From Corynebacterium auris (GTDB lineage: Bacteria > Actinomycetota > Actinomycetes > Mycobacteriales > Mycobacteriaceae): DNA of 64,000 bases. The stretch lies in the NCBI RefSeq assembly GCF_030408575.1, contig NZ_CP047047.1:1975274-2039273 (forward strand), given 5' to 3'. Position numbers and translations under genes: made by a program. The notes beneath the pieces are model-generated. The model searched no databases. It was not told where the DNA came from and was given only the letters and a program-made list of their open reading frames with translations. This document shows positions 1 to 64,000 of the stretch, in pieces (within the stretch, counting starts at the first letter, position 1; each line of letters begins with the position of its first letter).

Positions 1-26
1 TTCACGCCCTGGTTGTTGTCTGCCAT
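1..26 (-). CDS. 5' end of an unidentified minus-strand gene (partial)
   Basis: Only eight full codons are inside the window, reading MADNNQGV from an ATG at 26-24. An AGGGAG ribosome binding site lies six bases upstream of it on the minus strand, which is why I take this as a real start. The product cannot be identified from so few residues. Its promoter must lie within about 90 bp, before the IS target site at 115. Confidence 0.5.
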
Positions 27-114
27 ATGGGGCTCCCTTTCCAAAAAGTGTCTCGCGCAGAGTAAACACCCCGAAGCTGAACACTTCCTGAACGCCTGCT
101 GGATAGGGGGTTCG

Positions 115-122
115 TCTTTTCG
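115..122. repeat. 8-bp target site duplication, left copy
   Basis: TCTTTTCG lies directly outside the left inverted repeat and is repeated exactly at 1512-1519, outside the right one. An 8-bp duplication is usual for the IS256 superfamily. Confidence 0.93.
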
Positions 123-149
123 GGGTTAAGGGTCAAAATGTGTGTCCGG
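123..149 (+). repeat. Left terminal inverted repeat
   Basis: The repeat begins GGGTTAAGGG and contains CAAAATGTGTGTC. It matches the reverse complement of 1485-1511 at 23 of 27 positions. Confidence 0.9.
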
Positions 150-283
150 AATTGGTGATTTCCGGTATCTGACCTCGGCGATTTCCGGAAGTATATGCCC
201 CAAGAGCGTATATCCGCTGTGGTGGTCGTATATCCCCGGTGTGGCGTGGTTGATGTGGTAGGGGCCGGTGGTGTGGTGGCTCA

Positions 284-1465
284 ATGCCGGAGAACCGACC
301 CCGCTGCGCTGTGTGCGGCGGCGAAATGAAGCGTAATGGGAAAACCTCCGCGAACCGCACTCGGTGGCGATGCAAGATCTGCGGGGCCTCCGTCACGAAA
401 CGACGGCCGGATATCACCAACGCCGCCGCCTTCAACGCCTTTATCACTCACGTCACCACGGGTGACAGTCTGAAAATCACCGCTGCCAAAACAGGCTGCA
501 ACCCACGCACCTTGCAACGCCGGTTTGAGCACTTCTGGCTAGTTGATGTTCCCGATCCCACCATCGGGCACGAAGGCCGAGTCTATGACCAGGTCTTTCT
601 TGACGGCACCTACACCGCTGGCGGATGTCTCATAGTTGCCGCCACCTTGGATCACGTCATCGCCTGGCACTGGTGCACACACGAAACCACCCGCGACTAC
701 CAGCAACTGTGTGAACGCATCCCCGCGCCCCTGATCGCCGTGATCGACGGTGGACAAGGCGCAGCCAGCGCGATCAAAAAGTGCTGGCCTAACACCAAGA
801 TCCAACGCTGCCTTGTCCACGCCCAACGTGTGGTGCGCCGCTACACCACCTCCCGCCCGCGCACGGATGCTGGACGAGCGATCTACCAACTCGCGCTTAA
901 CCTCACGAAGATCACCGATCTTGATGAGGCAGCCGCGTGGGGCGCCAAGCTCCACGAATACGGCAACGTCTACCGCGACTGGATGAACCAGAAAACGTGG
1001 ACAACCGACCCATTGACGAAACAACGCACCTGGTCGTGGACGCATGAACGCACCCGCAAGGCCTACAACAGCCTCAACCACCTGTGGCGCAACAACTTGT
1101 TGTTTGTCTACCTCGACCCACCCGACGGTGTGATCAACCCCGGGCGGATCAAACCGACGACTAACAGTCTTGAAGGCGGGATCAACGCCCAGCTCAAAAT
1201 GCTTGCCCGCACCCATCGCGGCAGATCCGGTGAGCATCAACGCCGGATGCTCGACTGGTGGCTCTACCTGAAAACAGAACTGCCTGACGACCCAGTCGAG
1301 ATCGCCAGACAGTCCAACTGGGGTCAGGACCAACTCGCCAAAGCTTCAACCCTGCCCCACAACGAGAACCAAGCCAACCACGAAACAGGACGACCAGCCC
1401 TCTACGACAACGCTATCGACACCCACTACACCCACTCAATCGGGATCCAAAAAGGCCAGATCTAA
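284..1465 (+). CDS. IS1249-type transposase
   Basis: 393-residue DDE transposase of the MULE/IS256 superfamily that moves the surrounding element. The N terminus carries a zinc ribbon (CAVCGGEMK near residue 8 and CKICGAS near residue 30) followed by a helix-turn-helix-like stretch. The catalytic core includes FLDGTY near residue 107, AVIDGG near residue 152 and a C-terminal NSLEGG motif that supplies the acidic residue. Other IS1249-type transposases have the same zinc-ribbon plus MULE arrangement. The frame is uninterrupted and fills most of the element, so it is probably active. It could also be filed under a generic IS256-like name; the family level is secure. Confidence 0.92.
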   Translation: MPENRPRCAVCGGEMKRNGKTSANRTRWRCKICGASVTKRRPDITNAAAFNAFITHVTTGDSLKITAAKTGCNPRTLQRRFEHFWLVDVPDPTIGHEGRVYDQVFLDGTYTAGGCLIVAATLDHVIAWHWCTHETTRDYQQLCERIPAPLIAVIDGGQGAASAIKKCWPNTKIQRCLVHAQRVVRRYTTSRPRTDAGRAIYQLALNLTKITDLDEAAAWGAKLHEYGNVYRDWMNQKTWTTDPLTKQRTWSWTHERTRKAYNSLNHLWRNNLLFVYLDPPDGVINPGRIKPTTNSLEGGINAQLKMLARTHRGRSGEHQRRMLDWWLYLKTELPDDPVEIARQSNWGQDQLAKASTLPHNENQANHETGRPALYDNAIDTHYTHSIGIQKGQI

Positions 1466-1484
1466 CCCCCGCGACACGCCGACA

Positions 1485-1511
1485 CCAGACACACATTTTG
1501 TCGTTTAACCC
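1485..1511 (-). repeat. Right terminal inverted repeat
   Basis: Ends in TTTAACCC at 1511 and contains GACACACATTTTG, complementary to the left end at 23 of 27 positions. It is followed by the second target duplication copy. Confidence 0.9.
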
Positions 1512-1519
1512 TCTTTTCG
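1512..1519. repeat. 8-bp target site duplication, right copy
   Basis: TCTTTTCG, identical to 115-122. Removing 123-1519 restores a plausible uninterrupted pre-insertion sequence. Confidence 0.93.
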
Positions 1520-1543
1520 TGCGACGGGGCGGACAGGTGACGA

Positions 1544-1571
1544 GCCCCCGCCTGCACGGGCAGGCGGGGGC
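1544..1571 (-). terminator. GC-rich hairpin downstream of tRNA-Thr
   Basis: A perfect 12-bp stem (GCCCCCGCCTGC paired with its complement) closes on a 4-base loop ACGG. It lies five bases past the 3' end of the tRNA on the same strand, the expected terminator position. There is no clear T run, so termination is inferred from position and stem strength. Confidence 0.6.
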
Positions 1572-1576
1572 CGGGG

Positions 1577-1649
1577 AGCTGGAGACGAGACTTGAACTCG
1601 CAACCTACGCATTACAAGTGCGTTGCGCTACCGATTGCGCCACTCCAGC
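1577..1649 (-). tRNA. tRNA-Thr (anticodon TGT)
   Basis: Read on the minus strand, the 73-nt cloverleaf folds completely: acceptor GCTGGAG with CTCCAGC, D stem GCGC/GCGC, anticodon stem ACGCA/TGCGT around loop CTTGTAA, and T arm with TTCAAGT. The loop places TGT at positions 34-36, so it reads ACA threonine codons. CCA is not encoded. It is transcribed divergently from the threonine exporter gene that begins 12 bases away. Confidence 0.95.
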
Positions 1650-1660
1650 AGTGAGCAAAA

Positions 1661-3274
1661 GTGTACACGGGCACCCCGGCCGTGCGGGAAACCGCCTATG
1701 GGGTTAGTGTGTCCCGTGTGGAACCAAGGGTGAGCAGCGGATCTGGTGCTGGATTCGGACGGTTGTTGGACGCTTTCCGCTCGAAGTCGCGCGCGGTGGC
1801 GACAATCGACGATGCCCGCACCTCGCCCCCGCCCTCCGTCCTCGCTCCGGTCGACCTGACTGACCCGACCCAGGTCGCCGCGGTCATGCACATCGCTGCG
1901 CGGATCGGGTCCATCCTGATCACCAACGGCACGACGAGCTCGGACGTCAAGGCGCACATCCACACCGTGACCTCCTCCTACGGCCTGCACTACTGCCACG
2001 TGGACATCACGGTGAACATCATGAACATCCACACCATCATCGGTGTGGAGCGCCGCCAGCCCGTCAACGTCTTCCGCGTGGTCAACGACTCGTCGTACAA
2101 CTACCACAAGCTGCAGGAAGTGGACCGGCTGATCCGCTCGATCCGCTCCGGCGCGACCCCGCCGGAGATGGCGGAGAAGATCCTCGACGACATCGAGCGC
2201 GAGTACATCCCGCACCGCAACGCGCGCTTCCTCGTCGGGTGGGCCTTCATGGGCGGGGCGATTTCGATCCTGCTCGGCGGCGACCTGCTCATGGCGCTAT
2301 TCGGCGGGCTGACCGCCTTCCTCATCATGGGCATCGGCAAAGTGCTCTCCCGCAACGACCTGCCGTACTTCTTCCACTGCGCCATCGGCGGCTTTTTGGC
2401 CACCGTCCCGGCCGTGATCCTCTACCAGTTCTCCGCGACGTTCGGCTACACGGTGGTGCCCACGCAGGTCATCGCGACCGGCATCGTCGTCCTGCTCGCC
2501 GGCCTCACGCTGGTGCAATCCCTTCTCGACGGCATCACCGGCTCCCCGGTCACAGCCAGCGCCCGCTTCTTCCAGACGATGCTGTTCACCGGCGGCATCG
2601 TCGCCGGTGTGGCCACGGGCATCGCCGTCTCCGACATGCTCGGGGTGGGCCTCCCACCCCTGGAGACAATGCTGGGCACCCCGACGTTCGGCTCCGCCGT
2701 CGCGCGCATCATCGGCGGCACAGTCGCCGCGGCCTCCTTCGCGGTGACCTGCTTCGCCGAGCGCCCGGCCGTGGCGGTGTCCGCCGTCGCGGCCTTCGCC
2801 GGGTCCGTGATGTACTACGTCTTCCTCCTCCCGCTCGGCGCGGGCAGCTTGCTGGCCACCTTCGCCTGCGCCGTCATGATCGGCCTCGGCGGCGGTCTCA
2901 TCGCCCGCCGCCTGATGATCAACCCCGTGATCACCGCCGTCGCCGGCGTCACCCCCTTCCTGCCCGGCGCCGGCATCTACCGAGGCATGTACGCGATGCT
3001 CAACGAGCAGATGGTCATCGGCGTGACCAGCCTGGCTTTGGCGGTGGGCACCTGCGTGGCGCTCGCCAGCGGCGTGGTCCTCGGCGAGTGGGGCGCGCGC
3101 CGCATCCGCCGCCCCCGCATCTTCAACCCTTACACCGCCTTCCGGCGCGCGGGCCGCGTCACCTTCCAGCAGATCCGCCGCGCCGAGCAGGCGGCACGCA
3201 ACCGCAGGCGCCGCCGGCCCGCCACGCGCACCGGCGCCGCGGGGCCCGGGGCGAGCGGTGGCCCCGTGGCGTAG
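1661..3274 (+). CDS. thrE: Threonine/serine exporter ThrE
   Basis: Inner-membrane exporter of L-threonine and L-serine driven by proton motive force. The N-terminal half (about residues 60-190) is the cytoplasmic/hydrolase-like ThrE domain with DLTD, ITNGTTSSDVK and HVDITVN; the C-terminal half holds about ten membrane segments with the conserved GITGSPVTASARFF and PVITAVAGVTPFLPG stretches. It closely resembles the C. glutamicum protein. The GTG at 1661 is only 12 bp from the tRNA and gives a long N-terminal extension; GTG at 1709 or 1730 are realistic alternatives, neither with a strong ribosome binding site. The tail after residue 490 is Arg-rich. A lysine-rich-tailed gene and otsA follow in the same direction. 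Confidence 0.93.
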   Translation: MYTGTPAVRETAYGVSVSRVEPRVSSGSGAGFGRLLDAFRSKSRAVATIDDARTSPPPSVLAPVDLTDPTQVAAVMHIAARIGSILITNGTTSSDVKAHIHTVTSSYGLHYCHVDITVNIMNIHTIIGVERRQPVNVFRVVNDSSYNYHKLQEVDRLIRSIRSGATPPEMAEKILDDIEREYIPHRNARFLVGWAFMGGAISILLGGDLLMALFGGLTAFLIMGIGKVLSRNDLPYFFHCAIGGFLATVPAVILYQFSATFGYTVVPTQVIATGIVVLLAGLTLVQSLLDGITGSPVTASARFFQTMLFTGGIVAGVATGIAVSDMLGVGLPPLETMLGTPTFGSAVARIIGGTVAAASFAVTCFAERPAVAVSAVAAFAGSVMYYVFLLPLGAGSLLATFACAVMIGLGGGLIARRLMINPVITAVAGVTPFLPGAGIYRGMYAMLNEQMVIGVTSLALAVGTCVALASGVVLGEWGARRIRRPRIFNPYTAFRRAGRVTFQQIRRAEQAARNRRRRRPATRTGAAGPGASGGPVA

Positions 3275-3322
3275 AATTGACAAGCCCGCGTTAATCACGG
3301 CTGTGTAGAAGGAGACGCTTTA

Positions 3323-3688
3323 GTGCCACCCAAGATCACCGATTCTCGCCCCTCCCCCGAAGCTGCCCACGCTGTTGAGGAGCAGACCGCCTCAGGCGCG
3401 CGACGGATCGTGGCCACCTACGCCGAGGACTTCTTCGACGGCGTCACCCTGATGTCCATGCTCGGCGTTGAGCCGCGCGGCTTCGTCTACAGCAAGTACG
3501 CCGAGGAGCAGGAGGCCGCAGCGGAGGCCGCCACCAAGAAGAGCACCACCAAAAAGGCCACCTCCAAGAAGGCCACCAAGAAGAAGGCGACCAAGAAGAA
3601 AGCGACGAAGAAGAAGGCCACCAAGAAGGCGACGAAGAAGACCACCGCGAAAAAGAAGGCCGCCAAGAAAACCACCGGCGAGGCTTAG
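3323..3688 (+). CDS. Small protein with histone-like lysine/alanine-rich tail
   Basis: 121 residues from a GTG preceded by AGAAGGAGA. Residues 1-65 are a compact acidic/mixed region (IVATYAEDFFDG, VEPRGFVYSKYAEEQEA); residues 70-121 are an almost pure Lys/Ala/Thr tail built from repeated KKATKKKA units, resembling histone H1-like and HU-tail DNA-binding regions. C. glutamicum has a hypothetical gene at the same place between thrE and otsA. The gene ends five bases before otsA, so they are probably cotranscribed. The function is unknown; a nucleoid or nucleic-acid role is inferred only from the tail. The codon-level repetition could allow length variation by slippage. Confidence 0.85.
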   Translation: MPPKITDSRPSPEAAHAVEEQTASGARRIVATYAEDFFDGVTLMSMLGVEPRGFVYSKYAEEQEAAAEAATKKSTTKKATSKKATKKKATKKKATKKKATKKATKKTTAKKKAAKKTTGEA

Positions 3689-3693
3689 GCGCT

Positions 3694-4986
3694 ATGACCG
3701 GGGCAAATCGCTTCGTCGTTGTTGCCAACCGCCTGCCCGTCGACCGCGCAGAGACCGCCTCCGGGTGGGAGGCCTCCCCCGGCGGGCTCGTCGCCGCGCT
3801 CGCCCCTGTTTTGCGCCGGCACAAAGGGTGCTGGGTCGGCTGGCCGGGCGAGGCCGACACGCAGGTGGAGCCCTTCGAGTTCGAGGGCATTCAGCTGCAG
3901 CCGGTCACGCTCACGCGCCACGACTACGAGGACTTCTACGAGGGCTTTTCCAACTCCTCGCTGTGGCCCCTCTACCACGACCTGATTGTCGCGCCGCGCT
4001 ACGAGGCCGAGTGGTGGGAGTCCTACCGCGACGTCAACCGGCGCTTCGCCGAGGCCACGGCGGCCGCCGCCGCCCCCGGTGCCGTGGTGTGGGTGCAGGA
4101 CTACCAGCTGCAACTGGTGCCGGGGCTGCTGCGCGCGATGCGCCCCGACCTGACCATCGGCTTCTTCTTGCACATCCCCTTCCCCCCGCCCGACATTTTC
4201 CGCCAGCTGCCGTGGCGCGAGGAGGTCATCCGGGGCCTTGAGGGCTGCGACCTGATCGGCTTCCAGCGCGCCGAGGACGAGGAGAACTTCCGCACCCTCG
4301 TCGGTGCCAGCGCGCCGCGCACCGGCACGTTCCCGATCTCCATCGACCCCGGTGCGATTGCCCGGGGCGGCGAGGGGGACGTCGCTACGCTGCGCGAAAG
4401 CGTGGGCAGCCCGCGGACCCTTCTCCTCGGAGTGGACCGGCTCGATTACACGAAGGGCATTCTGCAGCGCCTCCTCGCCTTCGAGAGCCTGCTCGAGCAG
4501 GGCATGCTTGACGACGCCATCCTGGTGCAACTGGCCACCCCCTCGCGCGAGAGGATCGACCACTACCGGCAGACCCGCCGCGAGGTCGAGGAAGCCGTGG
4601 GACGGATCAACGGGCGCTTCGGCGAGGTCGGGCGCCCGGTGGTGCACTACATCCACCGCTCGGTGCCGAAAAGCCGGCTCGGGGTGTTCTACGCCGCCGC
4701 GGACGTCATGCTGGTCACCCCGTTTAAGGACGGGATGAACCTGGTGGCCAAGGAGTACGTCGCCTGCCACTCGGACGGCACGGGCGCGCTGGTGCTCTCG
4801 GAGTTCGCCGGCGCCGCCGTCGAGCTGCGCCAGGCGTTTTTGTGCAACCCCTTCGACCTGCCGTCGGTGGAGGAGGCGATCCGCGCCGCCGTCGCGGGCG
4901 ACCCAGGGGCGATGCGCGCCATGCACGCCTGGGTGACGGAGCACGACGTGCAGCGTTGGGCCACGGACTTTTTGGAGGCCCTGTGA
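3694..4986 (+). CDS. otsA: alpha,alpha-trehalose-phosphate synthase (OtsA)
   Basis: Makes trehalose 6-phosphate from a nucleotide-glucose donor and glucose 6-phosphate in the cytoplasm; trehalose is needed for osmoprotection and as mycolate carrier in corynebacteria. GT20 family motifs are present: VVVANRLPVD at the N terminus, QDYQLQLVP, HIPFPPPD, GVDRLDYTKGI and NLVAKEYVAC. At 430 residues it is shorter than usual (about 470-485), mainly from a compact loop around residues 205-215 before FPISID; all substrate-binding motifs remain. Its TGA overlaps the GTG of the next gene, and otsB follows, so otsA-lipoprotein-otsB look like one operon. Confidence 0.95.
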   Translation: MTGANRFVVVANRLPVDRAETASGWEASPGGLVAALAPVLRRHKGCWVGWPGEADTQVEPFEFEGIQLQPVTLTRHDYEDFYEGFSNSSLWPLYHDLIVAPRYEAEWWESYRDVNRRFAEATAAAAAPGAVVWVQDYQLQLVPGLLRAMRPDLTIGFFLHIPFPPPDIFRQLPWREEVIRGLEGCDLIGFQRAEDEENFRTLVGASAPRTGTFPISIDPGAIARGGEGDVATLRESVGSPRTLLLGVDRLDYTKGILQRLLAFESLLEQGMLDDAILVQLATPSRERIDHYRQTRREVEEAVGRINGRFGEVGRPVVHYIHRSVPKSRLGVFYAAADVMLVTPFKDGMNLVAKEYVACHSDGTGALVLSEFAGAAVELRQAFLCNPFDLPSVEEAIRAAVAGDPGAMRAMHAWVTEHDVQRWATDFLEAL

Positions 4987-5447
4987 CGCGGCGTGCCCGC
5001 GCCGCCTGCGCTTTCGCCCTCGTCGGCGCGCTGGCGGGCTGCGCCGGCGGCGCGGACGAGGCCGCCGCTTTGGGACTCACCGGACAAAGCTGGCAGATCG
5101 TCGCGCTGCACACCGACCCCGCCGCCCCCGGCGCTCTGCCACCCGACGCGGCCGGAAAGGCCACCCTGGAGTTCGGAGCGGCCTCCATGAGGGGCCTGAC
5201 CGGCTGCGCGCCGCTGCGCGCGACCACGACGGCGGAGGGCGCATTGCTGCGCCTCGACGAGGTGGAGGTCGCCGATCCCGGCGACTGCGTCGGCGGCTCG
5301 CGCTACGTCCACGACCAGCTGGTGGGCCTTTTCGCCGCGGGCACGACCTTCCGGGTGCGCCACCTCGGGCAGCGCGAGGCGCTGCTGCGGAAGGAGGGCG
5401 CGGCGCCCGGTGCCGAAGCGCCCTCGCTGAGGATGATGGCGCTGTGA
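4983..5447 (+). CDS. META-domain lipoprotein in the ots operon
   Basis: 154 residues starting at the GTG that overlaps the otsA stop by four bases. A lipoprotein signal peptide ends in LAGC (acylated Cys 20). The remainder resembles the META/HslJ-type domain: LTGQSWQIVAL, then a strand carrying MRGLTGC, then the LRLDEVEVADPG region. It overlaps otsB by four bases, so translation of the three genes is probably coupled. Its role is unknown; a META-domain lipoprotein between the two trehalose genes suggests an envelope function linked to trehalose or osmotic stress, which is inference. An earlier start inside otsA is possible but would lose the signal peptide. Confidence 0.85.
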   Translation: MTRRARAACAFALVGALAGCAGGADEAAALGLTGQSWQIVALHTDPAAPGALPPDAAGKATLEFGAASMRGLTGCAPLRATTTAEGALLRLDEVEVADPGDCVGGSRYVHDQLVGLFAAGTTFRVRHLGQREALLRKEGAAPGAEAPSLRMMAL

Positions 5448-6184
5448 GCGGGATCGACACGGCCCTGCGGCGCTTGGCGGGCGCGCCTACTCTGCTGGTC
5501 TGCCTCGACTTCGACGGCACCATCGCCGAGATCGTCCCCGACGCGGCCGCGGCGCGCGCCCACCCCGAGGCCCTGCAGGCCATCGAGGCCCTCAGCCAGC
5601 TGCCGAAGACCACGGTGGCCGTGCTCAGCGGCCGCCACCTCGACGGGCTGCGCAGCGTTTTCCCGCTGGGCGACCCGGTGGTGCTGGTCGGCTCCCACGG
5701 CGCCGAAACCACCGCGGGCGGGCCGCAGCTGACGGCCGCGGACCGGCAGTACCTGCAGCGCGTGGAGGAGCGGCTCGCGGCCCTCGCCGAGCCCCCCGCC
5801 TTCGTGGAGGTCAAGCCCTACCAGCGCGTCCTCCACGTCGCCGCGCTCGCCGCCACCGAACCCGACAAGGCCGCCGCGCTGCTTGCCCGGGCCCTTGAGA
5901 TCGACGCGGAGGGCAGGCCGGTGACGCCGGGCAAAAACGTCGTGGAGTTCTCCGCCTTAGACATCACCAAGGGCACGTGGCTCGGGCGCGCCAAGCGCAG
6001 CTTTAGCGCCACGCTCTTCGCCGGCGACGACACGACGGACGAGGCCGCGCTGGCGGTGCTCGACAGCGGCGACGTGGGCATCAAGGTCGGCGACAAGCCC
6101 TCCATCGCGGGGCTGCGGCTGCGCACCGTGCCCGAACTGGCGGCCTTCCTCACCTGCCTCGCACGCGCCCGCGGGGCGCGCTGA
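5444..6184 (+). CDS. otsB: Trehalose-6-phosphate phosphatase (OtsB)
   Basis: Dephosphorylates trehalose 6-phosphate to trehalose, completing the OtsAB pathway. HAD superfamily: nucleophile motif LDFDGTIAEI near residue 23, VLSGRH in motif II, GKNVVEF, and a C-terminal FAGDDTTDE Mg-binding motif. At 246 residues it is a normal single-domain OtsB. It starts at a GTG overlapping the upstream lipoprotein gene by four bases. The 3' end overlaps the convergent LacI-type regulator gene by 35 bp. Confidence 0.95.
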   Translation: MSGIDTALRRLAGAPTLLVCLDFDGTIAEIVPDAAAARAHPEALQAIEALSQLPKTTVAVLSGRHLDGLRSVFPLGDPVVLVGSHGAETTAGGPQLTAADRQYLQRVEERLAALAEPPAFVEVKPYQRVLHVAALAATEPDKAAALLARALEIDAEGRPVTPGKNVVEFSALDITKGTWLGRAKRSFSATLFAGDDTTDEAALAVLDSGDVGIKVGDKPSIAGLRLRTVPELAAFLTCLARARGAR

Positions 6185-7232
6185 CCGTGCGGCCGGGCAC
6201 GAACGTCGTAGGCAGGATGGTGCGCGGTGGGCTGGGCGGGGCGGGGGCGCCAATAAGCGAGCTCAGCACGCGACCCACCTCGCGGCCCTTGCGCGTGTTG
6301 GGCTGCTCCACCGTGGTCAGGCCGAGGTAGCGAGCGGCGGCGATGCCGTCGAAGCCGGTGACCGACAGCTCGTGCGGGACACGCTCGCCGAACGCGTCGA
6401 GGACGCCGAGGGCCATCGAGTCCGTGGTACACAGCACGGCGGTGAGCTCGGGGTGCGAGCCGATGAGCTCGCGGGCGCCGTCGGCCGCAGCGGCGAGGTC
6501 GTTGAAGTGCCTGTTAACGATGGGCACGTCAACGATTCCGGCGGCGCGGAAGACCTCCAGCGCCCCGCGGACGCGGTCGCGCTGCACGTGCATGTCTGAG
6601 GTGTTCAGATCGGCGTCCGTGACGGCGCCGTCGCGCGGGCGGCTGAAGAGGCGCTTGGTGAGGATGCCGATGTGGCGGTGGCCGGCGTCGACAAGCGTGC
6701 GGGCCGCGGGCTGGATGGCGGCGAAGTCGTCGATGCCCACGTAGGCAACGCCCGGGAGGTTCGCGGGCTGGTCGCACACCACCACCGGCAGCCCCCGGGC
6801 CCGAGCCGCCTTCAGGTGCGGGTCCCCGGCGGGGACGGAGTAGACGACGAAGCCGTCGACGATCGCGTCCGCGACGGCGTCCCTGTTCAGCGTCGGCCCC
6901 TCCCCCGGTCCGACGGGGATGAGCGTCAGGGAGACATCGTTCGTGGCGGCCAGGCCGGCCAAAAAGGCGACGGAGGCCTGGTCCTCGAAAGCGTAGGCGA
7001 GGCGCTCGGTGAGGATCACTCCGAGCGCGCCGGACCGGGCGGTGCGCAGCGAGCGCGCCGTGGGGTTCGGGCCCGGGTACCCGAGGGTGCGCGCCGTGCC
7101 GAGGATGCGTTCGCGCAGCTGCGGCGACAGCTGGTCCGGGCGGTTGTACGCGTTGGACACGGTCGTGCGCGAGACGCCGAGCTCGGCGGCGATGGAGGCC
7201 AGGGTTGCCCGGGGGGCGGGGCGGCGGGGCAT
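6150..7232 (-). CDS. LacI-family transcriptional regulator (IpsA-like)
   Basis: 360 residues. The N-terminal LacI helix-turn-helix reads LASIAAELGVSRTTVSNAYN, followed by a periplasmic-binding-protein-like effector domain with VDGFVVYSVP and the C-terminal FDGIAAARYLGLTTVEQP. It lies beside otsB and divergent from a zinc ABC transporter, the same place as C. glutamicum IpsA, the inositol-responsive regulator of mycothiol precursor synthesis, so orthology is likely but rests on position and family. I chose the ATG at 7232 because the HTH begins directly after it; a TACGAT hexamer about seven bases upstream fits a leaderless transcript. A longer frame to 7289 is unlikely. Confidence 0.88.
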   Translation of the reverse strand: MPRRPAPRATLASIAAELGVSRTTVSNAYNRPDQLSPQLRERILGTARTLGYPGPNPTARSLRTARSGALGVILTERLAYAFEDQASVAFLAGLAATNDVSLTLIPVGPGEGPTLNRDAVADAIVDGFVVYSVPAGDPHLKAARARGLPVVVCDQPANLPGVAYVGIDDFAAIQPAARTLVDAGHRHIGILTKRLFSRPRDGAVTDADLNTSDMHVQRDRVRGALEVFRAAGIVDVPIVNRHFNDLAAAADGARELIGSHPELTAVLCTTDSMALGVLDAFGERVPHELSVTGFDGIAAARYLGLTTVEQPNTRKGREVGRVLSSLIGAPAPPSPPRTILPTTFVPGRTVSAPRGRVRGR

Positions 7233-7293
7233 GGGCCCAATCGTATTGTGCCGGGGGCGGACGCCCCGGATGAGGGGCCTGGCCACCAATTAT

Positions 7294-7308
7294 TGAAACA
7301 TGTTTTCA
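7294..7308. promoter_or_regulatory. Zur-like operator
   Basis: TGAAACATGTTTTCA is a 15-bp imperfect palindrome whose TGAAA and TTTCA arms match corynebacterial Zur boxes (TGAAAATCATTTTCA type). It ends 11 bases before the zinc-binding lipoprotein start, where bound Zur would block transcription. Motif match and context are seen; binding is inferred. Confidence 0.65.
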
Positions 7309-7319
7309 CTAGTGGTTTG

Positions 7320-8237
7320 ATGGTACGCATGAGAAAGTTTAGCCCCACGCGCCCCTTCGCGGGTGTCATCGCAGCAGCAACGGCAGCAGCCACCCTCATG
7401 GCCTGCTCCCCCGAGAACGAGCAGGACAGCGCCGCGCCCGCCGAGGAACAGACGGAGGACACCGTCGCCACCACGCAGGTGTGGGCTGACGTTGCCACCT
7501 CCGTCCTCGACCGCGAGATCGGCGCCGTGATCTCCAACCCCTCCATCGACCCGCACGACTACGAGCCGACCGCGGAAGACCACGCCCGCATCCAGTCGGC
7601 CGACCTCGTCATCGCCAACGGCGGCTCCTACGACGTCGGGCTCTACACCGCCGCCGAGCCCGGGAACATCATCTCGGCCCTGCCGCTCGCGGAGGACGAC
7701 GAGCACGACCACGACCACGACCACGAGCATGACCATGACCATGACCATGACCACGCTCACGATGAGAACGAGCACATCTGGTACTCCACCGAGGCCGTGC
7801 GCGAGGTAGGCCACCAGATCGCCGAGACCGCCGGCGGCGACACCGCCGAGCTCGACGCCCAGCTCGACGCCATCGCCGCCGACATCGACGACCTGCCCGC
7901 GGCCCGGATCGCACAGGTTCACCCGATCGCCGACGCGCTCATCGAGGAATCCGACCTCGAGCTGGTCACCCCCGAGTCCTACCGCAGCGCCACGCTGAAC
8001 CACACCGAGCCCCCGGCCGCCGCCATCGCTGAGTTCCTCGACGCCATCGAGGCCGGCGAGATCGACGTGCTCGTCCACAGCCCGCAAAGCGTCAACGCCT
8101 CCGCCCGCCGCATCATCGAGGCGGCCCAGGAGCACAACGTGCCCATCGTCGAGGTCTACGAGACCCCGCCGAACGGCGAGGAGTTCCTCGACTACTTCGC
8201 CCGCGTGGTCGACGAAATCGGCCAGGCACTTCAGTGA
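7320..8237 (+). CDS. Zinc ABC transporter substrate-binding lipoprotein
   Basis: 305 residues, cluster A-I metal-binding protein (ZnuA/TroA type) that captures zinc outside the membrane. The lipoprotein signal peptide ends TLMAC (Cys 29). Residues 127-152 form a His/Asp-rich loop of repeated HDHD units, typical of zinc rather than manganese proteins; metal ligand candidates include His 79 in DPHDYEP and histidines in the HPIADALIEE region. ATG 7329 is an alternative start; neither has a clear ribosome binding site, consistent with a leaderless message. Its stop overlaps the ATPase gene by four bases, and the permease follows, forming a three-gene operon. Confidence 0.93.
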   Translation: MVRMRKFSPTRPFAGVIAAATAAATLMACSPENEQDSAAPAEEQTEDTVATTQVWADVATSVLDREIGAVISNPSIDPHDYEPTAEDHARIQSADLVIANGGSYDVGLYTAAEPGNIISALPLAEDDEHDHDHDHEHDHDHDHDHAHDENEHIWYSTEAVREVGHQIAETAGGDTAELDAQLDAIAADIDDLPAARIAQVHPIADALIEESDLELVTPESYRSATLNHTEPPAAAIAEFLDAIEAGEIDVLVHSPQSVNASARRIIEAAQEHNVPIVEVYETPPNGEEFLDYFARVVDEIGQALQ

Positions 8238-8923
8238 TCGCACGGCTTATCGACGCCACCGTCGAGCCGCTCTGGAGCAACGTCAACCTCGACATCGCCG
8301 AGGGCGAGATGATCGCCGTCCTCGGCCCCAACGGCTCGGGGAAGTCGACGCTGCTCAACTGCCTGGCCGGCATCCGCCGCCTGCAGTCCGGCCGCGCTGA
8401 GGTCAACGGCCGGCTGGGCTTCATCCCGCAGCAGCGCATGTTCGACCAGGACCTGCCCCTGCGCGCCCGCGACCTCGTCTCCCTCTCGCTCGGCCACGGT
8501 ATCCTGCGCAACCGGCGCGCCAACCGCGCGAGGGTGGACGAGCTGCTCGCCTCCGTGGGGGCGAGCCACCTCGCCGACGCCCGCGTGGGCGCCCTTTCCG
8601 GCGGGCAGCAGCAGCTCGTGCGCCAGGCGCAGGCCCTGGCCAAGCGACCCGAGATCCTGCTCGCCGACGAGCCCTTCCTCTCCCTCGACGTCGCCCACCA
8701 GCGCGAGACGGTCCAGCGCTTCCGCTCCCTCGGCGCGGCGGTGCTCATGGTCACCCACTCGATCGACCCAGTCGTCGACGTGGTGGACCGCATCCTCTAC
8801 ATCGGCCCGCAGGGACACGTCTTGGGCCCTGTGAGCGAGGTGCTCGACTCGGACGTGCTCAGCGACCTCTACGGCGCGCCCGTCGACGTGGTCACCGTGC
8901 GCGGTAAGACGGTGATCGTGTGA
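8234..8923 (+). CDS. Zinc ABC transporter ATP-binding protein
   Basis: 229-residue cytoplasmic ATPase of the metal-type ABC importer. Walker A is GPNGSGKST, the signature is LSGGQQQLVRQAQA, Walker B is ILLADEP followed by a D-loop SLDV, and the switch His is in VTHS. The start is a GTG overlapping the binding-protein stop, and it overlaps the permease by four bases, so all three are translationally coupled. The substrate is taken from the His-rich binding protein and the Zur-like operator. Confidence 0.95.
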   Translation: MIARLIDATVEPLWSNVNLDIAEGEMIAVLGPNGSGKSTLLNCLAGIRRLQSGRAEVNGRLGFIPQQRMFDQDLPLRARDLVSLSLGHGILRNRRANRARVDELLASVGASHLADARVGALSGGQQQLVRQAQALAKRPEILLADEPFLSLDVAHQRETVQRFRSLGAAVLMVTHSIDPVVDVVDRILYIGPQGHVLGPVSEVLDSDVLSDLYGAPVDVVTVRGKTVIV

Positions 8924-9771
8924 TCGATTTCCTCTCCGGGGCGATCGAGCAGACGCGCTACCTGCTCGGATTCGACTTCGTCCGCGCCTCACTTCTCGCC
9001 TCCGCCTTCCTCGGCGTTCTCTCCGGCGTCATCGCCCCGCTGGTGATCCTGCGCAAGATGTCCTTCGGCGTTCACGCCACCTCCGAGCTGGCGCTCATGG
9101 GCGCTGCCATCGCCCTGTTCTTCGGCCTGAGCCTGCCGCTGGGCGCCGTTGCCGGCTCCGTCGCGGCAGCGCTTCTGCTCGTAGCCTTCGGCCTGCGCGG
9201 CGGCAACGACGCCGCCGTCGGCGTGGTCATGAGCTTCGGCATGGGCGTGTCCGTCCTCTTCCTCTACCTCTACCCCGGCAACTCCACGATCGCGATGTCC
9301 CTGCTCACCGGACAGATCGTCGGCGTGACCGGCTCCGGGGTGCGCTCGCTTGCGATCGCCACCGTCCTCGTGGTGGTGGCCGTCGCGCTGCTGTGGCGCC
9401 CCCTTTTGTTCGCCTCCGCCGACCCGGCCGTCGCCGCCGCCTCGGGCGTGCGCGTGCGCCTCATCGCCACGGCCTTCGCCGTCCTGCTCGGCATCGCCGC
9501 GGCGCAGACCGTGCAGATCGTCGGGGCGCTGCTGGTGATGTCGCTGCTCATCGCCCCCGGGGCAAGCGCCGTGGCCATCACCTCGAACCCGCTGACCGCG
9601 GTGGCGTGGTCGGTGCTGTTCGCGGAGGTCGCCGCCGTCGGCGGGATCCTCCTCTCGCTCGCCCCGGGCCTGCCCGTGAGCGTCATGGTCTCCTTCATCT
9701 CCTTCGCCATCTACCTCGTGTGCCGACTGGTCGGCGGGCGCAGGGCACGACGCATCCAGGCAACGGGCTAA
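8920..9771 (+). CDS. Zinc ABC transporter permease
   Basis: 283 residues, ABC-3 family integral membrane protein with about eight hydrophobic segments. Recognisable family stretches are VIAPLVILRKMSFGVHATSELALMG near the N terminus and AAQTVQIVGALLVMSLL later, the cytoplasmic coupling region. It is the last gene of the zinc operon; no strong terminator follows, and the region beyond has lower GC and a different origin (NYN gene). Confidence 0.95.
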   Translation: MIDFLSGAIEQTRYLLGFDFVRASLLASAFLGVLSGVIAPLVILRKMSFGVHATSELALMGAAIALFFGLSLPLGAVAGSVAAALLLVAFGLRGGNDAAVGVVMSFGMGVSVLFLYLYPGNSTIAMSLLTGQIVGVTGSGVRSLAIATVLVVVAVALLWRPLLFASADPAVAAASGVRVRLIATAFAVLLGIAAAQTVQIVGALLVMSLLIAPGASAVAITSNPLTAVAWSVLFAEVAAVGGILLSLAPGLPVSVMVSFISFAIYLVCRLVGGRRARRIQATG

Positions 9772-9902
9772 GCGGAAACGAAGAGGCACCTGCTGGCCGT
9801 TTTTGCAGCTACAACACTGCGCTGCGTGAGACGCTAGTGTCCGCTTCTTCCGGCGCGAAATGAGACGCACACGACCTCGCATCCACTCTTATTTACAACG
9901 CT

Positions 9903-9927
9903 GGGGCCAGCATGCTAGGCTGGCCCC
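9903..9927. other. Hairpin upstream of the NYN gene
   Basis: GGGGCCAGC and GCTGGCCCC form a perfect 9-bp stem with a 7-base loop, about 80 bases before the NYN start. A TTACAA/TAGGCT promoter-like pair with 17-bp spacing overlaps it (9894-9922). It could be the zinc operon terminator or a regulatory site. The rest of 9772-10006 shows nothing else clear. Confidence 0.4.
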
Positions 9928-10006
9928 CATTGGGCCCAGCCGTTGACCCTCCGCCAATATGGAGAAGGCCGATGACTGGGCCCCACGTTCATTTTCAGGG
10001 GGTCCT

Positions 10007-10785
10007 ATGGGGAGACACTTTTCACCGAAATCTAGCCCAGATTACCCGCGGCGACCGCTCGTAACTGCAATTTTGGTGGACGGGGGGTTTTACCGGAAAC
10101 GGGCGAATGCTCTGTTCGGCAAAGAAAAGTCTCCCCGGGAAAGAGCAGATGAGCTGCTAGAGTATTGCCGTCGCCATATTCGCCAGTCCCAGAGCAGTCT
10201 GTATCGCATCTACTATTACGACTGCCAACCCTCCGATAGGGTCGTATACCATCCGTTGACGCAGAAGCACGTGAACCTCGGCAAGTCAGATGAGTCAGAT
10301 GAGTTCGTGTGGATGACGGAATTTCTGCAAGAAATAGTGAAGAAAAGAAAAGTAGCTCTACGACGGGGGAAGAACTCGAGACCCAAAACGGTTTTAGCCT
10401 CAAACCTCAGCCGCTGAAAGATCTGTGCCGAGGTAAAATTTCTGTGGGCGAGCTTACCGAAGCCGACTTTTCCCTAGACATTACCCAAAAGGGCGTGGAT
10501 ATGCGGATTGGCCTGGATATCGCTTCTCTTGCAGAACGCGGCTTGGTCAACCAAATCATCATAATCTCGGGCGACAGCGACTTTGTTCCCGCTGCGAAGC
10601 ACGCCCGGCGCTCTGGCATAGACTTCATTCTTGATCCACTTTGGGCCCGAGTCTCCGCAAGCCTCAACGAGCACGTTGATGGAGTGCGTCAGTGTGTTAG
10701 CAAACCGCCCAAGAATAAAGCTGACCCCCTGCACCAGGACTATGAACCCGCCGTTCACGACGATAATGACGAGGACGAGCTTTAG
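10007..10785 (+). pseudogene. NYN-domain (LabA/PIN-like) ribonuclease-like gene, frameshifted
   Basis: NYN domains are PIN-fold RNases. The first part (ATG 10007, AGGGGG ribosome binding site) carries TAILVDGGFYRKR; the second part, one frame back, carries QKGVDMRIGLDIASLA and the metal-binding IISGDSDFVPAAKHARR. The two halves join at a run of five G at 10365-10369: one additional G would give a continuous protein reading RRGEELETQNGF, so the gene lost one G or uses -1 slippage. Family members are usually about 230-270 residues, matching the fused length. GC is visibly lower than in neighbours, suggesting acquisition by transfer. Both halves keep conserved residues, so the break is recent or a sequencing artefact. 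Confidence 0.8.
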
Positions 10786-11144
10786 GATCAGCATCTCGGC
10801 TGGCGGCCTTCCCAGCGACGTACTGGCCTATTTGTCTATAGCCCGCCAATGCGGCTACGACTGATCTGAAAAACCTACCCGAGCTCAGCCGCAGCCAGCA
10901 TTTTCAGGACCCAACTTTTCCGTTTTGTTCCACGCTGTGCAAGGCACGAACTTTTCAGATGGCGACAACGAGTCGATGGTCCCAAATGGTCTTTGGAGCG
11001 AGCCCCACTTTTCTCGACGGCCCCGCCACCAGTTTTTGCGTCGGTCATAGCGCTACATCGCAACTCACGGAAAGCACGCACGAGCTCATGGACCGTGGCT
11101 TCGCTTGACGGAGCCTTCCCACTCGCCCGCGGACGGCAGCTAGA
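10786..11144. other. Intergenic stretch without a supported gene
   Basis: About 360 bases between the NYN gene and the esterase. I see no frame with a ribosome binding site and no tRNA, strong hairpin or repeat. Composition is lower in GC than the flanking core genes and resembles the NYN gene, so it may be the edge of the same acquired segment. Confidence 0.5.
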
Positions 11145-11960
11145 GTGGGCCGGGTGACTCTCAACCGCACCCGACGAAGCCTGCACCACGACGGCCGGGA
11201 CAGGACCTGGCTGGAGGTCACCGCGGGCGACGGCCCCGCCGACACCCTCGTTCTGTTTTTGCACGGCTCACTGCAGTCAGGCAGCGTCGCGCGAAACTTC
11301 ACGGGCCGCACCTTCGACACCCTCGCCTCGCCGAGCTGCCGCGTAGTGTACCCCGACGGCATCGGCCGCCACTTCAACGACCTGCGCCGCAGCTTCACGG
11401 AAAGCGCCCGCACCCTCGGCGTCGACGACGTCGGCTTCCTCCGCGAGCTCATCGCGCTGTACGGCGCGACCCGAGTCATCGGCTGCGGCTTTTCCAACGG
11501 CGGGCAAATGCTCCTTCGCATGCTTTTCGACGCCCCCGGCGCCCTCCACGGCGCCGCCCTGTTCGGCGCCCCCGCCCCCACCGAGGACAACATGCTGAGC
11601 GCACCGTCCGGCTGGGTTCCCACCCCGATCCTCGCGGTGCAGGGTGCCGCCGACCCGATCGTCCCCTACCACGGCGGCGAGGCGGGCCTGGGACCCGCCA
11701 ACCGCGGCACTGCCCGCTCCGCCCTCGACTCCGCGCGCTACCTGGCCTCGCTGAACGGGGCGGGCCGCCACGAGCGCTCGCACCCGAAGCCCACGGTGAC
11801 GGTGGACACCTGGTCCGGCGGCGGCGCCCCGGTGGAGCTGTGGTCACTCGAGGGCGTCGGCCACCTCGTGCCCTCCCCCGCGCGCCTGGACGAGCGCCTC
11901 GGCCCCGGCACCGACGCGGTTGTGGGAGCGGACCTGGTCAGGGACTATTTTTCCCTCTAG
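11145..11960 (+). CDS. Alpha/beta-hydrolase, polyhydroxybutyrate-depolymerase/feruloyl-esterase-like
   Basis: 271 residues with the LpqC/PHB-depolymerase-like fold: VLFLHGSLQSG oxyanion region near residue 38, nucleophile GCGFSNGGQM (Ser 117), an Asp in GAADPIVPY and the catalytic His in GVGHLVP. There is no signal peptide, so it acts in the cytoplasm; the substrate is unknown. The start is either GTG 11145 or GTG 11154; neither has a good ribosome binding site. The next gene follows after 10 bases on the same strand. Confidence 0.8.
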   Translation: MGRVTLNRTRRSLHHDGRDRTWLEVTAGDGPADTLVLFLHGSLQSGSVARNFTGRTFDTLASPSCRVVYPDGIGRHFNDLRRSFTESARTLGVDDVGFLRELIALYGATRVIGCGFSNGGQMLLRMLFDAPGALHGAALFGAPAPTEDNMLSAPSGWVPTPILAVQGAADPIVPYHGGEAGLGPANRGTARSALDSARYLASLNGAGRHERSHPKPTVTVDTWSGGGAPVELWSLEGVGHLVPSPARLDERLGPGTDAVVGADLVRDYFSL

Positions 11961-11970
11961 CCTGGGGGCC

Positions 11971-12843
11971 ATGAGTACAGCACTGATTATTGGAAGCGGT
12001 CTGATCGGCAAATCCTTCATCACGCGATTCACGCAAGCGGGGTGGGAGGTGAACGTCCACGACATCGACTCCGACGTCGCCGACGAGGTGGAACAGCTCG
12101 GCGCCACCTTCTTCAGCGACCTCGAAGAGGCGGCCGAGGGCGTGGACTTTGTGCAGGAGGCCGGGCCGGAGGACCCGGAGTTCAAGCAGGAGATGTTCGC
12201 CCGGCTCGCGGAGGTGACGGGGGACGGCGTGGTTTTGGCGTCGTCAAGCTCGGCTCTGCTGCCCTCGCTCATTGCGCGCGATAACCCCGCCGCCGAGCGC
12301 GTCATCGTCGGCCACCCGTTTACGCCCGTGCACCTCATGCCCGTGCTCGAGATCGTGCCGGGGCCCGACACCAGCTCCGAGACGACGCAGCGGGCGGAAA
12401 AGGTCTACTCTGAGCTCGGGTTTGAGCCGACGACGCTGCGCAAGGAGATCACGGGCTTTGTGGGCAACCGGATCCAAAAGGCGATCATGTGGGAGGCCAT
12501 CTACCTCGTGCAGGAGGGCGTGGTCACCCCGGAGGAGCTGGACACCATCGTGCGCAACTCGCTCGGGCTGCGCTACGCGGCGGTCGGGCCCTTCGAGGCC
12601 AACCGGCTCGGCGGCGGGGCAGAGGGGATCTCCGCGATTTTCGAGGGCATCGCCTCGGCGTGGGCCGACAACATGCCGGCCGGGGAACCGGACCTGGATA
12701 ACCTCGACGAGCTATTCTCGCAGGTCGACGACGCCTACGGCGCCGACGAGGAGTCCTTCGAGCGACGCGAAACCGCCCGCGACGAGAAGCTGCGCGGCTT
12801 CAACGCGGTTATTTCTGGCGACGCTGACGAGCAAACTCGCTAA
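11971..12843 (+). CDS. 3-hydroxyacyl-CoA dehydrogenase family protein
   Basis: 290 residues. An N-terminal NAD-binding Rossmann domain begins at once with [13 protein letters not shown]; the substrate region has [10 protein letters not shown] and [11 protein letters not shown]; the C-terminal helical domain has [15 protein letters not shown] and [15 protein letters not shown]. This arrangement is that of 3-hydroxybutyryl-CoA dehydrogenase, L-carnitine dehydrogenase and lambda-crystallin-like enzymes; the HPFTP stretch favours the carnitine or gulonate-type branch, but I cannot decide the substrate. I start at the ATG 11971 because the Rossmann strand begins right after it. Its 3' end overlaps rlmB by 35 bp. 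Confidence 0.85.
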
Positions 12844-13747
12844 GCACCACGCCCGCCGCCACTGAGGCGTTGAGGGATTCCACCCACGCCTCGGTGGGGA
12901 TGGACATGATGACGTCGCAGTTCTCGCGCACCAGGCGCGAGATGCCCTTGCCCTCGGAGCCGACGACGATGACGACCGGGTCGGCCGCGCCGTTGAAGGT
13001 GTCCAGGGTGTGCTCCCCGCCCGCGTCGAGGCCCACGACCATGTAGCCGTTGTCCTTGAACTCCTTGACGGTGCGGGTGATGTTGGTGGCCTTCGCCACC
13101 GGCAGCCGCGCCGCGGTGCCCGCGGAGGTGCGCCAGGCCACGCCGGTGACCTGCGCCGAGCGGCGCTCCGGGATGATAACGCCGTGGCCGCCGAACGCCG
13201 CGGTGGAGCGGATCACCGCGCCGAGGTTGCGGGGGTCGGTGATGTTGTCGAGGATGACGAACATGCCGGTCTCCCCGCGCTCTTTCACACCCGCGATCAG
13301 GTCGAAGACGTCCGCGTACTTGTAGGGCTGGATGCGCAGGCCCACGCCCTGGTGCAGCCCGTTTCCCGTCATGTTGTCCAGGTCCCGGCGCGGCACCTCG
13401 TGGACCGGCAGGCCCCGGGAATTAGCCAGGGTGACGGCCTCGCTGAGCCGGTCGTCGTGGCCGGTGCCCTGGGCGACGTAGAGCGCCTCGGCGGGCACCT
13501 TCGCGTGCAGGCACTCCACGACGGGGTTGCGCCCCACCACGAGGTCGACGCTCTCGCGCTCGTGGCGCCCCGAAGCGCGGCGCTCGCGCTCGAGCTTGCG
13601 CTTGTGGGCGGAGTGGTAGACGCGGTCCTCCGCCTTCGGGGTGGCCCCCTTGCCCTTCAGACCCCGGCGGCGCTGCCCGCCTGAGCCCTTCGAGGCCCCC
13701 TTCTTCGGCGTCTTCTGCTTGTCCGGGCGCTGGTACGGTTTAGCCAT
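12809..13747 (-). CDS. rlmB: 23S rRNA (guanosine-2'-O)-methyltransferase RlmB
   Basis: SPOUT/TrmH-family enzyme that 2'-O-methylates a guanosine of 23S rRNA using SAM. A basic, disordered N-terminal extension of about 60 residues precedes the substrate-binding domain ([11 protein letters not shown]). The knotted SpoU domain has [31 protein letters not shown] and [14 protein letters not shown], the three canonical motifs. It lies five bases after cysS in the ispD-ispF-cysS-rlmB run, an order common in actinobacteria. The Mycobacterium homologue is often annotated TrmH-like; the motifs fit both names. Confidence 0.93.
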
Positions 13748-13752
13748 AACTG

Positions 13753-15183
13753 TTAAACGTCTTCCTCACGTTGGGTGTTCAGTGCCCACTGGGGCCCGTC
13801 GGGGGTGTCGGTGACCTCGATGCCGGCGGCGGCGAGGCGGTCGCGCACCCCGTCCGCCACGGCCCAGTCCTTCGCGGCGCGCGCCTCCGCGCGGCGCTCG
13901 AGCTCGGCGCGCACCAGCACGTCGAGGGCGGCTGCGGCGGCGTCGCCGGCGTGTGCCTGCTCGCCCGCGGCCCACTGCCCCGGGTCAATCCCGAGCACGG
14001 CCGCCATGGCGCGCACGCTCGCGGCCAGCCTTTCGGCGCCCGCGGCGTCGCCGGCGGCCAGGGCTTTGTTGCCCTCCCGCACGGCGCCGTGGATTTCGGC
14101 GAGGGCCCGGGGCACCCCGAAGTCGTCGAAAAGCGCGGCGGCGAAGCCCTCCGTCCACGTCGACGGCTCGGGCGTCCCGGCGCGCGCGACGAAGTCCTCG
14201 ATGCGGCGGTACCCGGCCGCCGCCTCGCTCAACGCCGCCGGGGAGTACTCGAGCACGCTGCGGTAGTGGGCGGAGCCCAGGTAGTAGCGCAGCTCCACCG
14301 GGCGCACGGACTCCAGCATGTTGTCGATGGAGAGCACGTTGCCCAGGGACTTCGACATCTTCTCGCCGGCCATGGTGACCCAGTGGTTGTGCATCCAGAA
14401 GCGGGCGAAGCCGTCGCCGGCGGCGTGCGACTGCGCCTGCTCGTTCTCGTGGTGGGGAAACTGCAGGTCGAGCCCTCCGCCGTGGATGTCGAACTCCCCA
14501 CCCAGGTACCAGGTGGACATGGCAGAGCACTCGAGGTGCCAGCCGGGCCGGCCCGCGCCCCAGGGGGTGGGCCAGCTCGGCTCGCCGGGCTTCGCCGCCT
14601 TCCACAGGGCGAAGTCGTGGGCGCCGCGCTTGCCCGCCGCGCCGCCCTCGCCCTGCTCCATCTCCTCCACGCGGTTGCCGGAAAGGGCGCCGTAGTCGGA
14701 GCCGGGGGCGCTCACCCACGCGTCGACGTCGAAGTAGACCGAGCCCTCCGCCGCGTAGGCGAAGCCGCGGTCGATGAGGCGCTGCATGTAGTCCACCATC
14801 TGGGTCACGTGCCCCGTGGCGCGCGGCTCCACCGAAGGCGGGAGGACGCCCAGGGTGTCGTAGGCGCGGGTGAAGGCGCGCTCGTGGGTGGAAACCCACT
14901 CCCACCAGGGCCGGCCATTATCGGCGGCCTTGGTGAGGATCTTGTCGTCGATGTCGGTGACGTTGCGCACGAAGGCGACGTCGTAGCCCTGGGCCGAAAA
15001 CCAGCGGCGCACGATGTCGAAGGCGACGCCGGAGCGCAGGTGCCCGATGTGCGGCGCCGACTGCGGGGTCGCCCCGCACAGGTAGATCGAGACGTGCCCG
15101 TCGCGCAGCGGCTCGAAGGGGCGCAGCGAGCGGGTGGCGGTGTCAAAGATCAGCTGTCGAGGGGTACCGGAAGTCACGGGCAT
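13753..15183 (-). CDS. cysS: Cysteinyl-tRNA synthetase
   Basis: 476-residue class I synthetase that charges tRNA-Cys. The HIGH motif is in [11 protein letters not shown], the zinc ligand Cys in YLCGATP, further zinc-site residues in WHLECSAMS and FPHHENE, and the KMSKS loop in [10 protein letters not shown]. Length is normal. Its ATG overlaps the ispF stop by one base (TGATG), indicating coupled translation. Mycothiol ligase MshC is a close relative, but the context with ispF and rlmB fits CysS. Confidence 0.95.
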
Positions 15184-15656
15184 CAGCTTAGTTCAACCAG
15201 CGCCGTGGCTATCGCCGCCCTACCCTCACCCGCGCCGGTGAATCCCATGTGGTCGGTGGTGGTGGCGCCCACAGAGACGGGGGCGCCGAGCGCCTGCGAC
15301 AGGACGCGCTCCGCCTCCTCCCGCACCGGCCCCATCTTCGGCGTCTGGGCCACCAGCTGGGCGGAGACGTTGATGACGGTGACCTCGTGGGCGCGCAGAA
15401 GCTCCTTGAGCTCTGCGAGCAGGCGCACCCCTGTCACCCCCTCGTATTCTGGGCGGCCCACGCCGACGAAGGAGCCGAGGTCGCCGAGGCCGGCGGCGGA
15501 TAAGACCGCGTCGACGATGGCGTGGCTGACCACGTCGCCGTCGGAGTGCCCCTCGCAGCCGTCGGCGCCCTCGTGGAGGATGCCGGCGATCCAGCACTCT
15601 TTGCCCGCCTGAATCCGGTGCGCGTCGAAGGCGCTACCCACGCGAATGTTGCTCAT
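15183..15656 (-). CDS. ispF: 2-C-methyl-D-erythritol 2,4-cyclodiphosphate synthase
   Basis: 157-residue MEP-pathway enzyme forming the cyclodiphosphate for isoprenoid precursors. Metal ligands sit in SAFDAHRI near the N terminus and in [15 protein letters not shown]; the C-terminal [14 protein letters not shown] is the family end. I use the ATG at 15656, directly before [10 protein letters not shown], because upstream residues lack family similarity. It follows ispD after five bases and overlaps cysS by one base. Confidence 0.95.
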
Positions 15657-15661
15657 GGCCT

Positions 15662-16372
15662 TTACCGTACGTGGATCAGGGCCTGCGCCAGGCGCATGTC
15701 CAGCGGGGTGGTGATCTTGAAGGCGAGCGGGTCGCCCTCCACCGTGGCCACGCGGGCGCCGAACCACTCCATCAGGCTGGCGTCGTCCGTGGCGGCGAAG
15801 TCGGGGCGGGAGTCAAAGTACGCCTCGTTGGCACGGCGCAGCGCGCGCAGGTCAAAGGCCTGCGGGGTCTGCACGGCGCGAAGCCGCGCGCGCGAGGGGG
15901 TGGACACGACGGCCCCCTCCTCGACCTCCTTGATCGTGTCGGCGACCGCGACGACGGGCACCGCGGCGACCTCGCCGCCCATAACGGCGCCCGCGACCCG
16001 CGCGATCATCTCCGGGGGCGTGAGGCACCGCGCGGCGTCGTGGATGAGCACCACGCCGTCGTCCGCGGGGATGGCGCGCAGCCCGTTGTAGATGGAATCC
16101 GCGCGCTCGGCGCCACCGTGCACGAAGCGCACGTCTGCGCCTGAGACGACGGACCTGGCCAGGCTCTCCATATCGGCGCTGACCATGACGATGATCTCGT
16201 CGACCACCCCGGAGGCTTCGAGTGTGGCGACGGAGCGGGCGAGCAGCGTCGACCCGCCCAGATCCACGAAGGCCTTGGGCAGCGGGGCGCCGAGCCGCGT
16301 GCCGCGCCCGGCCGCAGCGACGATCGCGGTGACGCGGGGGGCTGGCTGCGCGCCAGCCGGCTGCGCGTTAAT
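15662..16372 (-). CDS. ispD: 2-C-methyl-D-erythritol 4-phosphate cytidylyltransferase, apparent ATT start
   Basis: MEP-pathway enzyme joining CTP and MEP. The essential nucleotide-binding loop [15 protein letters not shown] lies at 16234-16334 in frame, but no ATG, GTG, TTG or CTG occurs between it and the in-frame TGA upstream. The only start-like codon is ATT at 16372-16370, which overlaps the carD TAA in the way ATG usually overlaps the preceding stop. The first conventional start, GTG 16267, falls after the catalytic loop and would give an inactive protein. With ATT the product is 236 residues, a normal IspD length. Later motifs include [13 protein letters not shown] and the [11 protein letters not shown] end. 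A sequencing error or a mutated ATG are the alternatives. Confidence 0.85.
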
Positions 16373-16958
16373 CGTCTTCGCTCTGGTCGTCGAAGCTCAG
16401 GTCGTCGAGGTCGACATCGTCGTCCTCTTCCTCGGGGCGCGGGGCGACGGAGATCCCGGCGGCGACCTGCGCGTCGATGATCTTGGCGATCTCCGCCTCC
16501 ATCTCGTCGGCCTTCTTCTCGTCCACCGGCTCCGCCAGCGCCAGCTCGCCCACGAGCACCTGGCGCGCCTTGCCCAGCATGCGCTTCTCGCCCGCGGACA
16601 GGCCCTTACCCTGGTCCCGGCGCCACAGGTCGCGCACCACCTCGGCGACCTTGTTGATGTCGCCCGAGGCCAGGCGCTCCTGGTTGGCCTTGTAGCGCCG
16701 CGACCAGTTACCCGCCTCCTCGACGTCCGTTTCGCGCAGCACCGAAAAGACCTTCTGCAGCCCCTCCTCGTTGACCACGTCGCGCACGCCGACGAGCTCG
16801 GTGTTCTTCACCGGCACCCGCACCTCGAGGTCGGATTGGAGAATCTTCAGCACGAGGAAGTCGAGCGTCTCCCCGCCCATCTCGCGCTGCTCGATGTCGG
16901 CGATACGTGCCGCGCCGTGATGGGGGTAGACGACAACTTCTCCGACGTTAAACTCCAT
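16368..16958 (-). CDS. carD: CarD family transcriptional regulator
   Basis: 196 residues. CarD binds the RNA polymerase beta subunit and stabilises open complexes at rRNA and many other promoters. The N-terminal RID/Tudor-like domain has [15 protein letters not shown]; the C-terminal helical DNA-interacting domain contains [13 protein letters not shown] with its conserved Trp and ends in a highly acidic tail ([11 protein letters not shown]). Length is slightly above the 162-residue mycobacterial protein because of that tail. It leads the ispD-ispF-cysS-rlmB run, and its stop overlaps the proposed ispD start. Confidence 0.95.
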
Positions 16959-17175
16959 GGATTCTCCAGACTCTTTCCGGCCGTTAACACCTTTACAACC
17001 CGGCTAGTTTACCACCCGCGCGCGGGCGCGGCCGGGCCGGAAGGTTTACCCCCGAATGACCCCTCGCGGCCGCCGCCGTGCGCACTAGCGGGGCCGGAAA
17101 CTGGGAAAAGGTCGCGGCGAAGGGCTAAGGTGAACGGAGAGAAAAAGGGAAGAACTAAGTATGGAGGACACTCAC

Positions 17176-17712
17176 GTGAAGTCCCTGAAGTCGGCCGCCG
17201 CCGTCTCCGCCATCGCCGCGTCCGCACTGCTCATCGCCGGTTGCTCCGCGGGCCAGATTACCCAGACGTCCAACCAGGTCGCGGCCGTGGATGGGGCGAG
17301 CGTGACCAGCGAGAACCAGGAGATCGCCGTCCAGGACGTCACCGTCGTGCTGGAGGACAACAGCGTGGCCGCCCTGAAGTTCACCGCCATCAACCAGAAC
17401 GACTCGCGCGAGCCGCACACCCTGCTCTCCGCCACCGTCGACGGCAACGACGTCGAGTTCGACGCCCCGGTCGAGATCCCCGCCCAGTGTGTCCTGGTCG
17501 CTGACTCCGAAGCCGCCATCGGTTCCATCCCGCGCTCGGACAGTGACTGCATCCAGTACGTCACCACCTCCGTCTTCAACGACAACTTCGCCTACGGCGG
17601 CAACGTCGAGGTCTCCTTCCGCTTCGACAACGCCACCGTCGACGTCACCGCGACGGTCTCCGCCCCCACGCTGCCGTCCGGCGCGTCCAGCCGCGACGAG
17701 GCCGGGCACTAG
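17176..17712 (+). CDS. LpqE-like lipoprotein
   Basis: 178 residues from GTG 17176, preceded by GGAGG at a good distance; an ATG at 17161 lies on the ribosome binding site itself and is rejected. The signal peptide ends in LIAGC (Cys 23). The mature part is predicted to be beta-rich with QDVTVVLEDNSVAALKFTAINQN and no catalytic motif. Mycobacteria carry LpqE directly upstream of radA, the same place as here, and sequence length and type agree. The function is unknown; it acts at the outer face of the plasma membrane. Confidence 0.85.
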   Translation: MKSLKSAAAVSAIAASALLIAGCSAGQITQTSNQVAAVDGASVTSENQEIAVQDVTVVLEDNSVAALKFTAINQNDSREPHTLLSATVDGNDVEFDAPVEIPAQCVLVADSEAAIGSIPRSDSDCIQYVTTSVFNDNFAYGGNVEVSFRFDNATVDVTATVSAPTLPSGASSRDEAGH

Positions 17713-17761
17713 CTTTTCGCTTATCGACGCCCCCTTCAGCGCCATACCTTAAAGTGTGCGC

Positions 17762-19129
17762 ATGGCGAAGAAACAGCGCACGCTGCACACCTGCACCGTC
17801 TGCGGCTACTCCTCCCCAAAGTGGCTGGGCCGCTGCCCCGAATGCGGTTCCTGGGGCACTCTGCAGGAGCAGGCGCCGGCTCCCTCCGCCGCCGTCGGCC
17901 CGGCGCCCGTTCAGGCGCTGACGCCGACCTCCCCGGCCGCGCCGATCACGGCCGTGGACACCACCGCGACCACCACCCTCGCCTCCGGCATCGGTGAGCT
18001 CGACCGCGTGCTCGGCTCCGGCGTCGTCCCCGGCTCGGTGGTCCTCATGGCCGGCGAGCCGGGCGTCGGTAAGTCCACGCTCCTGCTTGAGGTGGCCTCG
18101 CGCTGGTCGCAGGCCGAGGGACGGCGTGCCCTGTATGTCACGGCGGAGGAATCGGCGGGCCAGGTGCGCGCCCGCGCGGAGCGCACCGGGGCACTGCGCG
18201 AGACGCTCTTCCTCGCCGCCGAATCCAACCTCGACGTGGTGTTTGGCCACGTGGAGCAGATCAAGCCCTCGCTGCTCATCGTCGACTCAGTGCAAACCAT
18301 GCACGCCCCCGGCGTGGAGGGCGTGGCCGGCGGGGTGGCGCAATCGCGCGCCGTGACGGCGGCGCTGACCACCCTGGCCAAGACGACGAACCTACCGATC
18401 CTGCTCGTCGGGCACGTGACCAAGGACGGCAACGTCGCCGGCCCGCGCGTGCTCGAGCACCTCGTCGACGTCGTGCTCAACTTCGAGGGCGACCGCCAGT
18501 CCAGCCTGCGCATGCTGCGCGGCATCAAGAACCGCTTCGGCGCCACCGACGAGGTCGGCTGCTTCGAGCAAACCGCCGACGGGATCCGCGAGGTCCCCGA
18601 CCCCTCCGGGCTGTTTCTCTCCCACCGCGGCCAAACCCCTGACGGCTCCGCCGTCACCGTCGCCATGGACGGGGTGCGCCCCATCCTCGCCGAGGTGCAG
18701 GCCCTCACCGTCGACCCAGTGAACAAGAGCCCGAAGCGCGTGGTCACGGGCCTGGATTCCAACCGGGTGCCCATGGTGCTGGCGGTGCTGCAGGCCCGCT
18801 GCGGCGAGCGCACCAACGACAAGGACGCCTACGTGGCCACCGTGGGCGGGATGCGCATCACCGAAACAGCGACCGACCTCGCCGTCGCGCTGGCCACCTG
18901 GTCCAGCCTGCACGAGCGGCCCCTGCCGCCGAAGACCGTGGCGGTGGGCGAGGTCGGCCTGGCCGGCGAGCTGCGGCGCGTGCCTAACCTGGGCAGGCGC
19001 CTCCAGGAGGCCGCCCGCCTGGGCTACACCGGCGCCGTTGTCCCCGCCGGGGACAAGGTCACCGTTGCCGGGATGAAGATCGTGTCCGCCGCCACGCTGC
19101 GCGACGCCATCGCCGCCGTGAACCGCTGA
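17762..19129 (+). CDS. radA: DNA repair protein RadA
   Basis: RecA-like ATPase/helicase acting in recombination branch migration. The N-terminal C4 zinc finger reads CTVCGYSSPKWLGRCPECGSW; Walker A is GEPGVGKST; the RadA-specific KNRFG motif is present; the C-terminal Lon-protease-like domain has VGEVGLAGELRRVPN. I begin at the ATG 17762 (MAKKQRTLHTC), the family-typical start; GTG 17756 is two codons earlier. A TACCTT hexamer at 17745-17750 is a possible -10 element for a leaderless transcript. disA follows. Confidence 0.95.
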   Translation: MAKKQRTLHTCTVCGYSSPKWLGRCPECGSWGTLQEQAPAPSAAVGPAPVQALTPTSPAAPITAVDTTATTTLASGIGELDRVLGSGVVPGSVVLMAGEPGVGKSTLLLEVASRWSQAEGRRALYVTAEESAGQVRARAERTGALRETLFLAAESNLDVVFGHVEQIKPSLLIVDSVQTMHAPGVEGVAGGVAQSRAVTAALTTLAKTTNLPILLVGHVTKDGNVAGPRVLEHLVDVVLNFEGDRQSSLRMLRGIKNRFGATDEVGCFEQTADGIREVPDPSGLFLSHRGQTPDGSAVTVAMDGVRPILAEVQALTVDPVNKSPKRVVTGLDSNRVPMVLAVLQARCGERTNDKDAYVATVGGMRITETATDLAVALATWSSLHERPLPPKTVAVGEVGLAGELRRVPNLGRRLQEAARLGYTGAVVPAGDKVTVAGMKIVSAATLRDAIAAVNR

Positions 19130-19154
19130 ACCCCGGCCACTAAGATGGCTCCCT

Positions 19155-20222
19155 ATGACCGAGACTGTGCCTGTGCCCGCTTCCAGGAATAAGCTCCGCG
19201 ACACCCTGAAACGCCTGGCCCCCGGCACCCCGCTGCGTGAGGGTCTCGAGCGCGTCCAGCGCGGTCACACCGGCGGCCTCATCGTCATCGGTGACGGCCC
19301 CGAGGTAGTCGAGCTTTGCGACGGCGGCATCACCTTCGACGTCCCCTTCCAGCCCACCCTGCTACGCGAGCTGTGCAAGATGGACGGCGCCGTCATCCTC
19401 TCCGCCGACGCCACGCGCCTCTTACGCGCCAACGTCCAGCTGGTGCCCTCCCCCACCTACCCCACCGCCGAATCGGGCACCCGCCACCGCGCCGCCGAAC
19501 GAACCGCCCTGCAATCCGGGGTCCCCGTCGTGAGTGTCTCCGCCTCCATGAACACCCTCACCCTCTACGCCGACGGCCAGCGCCACCTCATGGAGGAGCC
19601 CACCGTGCTCATGCAGCGCGCCAACCAGGCCCTGTCCACGGTGGAGCGCTACCGCACCCGCCTCGACCTGGCCAACCAGCGACTCTTCGTCGCCGAAATG
19701 AACAACTACGCCACCGTCAGCGACGTGCTCAACGTCCTGCAGCGCCAAATCATGCTCGAACGCGCCGCCAACGACATGGACGAATACATCGTCGAGCTCG
19801 GCGTCGACGCCCGCCAGCTCACCCTCCAGCTGAGCGAACTGCGCGGGTCCGTCAACGAGATCGGGATGCTGGTACGCGACTACGTCGCCGCCCCCACCAT
19901 CCCCGACGCCGAACACGTGGACCAGGTGCTGCGCTCGCTGGCAGAGCTGCCCGACTCGCAACTACTCAACTCCGCCACCCTCGCCCGCGCACTCGGACTT
20001 CCCGCCACGGAGGAAAACCTGATGCAGGACGTCACCCCGCGCGGCTACCGCGCCCTGTCGCGCATACCCCGGGTACCCACCTTCCTCATGGACCGCCTCG
20101 TGGGCACCTTCGGAGAGCTACCCGCCCTTATCGCCGCCAGCCTCGACGACATCGTCGCAGCCGACAACGTCTCCCCCCTCTGGGCGCGCCACATCTACGA
20201 CGGGCTGCGGCGCTTCACCTGA
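19155..20222 (+). CDS. disA: Diadenylate cyclase / DNA integrity scanning protein DisA
   Basis: 355 residues. DisA makes c-di-AMP from two ATP and scans DNA for branched structures. The DAC domain shows the DGA motif at residues 77-79 and the RHR motif at 110-112; a helical linker follows, and the C-terminal helix-hairpin-helix DNA-binding domain covers about the last 70 residues. radA-disA pairing is conserved in actinobacteria. A TAAGAT hexamer at 19141-19146 lies eight bases before the ATG, suggesting a leaderless message. The window also encodes a Trk/Ktr potassium system, a known type of c-di-AMP target. Confidence 0.96.
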   Translation: MTETVPVPASRNKLRDTLKRLAPGTPLREGLERVQRGHTGGLIVIGDGPEVVELCDGGITFDVPFQPTLLRELCKMDGAVILSADATRLLRANVQLVPSPTYPTAESGTRHRAAERTALQSGVPVVSVSASMNTLTLYADGQRHLMEEPTVLMQRANQALSTVERYRTRLDLANQRLFVAEMNNYATVSDVLNVLQRQIMLERAANDMDEYIVELGVDARQLTLQLSELRGSVNEIGMLVRDYVAAPTIPDAEHVDQVLRSLAELPDSQLLNSATLARALGLPATEENLMQDVTPRGYRALSRIPRVPTFLMDRLVGTFGELPALIAASLDDIVAADNVSPLWARHIYDGLRRFT

Positions 20223-20270
20223 TCGTCGGCCGGTGGGTTTCGCTGGCGTGCAGCGTTCTGGGGTTCTGGT

Positions 20271-20322
20271 TTTCGCTGCGGTCGACCAAGACCCGGGGTT
20301 TAGCGCCCCCTAGTCGACCCCA
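20271..20322. repeat. Single copy related to the 104-bp repeat family
   Basis: Contains TTTTCGCTGCGGTCGACCA, then GGGGTTTAGCGCCCCCTAG and GTCGACCCC, in the same order as the array at 40441-40863 but with only 32 bases between the two GTCGAC palindromes. Inner GGGG/CCCC and outer GTCGAC arms can pair into a hairpin. It sits between the convergent ends of disA and the next gene, so it may act as a bidirectional terminator. Confidence 0.75.
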
Positions 20323-20327
20323 AAAAA

Positions 20328-21035
20328 CTACGACCGCAGGGTGAAGTCCACCGGGTCGGAGGCGTGGTCGCCGATGACGGCGTGCAGGAAGTAGGAGCCG
20401 TCCGGCGCCTCCTGGCGGTCGGCGCACTCGCCGGGCTGCGAGTCCATGCGCGACCAGATGGCCTCGAAGTCGCGGGGCTCGTTCGGGGCGAAGGTCTCCT
20501 GTCCGGTGACGACCGGCGGGTGGCAGTCCGTGTCAGACCAGACGCGCTGGTTGGTGGCCATGTCGTAGACCTCGAAGCGCAGCTGCTGCTCGTTGAGGTC
20601 GATGACGCAGTCGACGTTGGTGGGGTTGTCCACCGTCATGTAGAAGGCGGGCTGTTCGCCGGGGCCGTAGCTCGGGGCGTCGGTGCGCGCAGTGATCCGC
20701 AGGTCCGTCAGCTCGCAGGTGGCTTGGGTGGCGGGCGCGGTTTCCGCGGGTTCGGGCGTTTCCGCGGGCTCGGGCGTTTCCGCGCTGGTTGTTTCCGTCT
20801 CACCGGGGGCCTGCACTGTGGGCTCGGTGGTGATGTTCTCCGTCGCGGGCGCGCTGGCTTCCTCGGAGGAGGCGGGCCCAGACCCGGAGCGGGCGAAGGC
20901 GGTCAGGCCCCAGATGACCAGGCCAATGAGGACCAGCAGGATCACCAGCGCGGCGACGCGGCGGCGCTGGTAGATCTCCGGCGGGAGGGGCCTGTGGTCT
21001 TTCCTCGGGTCTGAAGGGCGGTACGTCACGCACAC
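20328..21035 (-). CDS. Membrane-anchored extracytoplasmic protein
   Basis: 235 residues. A short basic cytoplasmic N terminus is followed by one membrane segment (residues about 28-47, ALVILLVLIGLVIWG), then a Thr/Pro/Glu-rich linker with near-perfect repeats of ETPEPAETPEPAE (residues 80-105), then a beta-rich domain with TCELTDLRI, FYMTVDNPTNVDCV and RVWSDTDC. The C-terminal domain resembles extracellular immunoglobulin-like or BsuPI-like modules by pattern only. Homologues sit near disA/radA in other corynebacteria; the function is unknown. Convergent with disA, and 11 bp upstream of the carbonic anhydrase stop. Confidence 0.8.
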   Translation of the reverse strand: MCVTYRPSDPRKDHRPLPPEIYQRRRVAALVILLVLIGLVIWGLTAFARSGSGPASSEEASAPATENITTEPTVQAPGETETTSAETPEPAETPEPAETAPATQATCELTDLRITARTDAPSYGPGEQPAFYMTVDNPTNVDCVIDLNEQQLRFEVYDMATNQRVWSDTDCHPPVVTGQETFAPNEPRDFEAIWSRMDSQPGECADRQEAPDGSYFLHAVIGDHASDPVDFTLRS

Positions 21036-21046
21036 AACCTTAGACG

Positions 21047-21655
21047 CTAGAGGCGCTGGGATACTGTCTCGACGCGGCCGTCTTCGAGACGGTAGCGCGC
21101 CGCGACGACACCCAGGGTGCCCTCGGCGACTCCCGCCTGGATGGCGGGGATGCGGTCGATGAGGTGCTCGGCGGTGATCCCGGCGTGTTCCTTTTCCACC
21201 TCGGCGCGCGCGTCGCGGCCGCGGGCCTTCGCGGCGATCACGCTCGGGGCGATCTTCTCCACGAAGACGCGCTGCAGCCCGATGGGAATTTCTGCCTTAT
21301 CGACGGCATTAATGGCCGCGCCGATGGCACCGCACGCCTCATGGCTGAGCACGATGACCAGCTTGACGCCAAGGGTTTCGACGGCGAAGTCGAGCGAGCC
21401 GGAGACCGCCGCGTCGACGCAGCCTCCGGCGGTGCGGATGACGAAGATGTCGCCGAGTCCGGCGTCGAAAAGCATCTCGACGGGCACCCGTGAATCCGAG
21501 CAGGACAACACGGCCGCCACGGGCGCTTGGCCGCCGCGCAGCTCCTCGCGGCGGTCACGGCCGGAGTGGGGGCGTTCCACGGAGTCGTCGGCGAAGCGGG
21601 CGTTGCCCTCGAGGAGCTGGTGCCACACGGTGGCGGGTGAGGTTGCTGCTGTCAT
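21047..21655 (-). CDS. Beta-carbonic anhydrase
   Basis: About 202 residues. Interconverts CO2 and bicarbonate in the cytoplasm. Zinc and catalytic residues are visible: SCSDSRVP (first Cys, Asp-Arg dyad) and SHEACGAI (His-x-x-Cys). Length and motif order fit beta-class enzymes. ATG 21655 starts at MTAATSP; an ATG at 21676 adds seven residues. The divergent adenine glycosylase starts only about 22 bases away, so the two promoters overlap. Confidence 0.94.
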   Translation of the reverse strand: MTAATSPATVWHQLLEGNARFADDSVERPHSGRDRREELRGGQAPVAAVLSCSDSRVPVEMLFDAGLGDIFVIRTAGGCVDAAVSGSLDFAVETLGVKLVIVLSHEACGAIGAAINAVDKAEIPIGLQRVFVEKIAPSVIAAKARGRDARAEVEKEHAGITAEHLIDRIPAIQAGVAEGTLGVVAARYRLEDGRVETVSQRL

Positions 21656-21677
21656 GGGCACTATTGTTGCACCCATC

Positions 21678-22541
21678 GTGATTGAACAGGAACAAGTGAT
21701 CCGCTACTACCGGGACAACGCGCGGGCGCTGCCGTGGCGCGCGCCGGGGACCACCCCGTGGGGGGTGCTGTTGTCCGAGGTCATGAGCCACCAGACCCCC
21801 GTGGCGCGGGTCGCGCCGGTGTGGCAAGAGTGGATCGCGCGCTGGCCCACCCCGCGGGATTTCGCGGCGGCCGGCACCGACGAGGTGCTGCGGGCCTGGG
21901 GGACGCTGGGGTACCCGCGCAGGGCGCTGAGGCTTCTGGAGTGCGCCCGGGTGATCGTCGATAAGCATGCTGGCGCCGTGCCCGACAGCGTCGAGGAGCT
22001 GCTCGCCCTGCCCGGGGTTGGCGATTACACGGCGCGGGCCGTGGCGTGCTTCGCCTACGGCAAGAACGTGGCGGTGGTGGACACGAACGTGCGGCGCATC
22101 TACGCGCGGGCGCAGGAAGGGGCGTTTCTGGCCGCGCCGAGGAAAGGCGAGATTGCGGACGTCGCCGCACTGCTCCCCGAGGTGGATGGACCGGTTTTTT
22201 CCGCTGGGCTGATGGAGCTCGGCGCGCTCGTGTGCACCGCCACGAACCCGCGCTGCGGGCAGTGCCCCCTCGAGGCCGGGTGCGCCTGGGTGGCCGCCGG
22301 TAGGCCGTCGCCGACCGAGGAAGAGCTGAAGAAAAAGAAGGTGCAGAAGTTCGCGGGCACGGACCGCCAGGTGCGCGGCAAGATCATGAAGCTTCTGCGC
22401 GAGGCGGACTCGCCTGTCGCCGCCGCCGCGATCGACGTGCTCTGGCCCGACAAGGTGCAGCTTTCACGCGCGCTGTACTCCCTCCTGGCCGACCACCTCG
22501 CCGAGCAGGACGAGCGGGGCTATTTCCACCTGCCCCGGTAG
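21678..22541 (+). CDS. mutY: A/G-specific adenine DNA glycosylase
   Basis: 287 residues. Removes adenine mispaired with 8-oxoguanine. The N-terminal LSEVMSHQTPVARV is the substrate motif, LPGVGDYTARAVACFAYG the helix-hairpin-helix, VVDTNVRRIYAR carries the catalytic Asp, and the 4Fe-4S cluster ligands follow the C-x6-C-x2-C-x5-C pattern in CTATNPRCGQCPLEAGC. The MutT-like C-terminal domain is replaced by a short tail, as in other actinobacteria. The start is GTG 21678 with no ribosome binding site, so it is probably leaderless. Its 3' end overlaps the minus-strand DUF4236 gene. Confidence 0.93.
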   Translation: MIEQEQVIRYYRDNARALPWRAPGTTPWGVLLSEVMSHQTPVARVAPVWQEWIARWPTPRDFAAAGTDEVLRAWGTLGYPRRALRLLECARVIVDKHAGAVPDSVEELLALPGVGDYTARAVACFAYGKNVAVVDTNVRRIYARAQEGAFLAAPRKGEIADVAALLPEVDGPVFSAGLMELGALVCTATNPRCGQCPLEAGCAWVAAGRPSPTEEELKKKKVQKFAGTDRQVRGKIMKLLREADSPVAAAAIDVLWPDKVQLSRALYSLLADHLAEQDERGYFHLPR

Positions 22542-22690
22542 GACAGCCCGCCCGGTAGGTTCACCCACACGCCGCCGCGCGAATTGAGGGTGACGGGGCC
22601 GATCTTCGTCGAGGCCGACGCGCCCGAACCCGATAGGTTCAGCCACGATTTTTTGCCCAGCTTCTTTCTCTTCCGGTACTGGATTCCCAT
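22520..22690 (-). CDS. Small DUF4236-type protein
   Basis: 56 residues from ATG 22690: MGIQYRKRKKLGKKSW, then SGSGASASTKIGPVTLNSRG and LPGGLSYRGRW. This is the pattern of DUF4236 proteins: a basic start, a KSG/SGSG serine-glycine motif, a beta hairpin and a terminal GLSYR. It overlaps the 3' end of mutY by 22 bp on the opposite strand. Its 5' end is 43 bp from the divergent ZIP transporter. No function is known for the family. Confidence 0.75.
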   Translation of the reverse strand: MGIQYRKRKKLGKKSWLNLSGSGASASTKIGPVTLNSRGGVWVNLPGGLSYRGRWK

Positions 22691-22733
22691 GGGGATTGAG
22701 TGTAGCGTCGGGCGCCGACTATCATCTGAGGCT

Positions 22734-23516
22734 ATGGACACGTTGGCGGGTTACGACTGGGGCGCGGTGGCGCTGGCACTTTCCATCTCCATGCTCGCCG
22801 GTTTGTCAACGGGCGTCGGCGGGGTGTTCGTTGCCCTGAAGTCCGCGCCCTCGAACCGGTTTCTGGCCGGGGCGCTGGGGTTTTCTTCCGGCGTGATGGT
22901 CTACATCTCTCTGGTGGAGATGCTGCCCGAGGCCGCCGAGCAGGTCGGCGAATGGCCTGCCGTTGCAGCGTTTTTCGGCGGGGTGGGGGTTATCGCGCTC
23001 ATCGATTGGTTGGTACCCGAGGAGGTCAACCCCCACGAGGAACACGACTCCACCAACGCCCCCAACCTGGCCAGGGCGGGGGCGCTGACCGCGGTGGCGA
23101 TCGCGCTGCACAACTTCCCGGAAGGCTTTGCCAGCTTCATGTCCGCGCTGGCGGACCCCGTCCTGGCCGCGCCGATCGCGCTTGCCATCGCCATCCACAA
23201 CATCCCCGAGGGCATCGCCGTGGCCGCCCCGCTGCGCGAGGCCACCGGCCGACGGTGGCGCGCCGCCGGATGGGCCACGCTTTCGGGCCTTGCCGAGCCC
23301 GCCGGCGCCCTCGTCGGGTTCCTCCTGCTTCTTCCTTTCCTCGGCCCGTCGACCTTGGGGCTGTCCTTCGCCGCCGTCGCCGGAATCATGGTGTTCATCA
23401 GCTTTGACAAGCTTTTGCCCAGTGCCATTCACACCGGGCACCACCACCATTCCGTCTACGGCGTCGTGGCGGGCATGGCGGTCATGGCGCTGAGCCTGGC
23501 ACTTTTGCCCGGGTAA
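22734..23516 (+). CDS. ZIP-family zinc transporter (ZupT-like)
   Basis: 260 residues with eight predicted membrane segments. Metal-binding helices carry HNFPEG (helix IV) and HNIPEG (helix V), the ZIP hallmark, with a His/Glu-rich loop HEEHDS between segments III and IV and HTGHHHHS before the last. Imports zinc or other divalent metals. I use ATG 22734, since upstream in-frame residues are shadow sequence of the DUF4236 gene. No Zur-like palindrome was seen upstream, unlike the ABC importer at 7320. Confidence 0.92.
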   Translation: MDTLAGYDWGAVALALSISMLAGLSTGVGGVFVALKSAPSNRFLAGALGFSSGVMVYISLVEMLPEAAEQVGEWPAVAAFFGGVGVIALIDWLVPEEVNPHEEHDSTNAPNLARAGALTAVAIALHNFPEGFASFMSALADPVLAAPIALAIAIHNIPEGIAVAAPLREATGRRWRAAGWATLSGLAEPAGALVGFLLLLPFLGPSTLGLSFAAVAGIMVFISFDKLLPSAIHTGHHHHSVYGVVAGMAVMALSLALLPG

Positions 23517-23535
23517 CGCGCTTCCAGCGCACGAA

Positions 23536-23562
23536 AAAACCACCCGGTGTCCGGGTGGTTTT
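23536..23562. terminator. Bidirectional rho-independent terminator
   Basis: A perfect 12-bp stem, AAAACCACCCGG with its complement, closes on a TGT loop and is flanked by A and T runs, so it works for the zinc transporter and for the convergent S-layer gene. Confidence 0.9.
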
Positions 23563-23593
23563 AACTCGCGCTTAGCGCTTCGCGGTTACCGCC

Positions 23594-24994
23594 TTAGAAC
23601 TTGGGCAGGAACTGCTGGATGTGCGGGAAGGCAGCCGCGGCGATACCGCCGAGGATCGCCAGCACGACCGCGACGATGCCCACGGTGGCACCAGGGGCGG
23701 GGATCCCTGCGCCCGAGGAGCCCAGGGCCAGGTTGGAGGAGCCGCTGCCCGTGCCGGGGTTGTTACCGGGGGGCGGGGTCTGGTTGTTGCCGCCCTCACG
23801 GAGCTTTGCAACCTCGTCGGCGAGGCGTTTGACCTCGTCCTGGAGACGGGCCGTCTCAGCTTCCTTGGCCTTGTCGGCACCGCCCGTGGTCGGCGCGTCC
23901 GTGCGGTACTTCCTGTCAAGCAGGCGGATCCGCTGCGCCTGGTTTTCCCAGGCCTTGGAGTTGGCGTCCACGTTCGCGTGCGCCGCGACGGCGAGGTCCT
24001 CCAGAGTCGGGAACAGGAAGTTCTGGTACTCGGTGCGGATGGTGGTGTTTTCGGCCTCGACGATCGTGTCGTTCTCGTACAGGTCGAGCCAGCGAACGCC
24101 GAAGCCGTAGTACGCCTGGATCACGCGCAGGGCGCGCACGTTCTTGGCGGCGCGGTCGAACGCCTCCTGAAGAACGATGATGTTGCGGCTCGTCGCGGTC
24201 TCGGTCTTCTGGATGGCGTCGCGCTTCAGGTTGTTGCGGTTGTCCCAGCCCTCGAGGTAGCCGAAGAGGCGGTTGTTGATGGCCGACGCCTTGTTGGAGT
24301 TGTCGATGTCCTCCTCGTCCTCCTTCTCGGTCTCGATGTAGCTGGCCAGTACGGCGCGCAGAGCCTCGAACTTCGCCACGGACTCTTCGCTGTTTGCAAT
24401 GCGGTTGACCTCGGCGACGTAGCCCTTATCCACCGCCGACAGGGACACGGCGTCGAGGTTCTCGATGGCCGCGATGATGTCGGCCGGAGCATTGATGCTC
24501 CGCGCGTAGGCGGCCAGCGCGTCCCTCTCCGAGACGGTGAGGGTGACGGCGGTGGCGTACTTGGCCCACGCCTCGTTGGCGGCCTGGGTTTCCTTCTTGA
24601 CGGCCGTGAGGGTGGCGTTGATGTCGTTGAGGGTCTTGACTGCCTTGTTCAGCAGTGCGGTCACCTCGGCTTCCTTCGCCTTCGCCTGCGCCTCGAGCTC
24701 GGCCTCAATGGGCACCAACTCGTACGGGCTCAGCTTGAGGAACTCGTGCGCGCGGACGGCGGCCGCATCGGCGTTGGCCTCATTGCGCAGCACGTCGGCG
24801 GCCTTGACCTCGCCCACAGCGGGGGCGTTGTTGTGCTCGTTGCCGCCGCCCGGGAGGGAGCCGTCGGCGACGTTCTGACCGTTGCCGGTCTGGGGGGTGG
24901 TCTGAGCGTTGGCCGGGACAGCGAGGCCAGAAACACCGGTTGCTACTGCGATTGCACCAGCCAGCGCGGCGGTGCGGACACGGTTCTTGAACAT
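23594..24994 (-). CDS. PS2/CspB-type S-layer protein precursor
   Basis: 466 residues. The signal peptide (MFKNRVRTAALAGAIA and following residues, cleaved after ANA about residue 30) is nearly the same as that of C. glutamicum PS2, MFNNRIRTAALAGAIA. The mature part is alpha-helical and heptad-rich with many Ala, Glu and Lys residues, almost no Cys, then a Pro/Gly-rich linker (residues about 405-425) and a C-terminal hydrophobic anchor (GIVAVVLAILGGIAAAAF) with a short charged tail, the arrangement by which PS2 is held in the mycomembrane. Length is a little below PS2 (about 490-510). The long AT-rich upstream region fits a strongly regulated surface gene. Similarity outside the signal peptide and anchor is my judgement by eye. 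Confidence 0.82.
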   Translation of the reverse strand: MFKNRVRTAALAGAIAVATGVSGLAVPANAQTTPQTGNGQNVADGSLPGGGNEHNNAPAVGEVKAADVLRNEANADAAAVRAHEFLKLSPYELVPIEAELEAQAKAKEAEVTALLNKAVKTLNDINATLTAVKKETQAANEAWAKYATAVTLTVSERDALAAYARSINAPADIIAAIENLDAVSLSAVDKGYVAEVNRIANSEESVAKFEALRAVLASYIETEKEDEEDIDNSNKASAINNRLFGYLEGWDNRNNLKRDAIQKTETATSRNIIVLQEAFDRAAKNVRALRVIQAYYGFGVRWLDLYENDTIVEAENTTIRTEYQNFLFPTLEDLAVAAHANVDANSKAWENQAQRIRLLDRKYRTDAPTTGGADKAKEAETARLQDEVKRLADEVAKLREGGNNQTPPPGNNPGTGSGSSNLALGSSGAGIPAPGATVGIVAVVLAILGGIAAAAFPHIQQFLPKF

Positions 24995-25173
24995 GTGAGT
25001 ACTCCCAGAGAGTAGTAGGTGAATGTAACCCAGACGTACCGTCTCGGCTCGAACTTAACCGGAACTTATCCGGAAACAACGGGACTAGAGGATTGGTTCC
25101 TGTGAAGGCCTCATCCACAAATCGGCTCCGTTGCCGGAGACGTTACGAGTGCTTTTATCTTTCCGCAAGCGTA

Positions 25174-25188
25174 GGCGTATCATACGCC
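25174..25188. promoter_or_regulatory. Palindromic operator candidate
   Basis: GGCGTATCATACGCC is a perfect palindrome of two 7-base arms around a central C, about 180 bp before the S-layer start. It has the size and symmetry of a dimeric regulator site; no regulator can be named. Confidence 0.45.
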
Positions 25189-25332
25189 AAGGGTTTAACG
25201 ATGTGTTTACCGCCTCGACACAAAAGAGTTTCGCTTACCTGCCGTTTTGGGCCACCGTTCCTAACCTGAGTGAATAATCATACTTTCGCCTCTGTTTTAT
25301 TCTTTTTAACGAATAGTTAAGTGCTTATACGT

Positions 25333-25344
25333 GAACGTACGTTC
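25333..25344. promoter_or_regulatory. Palindromic operator candidate
   Basis: GAACGTACGTTC is a perfect 12-bp palindrome in the AT-rich region, about 230 bp before the lipase start and 340 bp before the S-layer start. Confidence 0.4.
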
Positions 25345-25576
25345 CCCTATTGATATTATTTTCACACTATTTAGGCCGTTTAATTATTGGAAAACAGCCG
25401 TACTCCCTCGTCATCGCACCGCGCCGCGCCCCCTCGAACTCCCGCCAATCCCCGCCCCGCGCGCGAGACGAAGGCGCGTGCGAACCACAATGGCGCTACT
25501 GACCAACCCAGCGCGCCCGCCCCAACGATCCACAAAACACCGCCCGCCGCCAGCTTCTACCCAGTAAGCTTCGGGC

Positions 25577-26893
25577 ATGCTGACACGAACCTGCCTCGCT
25601 GTCCTCACCGGGGCCGCCGCGATCGCCCTGAGTCTCGCCCCAGCGCACGCGCAGCCGCTTATCGACGGCCTGCGCCACGCCCAGTCCACCCCCGCCGGAA
25701 ACCCGCTGGCCGGCTACGACCCCTTTTACGACGACCCGGTCACCAACCTCGGCGCCCCCGGCACCCTGCTACGCACCCAGCCCGCGCCGCACCTGCTCAA
25801 CATCCTCGGCCCCGACTTCCCGGGCTACGCGGAAAAGATCCTCTACACCTCCACCACCGTCCACGGCGAGCCGGTAGCCACCTCAGGCTTTGTTATCCAG
25901 CCCGCGACCCCGTGGCAGGGTCCCGGCCCGACCCCCACGGTCGTCTTCGCCCCCGGCACCCGCGGCTCCGGCGACGCCTGCGCCCCCTCCCGCGGACCGT
26001 GGCTGACAGGCCAGATCGACGTCGCCGGGCCGTCGGTGGGCGTCAACTACGAGCTGGCCAGCTACCACGCGGCCGCCCTCATGGGCGCGCGGGTCGTCGT
26101 CGTAGACTACATCGGGCTGGGCACCCCCGGCGCCCACACCTACGTGCTCCACGACGAGGAGGGCCACGCCGTCCTCGACGCCGCCCGCGCCGTCGTCCCC
26201 GCCGGCGACCCCGTCGCTTTCTACGGCTACTCGCAGGGCGGCGGGGCCGCCGCGGCCGCCGCCGAGCTGCACCCCATCTACGCCCCCGAGCTCAACCTGC
26301 GCGGCACCTTCGCCGGCGCCCCACCCGCCGACCTCTTCGCCACCATGGAGGGCGTGGACAATTCCGCCATCGTCGCCGTCCTCGGCTACGCCCTGGCCGG
26401 CTGGCAGGAGCGCTACCCCGAACTGCGCGACATCGTCGAGCCCTACCTGAACCAGCGCGGCCGCGCCTTCCTCGCCGACACCGCAGACTCCTGCATCGTC
26501 GACGGCGCGCTGCGCTGGGGCATGACGGACACGCGCGCCTTGAGCTCCACCGGGGAGTCGCTCGGAGAGATCGCCGCCCGCGAGCCGGAGGTGAAAGAGA
26601 TCTTCGCAGCACAGAACCTGGGCAGACGCTCCCCCACCACCCCGATCCTCGTGAGCACGGGCGGCAGCGATGACCTCGTCCCCAGCCCACAGGCCATCCA
26701 GCTGGCCCGGGACTACTGCGCCGCCGGGGCCCCCGCCGCCCTGCTCAACGAAAATATCCCCGCCCTAACCCCCGGCCTCAAGATCGGCCTCAACCACGCC
26801 GTGGGCATCTTCACCCAGGCGCTGCCCTCCTTCCAGTGGATCAACGACCGCTTCCACGGCGCCCCGGCAGCCTCCAACTGCGGCCAGTTTTAA
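25577..26893 (+). CDS. Secreted triacylglycerol lipase (LIP family)
   Basis: 438 residues. The Sec signal peptide ends APAHA (residue 25). The alpha/beta-hydrolase fold matches secretory lipases: VVFAPGTRG oxyanion region near 122-130, nucleophile FYGYSQGGGA (Ser 219), and a late GLNHAVG that carries the catalytic His. Cys pairs in SGDACAPS and DYCAAG may form disulfides. Corynebacteria and mycobacteria encode several such enzymes that act on lipids at the cell surface. The start follows directly on the long AT-rich region; no strong ribosome binding site was seen. A bidirectional terminator follows. Confidence 0.88.
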   Translation: MLTRTCLAVLTGAAAIALSLAPAHAQPLIDGLRHAQSTPAGNPLAGYDPFYDDPVTNLGAPGTLLRTQPAPHLLNILGPDFPGYAEKILYTSTTVHGEPVATSGFVIQPATPWQGPGPTPTVVFAPGTRGSGDACAPSRGPWLTGQIDVAGPSVGVNYELASYHAAALMGARVVVVDYIGLGTPGAHTYVLHDEEGHAVLDAARAVVPAGDPVAFYGYSQGGGAAAAAAELHPIYAPELNLRGTFAGAPPADLFATMEGVDNSAIVAVLGYALAGWQERYPELRDIVEPYLNQRGRAFLADTADSCIVDGALRWGMTDTRALSSTGESLGEIAAREPEVKEIFAAQNLGRRSPTTPILVSTGGSDDLVPSPQAIQLARDYCAAGAPAALLNENIPALTPGLKIGLNHAVGIFTQALPSFQWINDRFHGAPAASNCGQF

Positions 26894-26915
26894 ACCACTT
26901 TCCCCGCACACACCA

Positions 26916-26942
26916 AAGCCCCAGCCGGTTGAGCTGGGGCTT
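26916..26942. terminator. Bidirectional terminator
   Basis: AAGCCCCAGC pairs perfectly with GCTGGGGCTT around a 7-base loop, between the convergent lipase and clpC genes; a T-rich stretch follows on the plus side. Confidence 0.85.
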
Positions 26943-26957
26943 GGTTCTTCGGGGGCC

Positions 26958-29708
<2,751 letters not shown>

Positions 29709-29848
29709 GTGGCTGCCCTCTCTCCAGAAATGACGTTCGCAAAAAGTTGCCATCCACCATAACGCCCACGGCGGACATCCCTTCCCGCCTTGCCGCGGCG
29801 CTGCCCGCACCCCAGCACGTCAGCGCAGGTCAGAGCGCATGTTCACCG

Positions 29849-31108
29849 CTAGCGAACAGTATTCATCCGCCGGCGCAGCTGGGACACGGCCCACACAAGA
29901 CCGACAATGACAACGAGCACCCAGCCCAGCGTGGGGGCGAAGCTGTCGGGCCAGTCACCCAGCGGGCCGTCGAGGAACAACCCGGCCAGGCCGCCGTGCG
30001 CCAGCAGAAGCGCCACCCACATTCCCACCCAGTGCATGGGGGTGGCGCGGCGCAGCACCGTCATGGCGAGGGGGATGAGCCAGATTGTGTAGTAGCCCTG
30101 CAGCAAGCCCCCGGCGAGGAACACCCCGGAAAAGAGCACGGCGAGCATGGTGAAAGACCACACCACCGGGTCCGCCCTCCGCTGTGGGAGCAGCGCCACG
30201 ACGGCCGCGGCCACCAGCGCGAGCAGGGCGGCGATCACGGCCGTCTGCCCCGCGCCGCCCACGCCGAGCTCGCCGAGCACCGCCCCGAGCGCCCCGTTGT
30301 CGTAGCTGCGGGGCTCGGCGAGGTACGGCACAAGGCGTTCCACGTACCACTGGGCGTTGACTGTCGTCGCCCAGCCGATGCCGAAGAACGCGGCGTAGGC
30401 CGCGACCCCTACGATGAGCACCGGCCACTGCCAGAGCAGGAAGGGCACCGCGAACAGCACCACGAACTGCGGTTTCAGCGTCACCGCGTAGGCCGCCAGC
30501 AGCCCGGCGAGGTAGGTCTCGGGGCGCGCAAACTGGCGGTGGTGCCTGCTCCCGCTTGTCTCGAGCACCAGGCACGCCCAGACGAAAACCACCATGACCA
30601 GCAAGAGCAGGCCATTGATGTTGGTGTAGGTCAGCGTCGAGGCGACCGGCTCCGCCGAATTGAAAAACACCCCCACCGTCGCCAGCGTCAGCGGCAGCAC
30701 CCACGGCCCGGCGGTCAGGCGGGCCACGATCCACAGCGCCGCGACGATGGCCAGGGCGTTCGCGGCGATCATGGCCACGCGGGCGATGTCGAAGGTCCCC
30801 AGCAGCGCCAGCGGGGCCAGCACGACGTTGCCCCCCGGCGAGTACAGGTAGTGCGGGTCGCGCGTGCTGTAGTCCTCGTTGTATACCGGCACCCCGCTGA
30901 CGTAGCGCTGCACGGCGTCCCAGATGGGGCGAAAGTCGGTGCCGTCGTTCGACAGCGGGGCGATCACGCACGCCCGCAGAACGCCGACGGCGGCGACGAA
31001 CCAGAGGGCGCACATCGCTAATCGACGCACCCGCGCCCCCGTCAGGGGAAGAGAACCGCCCACCGCCGCGGCGGTGGCAGAAAGAAGGCGAGCGCGTGCG
31101 TTGTGCAT
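29849..31108 (-). CDS. GT87-family (DUF2029) polyprenyl-phosphate-dependent glycosyltransferase
   Basis: 419 residues, multi-spanning membrane protein with about ten or eleven hydrophobic helices. The first extracytoplasmic loop carries NDGTDFRPIWDAV with the conserved acidic residue of GT-C enzymes and NEDYSTRDPHYLYSPGG. This resembles the AftC arabinofuranosyltransferase and PimE mannosyltransferase group that build arabinogalactan, lipoarabinomannan or phosphatidylinositol mannosides. AftC-like is my best guess; acceptor and donor cannot be fixed from sequence. The N-terminal 25 residues are basic. The IclR gene ends 10 bp upstream on the same strand. Confidence 0.8.
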   Translation of the reverse strand: MHNARARLLSATAAAVGGSLPLTGARVRRLAMCALWFVAAVGVLRACVIAPLSNDGTDFRPIWDAVQRYVSGVPVYNEDYSTRDPHYLYSPGGNVVLAPLALLGTFDIARVAMIAANALAIVAALWIVARLTAGPWVLPLTLATVGVFFNSAEPVASTLTYTNINGLLLLVMVVFVWACLVLETSGSRHHRQFARPETYLAGLLAAYAVTLKPQFVVLFAVPFLLWQWPVLIVGVAAYAAFFGIGWATTVNAQWYVERLVPYLAEPRSYDNGALGAVLGELGVGGAGQTAVIAALLALVAAAVVALLPQRRADPVVWSFTMLAVLFSGVFLAGGLLQGYYTIWLIPLAMTVLRRATPMHWVGMWVALLLAHGGLAGLFLDGPLGDWPDSFAPTLGWVLVVIVGLVWAVSQLRRRMNTVR

Positions 31109-31118
31109 GCGCGCTAGG

Positions 31119-31880
31119 TTATCGGACCAGCCCGATGACATCGACAAGCTGCTCCGCGCACTCGAGCATGGCCGGGGCAAGCGCGCTGCGTTTGGCGTCG
31201 TCAAGCAAGCTCTCGACCCCCGAGATGGTGACCGCGAAGCGGGGCTCCGGGCCCGGTACGACGCACGCCATGCCGGCGACCCCGTGGACCCAGCCGCTGC
31301 CCCCGCACCAGCCGGCGGAGTCCATCTGGCCGAGCAGGTCGCGGATGCTCGCCGTGTGCTGCTCGGGGGTGGCGTCGAGGAAGGGCGGCGGGCTGGCGTA
31401 GATGGTGGCGATCTCATTGTCCTGGCGCGTGCGCGACAGCGTAGACAGCAGGGCGACGCCGGCGAAGGACTCGCCGAAGCGCTTGTACTCGCCGACCTCG
31501 ACGTTGAAGATGCGGATCGGGGTGTCCCCGTCGGCGCGCAGCAGGTAGTAGCAGCGGCCGAAGCTCATCACGGTGACGTAGACGGAAAAGCTCGACACGT
31601 CCGCCAGCTGCTGGGCCGGGCGGCGCAGGCGGGAGACGTCGGGAAACTCCATGGGCGCATGCGCCGCCAACGTGCGCGCACCGGGGCCGAGCACCCACAC
31701 TTTCCCGGAGCGGGCGAGGATGCCCACGGACTCGAGGTCGGTGACCAGCCTGTGCACCGTGGTGCGGGGCAGGCCCGTCGCCGCGGCGCAGCCCGCAACG
31801 CTCATCCCGGTGGGCAGAGAGGCGAGGACCTCCTGCACGATCATGCGGCTGCGCTCCAGCACTCCCACTGCTTTGTCCAT
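31119..31880 (-). CDS. IclR-family transcriptional regulator
   Basis: 253 residues. An N-terminal winged helix-turn-helix (MSVAGCAAATGLPRTTVHRLVTDLE) is followed by the IclR effector-binding domain with ESFAGVALLS and WVHGVAGMACVVPG. It is divergent from a hydrolase/monooxygenase pair and probably controls it through sites in the 215-bp gap, where several repeats resemble IclR operators. Family members respond to small aromatic or ketone-derived ligands; the ligand here is unknown. Confidence 0.9.
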   Translation of the reverse strand: MDKAVGVLERSRMIVQEVLASLPTGMSVAGCAAATGLPRTTVHRLVTDLESVGILARSGKVWVLGPGARTLAAHAPMEFPDVSRLRRPAQQLADVSSFSVYVTVMSFGRCYYLLRADGDTPIRIFNVEVGEYKRFGESFAGVALLSTLSRTRQDNEIATIYASPPPFLDATPEQHTASIRDLLGQMDSAGWCGGSGWVHGVAGMACVVPGPEPRFAVTISGVESLLDDAKRSALAPAMLECAEQLVDVIGLVR

Positions 31881-31984
31881 TCTTCGGTCAGCCCCGTTTC
31901 ACACAATTCTGGCCCTATCGGCCCACATTGACTAGATTCAACCCGCGAGGGAGATGTGAGTCACATCCAGCCCCCTCTATGCGA

Positions 31985-31998
31985 TGGAACGTATTCCA
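31985..31998. promoter_or_regulatory. IclR-type operator candidate
   Basis: TGGAACGTATTCCA has TGGAA/TTCCA arms like the E. coli IclR consensus (TGGAAATNATTTCCA), about 105 bp upstream of the divergent regulator start and 98 bp before the hydrolase start. Confidence 0.5.
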
Positions 31999-32020
31999 CT
32001 ATTCGGACATTATTGCACTC

Positions 32021-32041
32021 TTGCCGTACCGCGCACGGCAA
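32021..32041. promoter_or_regulatory. Inverted repeat in IclR-hydrolase intergenic region
   Basis: TTGCCGT and ACGGCAA are 7-base arms separated by seven bases. It adjoins two direct repeats and is a second candidate operator. Confidence 0.4.
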
Positions 32042-32075
32042 TGCCGCGCAGTTCAGCATTGCCGCGCAGTTCAGC
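32042..32075. repeat. Two 16-bp direct repeats with 18-bp period
   Basis: TGCCGCGCAGTTCAGC occurs exactly at 32042-32057 and 32060-32075, about 20 bp before the hydrolase start and just before its AAGGAGG ribosome binding site. Period and position suit a regulator binding one face of the helix or an RNA element; it may also be a simple duplication. Confidence 0.55.
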
Positions 32076-32095
32076 TGAGACGCCAAGGAGGCATC

Positions 32096-32944
32096 ATGGC
32101 ACTTCCCGAGACAACTTCAACGAGCACCGTGGACGTCGACGGCGTCCAGGTGACGCTCCACGACACGGTGGACCCCCGCGACGGCGAGCGCCCCCTGGTT
32201 CTCGTCCACGGCACCGGTGGCACCGCCGCCAGCCACTTCGGGCAGATCATCCCCCACCTGTCCAGGCAGCGCCGCGTCATCGCCGCAGACTGGGCCGACA
32301 CCCCCGGCGAGAAGCTCGAGCTCGACGAGCTGGTGCGCCAGGTCGTGGCCACGACCAACGAGGCCATCGGCCCGGACGCCGAGTTCGACATCGCCGGCTT
32401 CTCCCTCGGCGCCGTGGTGGCCGTCGCCGTCGCCGCCGCCGAGAAGGGCCGCGTGAAAAACCTCATCCCGGTGGCGGGCTGGGCCGCCACCGACAACCAG
32501 CAGCGACTGCGCAACGGCGTGTGGCGGACCCTCTACGAGGAAAACCCCGCCACCGTGCGCCGCTTCATGGGCCTGTGCGCCTTTTCCCCCGTCTACGTGG
32601 CCAAGACCGACGCCGAGGAGTTCTCCGCCGGGGTCGAAGCGCTGACTGTCGACGCCTTCGTGGCCAAGCAGATGGACCTCAACGCGCGCGTGGACATCCG
32701 CGAGGCGGCGGAGACGGTCACCGCAACCACGCTCATCATCGCCAACCACGACGACTTCATGGTCCCGCGCCACCACTCCCAGCAACTCTTCGGCCTCATC
32801 GAGGACTCGCGCTACACCGAGGTCACCTCCGGGCACATGGTCGTGCTCGAGCGCCCGGCCGAGGTCGTCCAGCTCATCGACCTGTTCCTCCGCGAGCCGC
32901 AGCGCTACCCCGCCGGCACCGTCGTTCCCGAAACGGAAGGCTAA
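32096..32944 (+). CDS. Alpha/beta-fold hydrolase, probable esterase
   Basis: 282 residues from ATG 32096 with a strong AAGGAGG ribosome binding site. LVLVHGTGGTAAS gives the oxyanion region, IAGFSLGAVV the nucleophile (Ser 103), NHDDFMVPRHH the acidic residue region, and TSGHMVVLERP the His. No signal peptide. It is followed seven bases later by a Baeyer-Villiger-type monooxygenase gene; such pairs turn a ketone into an ester or lactone and then hydrolyse it. This joint role is inference from the pairing. Confidence 0.88.
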   Translation: MALPETTSTSTVDVDGVQVTLHDTVDPRDGERPLVLVHGTGGTAASHFGQIIPHLSRQRRVIAADWADTPGEKLELDELVRQVVATTNEAIGPDAEFDIAGFSLGAVVAVAVAAAEKGRVKNLIPVAGWAATDNQQRLRNGVWRTLYEENPATVRRFMGLCAFSPVYVAKTDAEEFSAGVEALTVDAFVAKQMDLNARVDIREAAETVTATTLIIANHDDFMVPRHHSQQLFGLIEDSRYTEVTSGHMVVLERPAEVVQLIDLFLREPQRYPAGTVVPETEG

Positions 32945-32951
32945 ACCCACC

Positions 32952-34487
32952 ATGACTACTGCAACCGACACCTTTACCCCGAACCCCTACCTGGTCCGCG
33001 AGACCGTCCGCGAGGAGCAGACCCCGCCCACCGGCAACGAGGCGCGCGTCCTCGTCGTCGGCGCCGGCTTCTCGGGCGTCGCCATGTCCGCGATGCTCAA
33101 GGCCCGCGGCTTCCACGACTTCCTCATCATCGACCGCGAGGCCGGTTTCGGCGGCTGCTGGCTGACCAACCTCTACCCCGGCGTCGCCTGCGACCTGCCC
33201 AGCCACATCTACTCTCTGGGCTTCCGCCCCAACCCGGACTGGTCCCACGCCTACAGCCCCGGCGCCGAGATCCTGGAATACCTGCAGGACACCGCCAACC
33301 AGGAGGGCCTAAAACAGCACTTCCGCGGGAACACGGACATGGAGTCCGCGCGTTTCGACGGCTCCCAGTGGATCGTGGAGACCAACAACGGCACCTACCG
33401 CTGCACCTTCCTGGTCACCGCCACAGGCCACCTCGTCGATCCCCAGGTGCCCAGCATCGAGGGCGTGGACACCTTCACCGGCGAGATCCTCCACTCCGCG
33501 AAGTGGGACGACTCCGTCGACCTTGCCGGCAAGCGCGTCGCCGTCATCGGCACCGGCGCCTCCGCCATCCAGGTCGCCCCCGAGGTGGCCAAGGTGGCCT
33601 CCGAGGTGACCGTCTTCCAGCGCACCCCGGCCTGGATCATGCCGAAGAACAACCGCGAGTTCACCGAGGCCGAAAAGCGCACGTTGCGCCGCTCCCCCGA
33701 GGCGCTGCGCCGCGAGCGCGACTCCCTGTTCTGGGACGCCGAGGCCGGCTACGCCATCATGCGCCAGGACCCCGACATGATTAAGGCCGCCACCGCCGAG
33801 ATGGACAAGCACCGCAGCACCGTCACCGACCCCGAGACCCGCGAGGCACTGACCCCCGACTACAACGTCGGCTGCAAGCGCATCCTCTTCAGCGACGACT
33901 TCTACCCCGCGATGAACCTGGAGCACGTCACGCTCGAGCCCTCCGCGCTCGCCTCCGTCGACGGTAACACGCTCACCAGCGCGGACGGGCGCAGCTACGA
34001 GGTCGACGTCATCGTCTTCTGCACCGGGTTCGACGTCTCCGAGCCGCTGTACGCCCGCCGCGTCACCGGCACCGACGGGCGCACCCTCTCCGAGGTGTGG
34101 GGCGACGGCGGGGTGCCCACCCTGACCATGCACGAGCAGGGCTTTCCCAACCTTATCGCGCTCAACGCGCGCAACACCGGGCTGGGGCACAACACGATTA
34201 TCTACGTCATCGAGTCGCAAAGCGCCAACGCCGCCGACCTGCTCACCTGGGCCGTCAACAACAACGTGGCCACTATCGACGTCACCGACGCCGCCCAGGA
34301 AGAGTGGAACCGGCAGCTCAAGGAGATCACCGAGGGCACCGTCTGGGTCGATGGCGGCGGCTGCGGGGCCTGGTACCTCGACCGCCGCACCGGCACGCTC
34401 ACGGCGCTGTGGCCCGGGCTGTCCTACGACTTCCGCTCGCGCGTGGAGCCGTTTAACCCGGAGCGCTTCGCGGTCACCTACGCCTAA
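32952..34487 (+). CDS. Flavin-containing Baeyer-Villiger-type monooxygenase
   Basis: 511 residues. The FAD Rossmann motif GAGFSG is at 37-42, the NADPH motif GTGASA at 200-205, and the BVMO fingerprint FTGEILHSAKWD at 175-186 matches FxGxxxHxxxWD between them. Uses NADPH and O2 to insert oxygen next to a ketone. The cyclohexanone/phenylacetone-type subgroup is likely; the substrate is unknown. Operon with the upstream hydrolase; the pair is probably controlled by the divergent IclR protein. No membrane segment. Confidence 0.92.
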   Translation: MTTATDTFTPNPYLVRETVREEQTPPTGNEARVLVVGAGFSGVAMSAMLKARGFHDFLIIDREAGFGGCWLTNLYPGVACDLPSHIYSLGFRPNPDWSHAYSPGAEILEYLQDTANQEGLKQHFRGNTDMESARFDGSQWIVETNNGTYRCTFLVTATGHLVDPQVPSIEGVDTFTGEILHSAKWDDSVDLAGKRVAVIGTGASAIQVAPEVAKVASEVTVFQRTPAWIMPKNNREFTEAEKRTLRRSPEALRRERDSLFWDAEAGYAIMRQDPDMIKAATAEMDKHRSTVTDPETREALTPDYNVGCKRILFSDDFYPAMNLEHVTLEPSALASVDGNTLTSADGRSYEVDVIVFCTGFDVSEPLYARRVTGTDGRTLSEVWGDGGVPTLTMHEQGFPNLIALNARNTGLGHNTIIYVIESQSANAADLLTWAVNNNVATIDVTDAAQEEWNRQLKEITEGTVWVDGGGCGAWYLDRRTGTLTALWPGLSYDFRSRVEPFNPERFAVTYA

Positions 34488-34506
34488 ACGCGTTACACCG
34501 GCCTGC

Positions 34507-36060
34507 TCAGGCCTCCGGGCGAACCATCGGGAACAGCACCGTCTCCCGGATGCCCAGGCCGGTCAGGGCCATGAGCAGGCGGTCGATGCCCATGCCCGTG
34601 CCCGCCGTCGGGGGCATGCCCTGCTCCATCGCGGCGAGGAAGTCCTCGTCGAGCACCATCGCCTCGTCGTCGCCGTGCGCGGCCAGGCGGGCCTGGTCCT
34701 CGAAGCGGGCGCGCTGGATCACCGGGTCGACCAGCTCCGAATAGCCGGTGGCCAGCTCGAAACCGCGCACGTAGAGGTCCCACTTCTCGGTCACACCCGG
34801 CTTGTCGCGGTGGTCGCGCGTGAGCGGGGACGTCTCGACCGGGAAGTTGGTGACGAAGGTCGGGGCGTAGAGCTGGTCGGAGCAGAGGTGCTCCCAGATC
34901 TCCTCCACCAGCTTGCCGTGCAGCCAGCCCGCGTTGACCGGCACCTTCAGGCCAATCACCTCGGCGATCGCCGTGAGCTCCTCCACGGAGGACTCGACAG
35001 TCACCTCCGGCTGGCCCGGATACTTGCGCTGCAGTGCCTCGTTGAGGGAGGGGTACATCTCCAACACCTGCCACTCGCCGCCGAGGTCGTAGGGGGTGCC
35101 GTCGGCAAGCGTGACCTGCGTGGAGCCGAAGACCTCGCGGGCGGTGAACTGGACCAGACCCTTGATCATCTCGGCGCAGTCCTTGTAGGTGCCCCACGCC
35201 TGGTAGGTCTCCAGCATCGTGAACTCCGGCGAGTGCGAGGAGTCGACGCCCTCGTTGCGAAAGTTGCGGTTGATCTCGAAAACGCGCTCGATGCCGCCGA
35301 CCACGCAGCGCTTCAGGTAGAGCTCGGGGGCGATGCGCAGGTAAAGGTCGATGTCAAGCGCGTTGGAGTGGGTGACGAAGGGCCGCGCCGCCGCGCCGCC
35401 GTGCAGGGTCTGGAGCATGGGCGTTTCCACCTCGACGAAGTCAAGGCCGGTCAGGTACTTGCGCACCGCCGCGATGACCTTAATGCGGGTCATGGCGTTC
35501 TCGCGGGCCTCCTGGCGCATGATGAGGTCCGTGTAGCGGTGGCGCACCCGCTGCTCCTCGTTCATGTCCGCGAACGCCACCGGCAGCGGGCGCAGCGCCT
35601 TGGCCGCCATGTGCCAGGACTGCGCCATGACCGACAGCTCGCCGCGGCGCGACGCGATGACGCGGCCGCGCACGGAGACGATGTCGCCCAGATCGACATC
35701 CTCCTTCCAGCTCGCCAGCGCCTCCTCTCCCACCTCGGCGAGGGAGAGCATGACCTGCAGCTGCGCACCGGCGCCCTCCTGCAGCGTGGCGAAGCAGAGC
35801 TTGCCCGTGTCGCGCTTGAACATCACGCGCCCGGCCACCGCCACGGTGTCCTGCGTCTCCTCCCCCGCCGCGAGCGCAACCGTGCCGTCGGGCGCCGTCT
35901 CGCCCTCGGCGACAACGGCGTAGCGGGCGCGGATCTCGCTCAGCGAGTCCGTCCGGTCGACGACGACCGGGTAGGCCTCACGGCCCGAGTCGATGAGCTT
36001 CTGGCGCTTCGCGCGGCGGAACTGTTGCTGCTCTGAAAGGTCCTGGGTAGTCACGCCCAC
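34507..36060 (-). CDS. lysS: Lysyl-tRNA synthetase (class II)
   Basis: 517 residues. An OB-fold anticodon domain (about 60-170, [18 protein letters not shown]) precedes the class II core with motif 2 [21 protein letters not shown] and motif 3 [15 protein letters not shown]. Charges tRNA-Lys. It lacks the large N-terminal membrane domain of mycobacterial LysX, so it is the housekeeping enzyme. GTG 36060 gives a short N terminus; an internal GTG two codons later is possible. Located in the conserved clpC-lysS-panC neighbourhood. Confidence 0.96.
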
Positions 36061-36121
36061 TTAGAGTAGTCGCTGCGCGCGGGGAGCAGGAACCGGGCGC
36101 GGGTAGGGCGCTAGAATGTGA

Positions 36122-36334
36122 GGCGCCTGTGCCCACGCTGCCGCGTACCCCGGCCCCGACGCCCTCGCGCTTCTTACCGGGCTCGTCGGCACGCCCGCGG
36201 GCAGCTCTACTTTCCCGCTTCCCGCACTCCCGGCCGCGCACAGCGCCGTCGGGCAGAGCCAGCTTGTCGACGCCATCAATCGCGCCCGCGCCGCCCACGG
36301 CCTCGCCGCCGTGGCCAGCTTCGCCCGCTTCTAG
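36122..36334 (+). pseudogene. Possible 3' remnant of a degraded gene
   Basis: An open stretch between lysS and the kinase-like gene, reading GPDALALLTGLVG then SQLVDAINRARAAHGLAAV before a TAG at 36332. It has balanced amino acid content and core-like codon use, unlike shadow frames, but no start codon: the in-frame upstream codon is TGA at 36119. A TAGAAT -10-like hexamer precedes it. A decayed exported-protein gene is one reading; chance cannot be excluded. Confidence 0.3.
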
Positions 36335-36338
36335 CCCG

Positions 36339-37490
36339 CTACCCGCACAGGGGCAGGTTGAGCCGCTCTTCCTCGGCGTTCTCGCCGTTGATGAGGACCC
36401 AGTACTCGGGCATATCGACGGGCGCCATCACGAAAGCCGGCGGATCGGCCTCCGGCACCCGGAAGGAATCGATCAGGCAGGTGCCGTCGCCAAGGGTGAC
36501 CGCTTGCTCCGGGCCGGGCAGCTGCGCGTCGCGCTCGACACCGGAGGGGAAGGCCGCCACGCTCACGCCGAGCTCCGCGTCAGCGCAGCGGATCTTCGCG
36601 GTCTGCCCAGGGTCCGGCTCGGCCGACTCGCACGGCAGGCCGTTCCACCCCCGGCCGCCCTCGCGCTCCGAGACGAGCGCCGGGTAGGCCTGCTGGATGT
36701 CGGCCTCCGTGCCCTCCCACTGCTCGCCGCGGCCGTTGTAGTACCACCACACGGCCGCCCCGGCCACCACCGCGAGGACCACGGCGGCCGCAATCCAGGG
36801 CCACGCCGAACCGCCGCGCCGCGCGCGGTGGCGCGCCCGCTTCTCCTCCTCAGCCGGCTCCCCGGCAAGCGCCCGCAGGTAGCCCACGCAGGTGCGGGAG
36901 GCGTTGACCACGGTGGCGTCGATAGGCGAGCCCGTGAGATCTGCCACGATGTCAACGAACGCGGCGCGGTTGCGCTGCGGGGACACCCCCGCGGAGTTGG
37001 GGGTGGGCCCCACCAACGACAGCTTCACCGGCGCCTGCGCCGCACCCGGCTGCGCGAGCAGATTCTCGAGCGTGATCGAGCGGGCGATAAACCCCGCCCA
37101 GCCCTTCTCGCCGTAGCTATCGATCGCCTCCGCGACCGGCCCGAGGAGCGTACGCACCTCGGCCGGGCTGAAATGCCCCTCCGCCGCGAAGTGCTCCCGT
37201 GCCATCGTGCGAAGCGGCACCCCCTCCGCGACGTCGCGGGCCACGTAGAGGCGCCCCTGGTCCGTCACCCCGCTCGCGCGCGGGGCGAACACTCCGGGCA
37301 GGTCCGCGCGCTTGAGGTCCTTCGCCGTGTAAGTGGCTTCCTTCGCCGCCGCGGGCGAGAGCGGGATGTTGAACACCTCGATTTCTGCCGGCCCGCTCGC
37401 CGTCCGCGCGGTGTACAGCGTAGACGTCTCCGTGCGGCCGGCTTCCTCGAGGCCGGTGTAGCCAGCGGCGGTCAGCGATTTGTCATCCAC
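36339..37490 (-). CDS. Degenerate protein-kinase-like membrane protein
   Basis: 383 residues. Residues 1-200 resemble a PknB-type fold (SLTAAGYTGLEEAG, YVARDVAEGVPLRTM, SPAEVRTLLGPVAEAIDSYG), but the VAIK lysine, HRD and DFG motifs are absent, so it cannot be an active kinase. A basic patch (EEKRARHRARRG) precedes one membrane segment (WPWIAAAVVLAVVAGAAVWWYY), followed by an extracellular domain with CESAEPDPG, IRCADAE and LPLCG cysteines. This resembles pseudokinase-linked receptors such as those scaffolding peptidoglycan or transport proteins in actinobacteria. A TAGGAT element about 40 bp upstream suggests its own promoter; it lies just after the phosphate cluster. Confidence 0.75.
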   Translation of the reverse strand: MDDKSLTAAGYTGLEEAGRTETSTLYTARTASGPAEIEVFNIPLSPAAAKEATYTAKDLKRADLPGVFAPRASGVTDQGRLYVARDVAEGVPLRTMAREHFAAEGHFSPAEVRTLLGPVAEAIDSYGEKGWAGFIARSITLENLLAQPGAAQAPVKLSLVGPTPNSAGVSPQRNRAAFVDIVADLTGSPIDATVVNASRTCVGYLRALAGEPAEEEKRARHRARRGGSAWPWIAAAVVLAVVAGAAVWWYYNGRGEQWEGTEADIQQAYPALVSEREGGRGWNGLPCESAEPDPGQTAKIRCADAELGVSVAAFPSGVERDAQLPGPEQAVTLGDGTCLIDSFRVPEADPPAFVMAPVDMPEYWVLINGENAEEERLNLPLCG

Positions 37491-37613
37491 GGGTGTACCT
37501 CTATTTCGGGGTCAGGCGGTTGGCACAGGTGCAGTAAATCCTATCGGAATGGCCGACGGGCCCGACCCCGATCTGCGACCGGAATCAGGCCCGTGGGCCG
37601 TTGCCGTTGTGGG

Positions 37614-38561
37614 CTAGTTCTGCCACTGGTCGTCCGGCCCGGTGGTGCGCTCGGCGTAGCGCTCCTGGACCCGGCCGTACTCGTCCTCGGGAAGCTGGTA
37701 GAAGTACACGCGCGGCATGACTGCCTCGGCGTTTTCCAGGTAGGTGGTGACGAACTCGTCGACGTCCTCGCGGTTGGCCGACTCCTCGTTGACGTAGATG
37801 AACAGCGGGCGCGACAGCGGGTAGTTGCCGTTGCGCGTCTCCGCCGCGGTGGGGGCAATGCCGTCGACCATCACATTGTCGATGACGTTGCGGCTTTCCT
37901 CCTCCGTGGCGAGGTAGCTGCCGATGCCCATGAAGGACAGGGCGTTGACGTCCTCGGCCACCCAGCCAGACAGCTCCTGGATATCGTCGGTGGCCTGGTA
38001 ATCGTCGCGGATCTCGTCGCCGTCAAGCACCAGGTCCTTGAACACGTCGAGGGTGCCGGAGCCTTCCGGGCGCCCGTACAGGGCGATCTCCTCGTCCGGC
38101 CACGATGGGTCAATGTCGGACCACCTCGACACCGGGGAGTCCTTCGACCAGATGTCGTGAATCTGCTGAATGCTCAGGTCGGTGGCGAAATCGTTGTCGC
38201 GGTGCTTGACGATGGTGATGGCGTCCAGGCCGATCGGCAGCTCGAGGTACTCGACGTTGTTGTCGGCGCACTGCTGCTGGAAATCCACCTCGGCGTCCGG
38301 GCCCGGGATCGCAATCGACGCATTGTTGATGTCGGCCTCGCCGCTGCAGAACTTCTCGAAGCCGTCGGTGGTACCAATCGCCTCGACCTGAACGTCGAAG
38401 TCGTAGCGGTTTGCCATGTAGGAGGTGATCGGCTCCACCGTCGCGGAACCCGTCGCCTGGATGGCGCCCTCGCTCGGGGCTTCCTCGGCGGAGCAACCGG
38501 CGGCGACGATCGCGACGGCTGCGAGACCGGCGGCGGCAAGACAGGTGTGGATCTTAGTCAT
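37614..38561 (-). CDS. PstS-like phosphate-binding lipoprotein
   Basis: 315 residues. The lipoprotein signal peptide ends VAAGC (Cys 23). The fold is a type II periplasmic-binding protein: ATGSATVEPI near the mature start, INNASIAIPGPD, and LYGRPEGSGTLDVFKD, the phosphate-contacting SGT motif of PstS. It is probably an ion-binding protein, but it lacks an ABC permease or ATPase nearby and instead sits in an operon with a Na/Pi symporter. ATG 38561 overlaps the upstream small gene by eight bases. Confidence 0.87.
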   Translation of the reverse strand: MTKIHTCLAAAGLAAVAIVAAGCSAEEAPSEGAIQATGSATVEPITSYMANRYDFDVQVEAIGTTDGFEKFCSGEADINNASIAIPGPDAEVDFQQQCADNNVEYLELPIGLDAITIVKHRDNDFATDLSIQQIHDIWSKDSPVSRWSDIDPSWPDEEIALYGRPEGSGTLDVFKDLVLDGDEIRDDYQATDDIQELSGWVAEDVNALSFMGIGSYLATEEESRNVIDNVMVDGIAPTAAETRNGNYPLSRPLFIYVNEESANREDVDEFVTTYLENAEAVMPRVYFYQLPEDEYGRVQERYAERTTGPDDQWQN

Positions 38562-38937
38562 CGCTCTTACCATCCTTCATCTCGGCGCGGAACTCGCGCA
38601 GCAGGCGGAAGAGGTTCTTCCAGGAGCCCTGCGAGTTGGACCAGTACCGGGCAAAGTTCTCGTCGAGCTCCGCCTGCTGCTCCGGCGTGACGTGCGGGTT
38701 AGTCTTCTTCGGCTTGCGGTGGCCGTCCGCTGTTGCGGCGGTGGCACCATCCTCGCCCGCCTGGGCAGAGGCCAGGTGCTCCGCGCTGTGGCCGCGGGCG
38801 AGAAGCTCCTGGCGCAGCTCCTCGGCGGTCTCCTCCAGCTCTTCCAGCAGGGCCTCCAGGGCCTCATCGGGCGCCTCGCTGCGGATCAGGTCTTCCGCCA
38901 TGGGAGCGAGGTCGGGAGTCTCGTTCGGGTTCGTCAT
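38554..38937 (-). CDS. Small coiled-coil protein of the phosphate cluster
   Basis: 127 residues, no membrane segment. Residues 20-50 are an acidic heptad-rich helix (EALEALLEELEETAEEL), the middle is a Gly/Ala/Thr linker, and residues 85-120 hold an amphipathic Trp/Phe-rich helix (FARYWSNSQGSWKNLFRLLREF). I do not recognise the family. It lies between the symporter (10-bp gap) and the binding protein (8-bp overlap), so it is cotranscribed and perhaps couples or regulates transport. That role is inference. Confidence 0.8.
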   Translation of the reverse strand: MTNPNETPDLAPMAEDLIRSEAPDEALEALLEELEETAEELRQELLARGHSAEHLASAQAGEDGATAATADGHRKPKKTNPHVTPEQQAELDENFARYWSNSQGSWKNLFRLLREFRAEMKDGKSDD

Positions 38938-38947
38938 CGGGGGCTCC

Positions 38948-40270
38948 TTACATCAGGGCGTTGGAAATGAACACTGCCAGCAACGGGATGGCGAAGAACA
39001 CACCACCAACATAAATGAAAACGTATATCTTGTTCTTCTCAGCCAGGCCCGCCAGCCAGTCGGAGCAGCGCGGCGGCACGCCGCGCAGGAACGGCAGGCC
39101 CAGGATGAGGATCGCGGAGAAGACGTTGAACAGCGTGTGCACCAGGGCGCCGGCCATCGCGGCCTCCGCCTCAGCGCCCGACGCGGAGAACGCGGCGATC
39201 AGGCCGGTCACAGTGGTACCGATGTTCGCACCCACCACGAAGGGGAACAGGGTGCGCACCGAGAACTTGCCGGACGCGGCCAGCGGAACCGTCAGCGCCG
39301 TGGTGGTGGAGGAGGACTGCACCAGCGCGGTGATGAGAGCACCGGAGAGAACGCCGATGAAAGAGTTGCGGCCCAGGGCGGCGTAGAGAATGTCCTGCGC
39401 CTTGCCCACCAGCAGGGAGTTGAGGATCTTGCCGATGAAGCTGATGGAGAGCAGGATCAGGGCGATACCGATGATGGAAAGGAGGATGCCGGCCCAGACG
39501 TCGTCAAGCGGATCAACCAGCGTTGTGGCCAAGCCCACGAGGGGCTCGGTGATGAGGTCAATGAAGTCGCCGAGGGCCTCGAAGGCGCGCGAGAAGATGC
39601 TGTCGCCCTGGCCCGCCAGGGAGGGTGCGAGCGACGTCGCGACGTTTCCGAGGAAGCCGGTAAGCAGCTCCAGCGGGAAGAAGACCAAGATGGCGATCAG
39701 GTTGAAGAAGTCGTGAACGGTAGCCATGGAGAAACCGTTCTTGAACTGCTTCTTGTTACCCGCCAGGCCGAGGGCCACCAGCGTCGACGTCACCGAGGTG
39801 CCCATGTTGGCACCGAAGAGCATCGGGATGGCAATGTTCAGCGGCAGGCCACCGGCCACCATGCCGACCACAATCGCAGTCGTCGACGAGGACGACTGGA
39901 TAACCGCCGTGGTGACGATACCGATGGCCAGGCCCACGAACGGGTTCTCCGCGAAGGAGAACAGCTCCTGGGCCTGATCGCCGACTGCCAGCTGGAAGCC
40001 GTCGCCGATCATGCCGACACCATTGAGCAGCAGCCAAATGCCGAGGACCACGGCAATCCAGTTGGCTACCTGCTTCGCGGTGCCTTCGAAGGGGAGGAAA
40101 CTCAGCGGATCCTTGCCACCGTCATCGTCATCGTCGCCGGGCAGCGTGCCGGGGGCGTCCTCGCCGTCCTTCAGATTCTCTGTCATCGACCGGGAGACAA
40201 CACGGGTGTCTGCGTCCTGGGGCAGCTCGTTGTCGTCGGCGGGATCGGAGGGAAGTCCCTTATTAGTCAT
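38948..40270 (-). CDS. Na+/phosphate symporter (NptA/PF02690 type)
   Basis: 440 residues with about nine hydrophobic segments arranged as two inverted halves. Each half has the QSSS(S/T)T and GANxGT signature: TTAVIQSSSSTTAIVV with GANMGTSVTS, and ALVQSSSTTTALTV with GANIGTTVTG. Imports (or exports) phosphate with sodium. The N terminus (about 60 residues) is acidic and cytoplasmic. It is the first gene of the cluster and has Pho-box-like direct repeats about 55-97 bp upstream, so it is likely induced in low phosphate. Confidence 0.93.
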   Translation of the reverse strand: MTNKGLPSDPADDNELPQDADTRVVSRSMTENLKDGEDAPGTLPGDDDDDGGKDPLSFLPFEGTAKQVANWIAVVLGIWLLLNGVGMIGDGFQLAVGDQAQELFSFAENPFVGLAIGIVTTAVIQSSSSTTAIVVGMVAGGLPLNIAIPMLFGANMGTSVTSTLVALGLAGNKKQFKNGFSMATVHDFFNLIAILVFFPLELLTGFLGNVATSLAPSLAGQGDSIFSRAFEALGDFIDLITEPLVGLATTLVDPLDDVWAGILLSIIGIALILLSISFIGKILNSLLVGKAQDILYAALGRNSFIGVLSGALITALVQSSSTTTALTVPLAASGKFSVRTLFPFVVGANIGTTVTGLIAAFSASGAEAEAAMAGALVHTLFNVFSAILILGLPFLRGVPPRCSDWLAGLAEKNKIYVFIYVGGVFFAIPLLAVFISNALM

Positions 40271-40323
40271 AAGCGCTCACTTACATCCTGGGGCAAACAT
40301 TGGGCGCATGTCAGCGTAATGAG

Positions 40324-40367
40324 AGGATCTGGACAGGCGCATAACAGGAGGTGAACGTCTGTTGAAC
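40324..40367 (-). promoter_or_regulatory. Pho-box-like array of four 11-bp units
   Basis: On the minus strand, reading towards the symporter gene, four successive 11-mers occur: GTTCAACAGAC, GTTCACCTCCT, GTTATGCGCCT, GTCCAGATCCT. The first two fit the GTTCAxC-type repeat known for actinobacterial PhoP/PhoR phosphate-starvation regulators with 11-base spacing; later units are weaker, as is usual. The last unit ends 54 bp before the ATG. Binding is inferred. Confidence 0.65.
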
Positions 40368-40440
40368 TTGGGGACGCGTCCCTTTCGTCCGGGGTATGGG
40401 GGTGGTTTTTGCTGGGGCTTGTTTTGCGGTTCTCGCTGGG

Positions 40441-40863
40441 GTCGACCGGGGCTATGCGAAGTCGGGGTTTGGCGCGCCCCCTGGTCGACCGTAACGCGAA
40501 GTCGGTGTTTGCGACCTGGGGTTTTGCGTGCTGGTTTTCGTTGCGGTCGACCAGGGCCCGCGCAAAGTCGGGGTTTAGCAGCTCCTGGTCGACCTCAACG
40601 CGGAGTCGGGGTTTGCCACCTGGGGTTTTGCGTGCTGGTTTTCGTTGCGGTCGACCAGGGCCCGCGCAAAGTCGGGGTTTAGCAGCTCCTGGTCGACCCC
40701 AACGCACAGTCCGGGTTTACGACCTGGGGATTTACACCCCAGTTTTCGTTGCGGTCGACCAGGACCCACGCACAGTCGGGGTTTAGCGCCCCCTGGTCGA
40801 CCCCAACGCACAGTCCGGGTTTACGACCTGGGGATTTACACCCCAGTTTTCGCTGCGGTCGAC
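40441..40863. repeat. Tandem array of a 104-bp repeat with GTCGAC palindromes
   Basis: Nine GTCGAC sites lie at 40441, 40484, 40546, 40588, 40650, 40692, 40754, 40796 and 40858, spaced alternately about 42 and 62 bp, giving a 104-bp period (first unit 105 bp), four full units and a partial fifth. Each unit holds arms GGTCGACCAGG and CCTGGTCGACC around about 27 bases, plus AGTCGGGGTTT-like motifs in each half. Units 2 and 3 share their first half, units 3 and 4 their second half, indicating past recombination. The region fills the gap between panC and the symporter promoter. Both strands are open by chance; no gene is supported here. Confidence 0.92.
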
Positions 40864-40913
40864 CAGGCCCCCCCCACGCCAACACCACCAGGAGGTTCGC
40901 AGAGCTGCCGACG

Positions 40914-41708
40914 CTACTCCACCGGGAGGTTCGTGAACCCGATGCCAACCGGCACCCCGACGTTGTCGCTGAGACGCACGCCGCCAAGGTCGACGGCGCC
41001 GAGGAGGCGGGCGTCGCCCTCTGCGGGGGCGGGCCCGAAGGAGAGGCTGCGCAGCTGAAGATATGCGGGCTCAACGCTCGCCGCCGCGAGGACGGAGCGC
41101 GCTGCGTCGAGCACTGCTTCGGCGCCGCGCTCGGCGGCGTGCGCCCCGGCGGTGAGTGCGGCGGGCAGGGCGAGGGCGGTCTCGCGCAGGTGCTCGGGCA
41201 CGTGGGCGTTGCGCAGGGACATCGCCAGGCCGTCCGCGGTGCGCACGGTGGGCACGCTGTGCAGTTTGACCTCCATGCGCAGCGCGCTGACGGCGCGTTG
41301 GACGGCGACGAGCAGCTCGAAGTCCTTTTCGCCGAGCACCAGGTCGGTGGCGTGCGCGGCGTTTGCCGCGGCCAGGATGGTTGCCACCTGGCGGGCGACG
41401 GAGTCGGGGTCGTCGAGGTGGTCCATGCCGGTCGACACGGCGGCGCCGGCGGTGAGGTGGCCGTGGAAAATGACGTCGACAAGCTCGCGGGCGAAGACCT
41501 CCGGCAACTCCTCGCCGGTGTAGGTCACCACGACCATCGAGCCGAGCAGCGAGCGCGCGGCGCGGATGAGCTGCACGTGCCCGGCGTGCAGGCCCGCCCC
41601 GAGCGGGACAAGCACGACCGATTTGCCCACCTTGCGGAACGCGCGGCCGTAGGTGGCCAGGCTCGCGGGGTCGGTAACCTCCACGGCCTTGCCGGGTTCG
41701 AACGCCAT
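40914..41708 (-). CDS. panC: Divergent pantoate-beta-alanine ligase (PanC-like)
   Basis: 264 residues. PanC condenses pantoate and beta-alanine with ATP. Family motifs are present but altered: PLGAGLHAGHVQLI for the usual TMGALHxGHxxLI, LVLGEKDFELL for GEKDYQQL, and MSLRNAHV for SSRNxYL. The HxGH and the key Lys and Arg remain, yet the FVNPxQF stretch is replaced by TYTGEELPE. It is in the mycobacterial panC place after the DUF2520 gene. It may be a working divergent enzyme or a paralogue; a second canonical panC elsewhere would favour the latter. Confidence 0.8.
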   Translation of the reverse strand: MAFEPGKAVEVTDPASLATYGRAFRKVGKSVVLVPLGAGLHAGHVQLIRAARSLLGSMVVVTYTGEELPEVFARELVDVIFHGHLTAGAAVSTGMDHLDDPDSVARQVATILAAANAAHATDLVLGEKDFELLVAVQRAVSALRMEVKLHSVPTVRTADGLAMSLRNAHVPEHLRETALALPAALTAGAHAAERGAEAVLDAARSVLAAASVEPAYLQLRSLSFGPAPAEGDARLLGAVDLGGVRLSDNVGVPVGIGFTNLPVE

Positions 41709-42373
41709 CAGTTGTCCCCTTCCATCTTTTCGGCCGCGTCCGAGCGGCGCTGTGCTTGTCGACGTTCCAACTGCGCGTACAGGCCGGCAGCGGCCTCCCC
41801 GTCTAGCGCGGCGCGCAGCTCGTCGACGCGCTGAGGGCTCAGCGGCTCGGGCTCGCTCACGTCCGCCACGATGCCGGGCAGCTCGCGGCTGAGCAGCTCG
41901 AGGGCGTCGAGCTGTGCCACGGCGGCGAGTTCGCTGAGCCGGGCGGCGGCGGCCAGGCGGGGGCGCTGGGCGTCGTTGACCGGCACGTTCACCCCGCCGG
42001 CCTGGGTGACCAGGAGGGACACGACGGCCTCTCCGACGTCGTCGGCGGCGGAGGTGACCCAGTAGCCGGGCTGGATCTCGTGGGCCGCCATGGTCACGGC
42101 GCCGCGCAGCTCGACCACGTCGAGGACCTGCACTCCCTCGGACAGGCAGGTGTGCACGAACATCTGCCGGCGCCTGGCATAGGGCTCGAGGCGCGGCGCG
42201 GAAAAGCGCAGCCAGGCAGGGTCCGAGGTGGCGAGCACGACAAGGTCATGCTGGGCGGCGTGGTCGGGCGCGGTGCAGGGGGCGACGGTGTGCCCGGCTC
42301 GCTCGAGGGCCGCGCCGAGTGAGGGTGTGTCCCCGGGGCCGCTGTAAACGCCGACGCGAAGGAGGGGACCCAT
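41708..42373 (-). CDS. Rossmann-like DUF2520 protein
   Basis: 221 residues. An N-terminal dinucleotide-binding-like fold (LRVGVYSGPGDTPSLGAALERAG) with a weakened glycine motif, a middle region HDLVVLATSD, HTCLSEGVQVL and PGYWVTSA, and a C-terminal helical DUF2520 portion. The same gene lies upstream of panC in M. tuberculosis (Rv3603c place). Distant similarity to ketopantoate reductases suggests a link to pantothenate synthesis, which is inference. Its stop overlaps the panC-like start by one base. Confidence 0.8.
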   Translation of the reverse strand: MGPLLRVGVYSGPGDTPSLGAALERAGHTVAPCTAPDHAAQHDLVVLATSDPAWLRFSAPRLEPYARRRQMFVHTCLSEGVQVLDVVELRGAVTMAAHEIQPGYWVTSAADDVGEAVVSLLVTQAGGVNVPVNDAQRPRLAAAARLSELAAVAQLDALELLSRELPGIVADVSEPEPLSPQRVDELRAALDGEAAAGLYAQLERRQAQRRSDAAEKMEGDN

Positions 42374-43282
42374 CTACTCGTTGTCCTTGCCGCGACGCGC
42401 CAGAAGCTCCGCGACGGAGACGCTCCCGCTGCCGCGCTCGTCGCGGCGGCGGCGCCCTCCGCGGCGCTCCTCGGTGGGCGCGGGCGGGGTCGGCTCGGCG
42501 GGTTCGGCGGGCTCGGCGGGGGTTTCCTGCCAGGAGTCCCACAGCGAGGAGCCCGACTGGCGCTCGCTGATCAGCTGGGACAGCGGGTTGCGCTGCGCCG
42601 CGCGCGAGCCCGGCTGGGTGCCGATGCGCCCGGAGATCGCCTCGGAGGTCGGAGCGCCGGCGGGGCGGCCGGAGGCAGCGTCGTCGGGCACCGCGCGCAG
42701 CTTCGCAGTGTCCTCCTCCGACGGGCCGGCGGGCGCGTCCTCGTTGGCTTCTTCCTCCGGGACCACCGTGACTGGATCTTCCGGATCGGCCTTCTGTTCC
42801 TGCTCGGCGGGCGCGGCGGTGCTGTCGAGCTCCGCGATGCGGCGGGCCTCGGCGCGCAGGGCGGCCGGCTCGTAGTCGAACTGGCGCCCGGACATCTCCT
42901 CCAGCTGGGAGCGCAGGGCCTTGAGTTCCTCCTGGATCTCGCGCAGCACCTCGAGGTCCACGCCGACGGGGACGTCCTCGTCGTTTCGGGCCAGCGCGAG
43001 CGCCGCGCGGTCTGCCTCGCCGCGGGCGCGAAGGGCGTCGATCTCCGCCTCGTGGCGCTTATCGCTTTCTTCCAGGGCGAGGCGCGCCTCGTCGCGGTCG
43101 CGGCGCGCGCGAGAGATCAGGATGATTCCGGCGACGGCCGCCCACAGGGCGAGGATGAGCGAGACTTTGAGTACGTTCGCCGAGTTCGTGAACAGCATGA
43201 TGACGGTCCCCACGACCGCAAGCACGAAGGGGACCACAACCCACAGGTTTCCGCTGTCACGCCAGGTGTTCTCGGCACTCAT
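42374..43282 (-). CDS. Two-TM membrane protein with coiled coil and disordered tail (Rv3604c-like)
   Basis: 302 residues from ATG 43282. Two adjacent N-terminal membrane segments (LWVVVPFVLAVVGTVIMLF and LKVSLILALWAAVAGIIL), then a charged coiled coil (RRDRDEARLALEESDKRHEAE), then a long Pro/Ala/Glu-rich disordered region ending in an Arg-rich patch RRGGRRRRDERG. It holds the place of the Rv3604c membrane protein in the mycobacterial folK-panC segment. The function is unknown; the coiled coil is cytoplasmic by the positive-inside rule. Confidence 0.8.
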   Translation of the reverse strand: MSAENTWRDSGNLWVVVPFVLAVVGTVIMLFTNSANVLKVSLILALWAAVAGIILISRARRDRDEARLALEESDKRHEAEIDALRARGEADRAALALARNDEDVPVGVDLEVLREIQEELKALRSQLEEMSGRQFDYEPAALRAEARRIAELDSTAAPAEQEQKADPEDPVTVVPEEEANEDAPAGPSEEDTAKLRAVPDDAASGRPAGAPTSEAISGRIGTQPGSRAAQRNPLSQLISERQSGSSLWDSWQETPAEPAEPAEPTPPAPTEERRGGRRRRDERGSGSVSVAELLARRGKDNE

Positions 43283-43292
43283 GTCCCACACC

Positions 43293-43760
43293 TTACTTAA
43301 CCGCCTCGCCATCCCCGGGTGGCGACACCTCACAGCTGCGCTCCAGCACCACCCCCGCGATACTCAAGGCGAGGCCGCCGAGCACGCCGGAGACCACCCC
43401 GGGCAGGTCGGCCTCCGCGGCGACGAGGTTGCCCGCCCGCGGCAGGACGTAGACCGCCAGGCCGAGGAACACCCCGCCGCAGATCGCCCCAGCCCACGCC
43501 GACGCCTTACCCAGCAGCATGAAGTTCGCCGCCATCATGGGGTTGAGCTGGGAGCGGTCCAGGCCCACCTTGCCCTCCTCGCGGCGCTTGCGCACCATGA
43601 ACGCGGCAAACAGGCACACCGCCGCCACGATCCACAGCGGCATGGACCACAGCAGGTCCACGCCCGCCAGCGCGCCGTAGAAGCGGCGCGCCAGGATGAG
43701 CGCGGCCGCCGCGGCAAAGCCCGCCAGGGCGACCAGGCCCGCGATTGGGGTGCGGCTCAC
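43293..43760 (-). CDS. DUF3180 membrane protein
   Basis: 155 residues with four membrane segments in two pairs (residues about 7-28, 37-55, 84-105 and 123-142). The RKRREEG and LNPMMAANFMLLGKASAWAGA stretches between pairs are characteristic of DUF3180, which follows folK throughout actinobacteria. Its start overlaps the folK stop by four bases. The function is unknown. Confidence 0.85.
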   Translation of the reverse strand: MSRTPIAGLVALAGFAAAAALILARRFYGALAGVDLLWSMPLWIVAAVCLFAAFMVRKRREEGKVGLDRSQLNPMMAANFMLLGKASAWAGAICGGVFLGLAVYVLPRAGNLVAAEADLPGVVSGVLGGLALSIAGVVLERSCEVSPPGDGEAVK

Positions 43761-44215
43761 AGCTTCGTCACCCCCTGCCGGTCCAGCCCCGCCACCAGGT
43801 CGGAGACCGCCTCGCCGCCGAGCCGGGCGTGCGGGTCCACCTCCAGCCAGGGCACCAGCACGAAGGCGCGCTCGGCGGCGCGCGGGTGCGGCACGGTCAG
43901 CTCCGGGTCGGCGGAGGTGTAGCCCTCGATGTCGACGATGTCGACGTCGAGGGTGCGCGGGCCCCAGCGCACGTCGCGCACGCGGTGGGCGGCGCGCTCG
44001 AGTTCCTGGCAGCGGTGCAATAGCTGGTGGGGGGTCAGGGGGGCGTCGATAAGCAAAGTCTGATTGAGGAAGTCGGGCTGCTCAACCCCTCCCCACGGGG
44101 CGGTGGCGTAGAGGGAGCTGGCGGCGACGAGGTAGGGGGCGAAGTCCCGGACGACGGCGGCGAGGTGGGCGCGCGAATCCTCCATATTGGAGCCGACGGA
44201 CAGCACGGCCCTCAT
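43757..44215 (-). CDS. folK: 2-amino-4-hydroxy-6-hydroxymethyldihydropteridine pyrophosphokinase
   Basis: 152 residues. Transfers pyrophosphate from ATP to the pterin in folate synthesis. The signature RWGPRTLDVDIVDIE and the N-terminal LSVGSNMEDS are present, with the C-terminal PHPRAAERAFVLVPW. I use ATG 44215, which overlaps folB by four bases; the longer open frame upstream is shadow of folB. Confidence 0.94.
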   Translation of the reverse strand: MRAVLSVGSNMEDSRAHLAAVVRDFAPYLVAASSLYATAPWGGVEQPDFLNQTLLIDAPLTPHQLLHRCQELERAAHRVRDVRWGPRTLDVDIVDIEGYTSADPELTVPHPRAAERAFVLVPWLEVDPHARLGGEAVSDLVAGLDRQGVTKL

Positions 44216-44589
44216 CGGCGCACCTTCGGGGCGCTGCGCCGGGCCACCACGGCGACGCCGTCGAAGACGAGCGGGATCGGGGCATGCGGCTTGTGCAGCG
44301 TGACCTCCACCGCGTGCAGCCGGGGGTAGCGGGCGATCGCGGCGTCGGCGATGTGCGCCGTAACCGTCTCGATCAGCTTGCGCGGCGTGCCCGCCGCGAT
44401 GTCGTAGGCCAGCTGCGCCAGCTCGGCGTAGTTGATCGTCGCGTCGAGGTCGTCCTCTGCGGCCGCCGCCGACAGGTCGAGCCAGCACGTGATGTCCAGG
44501 CTAAAGGCCTGGCCGTGCTCGGTTTCGTGCGGCAACACGCCGTGGTGGGCGAAAACGCGCAGCCCCTTCAGTTCGATCCGGTCCGCCAC
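44212..44589 (-). CDS. folB: Dihydroneopterin aldolase
   Basis: 125 residues, normal size for the tunnelling-fold enzyme that splits dihydroneopterin to hydroxymethyl-pterin and glycolaldehyde. Motifs: IELKGLRVFAHHGVLPHE with its active-site Glu, DLDATINYAELAQLAYD, and LIETVTAHIAD, plus the C-terminal VTLHKPHAPIPL carrying the catalytic Lys. It abuts folP and overlaps folK. Confidence 0.94.
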   Translation of the reverse strand: MADRIELKGLRVFAHHGVLPHETEHGQAFSLDITCWLDLSAAAAEDDLDATINYAELAQLAYDIAAGTPRKLIETVTAHIADAAIARYPRLHAVEVTLHKPHAPIPLVFDGVAVVARRSAPKVRR

Positions 44590-45450
44590 TTACCTACCCC
44601 CCGCGCGCCAGGCGGCGACGACGTCGACCGCGTCGCGGGAGACGGCGACCTCGTGCACGCGCACACACCACGCCCCGGCCTGGGCCGACAGGGCGGTGAC
44701 GGCGGCGGTGGCCGGGTCCGCGTCGGCGGGCGTGTGCGCCAGGCCGCGCTCTTTGCGGATCCCGGTGAGGAAGCGCTTGCGCGAGGCCCCCACCAGCACC
44801 GGGAAGGGCCCGGCGACGAAGGAGTCGAGCGCTGCGAGCAGCGCCCAGTTGTCCGCCGCCGTTTTGGCGAAGCCGAGGCCCGGGTCGACGGTGATCTGGT
44901 CCGGGTCGACGCCGGCGGCGATGGCGTTATCGGCCAGCTCGCGCAGCACGGCGTGCACGTCGCGCACCACGTCGCCGCCGTGGTCGGCCGCGCCGGAGGC
45001 GTTGACGAAGGAGTCGGCGCGCCAGTGCATCAGGCACACCGGCAGGCCGGATTCCGCCATCACGCGGTACATGTCCGGGTCCGCGAGACCGCCGGAGACG
45101 TCGTTGATCAGGTCCACCCCGGCCTCTGCGGCGGCCGCGGCGGTGGAAGCGCGCATGGTGTCCACCGAGGTCCGGATGCCCTCGGCGTGCAGCGCCTCGA
45201 TGACGGGGCGCACGCGGGCGACCTCGACCTCGGCGGGCACGCGGCTTGCGCCGGGGCGGGTGGATTCCCCGCCGACGTCGATGATGTCGGCGCCGAGGCG
45301 CACCAGCTCGCGGGCGTGGGCGAGGGCGTCGTCGGTGCGCAGCCAGCGCCCGCCGTCGGAGAAGGAGTCCTCGGTGACGTTGAGGATGCCCATCACGGTG
45401 GTGCGCCCGGGCGCGGACAGATCCTGCACTGTGGTCACGGCTCGGGTCAC
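44590..45450 (-). CDS. folP: Dihydropteroate synthase
   Basis: 286 residues. Joins pterin pyrophosphate and p-aminobenzoate; the target of sulfonamides. Motifs: MGILNVTEDSFSDGG, IIDVGGESTRPGAS, LINDVSGG and the C-terminal VRVHEVAVSRDAV. GTG 45450 starts two bases after the folE stop; GTG 45438 is an alternative. The sequence shows a normal enzyme with no sign of resistance-type insertions in the motifs seen. Confidence 0.94.
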   Translation of the reverse strand: MTRAVTTVQDLSAPGRTTVMGILNVTEDSFSDGGRWLRTDDALAHARELVRLGADIIDVGGESTRPGASRVPAEVEVARVRPVIEALHAEGIRTSVDTMRASTAAAAAEAGVDLINDVSGGLADPDMYRVMAESGLPVCLMHWRADSFVNASGAADHGGDVVRDVHAVLRELADNAIAAGVDPDQITVDPGLGFAKTAADNWALLAALDSFVAGPFPVLVGASRKRFLTGIRKERGLAHTPADADPATAAVTALSAQAGAWCVRVHEVAVSRDAVDVVAAWRAGGR

Positions 45451-45452
45451 GG

Positions 45453-46028
45453 CTAGCTCCTGATCAGGCTGAGGACCTCGGCGCGGGAGGCGGCGTTCGT
45501 CTTGAAGCCGCCGCGCACCGCCGAGGTCGTCGTGGTGGAGCCGGGCTTGCGGATCCCGCGCATGGCCATGCACAGGTGCTCGCACTCGATGACCACAATG
45601 ACGGCCTGGGCGCCGAGCTTATCCACCAGCGCGTCCGCGATCTGGCTGGTCAGGCGCTCCTGCACCTGCGGGCGCTTCGCGTAGAGGTCCGCCAGCCGCG
45701 CCAGCTTGGACAGGCCGGTCACCTTGCCCTCCGCGCCCGGGATGTAGCCGATGTGCGCCTTGCCGTAGAAGGGCACCAGGTGGTGCTCGCACGTGGAGTA
45801 AATCGGGATGTCGCGCACGAGCACCAGCTCGTTGTGGTCCTCGGCGAAGCTCTTGTTCAGCACGTCGGTCGGGTCGGTGTGCAGCCCGGCGAAGACCTCC
45901 TCGCAGGCGCGCGCCACCCGCGCCGGCGTTTCCTGCAGGCCGGGCCTATCCGGGTCCTCCCCCATCGCCAGCAGCAGCTCGCGCACGGCGGCCTCCGCCC
46001 GCGCCCTGTCCACTCCAGAGCTAGTCAT
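45453..46028 (-). CDS. folE: GTP cyclohydrolase I
   Basis: 191 residues. First step of folate synthesis, forming dihydroneopterin triphosphate from GTP. Zinc ligands are in [10 protein letters not shown] and [30 protein letters not shown] is the family core. ATG 46028 overlaps the ftsH stop by eight bases, coupling folate genes to ftsH as in M. tuberculosis. Confidence 0.96.
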
Positions 46029-48411
46029 TCCTGTCCTCCTTCGGCGGGGTCGCTTCCTCGGCATCAGGCTTGACGACGTCCCCAGCATCCACCCGGGGAA
46101 TCTCCGACGTCGGCGAGTCCGACGGGCCCTCCTGCTTCGCCGGGCGCTCGTTCTCCGGCAGCTGGAAGCCGATGAGCGGCTCCTCGCGCCGCTTCTCCTG
46201 CTCCGGCTCGCCGTAGTTGCGCATGCCCGGGTGCTCGCCGGTGCGCGGGATGGTCTGCGTCTGCCCCGGCGCGCCGGTGTAGTGCCAGCCGGGCGGCGGC
46301 TTCGGCCCGCCGTACTCGCTGGTCCCGCCGCGCCACGCGGTGGACCCCGCCGGCTGGGGCTGCGCTTCCGGCCGAGACTGGGGCCGAGTCTGGGGCCGGG
46401 GCTGCTGCGCCTCGCGCCGCGCCAGGCGGCGCTCGCGCGCCCGGCGCGACATGTCCAGAAGCGTCTCCTTCTTCGGCGGCTCCACGCCGAGCGCCTTCGC
46501 CTCCTCGGCGGGGGTGAGCACGGGCTGGCGGCCGGGCTGGGCAATAAAGCGCTCATCCACGGCGGGCAGCCCGGAGCCCTCCGGCTCGATGCCGGTGAAG
46601 ATGTCCTCCAGGTCGGGCCGGCGCAGGGTCTCTTTCTCCAGCAGGCGCGAGGCGAGCGTGTCCAGGTAGTCGCGGTTGCGGGCGAGGATGGAGTAGGCGC
46701 GCTCGTGTGCGGCGTCGATAAGCTCGTGCACCTCGCGGTCGATGGTCTCGGCGACCGCGGGCGAGTAGTCCAGGCTGCCCCCGCCGCCGCGGCCGGAGAA
46801 GGGGTCTCCGTCCTCGGAGCCGTACTTGACGGTACCGAGCACGCTGGACATGCCGTACTCGGTGACCATCGCGCGGGCGATCTTGGTGGCCTGCTCGATG
46901 TCGTTGCTGGCGCCCGTGGTGGGCTCGCCGAAGACGAGCTCCTCGGCGGCGCGCCCGCCCATGGCGAAGACGAGGCGGGCGAAGAGCTCGTCGCGGTTGT
47001 ACATGCCCTTGTCGTCTTCCTGCGCCGTCATGGCGTGGCCGCCGGTGCGGCCGCGGGCGAGGATGGTGACCTTGTACACGCGCTCGATGTCCTTCAGCGC
47101 CCACGCCGACAGGGTGTGCCCGCCCTCGTGGTAGGCGGTGACCTTCTTCTCCTTCTCGGAGATGATCTTGGAGCTGCGGCGCGGGCCGCCGATGACGCGG
47201 TCGGTGGCCTCCTCCAGCGCGTCGGCGGTGATGACGTTGCCGCCGATGCGGGCGGTGAGCAGCGCGGCCTCGTTGAGCACGTTGGCCAGGTCGGCGCCCG
47301 ACATTCCGGCGGTGCGCTTGGCCAAAGAGTCGAGGTCGGCGTCGGGGCCGAGCGGTTTGTCCTTCGCGTGGACCTTGAGGATTTGCTGGCGCCCGGCCAG
47401 GTCCGGGTTGGTCACCGGGATCTGGCGGTCGAAGCGGCCGGGGCGCAAAAGCGCCGGGTCAAGGATGTCGGGGCGGTTGGTGGCCGCGATGAGGATGACG
47501 CCCTCGCGGTCGCCGAAGCCGTCCATTTCCACGAGCAGCTGGTTGAGCGTCTGCTCGCGCTCGTCGTGGCCGCCGCCCGTGCCGGAGCCGCGCTGGCGGC
47601 CCACCGCGTCGATCTCGTCGACGAAGATGATGCAGGGGGCGTTCTCGCGGGCCTGCTTGAACAGGTCGCGCACGCGGGAGGCACCCACACCGACGAACAT
47701 TTCCACGAAGTCGGAGCCGGAGATGGTGAAGAAGGCCACGCCCGCCTCGCCGGCGACGGCACGGGCGATGAGCGTCTTACCCGTGCCGGGCGGGCCGTAG
47801 AGCAGCACGCCGCGCGGGATCTTCGCGCCGAGCTCCTCGTAGATCTGGGGGTCCTGCAGAAAGTCCACAACCTCCTGCAGCTCGTCGACGGCCTCGTCGG
47901 CGCCTGCGACGTCGGCAAACGTGTTCGTCGGGTGATCCTTGGTCAGCTGCTTGGCCTTCGAGCCGCCGAGGCCGAACATGCCGCCGCCGGCCTGCATGCG
48001 GTAGAGGAAGAAGGACAACAGGCCGAAGATGAGCAGCATCGGCAGCATGAAGCCGAGCATGGACAGCAGGAAGGAGTCCTGCGTGACATTCGTCTTGTAG
48101 GCGTCCGCGCCCGATTCGCGGACCGCGTTGAAGATGTCCGGCGCCGTGCGGGCCGGGTACTGGGCCATGACGGCCTCGATGCCCTCGCGCTCGTCTACCG
48201 TGATCGGCTCGCGCAGGTCAATGCGGATGCGCTGCTCGCGGTCGTCGATCTGCACCTCTTCGGCGTTGTTGTCCTGCAGCTGCTGCAGCGCCACGGAGGT
48301 GTCCACGTTCTGGTAGGCGCGCGTCTCGTCCCCGATCAGCGTGAACAGGTAGAGAACGATGAGAACGACGGCGCCGATGAGGCCCCAGCGCAAAACTTTC
48401 TTGTTGTCCAT
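46021..48411 (-). CDS. ftsH: ATP-dependent zinc metalloprotease FtsH
   Basis: 796-residue membrane AAA+ protease for quality control of membrane and regulatory proteins. Two N-terminal membrane segments ([18 protein letters not shown] and [21 protein letters not shown]) flank an extracytoplasmic domain of about 80 residues; Walker A is GPPGTGKT, Walker B is IIFVDEIDA, the second region of homology ends in [11 protein letters not shown], and the protease motif is HEGGH. The C-terminal 180 residues are a Pro/Gln/Glu-rich disordered extension, longer than in E. coli but usual in actinobacteria. Confidence 0.97.
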
Positions 48412-48459
48412 GTGGTCCAGGTAGTCCAGTGCTTAGGTTGTTGTTGTCAGGTACCGGGT

Positions 48460-49104
48460 CTAGATTTCGGTGGCCCGCGCGTTCGCCTCGATGGCGTCCT
48501 CGACCACCCCGCCGTAGACGCGGGGGTGCAAAGTGCCCACGTAGGGCAGGTCGCGGTAGCGCTCCGCGTAATCGAGGCCGTAGCCGACGACGAACTCGTT
48601 GGGGATGTCGAAGCCGATGTCCAGCAGGTCAATCTTGGCGGTCTGCACCTCCGGCTTGCGCAGGAGGGTAATCACGTTGAGGGAGCGCGGCTGGCGCCCG
48701 CGCAGGTTCTTCATCAACCAGGACAGCGTCAGCCCGGAGTCGATGATGTCCTCGACGATGAGCACGTCGCGGCCCTGGATGTCGCGGTCCAGGTCCTTGA
48801 GGATGCGCACGACGCCCGAGCTGGTGGTGGAGTTGCCGTAGGACGACACAGCCATGAACTCCAGCTGGCAGGGGATGTCGAGGCTGCGGGCAAAGTCGGT
48901 GAGGAAGAACACGGCCCCCTTGAGCACGCACACGAGGATGAGCTCCTCCTCGGCGTCGCGGTACTTCTCGGAAACCATCTCCGCCAGCTGCCTGATCCGC
49001 CCCTGCAACTCCTCCTCGCTGATGAGGATCGCCTCGACGTCCTCGCCATAGGGGTTGGCGGGGACGTCGAAGTTCTTCGTGGCGTGAAGCTCGTGGTGTG
49101 TCAT
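48460..49104 (-). CDS. hpt: Hypoxanthine(-guanine) phosphoribosyltransferase
   Basis: 214 residues. Salvages hypoxanthine and guanine with PRPP. The PRPP motif [15 protein letters not shown] and the flexible-loop region [15 protein letters not shown] are present, as is the base-binding end [20 protein letters not shown] use ATG 49104 with a GAAAGGG ribosome binding site. It keeps the hpt-ftsH order of actinobacteria and gram-positives. Slight N-terminal extension compared with 186-residue homologues. Confidence 0.95.
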
Positions 49105-49242
49105 CGGTGCCCTTTCTTGCAAGCCCTGGCGCATCGCGTAACTCCCTCATCTTGCCACTTCCCCTGCGTGGGGAACAACCACCAGCGCGTTTGCAGTCCG
49201 CTGCGGTGGGGTTCACAGGGCGCGGGTGGGGCGTTGTGACCC

Positions 49243-50127
49243 CTACCCCACCACGAGCCGCCCGCCGACGCGCCGCACGCTGTGCCCGCCGGCCAGGGTC
49301 ACCGGCCCCTGCCCCCTCCACCGAGTCACCAACGCGTCGATGTCATCGAGCTGGGCGCCCTGTGCGGCCACGTCGTGCTGGGCAAGCCACGCGACGAGGC
49401 GCCGGCGCCGCACGGGCGCGGGGTCGCAGGCGAGCTCGCCGCAGTCGTTGGTGGGGGCGAGGTTGCTTATCGACGCCACCAGCTCCCGCCCCTGCGCAAT
49501 CCTTCCCGCCGTCCTCGCCAGAGCGGGCACCGCATCGCCGCCGATGAGCTCTCCAAGCCGCGGAATCACCTCGCGGCGCACGCGGACGCGGCGGTAGGTG
49601 GTATCGAAGTTCATGGGGTCCTGCCACGGCTCGACGCCGAGCTCCGCGCAGGCGCCCTCGGTGTCGGCGCGGCGCAGGCCGAGGAAGGGCCGCGCGATGC
49701 CGTCCTCCCGCGCAGCCATGCCGGAGGGGTTGCCGCGCAGCGCCCCGAGGATGAGCGTTTCGGCCTGGTCCTCGGCTGTGTGGGCGACCCACACCTCGCG
49801 CCCGGCAGCGCGCAGCGCCGCGTAGCGCGCCCGGCGAGCCTGCGCCTCGACGTTGCCCGGGGCGACGTTGACGCTCACCACGCGCGCCTGAAGCCCCCAG
49901 CCGCGGGCTGTGGCGGCGGCGCGCTGGGCCACCTCAAAGGAGCCGGGCTGCAGGCCGTGGTCGACGACGAGGGCGATGGCGTCCTTGCCCTCGGCGGCGG
50001 CGGCCGCCGCGAGCGCCAGCGAGTCCGCGCCGCCGGACAGGCCGATCACGGCGGGCCCGGCGAAGGGGCGCAGCGCGTGGCGGCAGGCCGCGAAGTGGGG
50101 CGAGCGCCGCGGCCAGAACGGGGGCAC
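49243..50127 (-). CDS. tilS: tRNA(Ile)-lysidine synthetase
   Basis: 294 residues. Converts the wobble cytidine of tRNA-Ile(CAT) to lysidine. The PP-loop is GLSGGADSLAL near residue 29, with VDHGLQPG and AHTAEDQAETLILGALRG downstream. The C-terminal domains are short, as in other corynebacteria. Its start abuts the upstream carboxypeptidase gene stop with no gap. Confidence 0.94.
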   Translation of the reverse strand: MPPFWPRRSPHFAACRHALRPFAGPAVIGLSGGADSLALAAAAAAEGKDAIALVVDHGLQPGSFEVAQRAAATARGWGLQARVVSVNVAPGNVEAQARRARYAALRAAGREVWVAHTAEDQAETLILGALRGNPSGMAAREDGIARPFLGLRRADTEGACAELGVEPWQDPMNFDTTYRRVRVRREVIPRLGELIGGDAVPALARTAGRIAQGRELVASISNLAPTNDCGELACDPAPVRRRRLVAWLAQHDVAAQGAQLDDIDALVTRWRGQGPVTLAGGHSVRRVGGRLVVG

Positions 50128-51378
50128 CTAGAACTCCCGGAGCGCGGAGGCCAGCTCGTCTAGGGCGCGGCGCGCCTCCAGGATGTCGCTGCCGTTGGAG
50201 ATGAAGGCGAAGGTGTAGACGTTGCCCTGCCTGCTGGTTACGGTGCCGGCGAGGGCGGAGGTTTCGTCGAGGGTGCCGGTTTTGGCGCGCACCCAGCCGC
50301 GCCCGGCGAGGGTGGCGTAGCGCTCGGCGAGGGTGCCCTCGCCGTTGGCGACGGGCAGCGTGGACAGCAGCGGGCGCAGGGGAGCGTCACGGGCGGCGTC
50401 GAGAAGCAGCTGGTCCAAAAGCCGGGGCGGGATGAGGTTGAGGGTGGACAGGCCTGAGGCGTCGGCAAGCGTGGCCGCGTGGGCGTCGTAGCCGCGCTCG
50501 GCGAGGACGTCGAGGAGGGCCTGCGGGCTGGACCCGCCGCGGTGGGCGGCGACCTCGCGGCCGATCGCCTCGGCCATGACGTTGTCGGAGTCCTTCATCA
50601 TGGCCGTGAGCCTGGTGGCCAGGTCGGGCGATTCGGCGCTGGCCAGCACCTGCGCCCCCGCCGGGGCGGTGCCGTAGTCGGCGGTGCCGGCACCGAGGCG
50701 CTCGGCGAGCGCCCACGCGACGTCGAGGGCCGGGGTGTGCGAGCGCGGCACGTCGCCCTCGGTGGCGCCGATGCGCCCGCCGTGGAGCATGATCGGCTCG
50801 AGGGGGGCGACGAAGCCGGCGTCGATGTCGATGGGGTCCCACCCTGGCAGGAGCGTTTCCGCGGGCCAGGCGGAGGTGTCCACGTACACGGCGGAGGCCG
50901 TTCCGATCTCGGCGGCGAGGCGGTCGAGCGTGTCCTCGTCGAACCAGACATCGCCGGAGGCCTTGATGACCACCTCGCCGGGGTTGGCTCCCTCCGCTAC
51001 CTCGGTGGTGATGGTGTCGGCGGGGCCCAGTTCGAGCAGTGCCGCGGCGGCGGTGAGCACCTTCGTTGTGGAGGCCGGGCGCAGCGGCTCGGCGGAGAGT
51101 TCGTCGAAGATCACCTCGCCGCTGTCCGCCGAGGAGATCCGGGCGTGGAAGGTGCCCAGGGCGGGGTCGGCGGCGAGGCGGGCAATCTCCGCGGCGCGCC
51201 GGGTGGCGTCGATAGGCGCGGGGCTCGCGGGCTCGACGAACGGCGCGGGGGCTGTGAGCTCGAACGCGGGGGCGTGCGTGAGTGCGGCGCGCTGCTGCTG
51301 CGCGGTGACCCCAATCCCTGCGACCGCGCCGACGCTGATCACGGCGGCGGCGCCGACTGCCCATCTCCATACCTTCAT
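50128..51378 (-). CDS. dacB: D-alanyl-D-alanine carboxypeptidase/endopeptidase (PBP4/DacB type)
   Basis: 416 residues. Trims peptidoglycan peptides outside the membrane. One N-terminal membrane or signal segment (residues 5-25), then the S13 peptidase: active-site STTK at 103-106, SDN in MMKDSDNVMAEA, and KTG in RAKTGTLDETSAL. The homologue Rv3627c sits next to tilS and ppa in mycobacteria. ATG 51378 begins at MKVWRW; earlier codons lie in the ppa promoter. Divergent from ppa. Confidence 0.93.
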   Translation of the reverse strand: MKVWRWAVGAAAVISVGAVAGIGVTAQQQRAALTHAPAFELTAPAPFVEPASPAPIDATRRAAEIARLAADPALGTFHARISSADSGEVIFDELSAEPLRPASTTKVLTAAAALLELGPADTITTEVAEGANPGEVVIKASGDVWFDEDTLDRLAAEIGTASAVYVDTSAWPAETLLPGWDPIDIDAGFVAPLEPIMLHGGRIGATEGDVPRSHTPALDVAWALAERLGAGTADYGTAPAGAQVLASAESPDLATRLTAMMKDSDNVMAEAIGREVAAHRGGSSPQALLDVLAERGYDAHAATLADASGLSTLNLIPPRLLDQLLLDAARDAPLRPLLSTLPVANGEGTLAERYATLAGRGWVRAKTGTLDETSALAGTVTSRQGNVYTFAFISNGSDILEARRALDELASALREF

Positions 51379-51449
51379 CGGGCTAAAGGGTAGCCCACGT
51401 ATGATATTTGGCGTACTTTCCACCCACCAGACGGCATGAAGGAGCGCAC

Positions 51450-51992
51450 ATGAGCGACAAGGCCATCGAAGTCATCATCGAGATCCCGAAGGGCTCCCGC
51501 AACAAGTACGAGGTCGACCACGAAACGGGCCGCGTTTACCTCGACCGTTACCTGTTCACCCCGATGGCCTACCCGGCCGACTACGGCTTCATCGAGCACA
51601 CGCTCGCCGACGACGGCGACCCGCTCGACGCCCTCGTAATCACGCCCGAGCCCGTCTTCCCGGGCGTGACCGTGGTCGCCCGCCCCGTCGGCGTGTTCAA
51701 GATGACCGACGAGGCCGGCGGCGACGACAAGCTCCTCTGCGTCCTCGACGACGTGCGCTACGACTCCTTCCAGGACATCGACGACGTCGACGACTTCACC
51801 AAGGACGAGATCGAGCACTTCTTCGTCCACTACAAGGACCTCGAGCCGAACAAGGAGGTCTCCGGCTCCGGTTGGGGCGGCCGCGAGGAGGCCGAGCGGA
51901 TCCTGCGCGAGTCCCTGGAGAACTACTCCAAGGTGGGCGACAACTCCCGCGAGGGCCTCGAGGAGGACAAGGAAGAGTCCACCGAGAACTAA
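51450..51992 (+). CDS. ppa: Inorganic pyrophosphatase
   Basis: 180 residues. Hydrolyses pyrophosphate to drive biosynthetic reactions. Signature [10 protein letters not shown], with [16 protein letters not shown] and [13 protein letters not shown] upstream and [10 protein letters not shown] downstream. The acidic C-terminal extension of about 15 residues ([10 protein letters not shown]) is beyond the usual end. The ribosome binding site is AAGGAG seven bases before the ATG. Confidence 0.96.
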
Positions 51993-52010
51993 GCTTTTCG
52001 ACGCCACAAA

Positions 52011-52041
52011 GGGCGCGCCCCCGGATTGCCGGGGCGCGCCC
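52011..52041. terminator. Bidirectional hairpin terminator
   Basis: GGGCGCGCCC pairs with its complement, with further CGG/CCG pairing across one bulged base. It lies between convergent ppa and the surface-protein gene. Confidence 0.8.
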
Positions 52042-52062
52042 TTCGCGTTTCGCCTGGTTGTC

Positions 52063-53187
52063 CTAGACGAGCTGCTTGCGGCCGAAGTGGAAGGCCGCCG
52101 CGCCGAGCACCACGGCGATGAGCAGGCCGATCAGCCCCTTGGCCACGCCGTTGACGCCGGTTTCGGCGCTGATCCCGCGCGCCTGCTCGGCGGTCGGGGT
52201 GACCTCGAGCGCCTGGCGCTGCACCTCGTTGCGGTTGCTGCTCAGCAGGTTCTCGGAGGAGGCGCGCTCCTCCGCGGTCGGCGTGGAACTAGTGCGCGCC
52301 GAGCTGGTGACGTAGGTGCGCCCGTCGTTGTTGAGGTAGTAGTAGATCCCGCCGAGGAGCAGGACGGCGGGCAAGGCGATGAGCGCGAGGCGCTCGATTT
52401 CAACGCTGGCCTCGACGCCGCCGCCGTTGGAGGAGCCGCCGACAACGTCGGAGGCGGCGCCGCCCAAGGTCTCGAAGCTGGAGCCGCCGCTGGCGGGCTG
52501 GCCCGTCCTGGCCTCGCGCTCGACGGAGTTTTCCACGTTGATGGAGGAGCCCGGCAGGCTGGAGCCCTGGGCGAGCACGACGTTGATGGGCAGGGAGCGG
52601 CCCAGCTGGCGCGCGAAGTCAAGGGTGAGCATGACGCCGGCCTGGCCCTCCGCGACGGTCTGGTTGATCAGGTCGCGCGAGTTGACCACGAAGTTGATGT
52701 CGCGGTTGTAGAACCACTGCTGGCCCTCGAGCTCTCCGGCGAGCCCGCCAACCGAGGCGAAGGGCAGCAGCTCGCGCGCGGCGTCGGCGGCGGCGCTGCT
52801 CCCGGCGCTGCTGCCCACCTGCTGGGAGCCGCTGTCCGGTGCCGCGTAGCCGGCCGCCTGAGCGAAGGCCTCGATGGTCATGACACCCTCGGTCAGCTCG
52901 GCCACGTCAGCGTTGACGTTCTCGCGGTTGTCCACGACGTGCTCGCCGTCCGCGTGGTAGTACCACTCCGCCCCCTCCAATGTGCCGGCCACCGCGCCGA
53001 CCTCCCACTGGTTCAGCGGGGGCAGGTTTTCGGCTTCCCCTGACCCGCCGGCGGCGCCGCTGCTGCCGGCGGCGGCGCTGCTTCCACTGCTGCCCACCGC
53101 GGATTCTGCGTGGGCGGCGGGGGCGACGTTGAGGGCCAGGGCGCCAGCGAGCGCCAGGGCGGGGACTGTCACGGCAATCTTCTTCAT
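52063..53187 (-). CDS. Surface protein with AETG-type C-terminal sorting signal (paralogue B)
   Basis: 374 residues. Sec signal peptide cleaved after AHA (residue 26); Ser/Gly/Ala low-complexity segments; an internal repeat pair (LEGAEWYYHADGEHVVDNRE and LEGQQWFYNRDINFVVNSRD) near 70 and 155; a hydrophobic helix (LALIALPAVLLLGGIYYYL) before a YYLNNDGRTYV motif; and a C-terminal GISAETGVNGVAKGL motif, hydrophobic stretch and GRKQLV tail. The tail has the layout of a sortase signal and is shared with the protein at 54208. A class F sortase gene lies between them. ATG 53187 is preceded by GGAGG. Function unknown; probably displayed on the envelope. Confidence 0.82.
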   Translation of the reverse strand: MKKIAVTVPALALAGALALNVAPAAHAESAVGSSGSSAAAGSSGAAGGSGEAENLPPLNQWEVGAVAGTLEGAEWYYHADGEHVVDNRENVNADVAELTEGVMTIEAFAQAAGYAAPDSGSQQVGSSAGSSAAADAARELLPFASVGGLAGELEGQQWFYNRDINFVVNSRDLINQTVAEGQAGVMLTLDFARQLGRSLPINVVLAQGSSLPGSSINVENSVEREARTGQPASGGSSFETLGGAASDVVGGSSNGGGVEASVEIERLALIALPAVLLLGGIYYYLNNDGRTYVTSSARTSSTPTAEERASSENLLSSNRNEVQRQALEVTPTAEQARGISAETGVNGVAKGLIGLLIAVVLGAAAFHFGRKQLV

Positions 53188-53346
53188 GGGAACCTCCAGG
53201 GCTGGTGTGGGCGCCCCCACCATGCATCAAGTCTCAAGTGAGGGTTTAGAGTCTACTTCACTGTAGCTTAGCGCCACATAAATCACACACGACACACGAG
53301 TCACATGCGTAACGCCCCCTTTTTGGGGGTGACAGGCATAGCAAAA

Positions 53347-53383
53347 CGCCCCTCGCCCCCGTGCTGCACGGGGGCGAGGGGCG
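53347..53383. terminator. Long perfect hairpin terminator
   Basis: CGCCCCTCGCCCCCGTG pairs perfectly with its complement over 17 bp around a CTG loop, with A runs on both sides. It lies downstream of the sortase gene and upstream of paralogue B, so it separates their transcription. Confidence 0.9.
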
Positions 53384-53405
53384 GAAAAAGCGCCGGTAGC
53401 GGGGA

Positions 53406-54176
53406 CTAATCGCCCATGTTCGCGGCGACCTGCTCGTCGCTGACAACGCGCTCGAAGCGCCAGCCCACCACGGCGTTGTGCACCGACTGCGCGAGGGGGT
53501 TGGCCGGCTGGACGCAGCTGATGGTCAGCAGGCGGCCGGGCGTTGCGCCCTCGCCCCAGATGGCGGAGTCCTCGGCCAGACCCTCCTTTTGCGGGGCGTG
53601 GAGGTCGGTGGCCACGTAGGTGAGCCAGTCGCCGCCGGAGGCTTCGGTGCGCACGTATAGGACATCGCCGACGGAGACGTTGTGGCGGTCCTTCTTGCCG
53701 TCGTAAAGCGAGTCGAAGACCGCGGAGATACCGGTGCCCGTATGCCCCGCGGTGACCACCACGTCCGGGGCGTTCGTGCCGGGTAGCGAGTAGGGGCGAT
53801 CGGGCGCGGTGTAGGCGCAGGCCTCTTTCAGGGTTGCGGGGTCGATCACGCCGTCGACGACGCGGCAGTCCTCCTCCTCGAAGGGGGCGCGCAGGCCGAT
53901 GGCGGGGATCGCGAGCTCGACGGGGCGACTCGGCGGGATGTCCGTCTTTGCGGGGGGCGCGATGGGGGCCGGGCGCGTCGGCGTGGGCGGCGGCGCGGGT
54001 GCGGGCTCTGCGGCTGAGGTAGCGGCCGCGGGCGCGGCCTCCTGCGGCGCCGAGCCCCCTCCCCCGCCGCAGGCGCGCGCGAGGAGCAACACGGCAAGCA
54101 GCACGAGGGCGAGGGCGCCGGCCCGGCGCGCCCAGAACACCCAGGGGGCGGGGCGCTGCGAATCAGACACGGGCAT
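53406..54176 (-). CDS. Class F sortase
   Basis: 256 residues. One N-terminal membrane anchor (residues 20-34), a long Pro/Ala-rich linker to about 80, then the sortase beta-barrel (VELAIPAIGLRAPF). The catalytic triad is visible as His 145 in VTAGHTGTG, Cys 221 in LLTISCVQP and Arg 240 in VVGWRFERV. Single-anchor sortases of this type are class F in actinobacteria; their substrates are mostly unknown. The gene follows paralogue A by 31 bp on the same strand and precedes paralogue B, both of which end in an AETG-type signal, so these are the obvious substrate candidates. Confidence 0.88.
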   Translation of the reverse strand: MPVSDSQRPAPWVFWARRAGALALVLLAVLLLARACGGGGGSAPQEAAPAAATSAAEPAPAPPPTPTRPAPIAPPAKTDIPPSRPVELAIPAIGLRAPFEEEDCRVVDGVIDPATLKEACAYTAPDRPYSLPGTNAPDVVVTAGHTGTGISAVFDSLYDGKKDRHNVSVGDVLYVRTEASGGDWLTYVATDLHAPQKEGLAEDSAIWGEGATPGRLLTISCVQPANPLAQSVHNAVVGWRFERVVSDEQVAANMGD

Positions 54177-54207
54177 AAACAGTACCGGGCCCCGGGGCCG
54201 CGAGGGG

Positions 54208-54909
54208 CTAAATCAGGCGGCGTCGCCCGTAGGCGAACACCGCGGCGCCGAGGGCGGAGGCGACGAGCAGGGCGGCGAGGCCCTGGGCCACGGCGTTGGA
54301 GCCGGTCTCGGCGCCGATGCCGCGGGGGGCGGGGTCGGCGGCGGCGTTGTGCGTCACCTGCACGTTGGGCGCTTCGGTGGCGGGGTCCTCCGCGCCGGCC
54401 TCTGCCTCGGCGATGCCCTGGCGCCCGGCCTCGGCGCCGTGCTGCGCGAGCAGCGCGTTCGAGGCCTCGATCTCCTCGGCGGTGGGTTCGGCGTCGATGC
54501 GCTCCATGTCCGCGACGTAGGTCTTGCCGTCCTTGTTCAGGTAGTACGTCGTGCCCTCGACTCTAAACACGGAGGGCAGGGCGATCAGGCCGTTGGCCAC
54601 CTGGTGCGGGGACTCGGGGTCGACGTCCCCCTTCGACAGCGGGGCCTCGGCCGGCTCCGACGGCTCCACCAGACCCGCCTCGGCCGCATCCTCGACGGCC
54701 ACGGACTTCTCGCGGGTGTCGCGGTCGAGCTGCTCGAAGGGGGTGCCCACGGAGTCCGGGTCAGGCACGTAGTGCGTGCCTTCCTCGTTGAGGTAGTAGG
54801 TCTCGCCGGTTTCGGCGGTCGCCTGGGCGGGCTGGGCGTGCGCGGCGGGGGCGGTGGCGATCGCCCCGACCAGGGTCGCTGCCGCGATGAACGTGCGGGT
54901 GCGCTTCAT
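54208..54909 (-). CDS. Surface protein with AETG-type C-terminal sorting signal (paralogue A)
   Basis: 233 residues. Sec signal peptide ending AHA (about residue 24). Two YYLN motifs (TYYLNEEGTHYVPDP near 39 and TYYLNKDGKTYVADM near 118), then PTAEEIEASNALL, shared with paralogue B in the order YYLNxDGxTYV, PTAEE, LL. The C terminus has GIGAETGSNAVAQGL, a hydrophobic helix and GRRRLI. I start at ATG 54909 where the signal peptide begins. It forms an operon with the sortase gene 31 bp downstream. Confidence 0.83.
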   Translation of the reverse strand: MKRTRTFIAAATLVGAIATAPAAHAQPAQATAETGETYYLNEEGTHYVPDPDSVGTPFEQLDRDTREKSVAVEDAAEAGLVEPSEPAEAPLSKGDVDPESPHQVANGLIALPSVFRVEGTTYYLNKDGKTYVADMERIDAEPTAEEIEASNALLAQHGAEAGRQGIAEAEAGAEDPATEAPNVQVTHNAAADPAPRGIGAETGSNAVAQGLAALLVASALGAAVFAYGRRRLI

Positions 54910-55010
54910 TGTCTCGTCTCCTTGCGCGTACGTCGAACTGTAAAGTCTCAATCGCAACTTTAGCCTTATTCTGCCACGTTGACGAGCGCCACGCCTGTAA
55001 CATTTCCCTC

Positions 55011-55304
55011 ATGCGAACCGTGACAGTGAAAGAAGTGCCCGCTAACGCCCAGCTCATCGACGTCCGCGAGCCCGAGGAGTACACCGAAGTTCACGCCGCG
55101 AACGCGGTGAATATCCCGCTGAGCGAGCTGACCGCCCGGTACGGGGAGATCGACCCGGACCGCGAGATCTACGTCATCTGCCGCTCCGGCGGGCGCTCGG
55201 CCCAGGCCTGCGAGTACTTCGAACGCGCCCTCGGCTGGGACAGCGCGATCAACGTCGAGGGCGGCACCATCGCCTGGGAGGAAGCGGGATTGCCGACGAG
55301 GTAA
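55011..55304 (+). CDS. Rhodanese-domain protein
   Basis: 97 residues, a single stand-alone rhodanese domain. The DVREPEEY N-terminal motif and active-site loop VICRSGGRSAQA (Cys in CRSGGR) are typical of GlpE/PspE-like sulfurtransferases. No signal peptide, so cytoplasmic; the sulfur acceptor is unknown. The start at ATG 55011 is chosen because the domain begins there. Its stop codon lies within a palindrome upstream of the MarR gene. Confidence 0.9.
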   Translation: MRTVTVKEVPANAQLIDVREPEEYTEVHAANAVNIPLSELTARYGEIDPDREIYVICRSGGRSAQACEYFERALGWDSAINVEGGTIAWEEAGLPTR

Positions 55305-55331
55305 AACATTGGTATTAGCCAAATGTTTTAC
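55301..55331. promoter_or_regulatory. Palindrome: MarR operator and/or terminator candidate
   Basis: GTAAAACATTGG and CCAAATGTTTTAC form near-perfect arms around a short loop. It begins at the rhodanese stop and ends 30 bp before the MarR gene. It could terminate rhodanese transcription or bind the MarR dimer; the weak T run favours the operator role slightly. Confidence 0.55.
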
Positions 55332-55361
55332 TCCTCCACGGCCGCACGCTAAGTTATTTTT

Positions 55362-55802
55362 ATGGCCTCTTTCGTCGAGCTCCCCTCCGCGCTAACCAAG
55401 TCCCCCTCCTTCCAAATCGAGCGGGTCCGCCGCCACACGAAGGACGAGGTGGAACGCGCGCTGGCGGCGCACGACTCCACCATGCGCGAGTTCTGGATCC
55501 TCACCTGCGTCACCGAGCAGCCGTACTCGCAGACCCAGCTGTCGGAGCTGCTCGCCATCGACGCCTCCGACATGGTGCGGCTCATCGACTCGCTGGAGCG
55601 CCACGGCTGGGTCTCGCGCGACCGGGACCCGAAGGACCGGCGGCGGCAGATCGTCACCCCCACCAAGAAGGGCACCAAGGCCCAGGCCGAGCTCGCCGAC
55701 CACGTCGCCGAGGCCGAGGACCGCGCGCTCGACGCCAGCTCGCGCAAGCAGCTCAAGAGCCTGAAGAAGCTGTCGAAGGCGGTCTTGCAGGACGCCGAGT
55801 AG
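55362..55802 (+). CDS. MarR-family transcriptional regulator
   Basis: 146 residues. Winged helix with EFWILTCVTEQPYSQTQLSELLAIDASDMVRLIDSLERHGWV and the wing RDRDPKDRRRQIV. Binds DNA as a dimer; the ligand is unknown. It is codirectional with, and 61 bp upstream of, the large NRPS gene, making it the likely local regulator. Alternative cotranscription is possible, but a promoter-like sequence is present in the gap. Confidence 0.9.
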   Translation: MASFVELPSALTKSPSFQIERVRRHTKDEVERALAAHDSTMREFWILTCVTEQPYSQTQLSELLAIDASDMVRLIDSLERHGWVSRDRDPKDRRRQIVTPTKKGTKAQAELADHVAEAEDRALDASSRKQLKSLKKLSKAVLQDAE

Positions 55803-55828
55803 GCATTACTGGATATTTACCAATCATT

Positions 55829-55856
55829 TTGAACATCCATTAAGCCTCACTATCCT
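55829..55856 (+). promoter_or_regulatory. Putative promoter of the NRPS gene
   Basis: TTGAAC at 55829-55834 and TATCCT at 55851-55856 with 16-bp spacing. The predicted start point falls at about 55863, directly before the ATG at 55864, so the message may be leaderless; a GAGGGG also lies there. Confidence 0.55.
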
Positions 55857-55863
55857 GAGGGGC

Positions 55864-58800
55864 ATGTCTGACGTCGATAAGCTCCTTCGAAGCCACCTCG
55901 CACCGCCCCCGCGCACGCTTATCGACGTCCTCCAGGCCACCGCACAGGCCCACCCCGACGCGGCGGCCATCGACGACGGCGAGGTAATCACCTACGCCGA
56001 GCTCATCGAACGCGTCCGGGAGGTCGCGGCGGGGCTGCACCGCGCGGGCATGCGCCGCGGCGACCGCATCGGGGTGCGCATGACCTCGGGGACGCGCGAT
56101 CTCTACCTCGCCATCCTGGGCACGATGTGGGCCGGCTGCGCCTACGTGCCCGTCGACGCCGACGACCCCGACGAGCGCGCCGAGATCGTCTTCGGGCAGG
56201 CCGGAATCAACGGTATCTTCACCGACGAGGGCTTCCGCGCCCTCACCCCGCCCCACGCGGGCGACACCGAGCTGCCCGGCGTGGGCGACGACTGCTGGAT
56301 CATCTTCACCTCCGGCTCCACCGGCACCCCGAAGGGCGTGGCCGTCACCCACCGCAGCGCCGCCGCCTTCGTCGACGCCGAGGCCCGCCTGTTCTGCCGG
56401 GATGAGCCGCTCGGCCCCGAGGACCGGGTGCTCGCCGGCCTTTCCGTCGCCTTCGACGCCTCCTGCGAGGAGATGTGGCTGGCCTGGGGCCACGGCGCCT
56501 GCCTCGTGCCCGCGCCGCGCTCGCTGGTGCGCTCCGGGCAGGACCTGGGGCCGTGGCTGATCCGGCGCGACATCTCCGTGGTGTCCACGGTGCCCACGCT
56601 CGCCGGGCTGTGGCCGGCGGAGGCGCTGGACAACGTGCGCCTGCTCATCGTCGGCGGCGAGGCCTGCTCGCAGGAGCTCGTGGACCGCCTGGCCACCCCG
56701 GAGCGCGAGATGTGGAACACCTACGGGCCCACCGAGGCCACCGTGGTCGCCTCCGCCGCGCGGCTCTACCCCGGCGAGCCCGTCACCATCGGCTGGGCGC
56801 TCGACGGCTGGGACCTGGCAGTCGACGGCAGCGAGCTGGTCATCGGCGGTGTCGGCCTGGCCCGCTACCTCGACCCCGCCAAGGACGCCGAGAAGTACGC
56901 CCCGCTGGGCGACTGGGAGCGCGCCTACCGCACCGGCGACAATGTCCGCGTCACCGACACCGGCCTCGCCTTCATCGGCCGCGCCGACGACCAGGTGAAG
57001 ATCGGCGGGCGGCGCATCGAGCTCGGCGAAGTGGAGGCCAACGTGGCCTCGCTGCCCAGGGTGTACAACTCGGCCGTGGCCGTGCAGACCACCGGCGCCG
57101 GCGACAAGGTGCTCGTCGGCTACGTCAGCCTGGAGGACCCGGAGCGCGAATGGGACATCGCCGCCGCCCGCGAGCGCCTCGGCGAGCTCATGCCCGCCGC
57201 CCTCGTGCCGCGCCTGCACGTCATGGACGAGCTGCCGGTGCGCACCTCCGGCAAGGTGGACAAGAAGGCGCTGCCGTGGCCACTGCCCGCCGCAGCCGAG
57301 ATCGCCGGCATGACGCAGACGGAGGCCTGGCTGGCCGGGGTGTGGCTCGACGTGCTCGGCGCGCCGGTGGAATCGCGCGACGCGGACTTCTTCGCCCTCG
57401 GCGGCTCCTCGCTGGCCGCCGCCACCCTGGTGGCCCGGCTGCGCGAGCGCGTGCCCACCATCGCGGTGCGCGACCTCTACGACCACCCCCGCCTCGAGGC
57501 GCTGGCCGAATACATCGACTCCGTGGACACACAACCGGCGGCCCCGGCGCGCGAGCGCACCGTCGCCCCCGTCGGCGCGGGCACCCGCGCCGCGCAGACC
57601 CTCATCCAAGTGCCGGTGATGACCCTGCAGGCCGCCACCTACGTCACGTGGTGGGCGATCGCGGCCACGGCGCTCGGGCTGGTCCAGCTCGACTGGGTGG
57701 CGCTCGCCGTCGCCTTCGTGGTGCTGTGCACCCCGCTGGGGCGCCTGCACATCGGCGCGCTCGGCGCGCGGCTGATCCGCGGGCGCATCGCCCCGGGCGA
57801 GTACCCACGCGGCGGGCGCACCCACCTGCGGCTGTGGGCGGCGGAGCGGTGGATCCAGGCCTCCGGCGCGCTCAACATCTCCGGCTCGACGTGGGTGGCC
57901 TACATCGCGCGCCTGCTCGGCGCCACCGTCGGCCGGGGCGTGGACATGCACACGCTGCCGCCGACGACGGGCCTGCTCACCCTCGGCGCGGGCGCGGCGA
58001 TCGAGCAGGAAGTGGACCTCACCGGCTACTGGCTCGACGGCGACACCCTGCGGGTCGGCGAGGTCTCCATCGGCGCGGACGCGCGCGTCGGGGCGCGCTC
58101 GACGCTCATGCCGGGCACGCGCATCCACGCCGGGGCGCACGTGGAGGCCGGCTCGACGGTCACCGGCGACAAGGCCGTGAAGAAGGGCGCGCGCTGGGCG
58201 GGCTCGCCGGCGCGCAAGGTGGGCCGCTCCAAGCACCGCTTCCCGGACCACCGCCCGGCGCGGCGGCCCTGGTGGGTATGGACCTACGCGCTGACGGCGC
58301 TGGGCCTGGCCCTCATGCCCGTGGCCGCGGGCGCCCTCGGCATTGCCGCGGTGCTCGCGCTGGTCGCCGCGACCGGCGGGCACCCGGCCGTCGGCGCGCT
58401 GCTCTTCGCGCCCGTTGGAGGGGTGGTCTACCTCGGGGCGTCGATAGTGATGACGTGGCTGGGCGTGCGCGTGCTCTCGCGCGGCATCCACCCGGGGGTC
58501 GCGCCGGTGCGCTCGGCCCAGGGGTGGAAGCTGTGGACGGTCACACGCCTGCTTGACGACGCCCGCACCCGCCTGTTCCCCCTCTACGCCGGCGCGTTGA
58601 CCCCGGCGTGGCTGCGCTCGCTCGGCGCGCGGGTGGGCCGCGACGCCGAGATCTCCACCGCCGTCATGGTGCCTCGCCTGACCACCGTGAAGGACGGCGC
58701 CTTCCTCGCCGACGACACCCTCGTGGGCACCTACGAGCTCGGCCACGGCTGGGTGCGCACCGCCGAGACCACCGTGGGCAAGCGCGCCTTCGTAGGCAAC

Positions 58801-59646
58801 TCCGGCATCACCGGCCCGGGCCGCAAACTGGCCAAGAACTCCCTGGTGGCGGTGCTGTCGTCGACGCCGAAGAAGTCGAAGGCCGGCTCGAACTGGTGGG
58901 GCTCGCCGCCCGAGCGGATGCGCCGCGTCGAGGTCGAAACCGACGGCGGCGAGGCGCTGACGTACCGGCCGAGCGCGAGCGTGAAACGCAAGCGCGGCGT
59001 CGTGGAGACGATGCGCCTGCTCGCCCCCATGGGCCACGCCATGATCGTCGCGGCCTTCCTCGTCGGCGTGCACTACGCGCTGGTCCACCTCGCTTTCTGG
59101 GCGTACGCGCTCGGCGGCCTCATCTTCATGGCGTGCGGCGCCGCCGCCGTCGCCATGGCGTGCGTGGCCAAGTGGGTGTGCGTGGGCGCGCACCGGCCCG
59201 GCGATCACCCGCTCTACAGCTGGTTCGTCTGGCTCAACGAGCTCCAAGACCAGTTCATCGAGCTCGTCGCCGCCCCGTGGTTTTTCAACCACTCCTACGG
59301 CACCGGCGAGATGAACATGGCCCTGCGCACCCTCGGCGTCCGCGTCGGCCGCGGCGCGTGGATCGAGTCCTACTGGTTCCCCGAAACAGACCTGTGCAGC
59401 GTCGGTGCCGGCGCCAGCGTTGGCCCCGGCACCGTGGTGCAGACGCACCTGTTCCAGGACCGCGTGATGAGCCTGGACACCGTCACCATCGAGGCCGGGG
59501 CGACCCTCGCCGCCCACTCGGTCGCGCTGCCCGCCTCCACCATCGGCGAAGGCGCCAGCGTGCGCCCGGGCTCGCTGCTCATGCGCGGCGACCAGGTCCC
59601 CGCGGGCACGCAGTGGCAGGGCAACCCCATCGAGCCTGTGGGCTGA
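55864..59646 (+). CDS. Pls/PosA-type nonribosomal peptide synthetase
   Basis: 1260 residues. Adenylation domain (20-470) with A3 FTSGSTGTPKGVAVTHRS (148-165), A5 NTYGPTEATVV (285-295), A8 GRADDQVKIGGRRIELGEVE (372-391) and A10 Lys 464; carrier domain with LGGSSL (Ser 516); then about 700 residues of membrane segments and left-handed-beta-helix-like repeats, with no thioesterase. This order is that of Pls/PosA family synthetases, which make isopeptide homopolymers such as epsilon-poly-L-lysine. By hand alignment to GrsA the specificity residues are D-A-E-S-I-G-T-V-V-K; Glu in the third place fits a cationic amino acid, tentatively. The product is unknown. A MarR gene lies upstream and a potassium system downstream. 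Confidence 0.87.
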   Translation: MSDVDKLLRSHLAPPPRTLIDVLQATAQAHPDAAAIDDGEVITYAELIERVREVAAGLHRAGMRRGDRIGVRMTSGTRDLYLAILGTMWAGCAYVPVDADDPDERAEIVFGQAGINGIFTDEGFRALTPPHAGDTELPGVGDDCWIIFTSGSTGTPKGVAVTHRSAAAFVDAEARLFCRDEPLGPEDRVLAGLSVAFDASCEEMWLAWGHGACLVPAPRSLVRSGQDLGPWLIRRDISVVSTVPTLAGLWPAEALDNVRLLIVGGEACSQELVDRLATPEREMWNTYGPTEATVVASAARLYPGEPVTIGWALDGWDLAVDGSELVIGGVGLARYLDPAKDAEKYAPLGDWERAYRTGDNVRVTDTGLAFIGRADDQVKIGGRRIELGEVEANVASLPRVYNSAVAVQTTGAGDKVLVGYVSLEDPEREWDIAAARERLGELMPAALVPRLHVMDELPVRTSGKVDKKALPWPLPAAAEIAGMTQTEAWLAGVWLDVLGAPVESRDADFFALGGSSLAAATLVARLRERVPTIAVRDLYDHPRLEALAEYIDSVDTQPAAPARERTVAPVGAGTRAAQTLIQVPVMTLQAATYVTWWAIAATALGLVQLDWVALAVAFVVLCTPLGRLHIGALGARLIRGRIAPGEYPRGGRTHLRLWAAERWIQASGALNISGSTWVAYIARLLGATVGRGVDMHTLPPTTGLLTLGAGAAIEQEVDLTGYWLDGDTLRVGEVSIGADARVGARSTLMPGTRIHAGAHVEAGSTVTGDKAVKKGARWAGSPARKVGRSKHRFPDHRPARRPWWVWTYALTALGLALMPVAAGALGIAAVLALVAATGGHPAVGALLFAPVGGVVYLGASIVMTWLGVRVLSRGIHPGVAPVRSAQGWKLWTVTRLLDDARTRLFPLYAGALTPAWLRSLGARVGRDAEISTAVMVPRLTTVKDGAFLADDTLVGTYELGHGWVRTAETTVGKRAFVGNSGITGPGRKLAKNSLVAVLSSTPKKSKAGSNWWGSPPERMRRVEVETDGGEALTYRPSASVKRKRGVVETMRLLAPMGHAMIVAAFLVGVHYALVHLAFWAYALGGLIFMACGAAAVAMACVAKWVCVGAHRPGDHPLYSWFVWLNELQDQFIELVAAPWFFNHSYGTGEMNMALRTLGVRVGRGAWIESYWFPETDLCSVGAGASVGPGTVVQTHLFQDRVMSLDTVTIEAGATLAAHSVALPASTIGEGASVRPGSLLMRGDQVPAGTQWQGNPIEPVG

Positions 59647-59672
59647 GCCCGGCGTGCGCTAATATCCCGTCG

Positions 59673-61049
59673 GTGGAACAGATTTCCTCCCCGCGCAGGT
59701 TGGACCCGGCGCGGTTGACAGCGGCGGGCTTCGCCGCCCTGATCCTTGCGGGCACCGGCCTGCTGTGCCTGCCGTTTTCCGCCGCAGACGGCGAGCCCGC
59801 CGCGCCGCTGGATGCGTTTTTTACCGCCACCTCCGCGGCCACGCTCACCGGCCTGGTGGTGGTGGACACGGGCAGTCACTGGAGCGTGTGGGGCCAGCTC
59901 ATCATGCTGGGGCTGATCCAGGTGGGCGGCTTCGGCATCATGAGCGCCGCGACGCTGACCGGCATGCTCATCACCGGCCGGGTGAGCCTGCGCTCGCGCT
60001 ACTTCGCCGCCGCGGAGGGCCGGCCGATCACCGCCGCCGGGGTGCGCGCGACGCTGGTGGCCACGCTACTTCTCACCGCGGCGTGCGAGGCCGCCGTGGC
60101 GCTCCTCCTCGGGGTGCGCTTTGCCACCACGTACGATATGCCCGCCCCGCGCGCGGCGTGGGAGGGCGTTTTCCACGCCGTCTCCGCCTTCAACAACGCC
60201 GGCTTCGGCCTGCGCCCGGACAGCCTGATCTCCTACAACACCGACGCCTGGGTCCTTGTGCCCCTGGCGGCGGCGCTCATGATCGGCGGGCTGGGTTTCC
60301 CGGTGCTCGCCGAGCTGTTCGGGCGCCTGGTCGAGCGCGTGCGCGCCGCGCTGTCGGGCCGCCCCGCGAGCGCGCGGGGTTTGTCTGTGACCACCCGCAT
60401 CACCCTCGCCGGCACGGCCGTGCTCGTGGCCTCGGCGACCGCGCTGATCGCGCTGAGCGAGTGGCGCGGCGTGTTTTCCGGCATGCCGGCGGGGGTGGCG
60501 GCGCTCAACGCCTTCTTCAGCGGGGTCACGCCGCGCACGGCGGGGTTCAACTCCATCGACTACGCGGACGCGCACCCGATCACGCTGCTGATCACGAACA
60601 TCTACATGTTCATCGGCGGCGGCTCGGCGGGCACGGCCGGGGGAATCAAGCTGACCACCACCATCGTTTTGCTCGCGGCGATCTTCGCGGAGTTCCGGGG
60701 GCGGCGCGATACTGTCGTCGCTAAGCGCACCGTGCCCACCCCCGCTGTGCGCCAAGCGATGACGGTGGCGGCCGCGGGCCTTGGTGCCGTCACGCTCGGG
60801 GTGGCCGCGCTGCGCGTGTTCGACCCCGAGTTCACAGCCGACCAGGTTGTTTTCGAGGTCGTCTCCGCCTTCGCCACCGTGGGGTTGTCCACGGGGATCA
60901 CGGCGCAGTTGAGCGCCGCCTCGCAGTGCGTGTTGTGCGTGTTGATGTTCCTCGGGCGCGTTGGCCCGTTTACGCTGGTCGCGGCACTGGCCGCGCGCAG
61001 CGTCGCCCGCCGCTTCGACTACCCGAGAGAAAGGCCGTTCATTGGCTAA
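59673..61049 (+). CDS. TrkH/KtrB-type potassium uptake membrane subunit
   Basis: 458 residues. Four pore-loop repeats carry the selectivity residues: TSAATLTGL, SAFNNAGFGL, TPRTAGFNS and SAFATVGLSTG. Imports K+ (with Na+ or H+) under control of the RCK protein encoded next. The GTG at 59673 has a TAATAT hexamer eight bases upstream, so it is probably leaderless; the long open frame from inside the NRPS gene is shadow. Its 3' end overlaps the RCK gene by eight bases. Confidence 0.93.
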   Translation: MEQISSPRRLDPARLTAAGFAALILAGTGLLCLPFSAADGEPAAPLDAFFTATSAATLTGLVVVDTGSHWSVWGQLIMLGLIQVGGFGIMSAATLTGMLITGRVSLRSRYFAAAEGRPITAAGVRATLVATLLLTAACEAAVALLLGVRFATTYDMPAPRAAWEGVFHAVSAFNNAGFGLRPDSLISYNTDAWVLVPLAAALMIGGLGFPVLAELFGRLVERVRAALSGRPASARGLSVTTRITLAGTAVLVASATALIALSEWRGVFSGMPAGVAALNAFFSGVTPRTAGFNSIDYADAHPITLLITNIYMFIGGGSAGTAGGIKLTTTIVLLAAIFAEFRGRRDTVVAKRTVPTPAVRQAMTVAAAGLGAVTLGVAALRVFDPEFTADQVVFEVVSAFATVGLSTGITAQLSAASQCVLCVLMFLGRVGPFTLVAALAARSVARRFDYPRERPFIG

Positions 61050-61740
61050 CTTCCCCGGCTCCCTCCTGCGGAGCAAGCAAACGCTGGACATCCCCCCGGT
61101 CGCGGTCATCGGCCTCGGCCGCTTCGGCGGCTCGCTGGCCTACGAGCTCACCCGCTACGGGGTGGAGGTCCTCGGCATCGACGCCGAGGAGCGGGTCGCG
61201 CGCGAGTACGCCGCGGGGCTTAGCGACGCCATCGTCGCCGACACCACCGACGCCGAGGCGCTGCGCCAGCTGGGCATCGCCGAGATGGGGCGCGTGGTGC
61301 TCGGCATCGGCTCCGCCCTCGAGGCGTCCATCCTCACCGCCTCCAACCTCGTGGAGCTGGGCGTCGGCGACATTTGGGCGAAGGCGGACTCAGACTCCCA
61401 CGCCCGCATCCTGCGCCAGCTCGGGGTGCACCACGTGGTGCGCCCCGAGCACGACACGGGCCGGCGCGTCGCCCACCTGCTCGGCGGGCGCTTCCAGGAC
61501 TTCGCCGAGCTCGCGGACAACTACGGGGTGATCAAGATGGTGCCGCCGCGCACGCTTCTCGACGCCCCCCTCGACCCCACCTCCCTCTGGCGCACACACC
61601 ACATCCAGGTGGTCTCGGCGCGCTCCTCCGCCGGGACGTGGCAGCCAGTGAGCGCAGGCGACCGGCTCGCCCCCACGGACCTGGTTGTGCTGGCCGGGGC
61701 GCCGGACGACCTCGAGCGGTTCTCGCGGCTCAAGGGCTAA
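61042..61740 (+). CDS. KtrA/TrkA-type potassium uptake regulatory subunit
   Basis: 232 residues. RCK-N Rossmann domain (AVIGLGRFGGSLAYEL, GIDAEERVAREYA) binding NAD(H) or ATP, and a C-terminal RCK-C domain from about 150. It gates the TrkH subunit. RCK-C domains in several gram-positives bind c-di-AMP, which this strain should make via DisA. The start is a TTG at 61042 with an AGAAAGG ribosome binding site. Confidence 0.92.
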   Translation: MANFPGSLLRSKQTLDIPPVAVIGLGRFGGSLAYELTRYGVEVLGIDAEERVAREYAAGLSDAIVADTTDAEALRQLGIAEMGRVVLGIGSALEASILTASNLVELGVGDIWAKADSDSHARILRQLGVHHVVRPEHDTGRRVAHLLGGRFQDFAELADNYGVIKMVPPRTLLDAPLDPTSLWRTHHIQVVSARSSAGTWQPVSAGDRLAPTDLVVLAGAPDDLERFSRLKG

Positions 61741-61802
61741 GCGGGGGCGGCGGGCGCCGCGGAAGAAGAGAGTGTCCGTTTGTTTGTGTGCGGGGGCGTG
61801 GT

Positions 61803-62090
61803 TTACAAGTAGTTGGCGAACCGGTCTGGGTAGGCCACGGATAGTTGGTTGATGGCTTGTTTCCACCCTGAGGTTTTCGCTCCTTCAATATAGCCGTTGC
61901 AGGCGGTTGCCCGCTTCGCTTTCTTCGCGCGTTGGGCGGCGCGTTTGTCCTCGATGTTGCAGACCATCAACCACAGCGTCTTCAACGCCGCAGCATCCGT
62001 GGGGAATTGGCCGCGGTTGCGGGTCGCTTTCCGCAGCTCAGCGTTAAGCGACTCGATGGCATTGGTGTTGCGACCGGCTATTTGGTAGCA
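61803..62090 (-). pseudogene. C-terminal remnant of an IS256-family (mutator) transposase
   Basis: The minus strand reads NTNAIESLNAELRKATRN, then CNIEDKRAAQRAKKAK, and ends WKQAINQLSVAYPDRF, the conserved C terminus of IS256-type transposases including the NAIESLN motif. The N-terminal three quarters are missing: similarity stops near 62090, where IS21-type terminal repeats begin. Possible right-end inverted repeat sequence starts near 61768 (GAGAGTGTCCG). The element was truncated, apparently by insertion of the IS21-type element. The rest of 61741-61802 shows nothing else. Confidence 0.88.
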
Positions 62091-62170
62091 GCGTCGTGAC
62101 TTTCCGGTAGCGCTTCAGTGAGTATCCGGTAGCAGCTCACAGCGCTCAAGGTGATACTTCCGGTAGCCGC
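62083..62170. repeat. Terminal repeats of the IS21-type element
   Basis: GGTAGC-containing units recur at about 62083, 62105, 62128 and 62162 (TGGTAGCAGC, CCGGTAGCGC, CCGGTAGCAGC, CCGGTAGCCGC). Multiple short direct repeats near the ends are typical of IS21 transposase binding sites. Confidence 0.7.
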
Positions 62171-62208
62171 ACCACTCGGGTGCGGCTCGTACTGGAAGGA
62201 GTCCGCTT

Positions 62209-63843
62209 ATGACGGATTACCGTGCGGTGATGACGCTGCTGATTCGGCAGTGTTCTTACCGCCAGATTGAACACCAGCTCGGATGCTCGCACCGCGCGAT
62301 TTCACGAGCGAACCAAGCACTGCGAAGCCTTGGTCTGACCACTGTTGAACAGGTCGCGGCGTTGACGGATGACGAGTTGGACGAGATATTCGTAGATAGA
62401 CGCAGTAGCGGGCAAGGCGAGTTCGTCCCGATTGACTTTGACGCGGTCGTTAAAGCACGCACAGGACGGGTGAAGCTAACACTGCAAGTATTGTGGGCTC
62501 GCTACACCACAACGCCGGCCCAGCTGGGCCAGCGTCACTACAGCTATGACCGGTTCCGCCAACTGGTTGCCTCCCATGTCGACGCGGCCGGGCTTACCGC
62601 CCGGATCACCCATGCACCAGGGCATACGATGCAGGTGGACTGGGCTGGGACCAAGATGCGCCTGTACGACCCGGCGGGCACACCGGGTGCGAAAGTCAGT
62701 GTTTTCGTCGCCTCGCTGCCATATTCAGGGATGCTCTTTGCATGTGCGTGTGCTGACCAGCGGCAACAGTCCTGGCTTGATGCTCACCGTCAAGCGTTTG
62801 ACTACTTCGGTGGGGTCTGCCAGGTTGTTGTCCCAGATAACGCGTCGACGGCGTCGAATGCGATCAGCACTGCCGATAGGAATCGGAAGGTCAACGACAC
62901 CTACCAGCAGTTCTTGGAGCACTACAACACAGCAGCACTTCCCACACGCGCGCGTCGTCCGAAGGATAAAGCAAATGTGGAAGCTGCGGTAAAGATCGTC
63001 ACACACAAAGTCATCCACGCGCTTAATGGCCACCAGTGTGTTGACCTTGACGAGCTCAACGAAAAGATTGTGGGCTTCGTCGACGCAATCAACACGTCCG
63101 TGCCGTTTCGCAGCCAGCAGTCAAGCCGGAGGGATCTCTTTGAAGAGCACGAACAGCATCTGCTTGCGGATCTGCCGGCAACCCCGTGGCAACACACCGA
63201 GTGGAAACGGGCAAAAGTGGCCCCGGATTTCCATGTCACGGTTGCAACAGTGCGTTACTCCGTTCCGCACCAGCTTGTTGGCCGCACTGTCGATGTGCGC
63301 ATCACCGGCCAGATGTTGACCGTCTTTGACCAAGGGGCAACCGTGGCAACCCACCGGGTTTCACATAAGCGTGGGGCCTATGTCACTGACTACGAGCACA
63401 TTCCATCTGGAATGGACTCCACCCGTGGACTGTGGACAAGCGACTACTTTTATCGCGAAGCCAGCAAAGTTGGCCCGGCAACACGCAAGGTCATCGAAGA
63501 ACTCATCACGGCGAAAGCCATCCCGGCCCAGGCATACCAGTCCTGCCGAAACGTGCTGTCAATGGGCAAACATGCCAACAAACCAATCCTGGAAGAAGCA
63601 TGCCAACGCCTGATAGCCAACGACGGCAGCCGACGGGCAGTGTCATATACCGCAGTCAAAAACATGATGGCCGCTGTCCGCAAGGAACACGCAACCCGAC
63701 CACGCGGGTTTGACCAGCCCCCGCGCAGCACCACAACCAACCAACCCGCCCGACCTGTAGCCGCTGACCGGGACACCACCGGCGCGTTCCTTGGCGGTGC
63801 AGACCAGTTCAGCATGGACAACCTCGCTAAGAAAGGAAACTAA
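62209..63843 (+). CDS. istA: IS21-type transposase IstA
   Basis: 544 residues. N-terminal helix-turn-helix (YRQIEHQLGCSHRAISRANQ), then the RNase H-like DDE core with QVDWAGTKM, VVPDNAST and DKANVEAAVKIV supplying Asp, Asp and Glu, and a C-terminal region including VATVRYSVPHQLVGRTVDV. It works with the IstB ATPase. Uninterrupted, normal length. It starts shortly after the terminal repeats and ends five bases before istB. Confidence 0.94.
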   Translation: MTDYRAVMTLLIRQCSYRQIEHQLGCSHRAISRANQALRSLGLTTVEQVAALTDDELDEIFVDRRSSGQGEFVPIDFDAVVKARTGRVKLTLQVLWARYTTTPAQLGQRHYSYDRFRQLVASHVDAAGLTARITHAPGHTMQVDWAGTKMRLYDPAGTPGAKVSVFVASLPYSGMLFACACADQRQQSWLDAHRQAFDYFGGVCQVVVPDNASTASNAISTADRNRKVNDTYQQFLEHYNTAALPTRARRPKDKANVEAAVKIVTHKVIHALNGHQCVDLDELNEKIVGFVDAINTSVPFRSQQSSRRDLFEEHEQHLLADLPATPWQHTEWKRAKVAPDFHVTVATVRYSVPHQLVGRTVDVRITGQMLTVFDQGATVATHRVSHKRGAYVTDYEHIPSGMDSTRGLWTSDYFYREASKVGPATRKVIEELITAKAIPAQAYQSCRNVLSMGKHANKPILEEACQRLIANDGSRRAVSYTAVKNMMAAVRKEHATRPRGFDQPPRSTTTNQPARPVAADRDTTGAFLGGADQFSMDNLAKKGN

Positions 63844-63848
63844 AACCC

Positions 63849-64000
63849 ATGTCCTCACCAACCCCGCCAACAGATCGCTTCCTTGACGAATCCGTCCTGG
63901 CCGACTTCACCGCACTGCGGATGACTGCCTTCGGCAGAAGCGTCATCGATATCGCCAACGATCCCGCCTTCGACACGTGGACGTTTTCCCAAAAGGTGCT
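63849..64000 (+). CDS. istB: IS21-type helper ATPase IstB (5' part)
   Basis: The first 50 codons, beginning MSSPTPPTDRFLDESVLA and including LTALRMTAFG-like helical N-terminal sequence; the Walker motifs lie beyond the window. Identity follows mainly from its place directly after istA. A GAAAGG lies seven to twelve bases before the ATG. Confidence 0.8.
   Translation, partial: MSSPTPPTDRFLDESVLADFTALRMTAFGRSVIDIANDPAFDTWTFSQKV

Follow-up and report, generated by a model that had tools for sequence, protein, structure and literature searches.

Which proteins does a sortase serve when the genes beside it end in something other than LPXTG, and does such a cluster make up a sorting system of its own? 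The question is raised by a three-gene locus in a 64,000-nucleotide stretch of the Corynebacterium auris genome, referred to here as the window. The initial annotation described a class F sortase flanked by two paralogues with AETG-type tails; all three genes are present on the minus strand with the coordinates it gave.

Layout of the locus and its sorting signal

Gene B (54208..54909, minus strand), read as an ORF and from homologues, encodes a putative sortase substrate of 233 residues. It consists of an N-terminal hydrophobic segment resembling a signal peptide, two YYLNxxGxxYV repeats, and a C-terminal sorting block (54211-54324, minus strand) that opens with the octapeptide RGIGAETG (residues 196-203; 54301..54324, minus strand). 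A gap of 31 bp separates B from the gene for the sortase, designated SRT (256 residues; 53406..54176, minus strand). Gene A (52063..53187, minus strand), supported by its reading frame and by alignment to B, encodes a second putative substrate, of 374 residues, with an N-terminal hydrophobic segment, three related repeats, and a C-terminal sorting block (52066-52179, minus strand) bearing RGISAETG (residues 337-344; 52156..52179, minus strand). Both octapeptides were located by ORF reading and HMM match. Between SRT and A lies a terminator-like hairpin of 17 pairs followed by a T run (53347..53383, minus strand); such sites number two in the region against 1.7 expected in shuffled sequence, which makes this weak evidence for a terminator.

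A and B share a common C-terminal half, aligning at 43% identity over 126 residues (E 2e-18). The paralogy proposed earlier holds, with the YYLNxDGxTYV and PTAEE motifs and the AETG block all inside this alignment. In both proteins the octapeptide is followed by a hydrophobic 19-mer and then an R/K tail. Both thus have the layout of a cell wall sorting signal, namely motif, hydrophobic stretch, C-terminal basic tail and N-terminal signal-like segment, where signal peptides and membrane stretches are called from hydropathy alone. A has a third strongly hydrophobic stretch at residues 267-285, just ahead of its last YYLN repeat, and the hydropathy profile of B has no peak at the matching place. 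Should this stretch cross the membrane, the signal of A would lie on the wrong side, inside the cell.

In the window, a likeness of the YYLN repeats to choline-binding repeats does not reach the Pfam cut-off and was not taken as an indication of function; among the proteins tried, only P0206, a distant relative, scores above it. The label PF26256, listed for two homologues, was not reproduced when those were searched again. Near the cassette, at 55864-59646, is a large ORF whose start looks, by eye, adenylation-like (NRPS-type) and whose later parts look hexapeptide-like. A relative of it, also recognized by eye, adjoins the dead sortase of genome G149 (L174).

An HMM of the C-terminal block returns two matches at E 0.001 or better from the window's own genome, exactly A and B, so the likeness of the two tails is not due to chance. 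The motif had been annotated as (S/G)AETG, which describes both octapeptides correctly, but the conserved unit is longer. Across the genus, the signal is R-G-phi-x-A-x-T-G-x-N, followed by a hydrophobic stretch and then R/K. Loci were collected from around SRT matches in genomes of the genus and searched with two patterns, both of which included the R and the G. An ORF ending in R-G-x-x-x-x-T-G with a tail of suitable length occurs in 74 of 80 such loci, the window's included, a few of the pattern hits being spurious; the strict form, R-G-[ILMVA]-x-A-x-T-G plus hydrophobic and basic tail, occurs in 72 of 80 fetched loci (L034-L113). RGxxAxTG lies near the C-terminal end of 110 of 110 homologues of B, gathered by overall similarity to a query that contained the signal.

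Residues invariant in 26 aligned homologues of B are R196, G197, A200, T202, G203, N205 and R229. Position P5 is nearly always hydrophobic, while P2 is mostly Glu, with Gln, Ala, Ser, Arg, Asn and Thr also seen. P4 is variable. It is A, E, G, S or P, and never Leu, in the 110 homologues of B, and it is Leu in 13 of 98 locus pattern hits, a few of those hits being spurious. Because Leu at P4 is dispensable and fixed residues occur further upstream, the signal is not LPxTG or LAxTG with a single change.

Fold, catalytic residues and class of SRT

SRT begins with a modelled N-terminal hydrophobic helix (residues 11-37), followed by a proline-rich linker and a sortase domain at about residues 83-256. 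The model has a sortase fold. In structure comparison it matches sortases of classes A, C and E, with no class F relative nameable, and when SRT or its alignment was searched by sequence against solved structures, no sortase was retrieved.

The catalytic residues were checked in 89 family ORFs from a first set of 201 genomes. His145 (codon 53742..53744, minus strand) is His in 87 of the 89, and Cys221 (53514..53516, minus strand) is Cys in 86. An intact His/Cys/Arg triad had been reported from the window sequence, and its first two members stand. The third does not: 66 of 89 ORFs have Arg at position 233 but the window has His, hence it is not fixed, and the conserved residue after the Cys is Asn234 (53475..53477, minus strand; 86 of 89), which coincides with the site of the Arg in other sortase classes or misses it by one residue. 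An Asn follows the Cys in 27 of 27 class F sequences as well, 14 residues on in 25 of them, versus mostly 13, 12 or 11 in the SRT family. In both automatic alignments, Asn234 falls one column ahead of the class F Asn; we pair the two on the ground that the post-Cys loop is of variable length.

Two further cysteines, Cys104 and Cys120 (53817..53867, minus strand), are each present in 89 of 89 ORFs and could form a disulfide. In one genome (G114), next to an intact sortase, a second copy (L070, 6987-7748) has lost all three of the His, the Cys and the Asn and is possibly a pseudo-sortase.

The class F label is right in part. SRT aligns to class F profiles, and after its Cys an Asn is conserved but no Arg, but none of 31 family members passes the curated cut-off of the NCBIfam model class_F_sortase (NF033748), SRT itself scoring 18.5 bits against a cut-off of 166 bits. 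Seven of the 31 match that model at E 0.1 or better, the best at 4.7e-4, and comparison of the SRT profile with class F gives E 5.7e-5 and a probability of 66. The class E model NF033747 touches one of the 31, at E 0.061. Pfam model PF04203 matches three other genes of the window genome, and neither SRT nor any of five family members tried. SRT is best read as a genus-restricted, class F-related sortase with substrates of its own.

Co-occurrence of sortase and signal across the genus

We called an SRT match strong at E of at most 1e-25 and a block match strong at E of at most 1e-8, thresholds chosen after the first 201 genomes had been viewed and then kept fixed for 41 further genomes. SRT is strong in 80 of the first 201 genomes and the block in 77, all within those 80. 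The further genomes have the block in 24 of 28 with SRT vs none of 13 without. In the full set of 242 genomes, 101 of the 108 with SRT have a strong block, and none of the 134 SRT-negative genomes does. The initial annotation had proposed just such a genus-wide search, and the result it named as refuting its idea, a block widespread without the sortase, was sought in the genus and not found. Weak block matches (E 1.7e-5 to 6e-4) do occur in 11 of 121 SRT-negative genomes, G079 and G126 among them; some of these matches span only positions 5-37.

Linkage is close. Among 96 strong blocks in the first 201 genomes, 93 lie no more than 10.2 kb from SRT on the same contig, 90 of them within 5 kb; the remaining three are on contigs other than that of SRT. 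In five genomes (G006, G071, G105, G420 and G425), every copy of the signal lies either over 6 kb from SRT or on a separate contig. G130 (C4, L179; strong) and G032 (C2, L182; weak, E 2.4e-7 and 9e-5) have extra RG-type blocks away from the contig that bears the intact sortase, and these may be remote substrates.

Seven genomes have an SRT match without a strong block, and in six of them the sortase copy is dead or broken. G141 and G436 have Gln for the His and Ala for the Cys. SRT of G149 reads on with no Cys in that strand, and that of G415 no longer has the His and ends with the Cys strand missing. The copies in G153 and G421 are interrupted by stops, with matches ending at residue 212, before the Cys, and the G421 ORF as read lacks the Cys strand at its end. 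The one true exception, G437, has no strong block although both its SRT copies retain His, Cys and Asn; the view of this locus covered 1.5 kb flanks only. G105 keeps its block though the SRT frame changes after the Cys.

Shared ancestry was considered with a gyrB tree of 80 selected genomes, 48 with SRT and 32 without, on which SRT presence requires a minimum of 13 changes. In nine independent supported pairs, the signal follows SRT 8.9 times on average and opposes it 0.0 times (p 0.004). Distances among 42 genomes, given gyrB, yield a partial r of 0.69 between sortase and signal and of 0.65 between sortase and substrate body. Since the body correlates almost as well as the signal, this points to co-inheritance of neighbours rather than specificity, and we dropped the mirror-distance correlation as evidence for the latter. 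The pattern is consistent with a cassette that is passed on, or exchanged, in one piece. Transfer of this cassette between species is possible, because sortase distances barely track gyrB distances (r 0.11, 42 genomes).

Co-occurrence, linkage, and the lack of the signal beside dead sortases give strong support to the proposal that A, B and SRT form a self-contained sorting system.

Proposed mechanism, alternatives and related systems

Computation shows a sortase fold, conserved His, Cys and Asn, a common signal, co-occurrence, linkage, and absence of the signal beside a dead sortase. From these we consider it quite probable that SRT is a class F-related sortase, confined to the genus and dedicated to the products of its adjoining genes, A and B. 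By analogy with known sortases, A and B would be exported and held in the membrane by the C-terminal hydrophobic stretch. SRT, anchored by its N-terminal helix, would recognize R-G-phi-x-A-x-T-G, and Cys221 would attack the Thr-Gly bond, as sortases do, with help from His145 and with Asn234 standing where the Arg usually is or directly beside that place. The acyl-enzyme expected for a sortase would then pass its cargo to an amino group, most likely that of a peptidoglycan precursor, so that A and B would become wall-anchored.

Instead of anchoring A and B, or before doing so, SRT might polymerize them into a fibre, as pilus sortases do. Several genomes do have two substrates per sortase, and pilin-type genes adjoin the locus in four cases (L037, L055, L097 and L100). 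These nearby genes, however, end in LPxTG or LAxTG and not in the RG-type signal, and profile searches found no pilin domain in A or B, although P0206, a distant relative, has a weak match to SpaA_3 (E 0.049). We judge a fibre unlikely. A distinctly improbable reading takes A and B as plain tail-anchored membrane proteins, with SRT acting on other substrates or being no active transpeptidase. Excerpts of one report describe ZnuF, a Corynebacterium wall protein with neither a sortase motif nor sortase dependence (PMC12445094), while another states a His-Cys-Arg triad for all sortase classes (PMC13257024), and SRT lacks a conserved Arg after its Cys. An Asn in place of that Arg has nevertheless been reported, in the excerpted text, for actinobacterial class F (PMC6998099). 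Plain tail anchoring leaves unexplained both the motif, conserved as it is in every one of the 110 homologues, and its absence from six of six genomes in which SRT is dead or broken. That the class E housekeeping sortase, reader of LAxTG, processes A and B through the shared AxTG core while SRT does something else nearby is very improbable: a class E sortase is present in the window genome, and the class E model matches 172 of 201 genomes at E 1e-10 or better (163 over cut-off), but the 94 of 121 SRT-negative genomes that match it include none with a strong signal, and SRT and signal are both present in G113 and G175, which lack a class E match at E 1e-10.

Under the preferred reading, a dedicated SRT, a small genome holds a specific class F-related enzyme, two putative substrates and an explicit signal. 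The RG-type signal would be an orthogonal candidate for protein-ligation work, and it points to surface proteins overlooked by LPxTG and LAxTG searches. Holders of SRT homologues include C. timonense, C. striatum, C. jeikeium and C. urealyticum, several of which live on people. The literature searched, with subscription papers mostly outside it, yielded no paper on the Corynebacterium SRT family or the RG-type signal.

Class F loci elsewhere were sampled as the best 80 of 582 relatives, all named loci (L186-L265) from other Actinomycetota and not a random draw. Within this sample, 56 of the 80 loci have a tail-anchored neighbour ORF with P-x-G-[GAS]-x-x-[TA]-G, 24 have none, and the RG pattern is absent from all 80; the P-x-G pattern in turn occurs in one of 80 SRT loci. 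The cargo of the neighbours varies; L190, for instance, carries an Ice_binding domain and L245 carries DUF4397. The NCBIfam model GVDTG_CTERM (NF058571) matches eight of eight class F neighbours tested at E 0.01 or better, four over its cut-off, so the class F-type signal is already curated. A literature search for the word GVDTG found no paper about sorting. The model matches none of 26 Corynebacterium substrates; it also matched none of three genomes, the window's own included, in a search whose controls were silent too. The GVDTG domain resembles the Corynebacterium signal in being short and C-terminal, with a Gly upstream of (E/D/A)TG, a hydrophobic stretch and a basic tail. In another family of the order, tail-anchored genes at three loci (L270, L271, L272) end in N-D-G-L-x-S-N-T-G, two of the three lying next to a class F-like sortase that has the Asn; this is a form between the class F and the Corynebacterium signals.

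We tentatively extend the argument to actinomycete class F and class F-derived sortases at large. These may read substrates differently from class A, whose Arg bonds to the P4 and P3 carbonyls (excerpts of PMC9520033), with Asn replacing Arg, a Gly one or two positions further upstream replacing the P4 Leu in parallel, and each enzyme paired with a neighbouring substrate. The Gly appears as GG or GA at P5-P4 in class F (best 80 of 582 relatives), as RG at P7-P6 with a hydrophobic P5 in Corynebacterium, and as DG-L-x-S-x-TG in the other family of the order. If true, class F would be mostly a one-enzyme, one-locus sortase class. The doubt is considerable: the 24 of 80 loci without such a neighbour, in that same best-80 sample, count against this extension, as does the Cutibacterium acnes enzyme. 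This enzyme is called class F and is said, in excerpts of PMC13257024 citing Di Girolamo 2019, to take LPXTG as sortase A does, an argument against a single class-wide signal. Excerpted texts of PMC13251363 and PMC6998099 describe the role of class F sortases as unknown. According to excerpts of the former, SrtF1 and SrtF4 of Actinoplanes missouriensis have neighbours, AMIS_11010 and AMIS_36440, with signal peptide, transmembrane segment and basic tail, which its authors name as possible substrates; they found no recognised pentapeptide there and left the substrate role untried, and their quadruple class F mutant had no phenotype.

Among characterized systems, class E with LAxTG, represented by Streptomyces SrtE1 (excerpts of PMC5148588), shares with the SRT system the A-x-T-G core and the fold, but class E has the Arg, and the SRT signal has no conserved P4 Leu. 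The class F sortases of Actinomycetota (NF033748) are like SRT in having His and Cys and in that an Asn, but no Arg, is conserved downstream of the Cys, and their loci are alike in placing the enzyme next to a secreted, tail-anchored gene with a non-LPxTG signal. SRT differs from them by its extra Cys pair and its locus by its signal, RG-phi-x-A-x-T-G-x-N in place of the class F PxG[GA]xx[TA]GxG.
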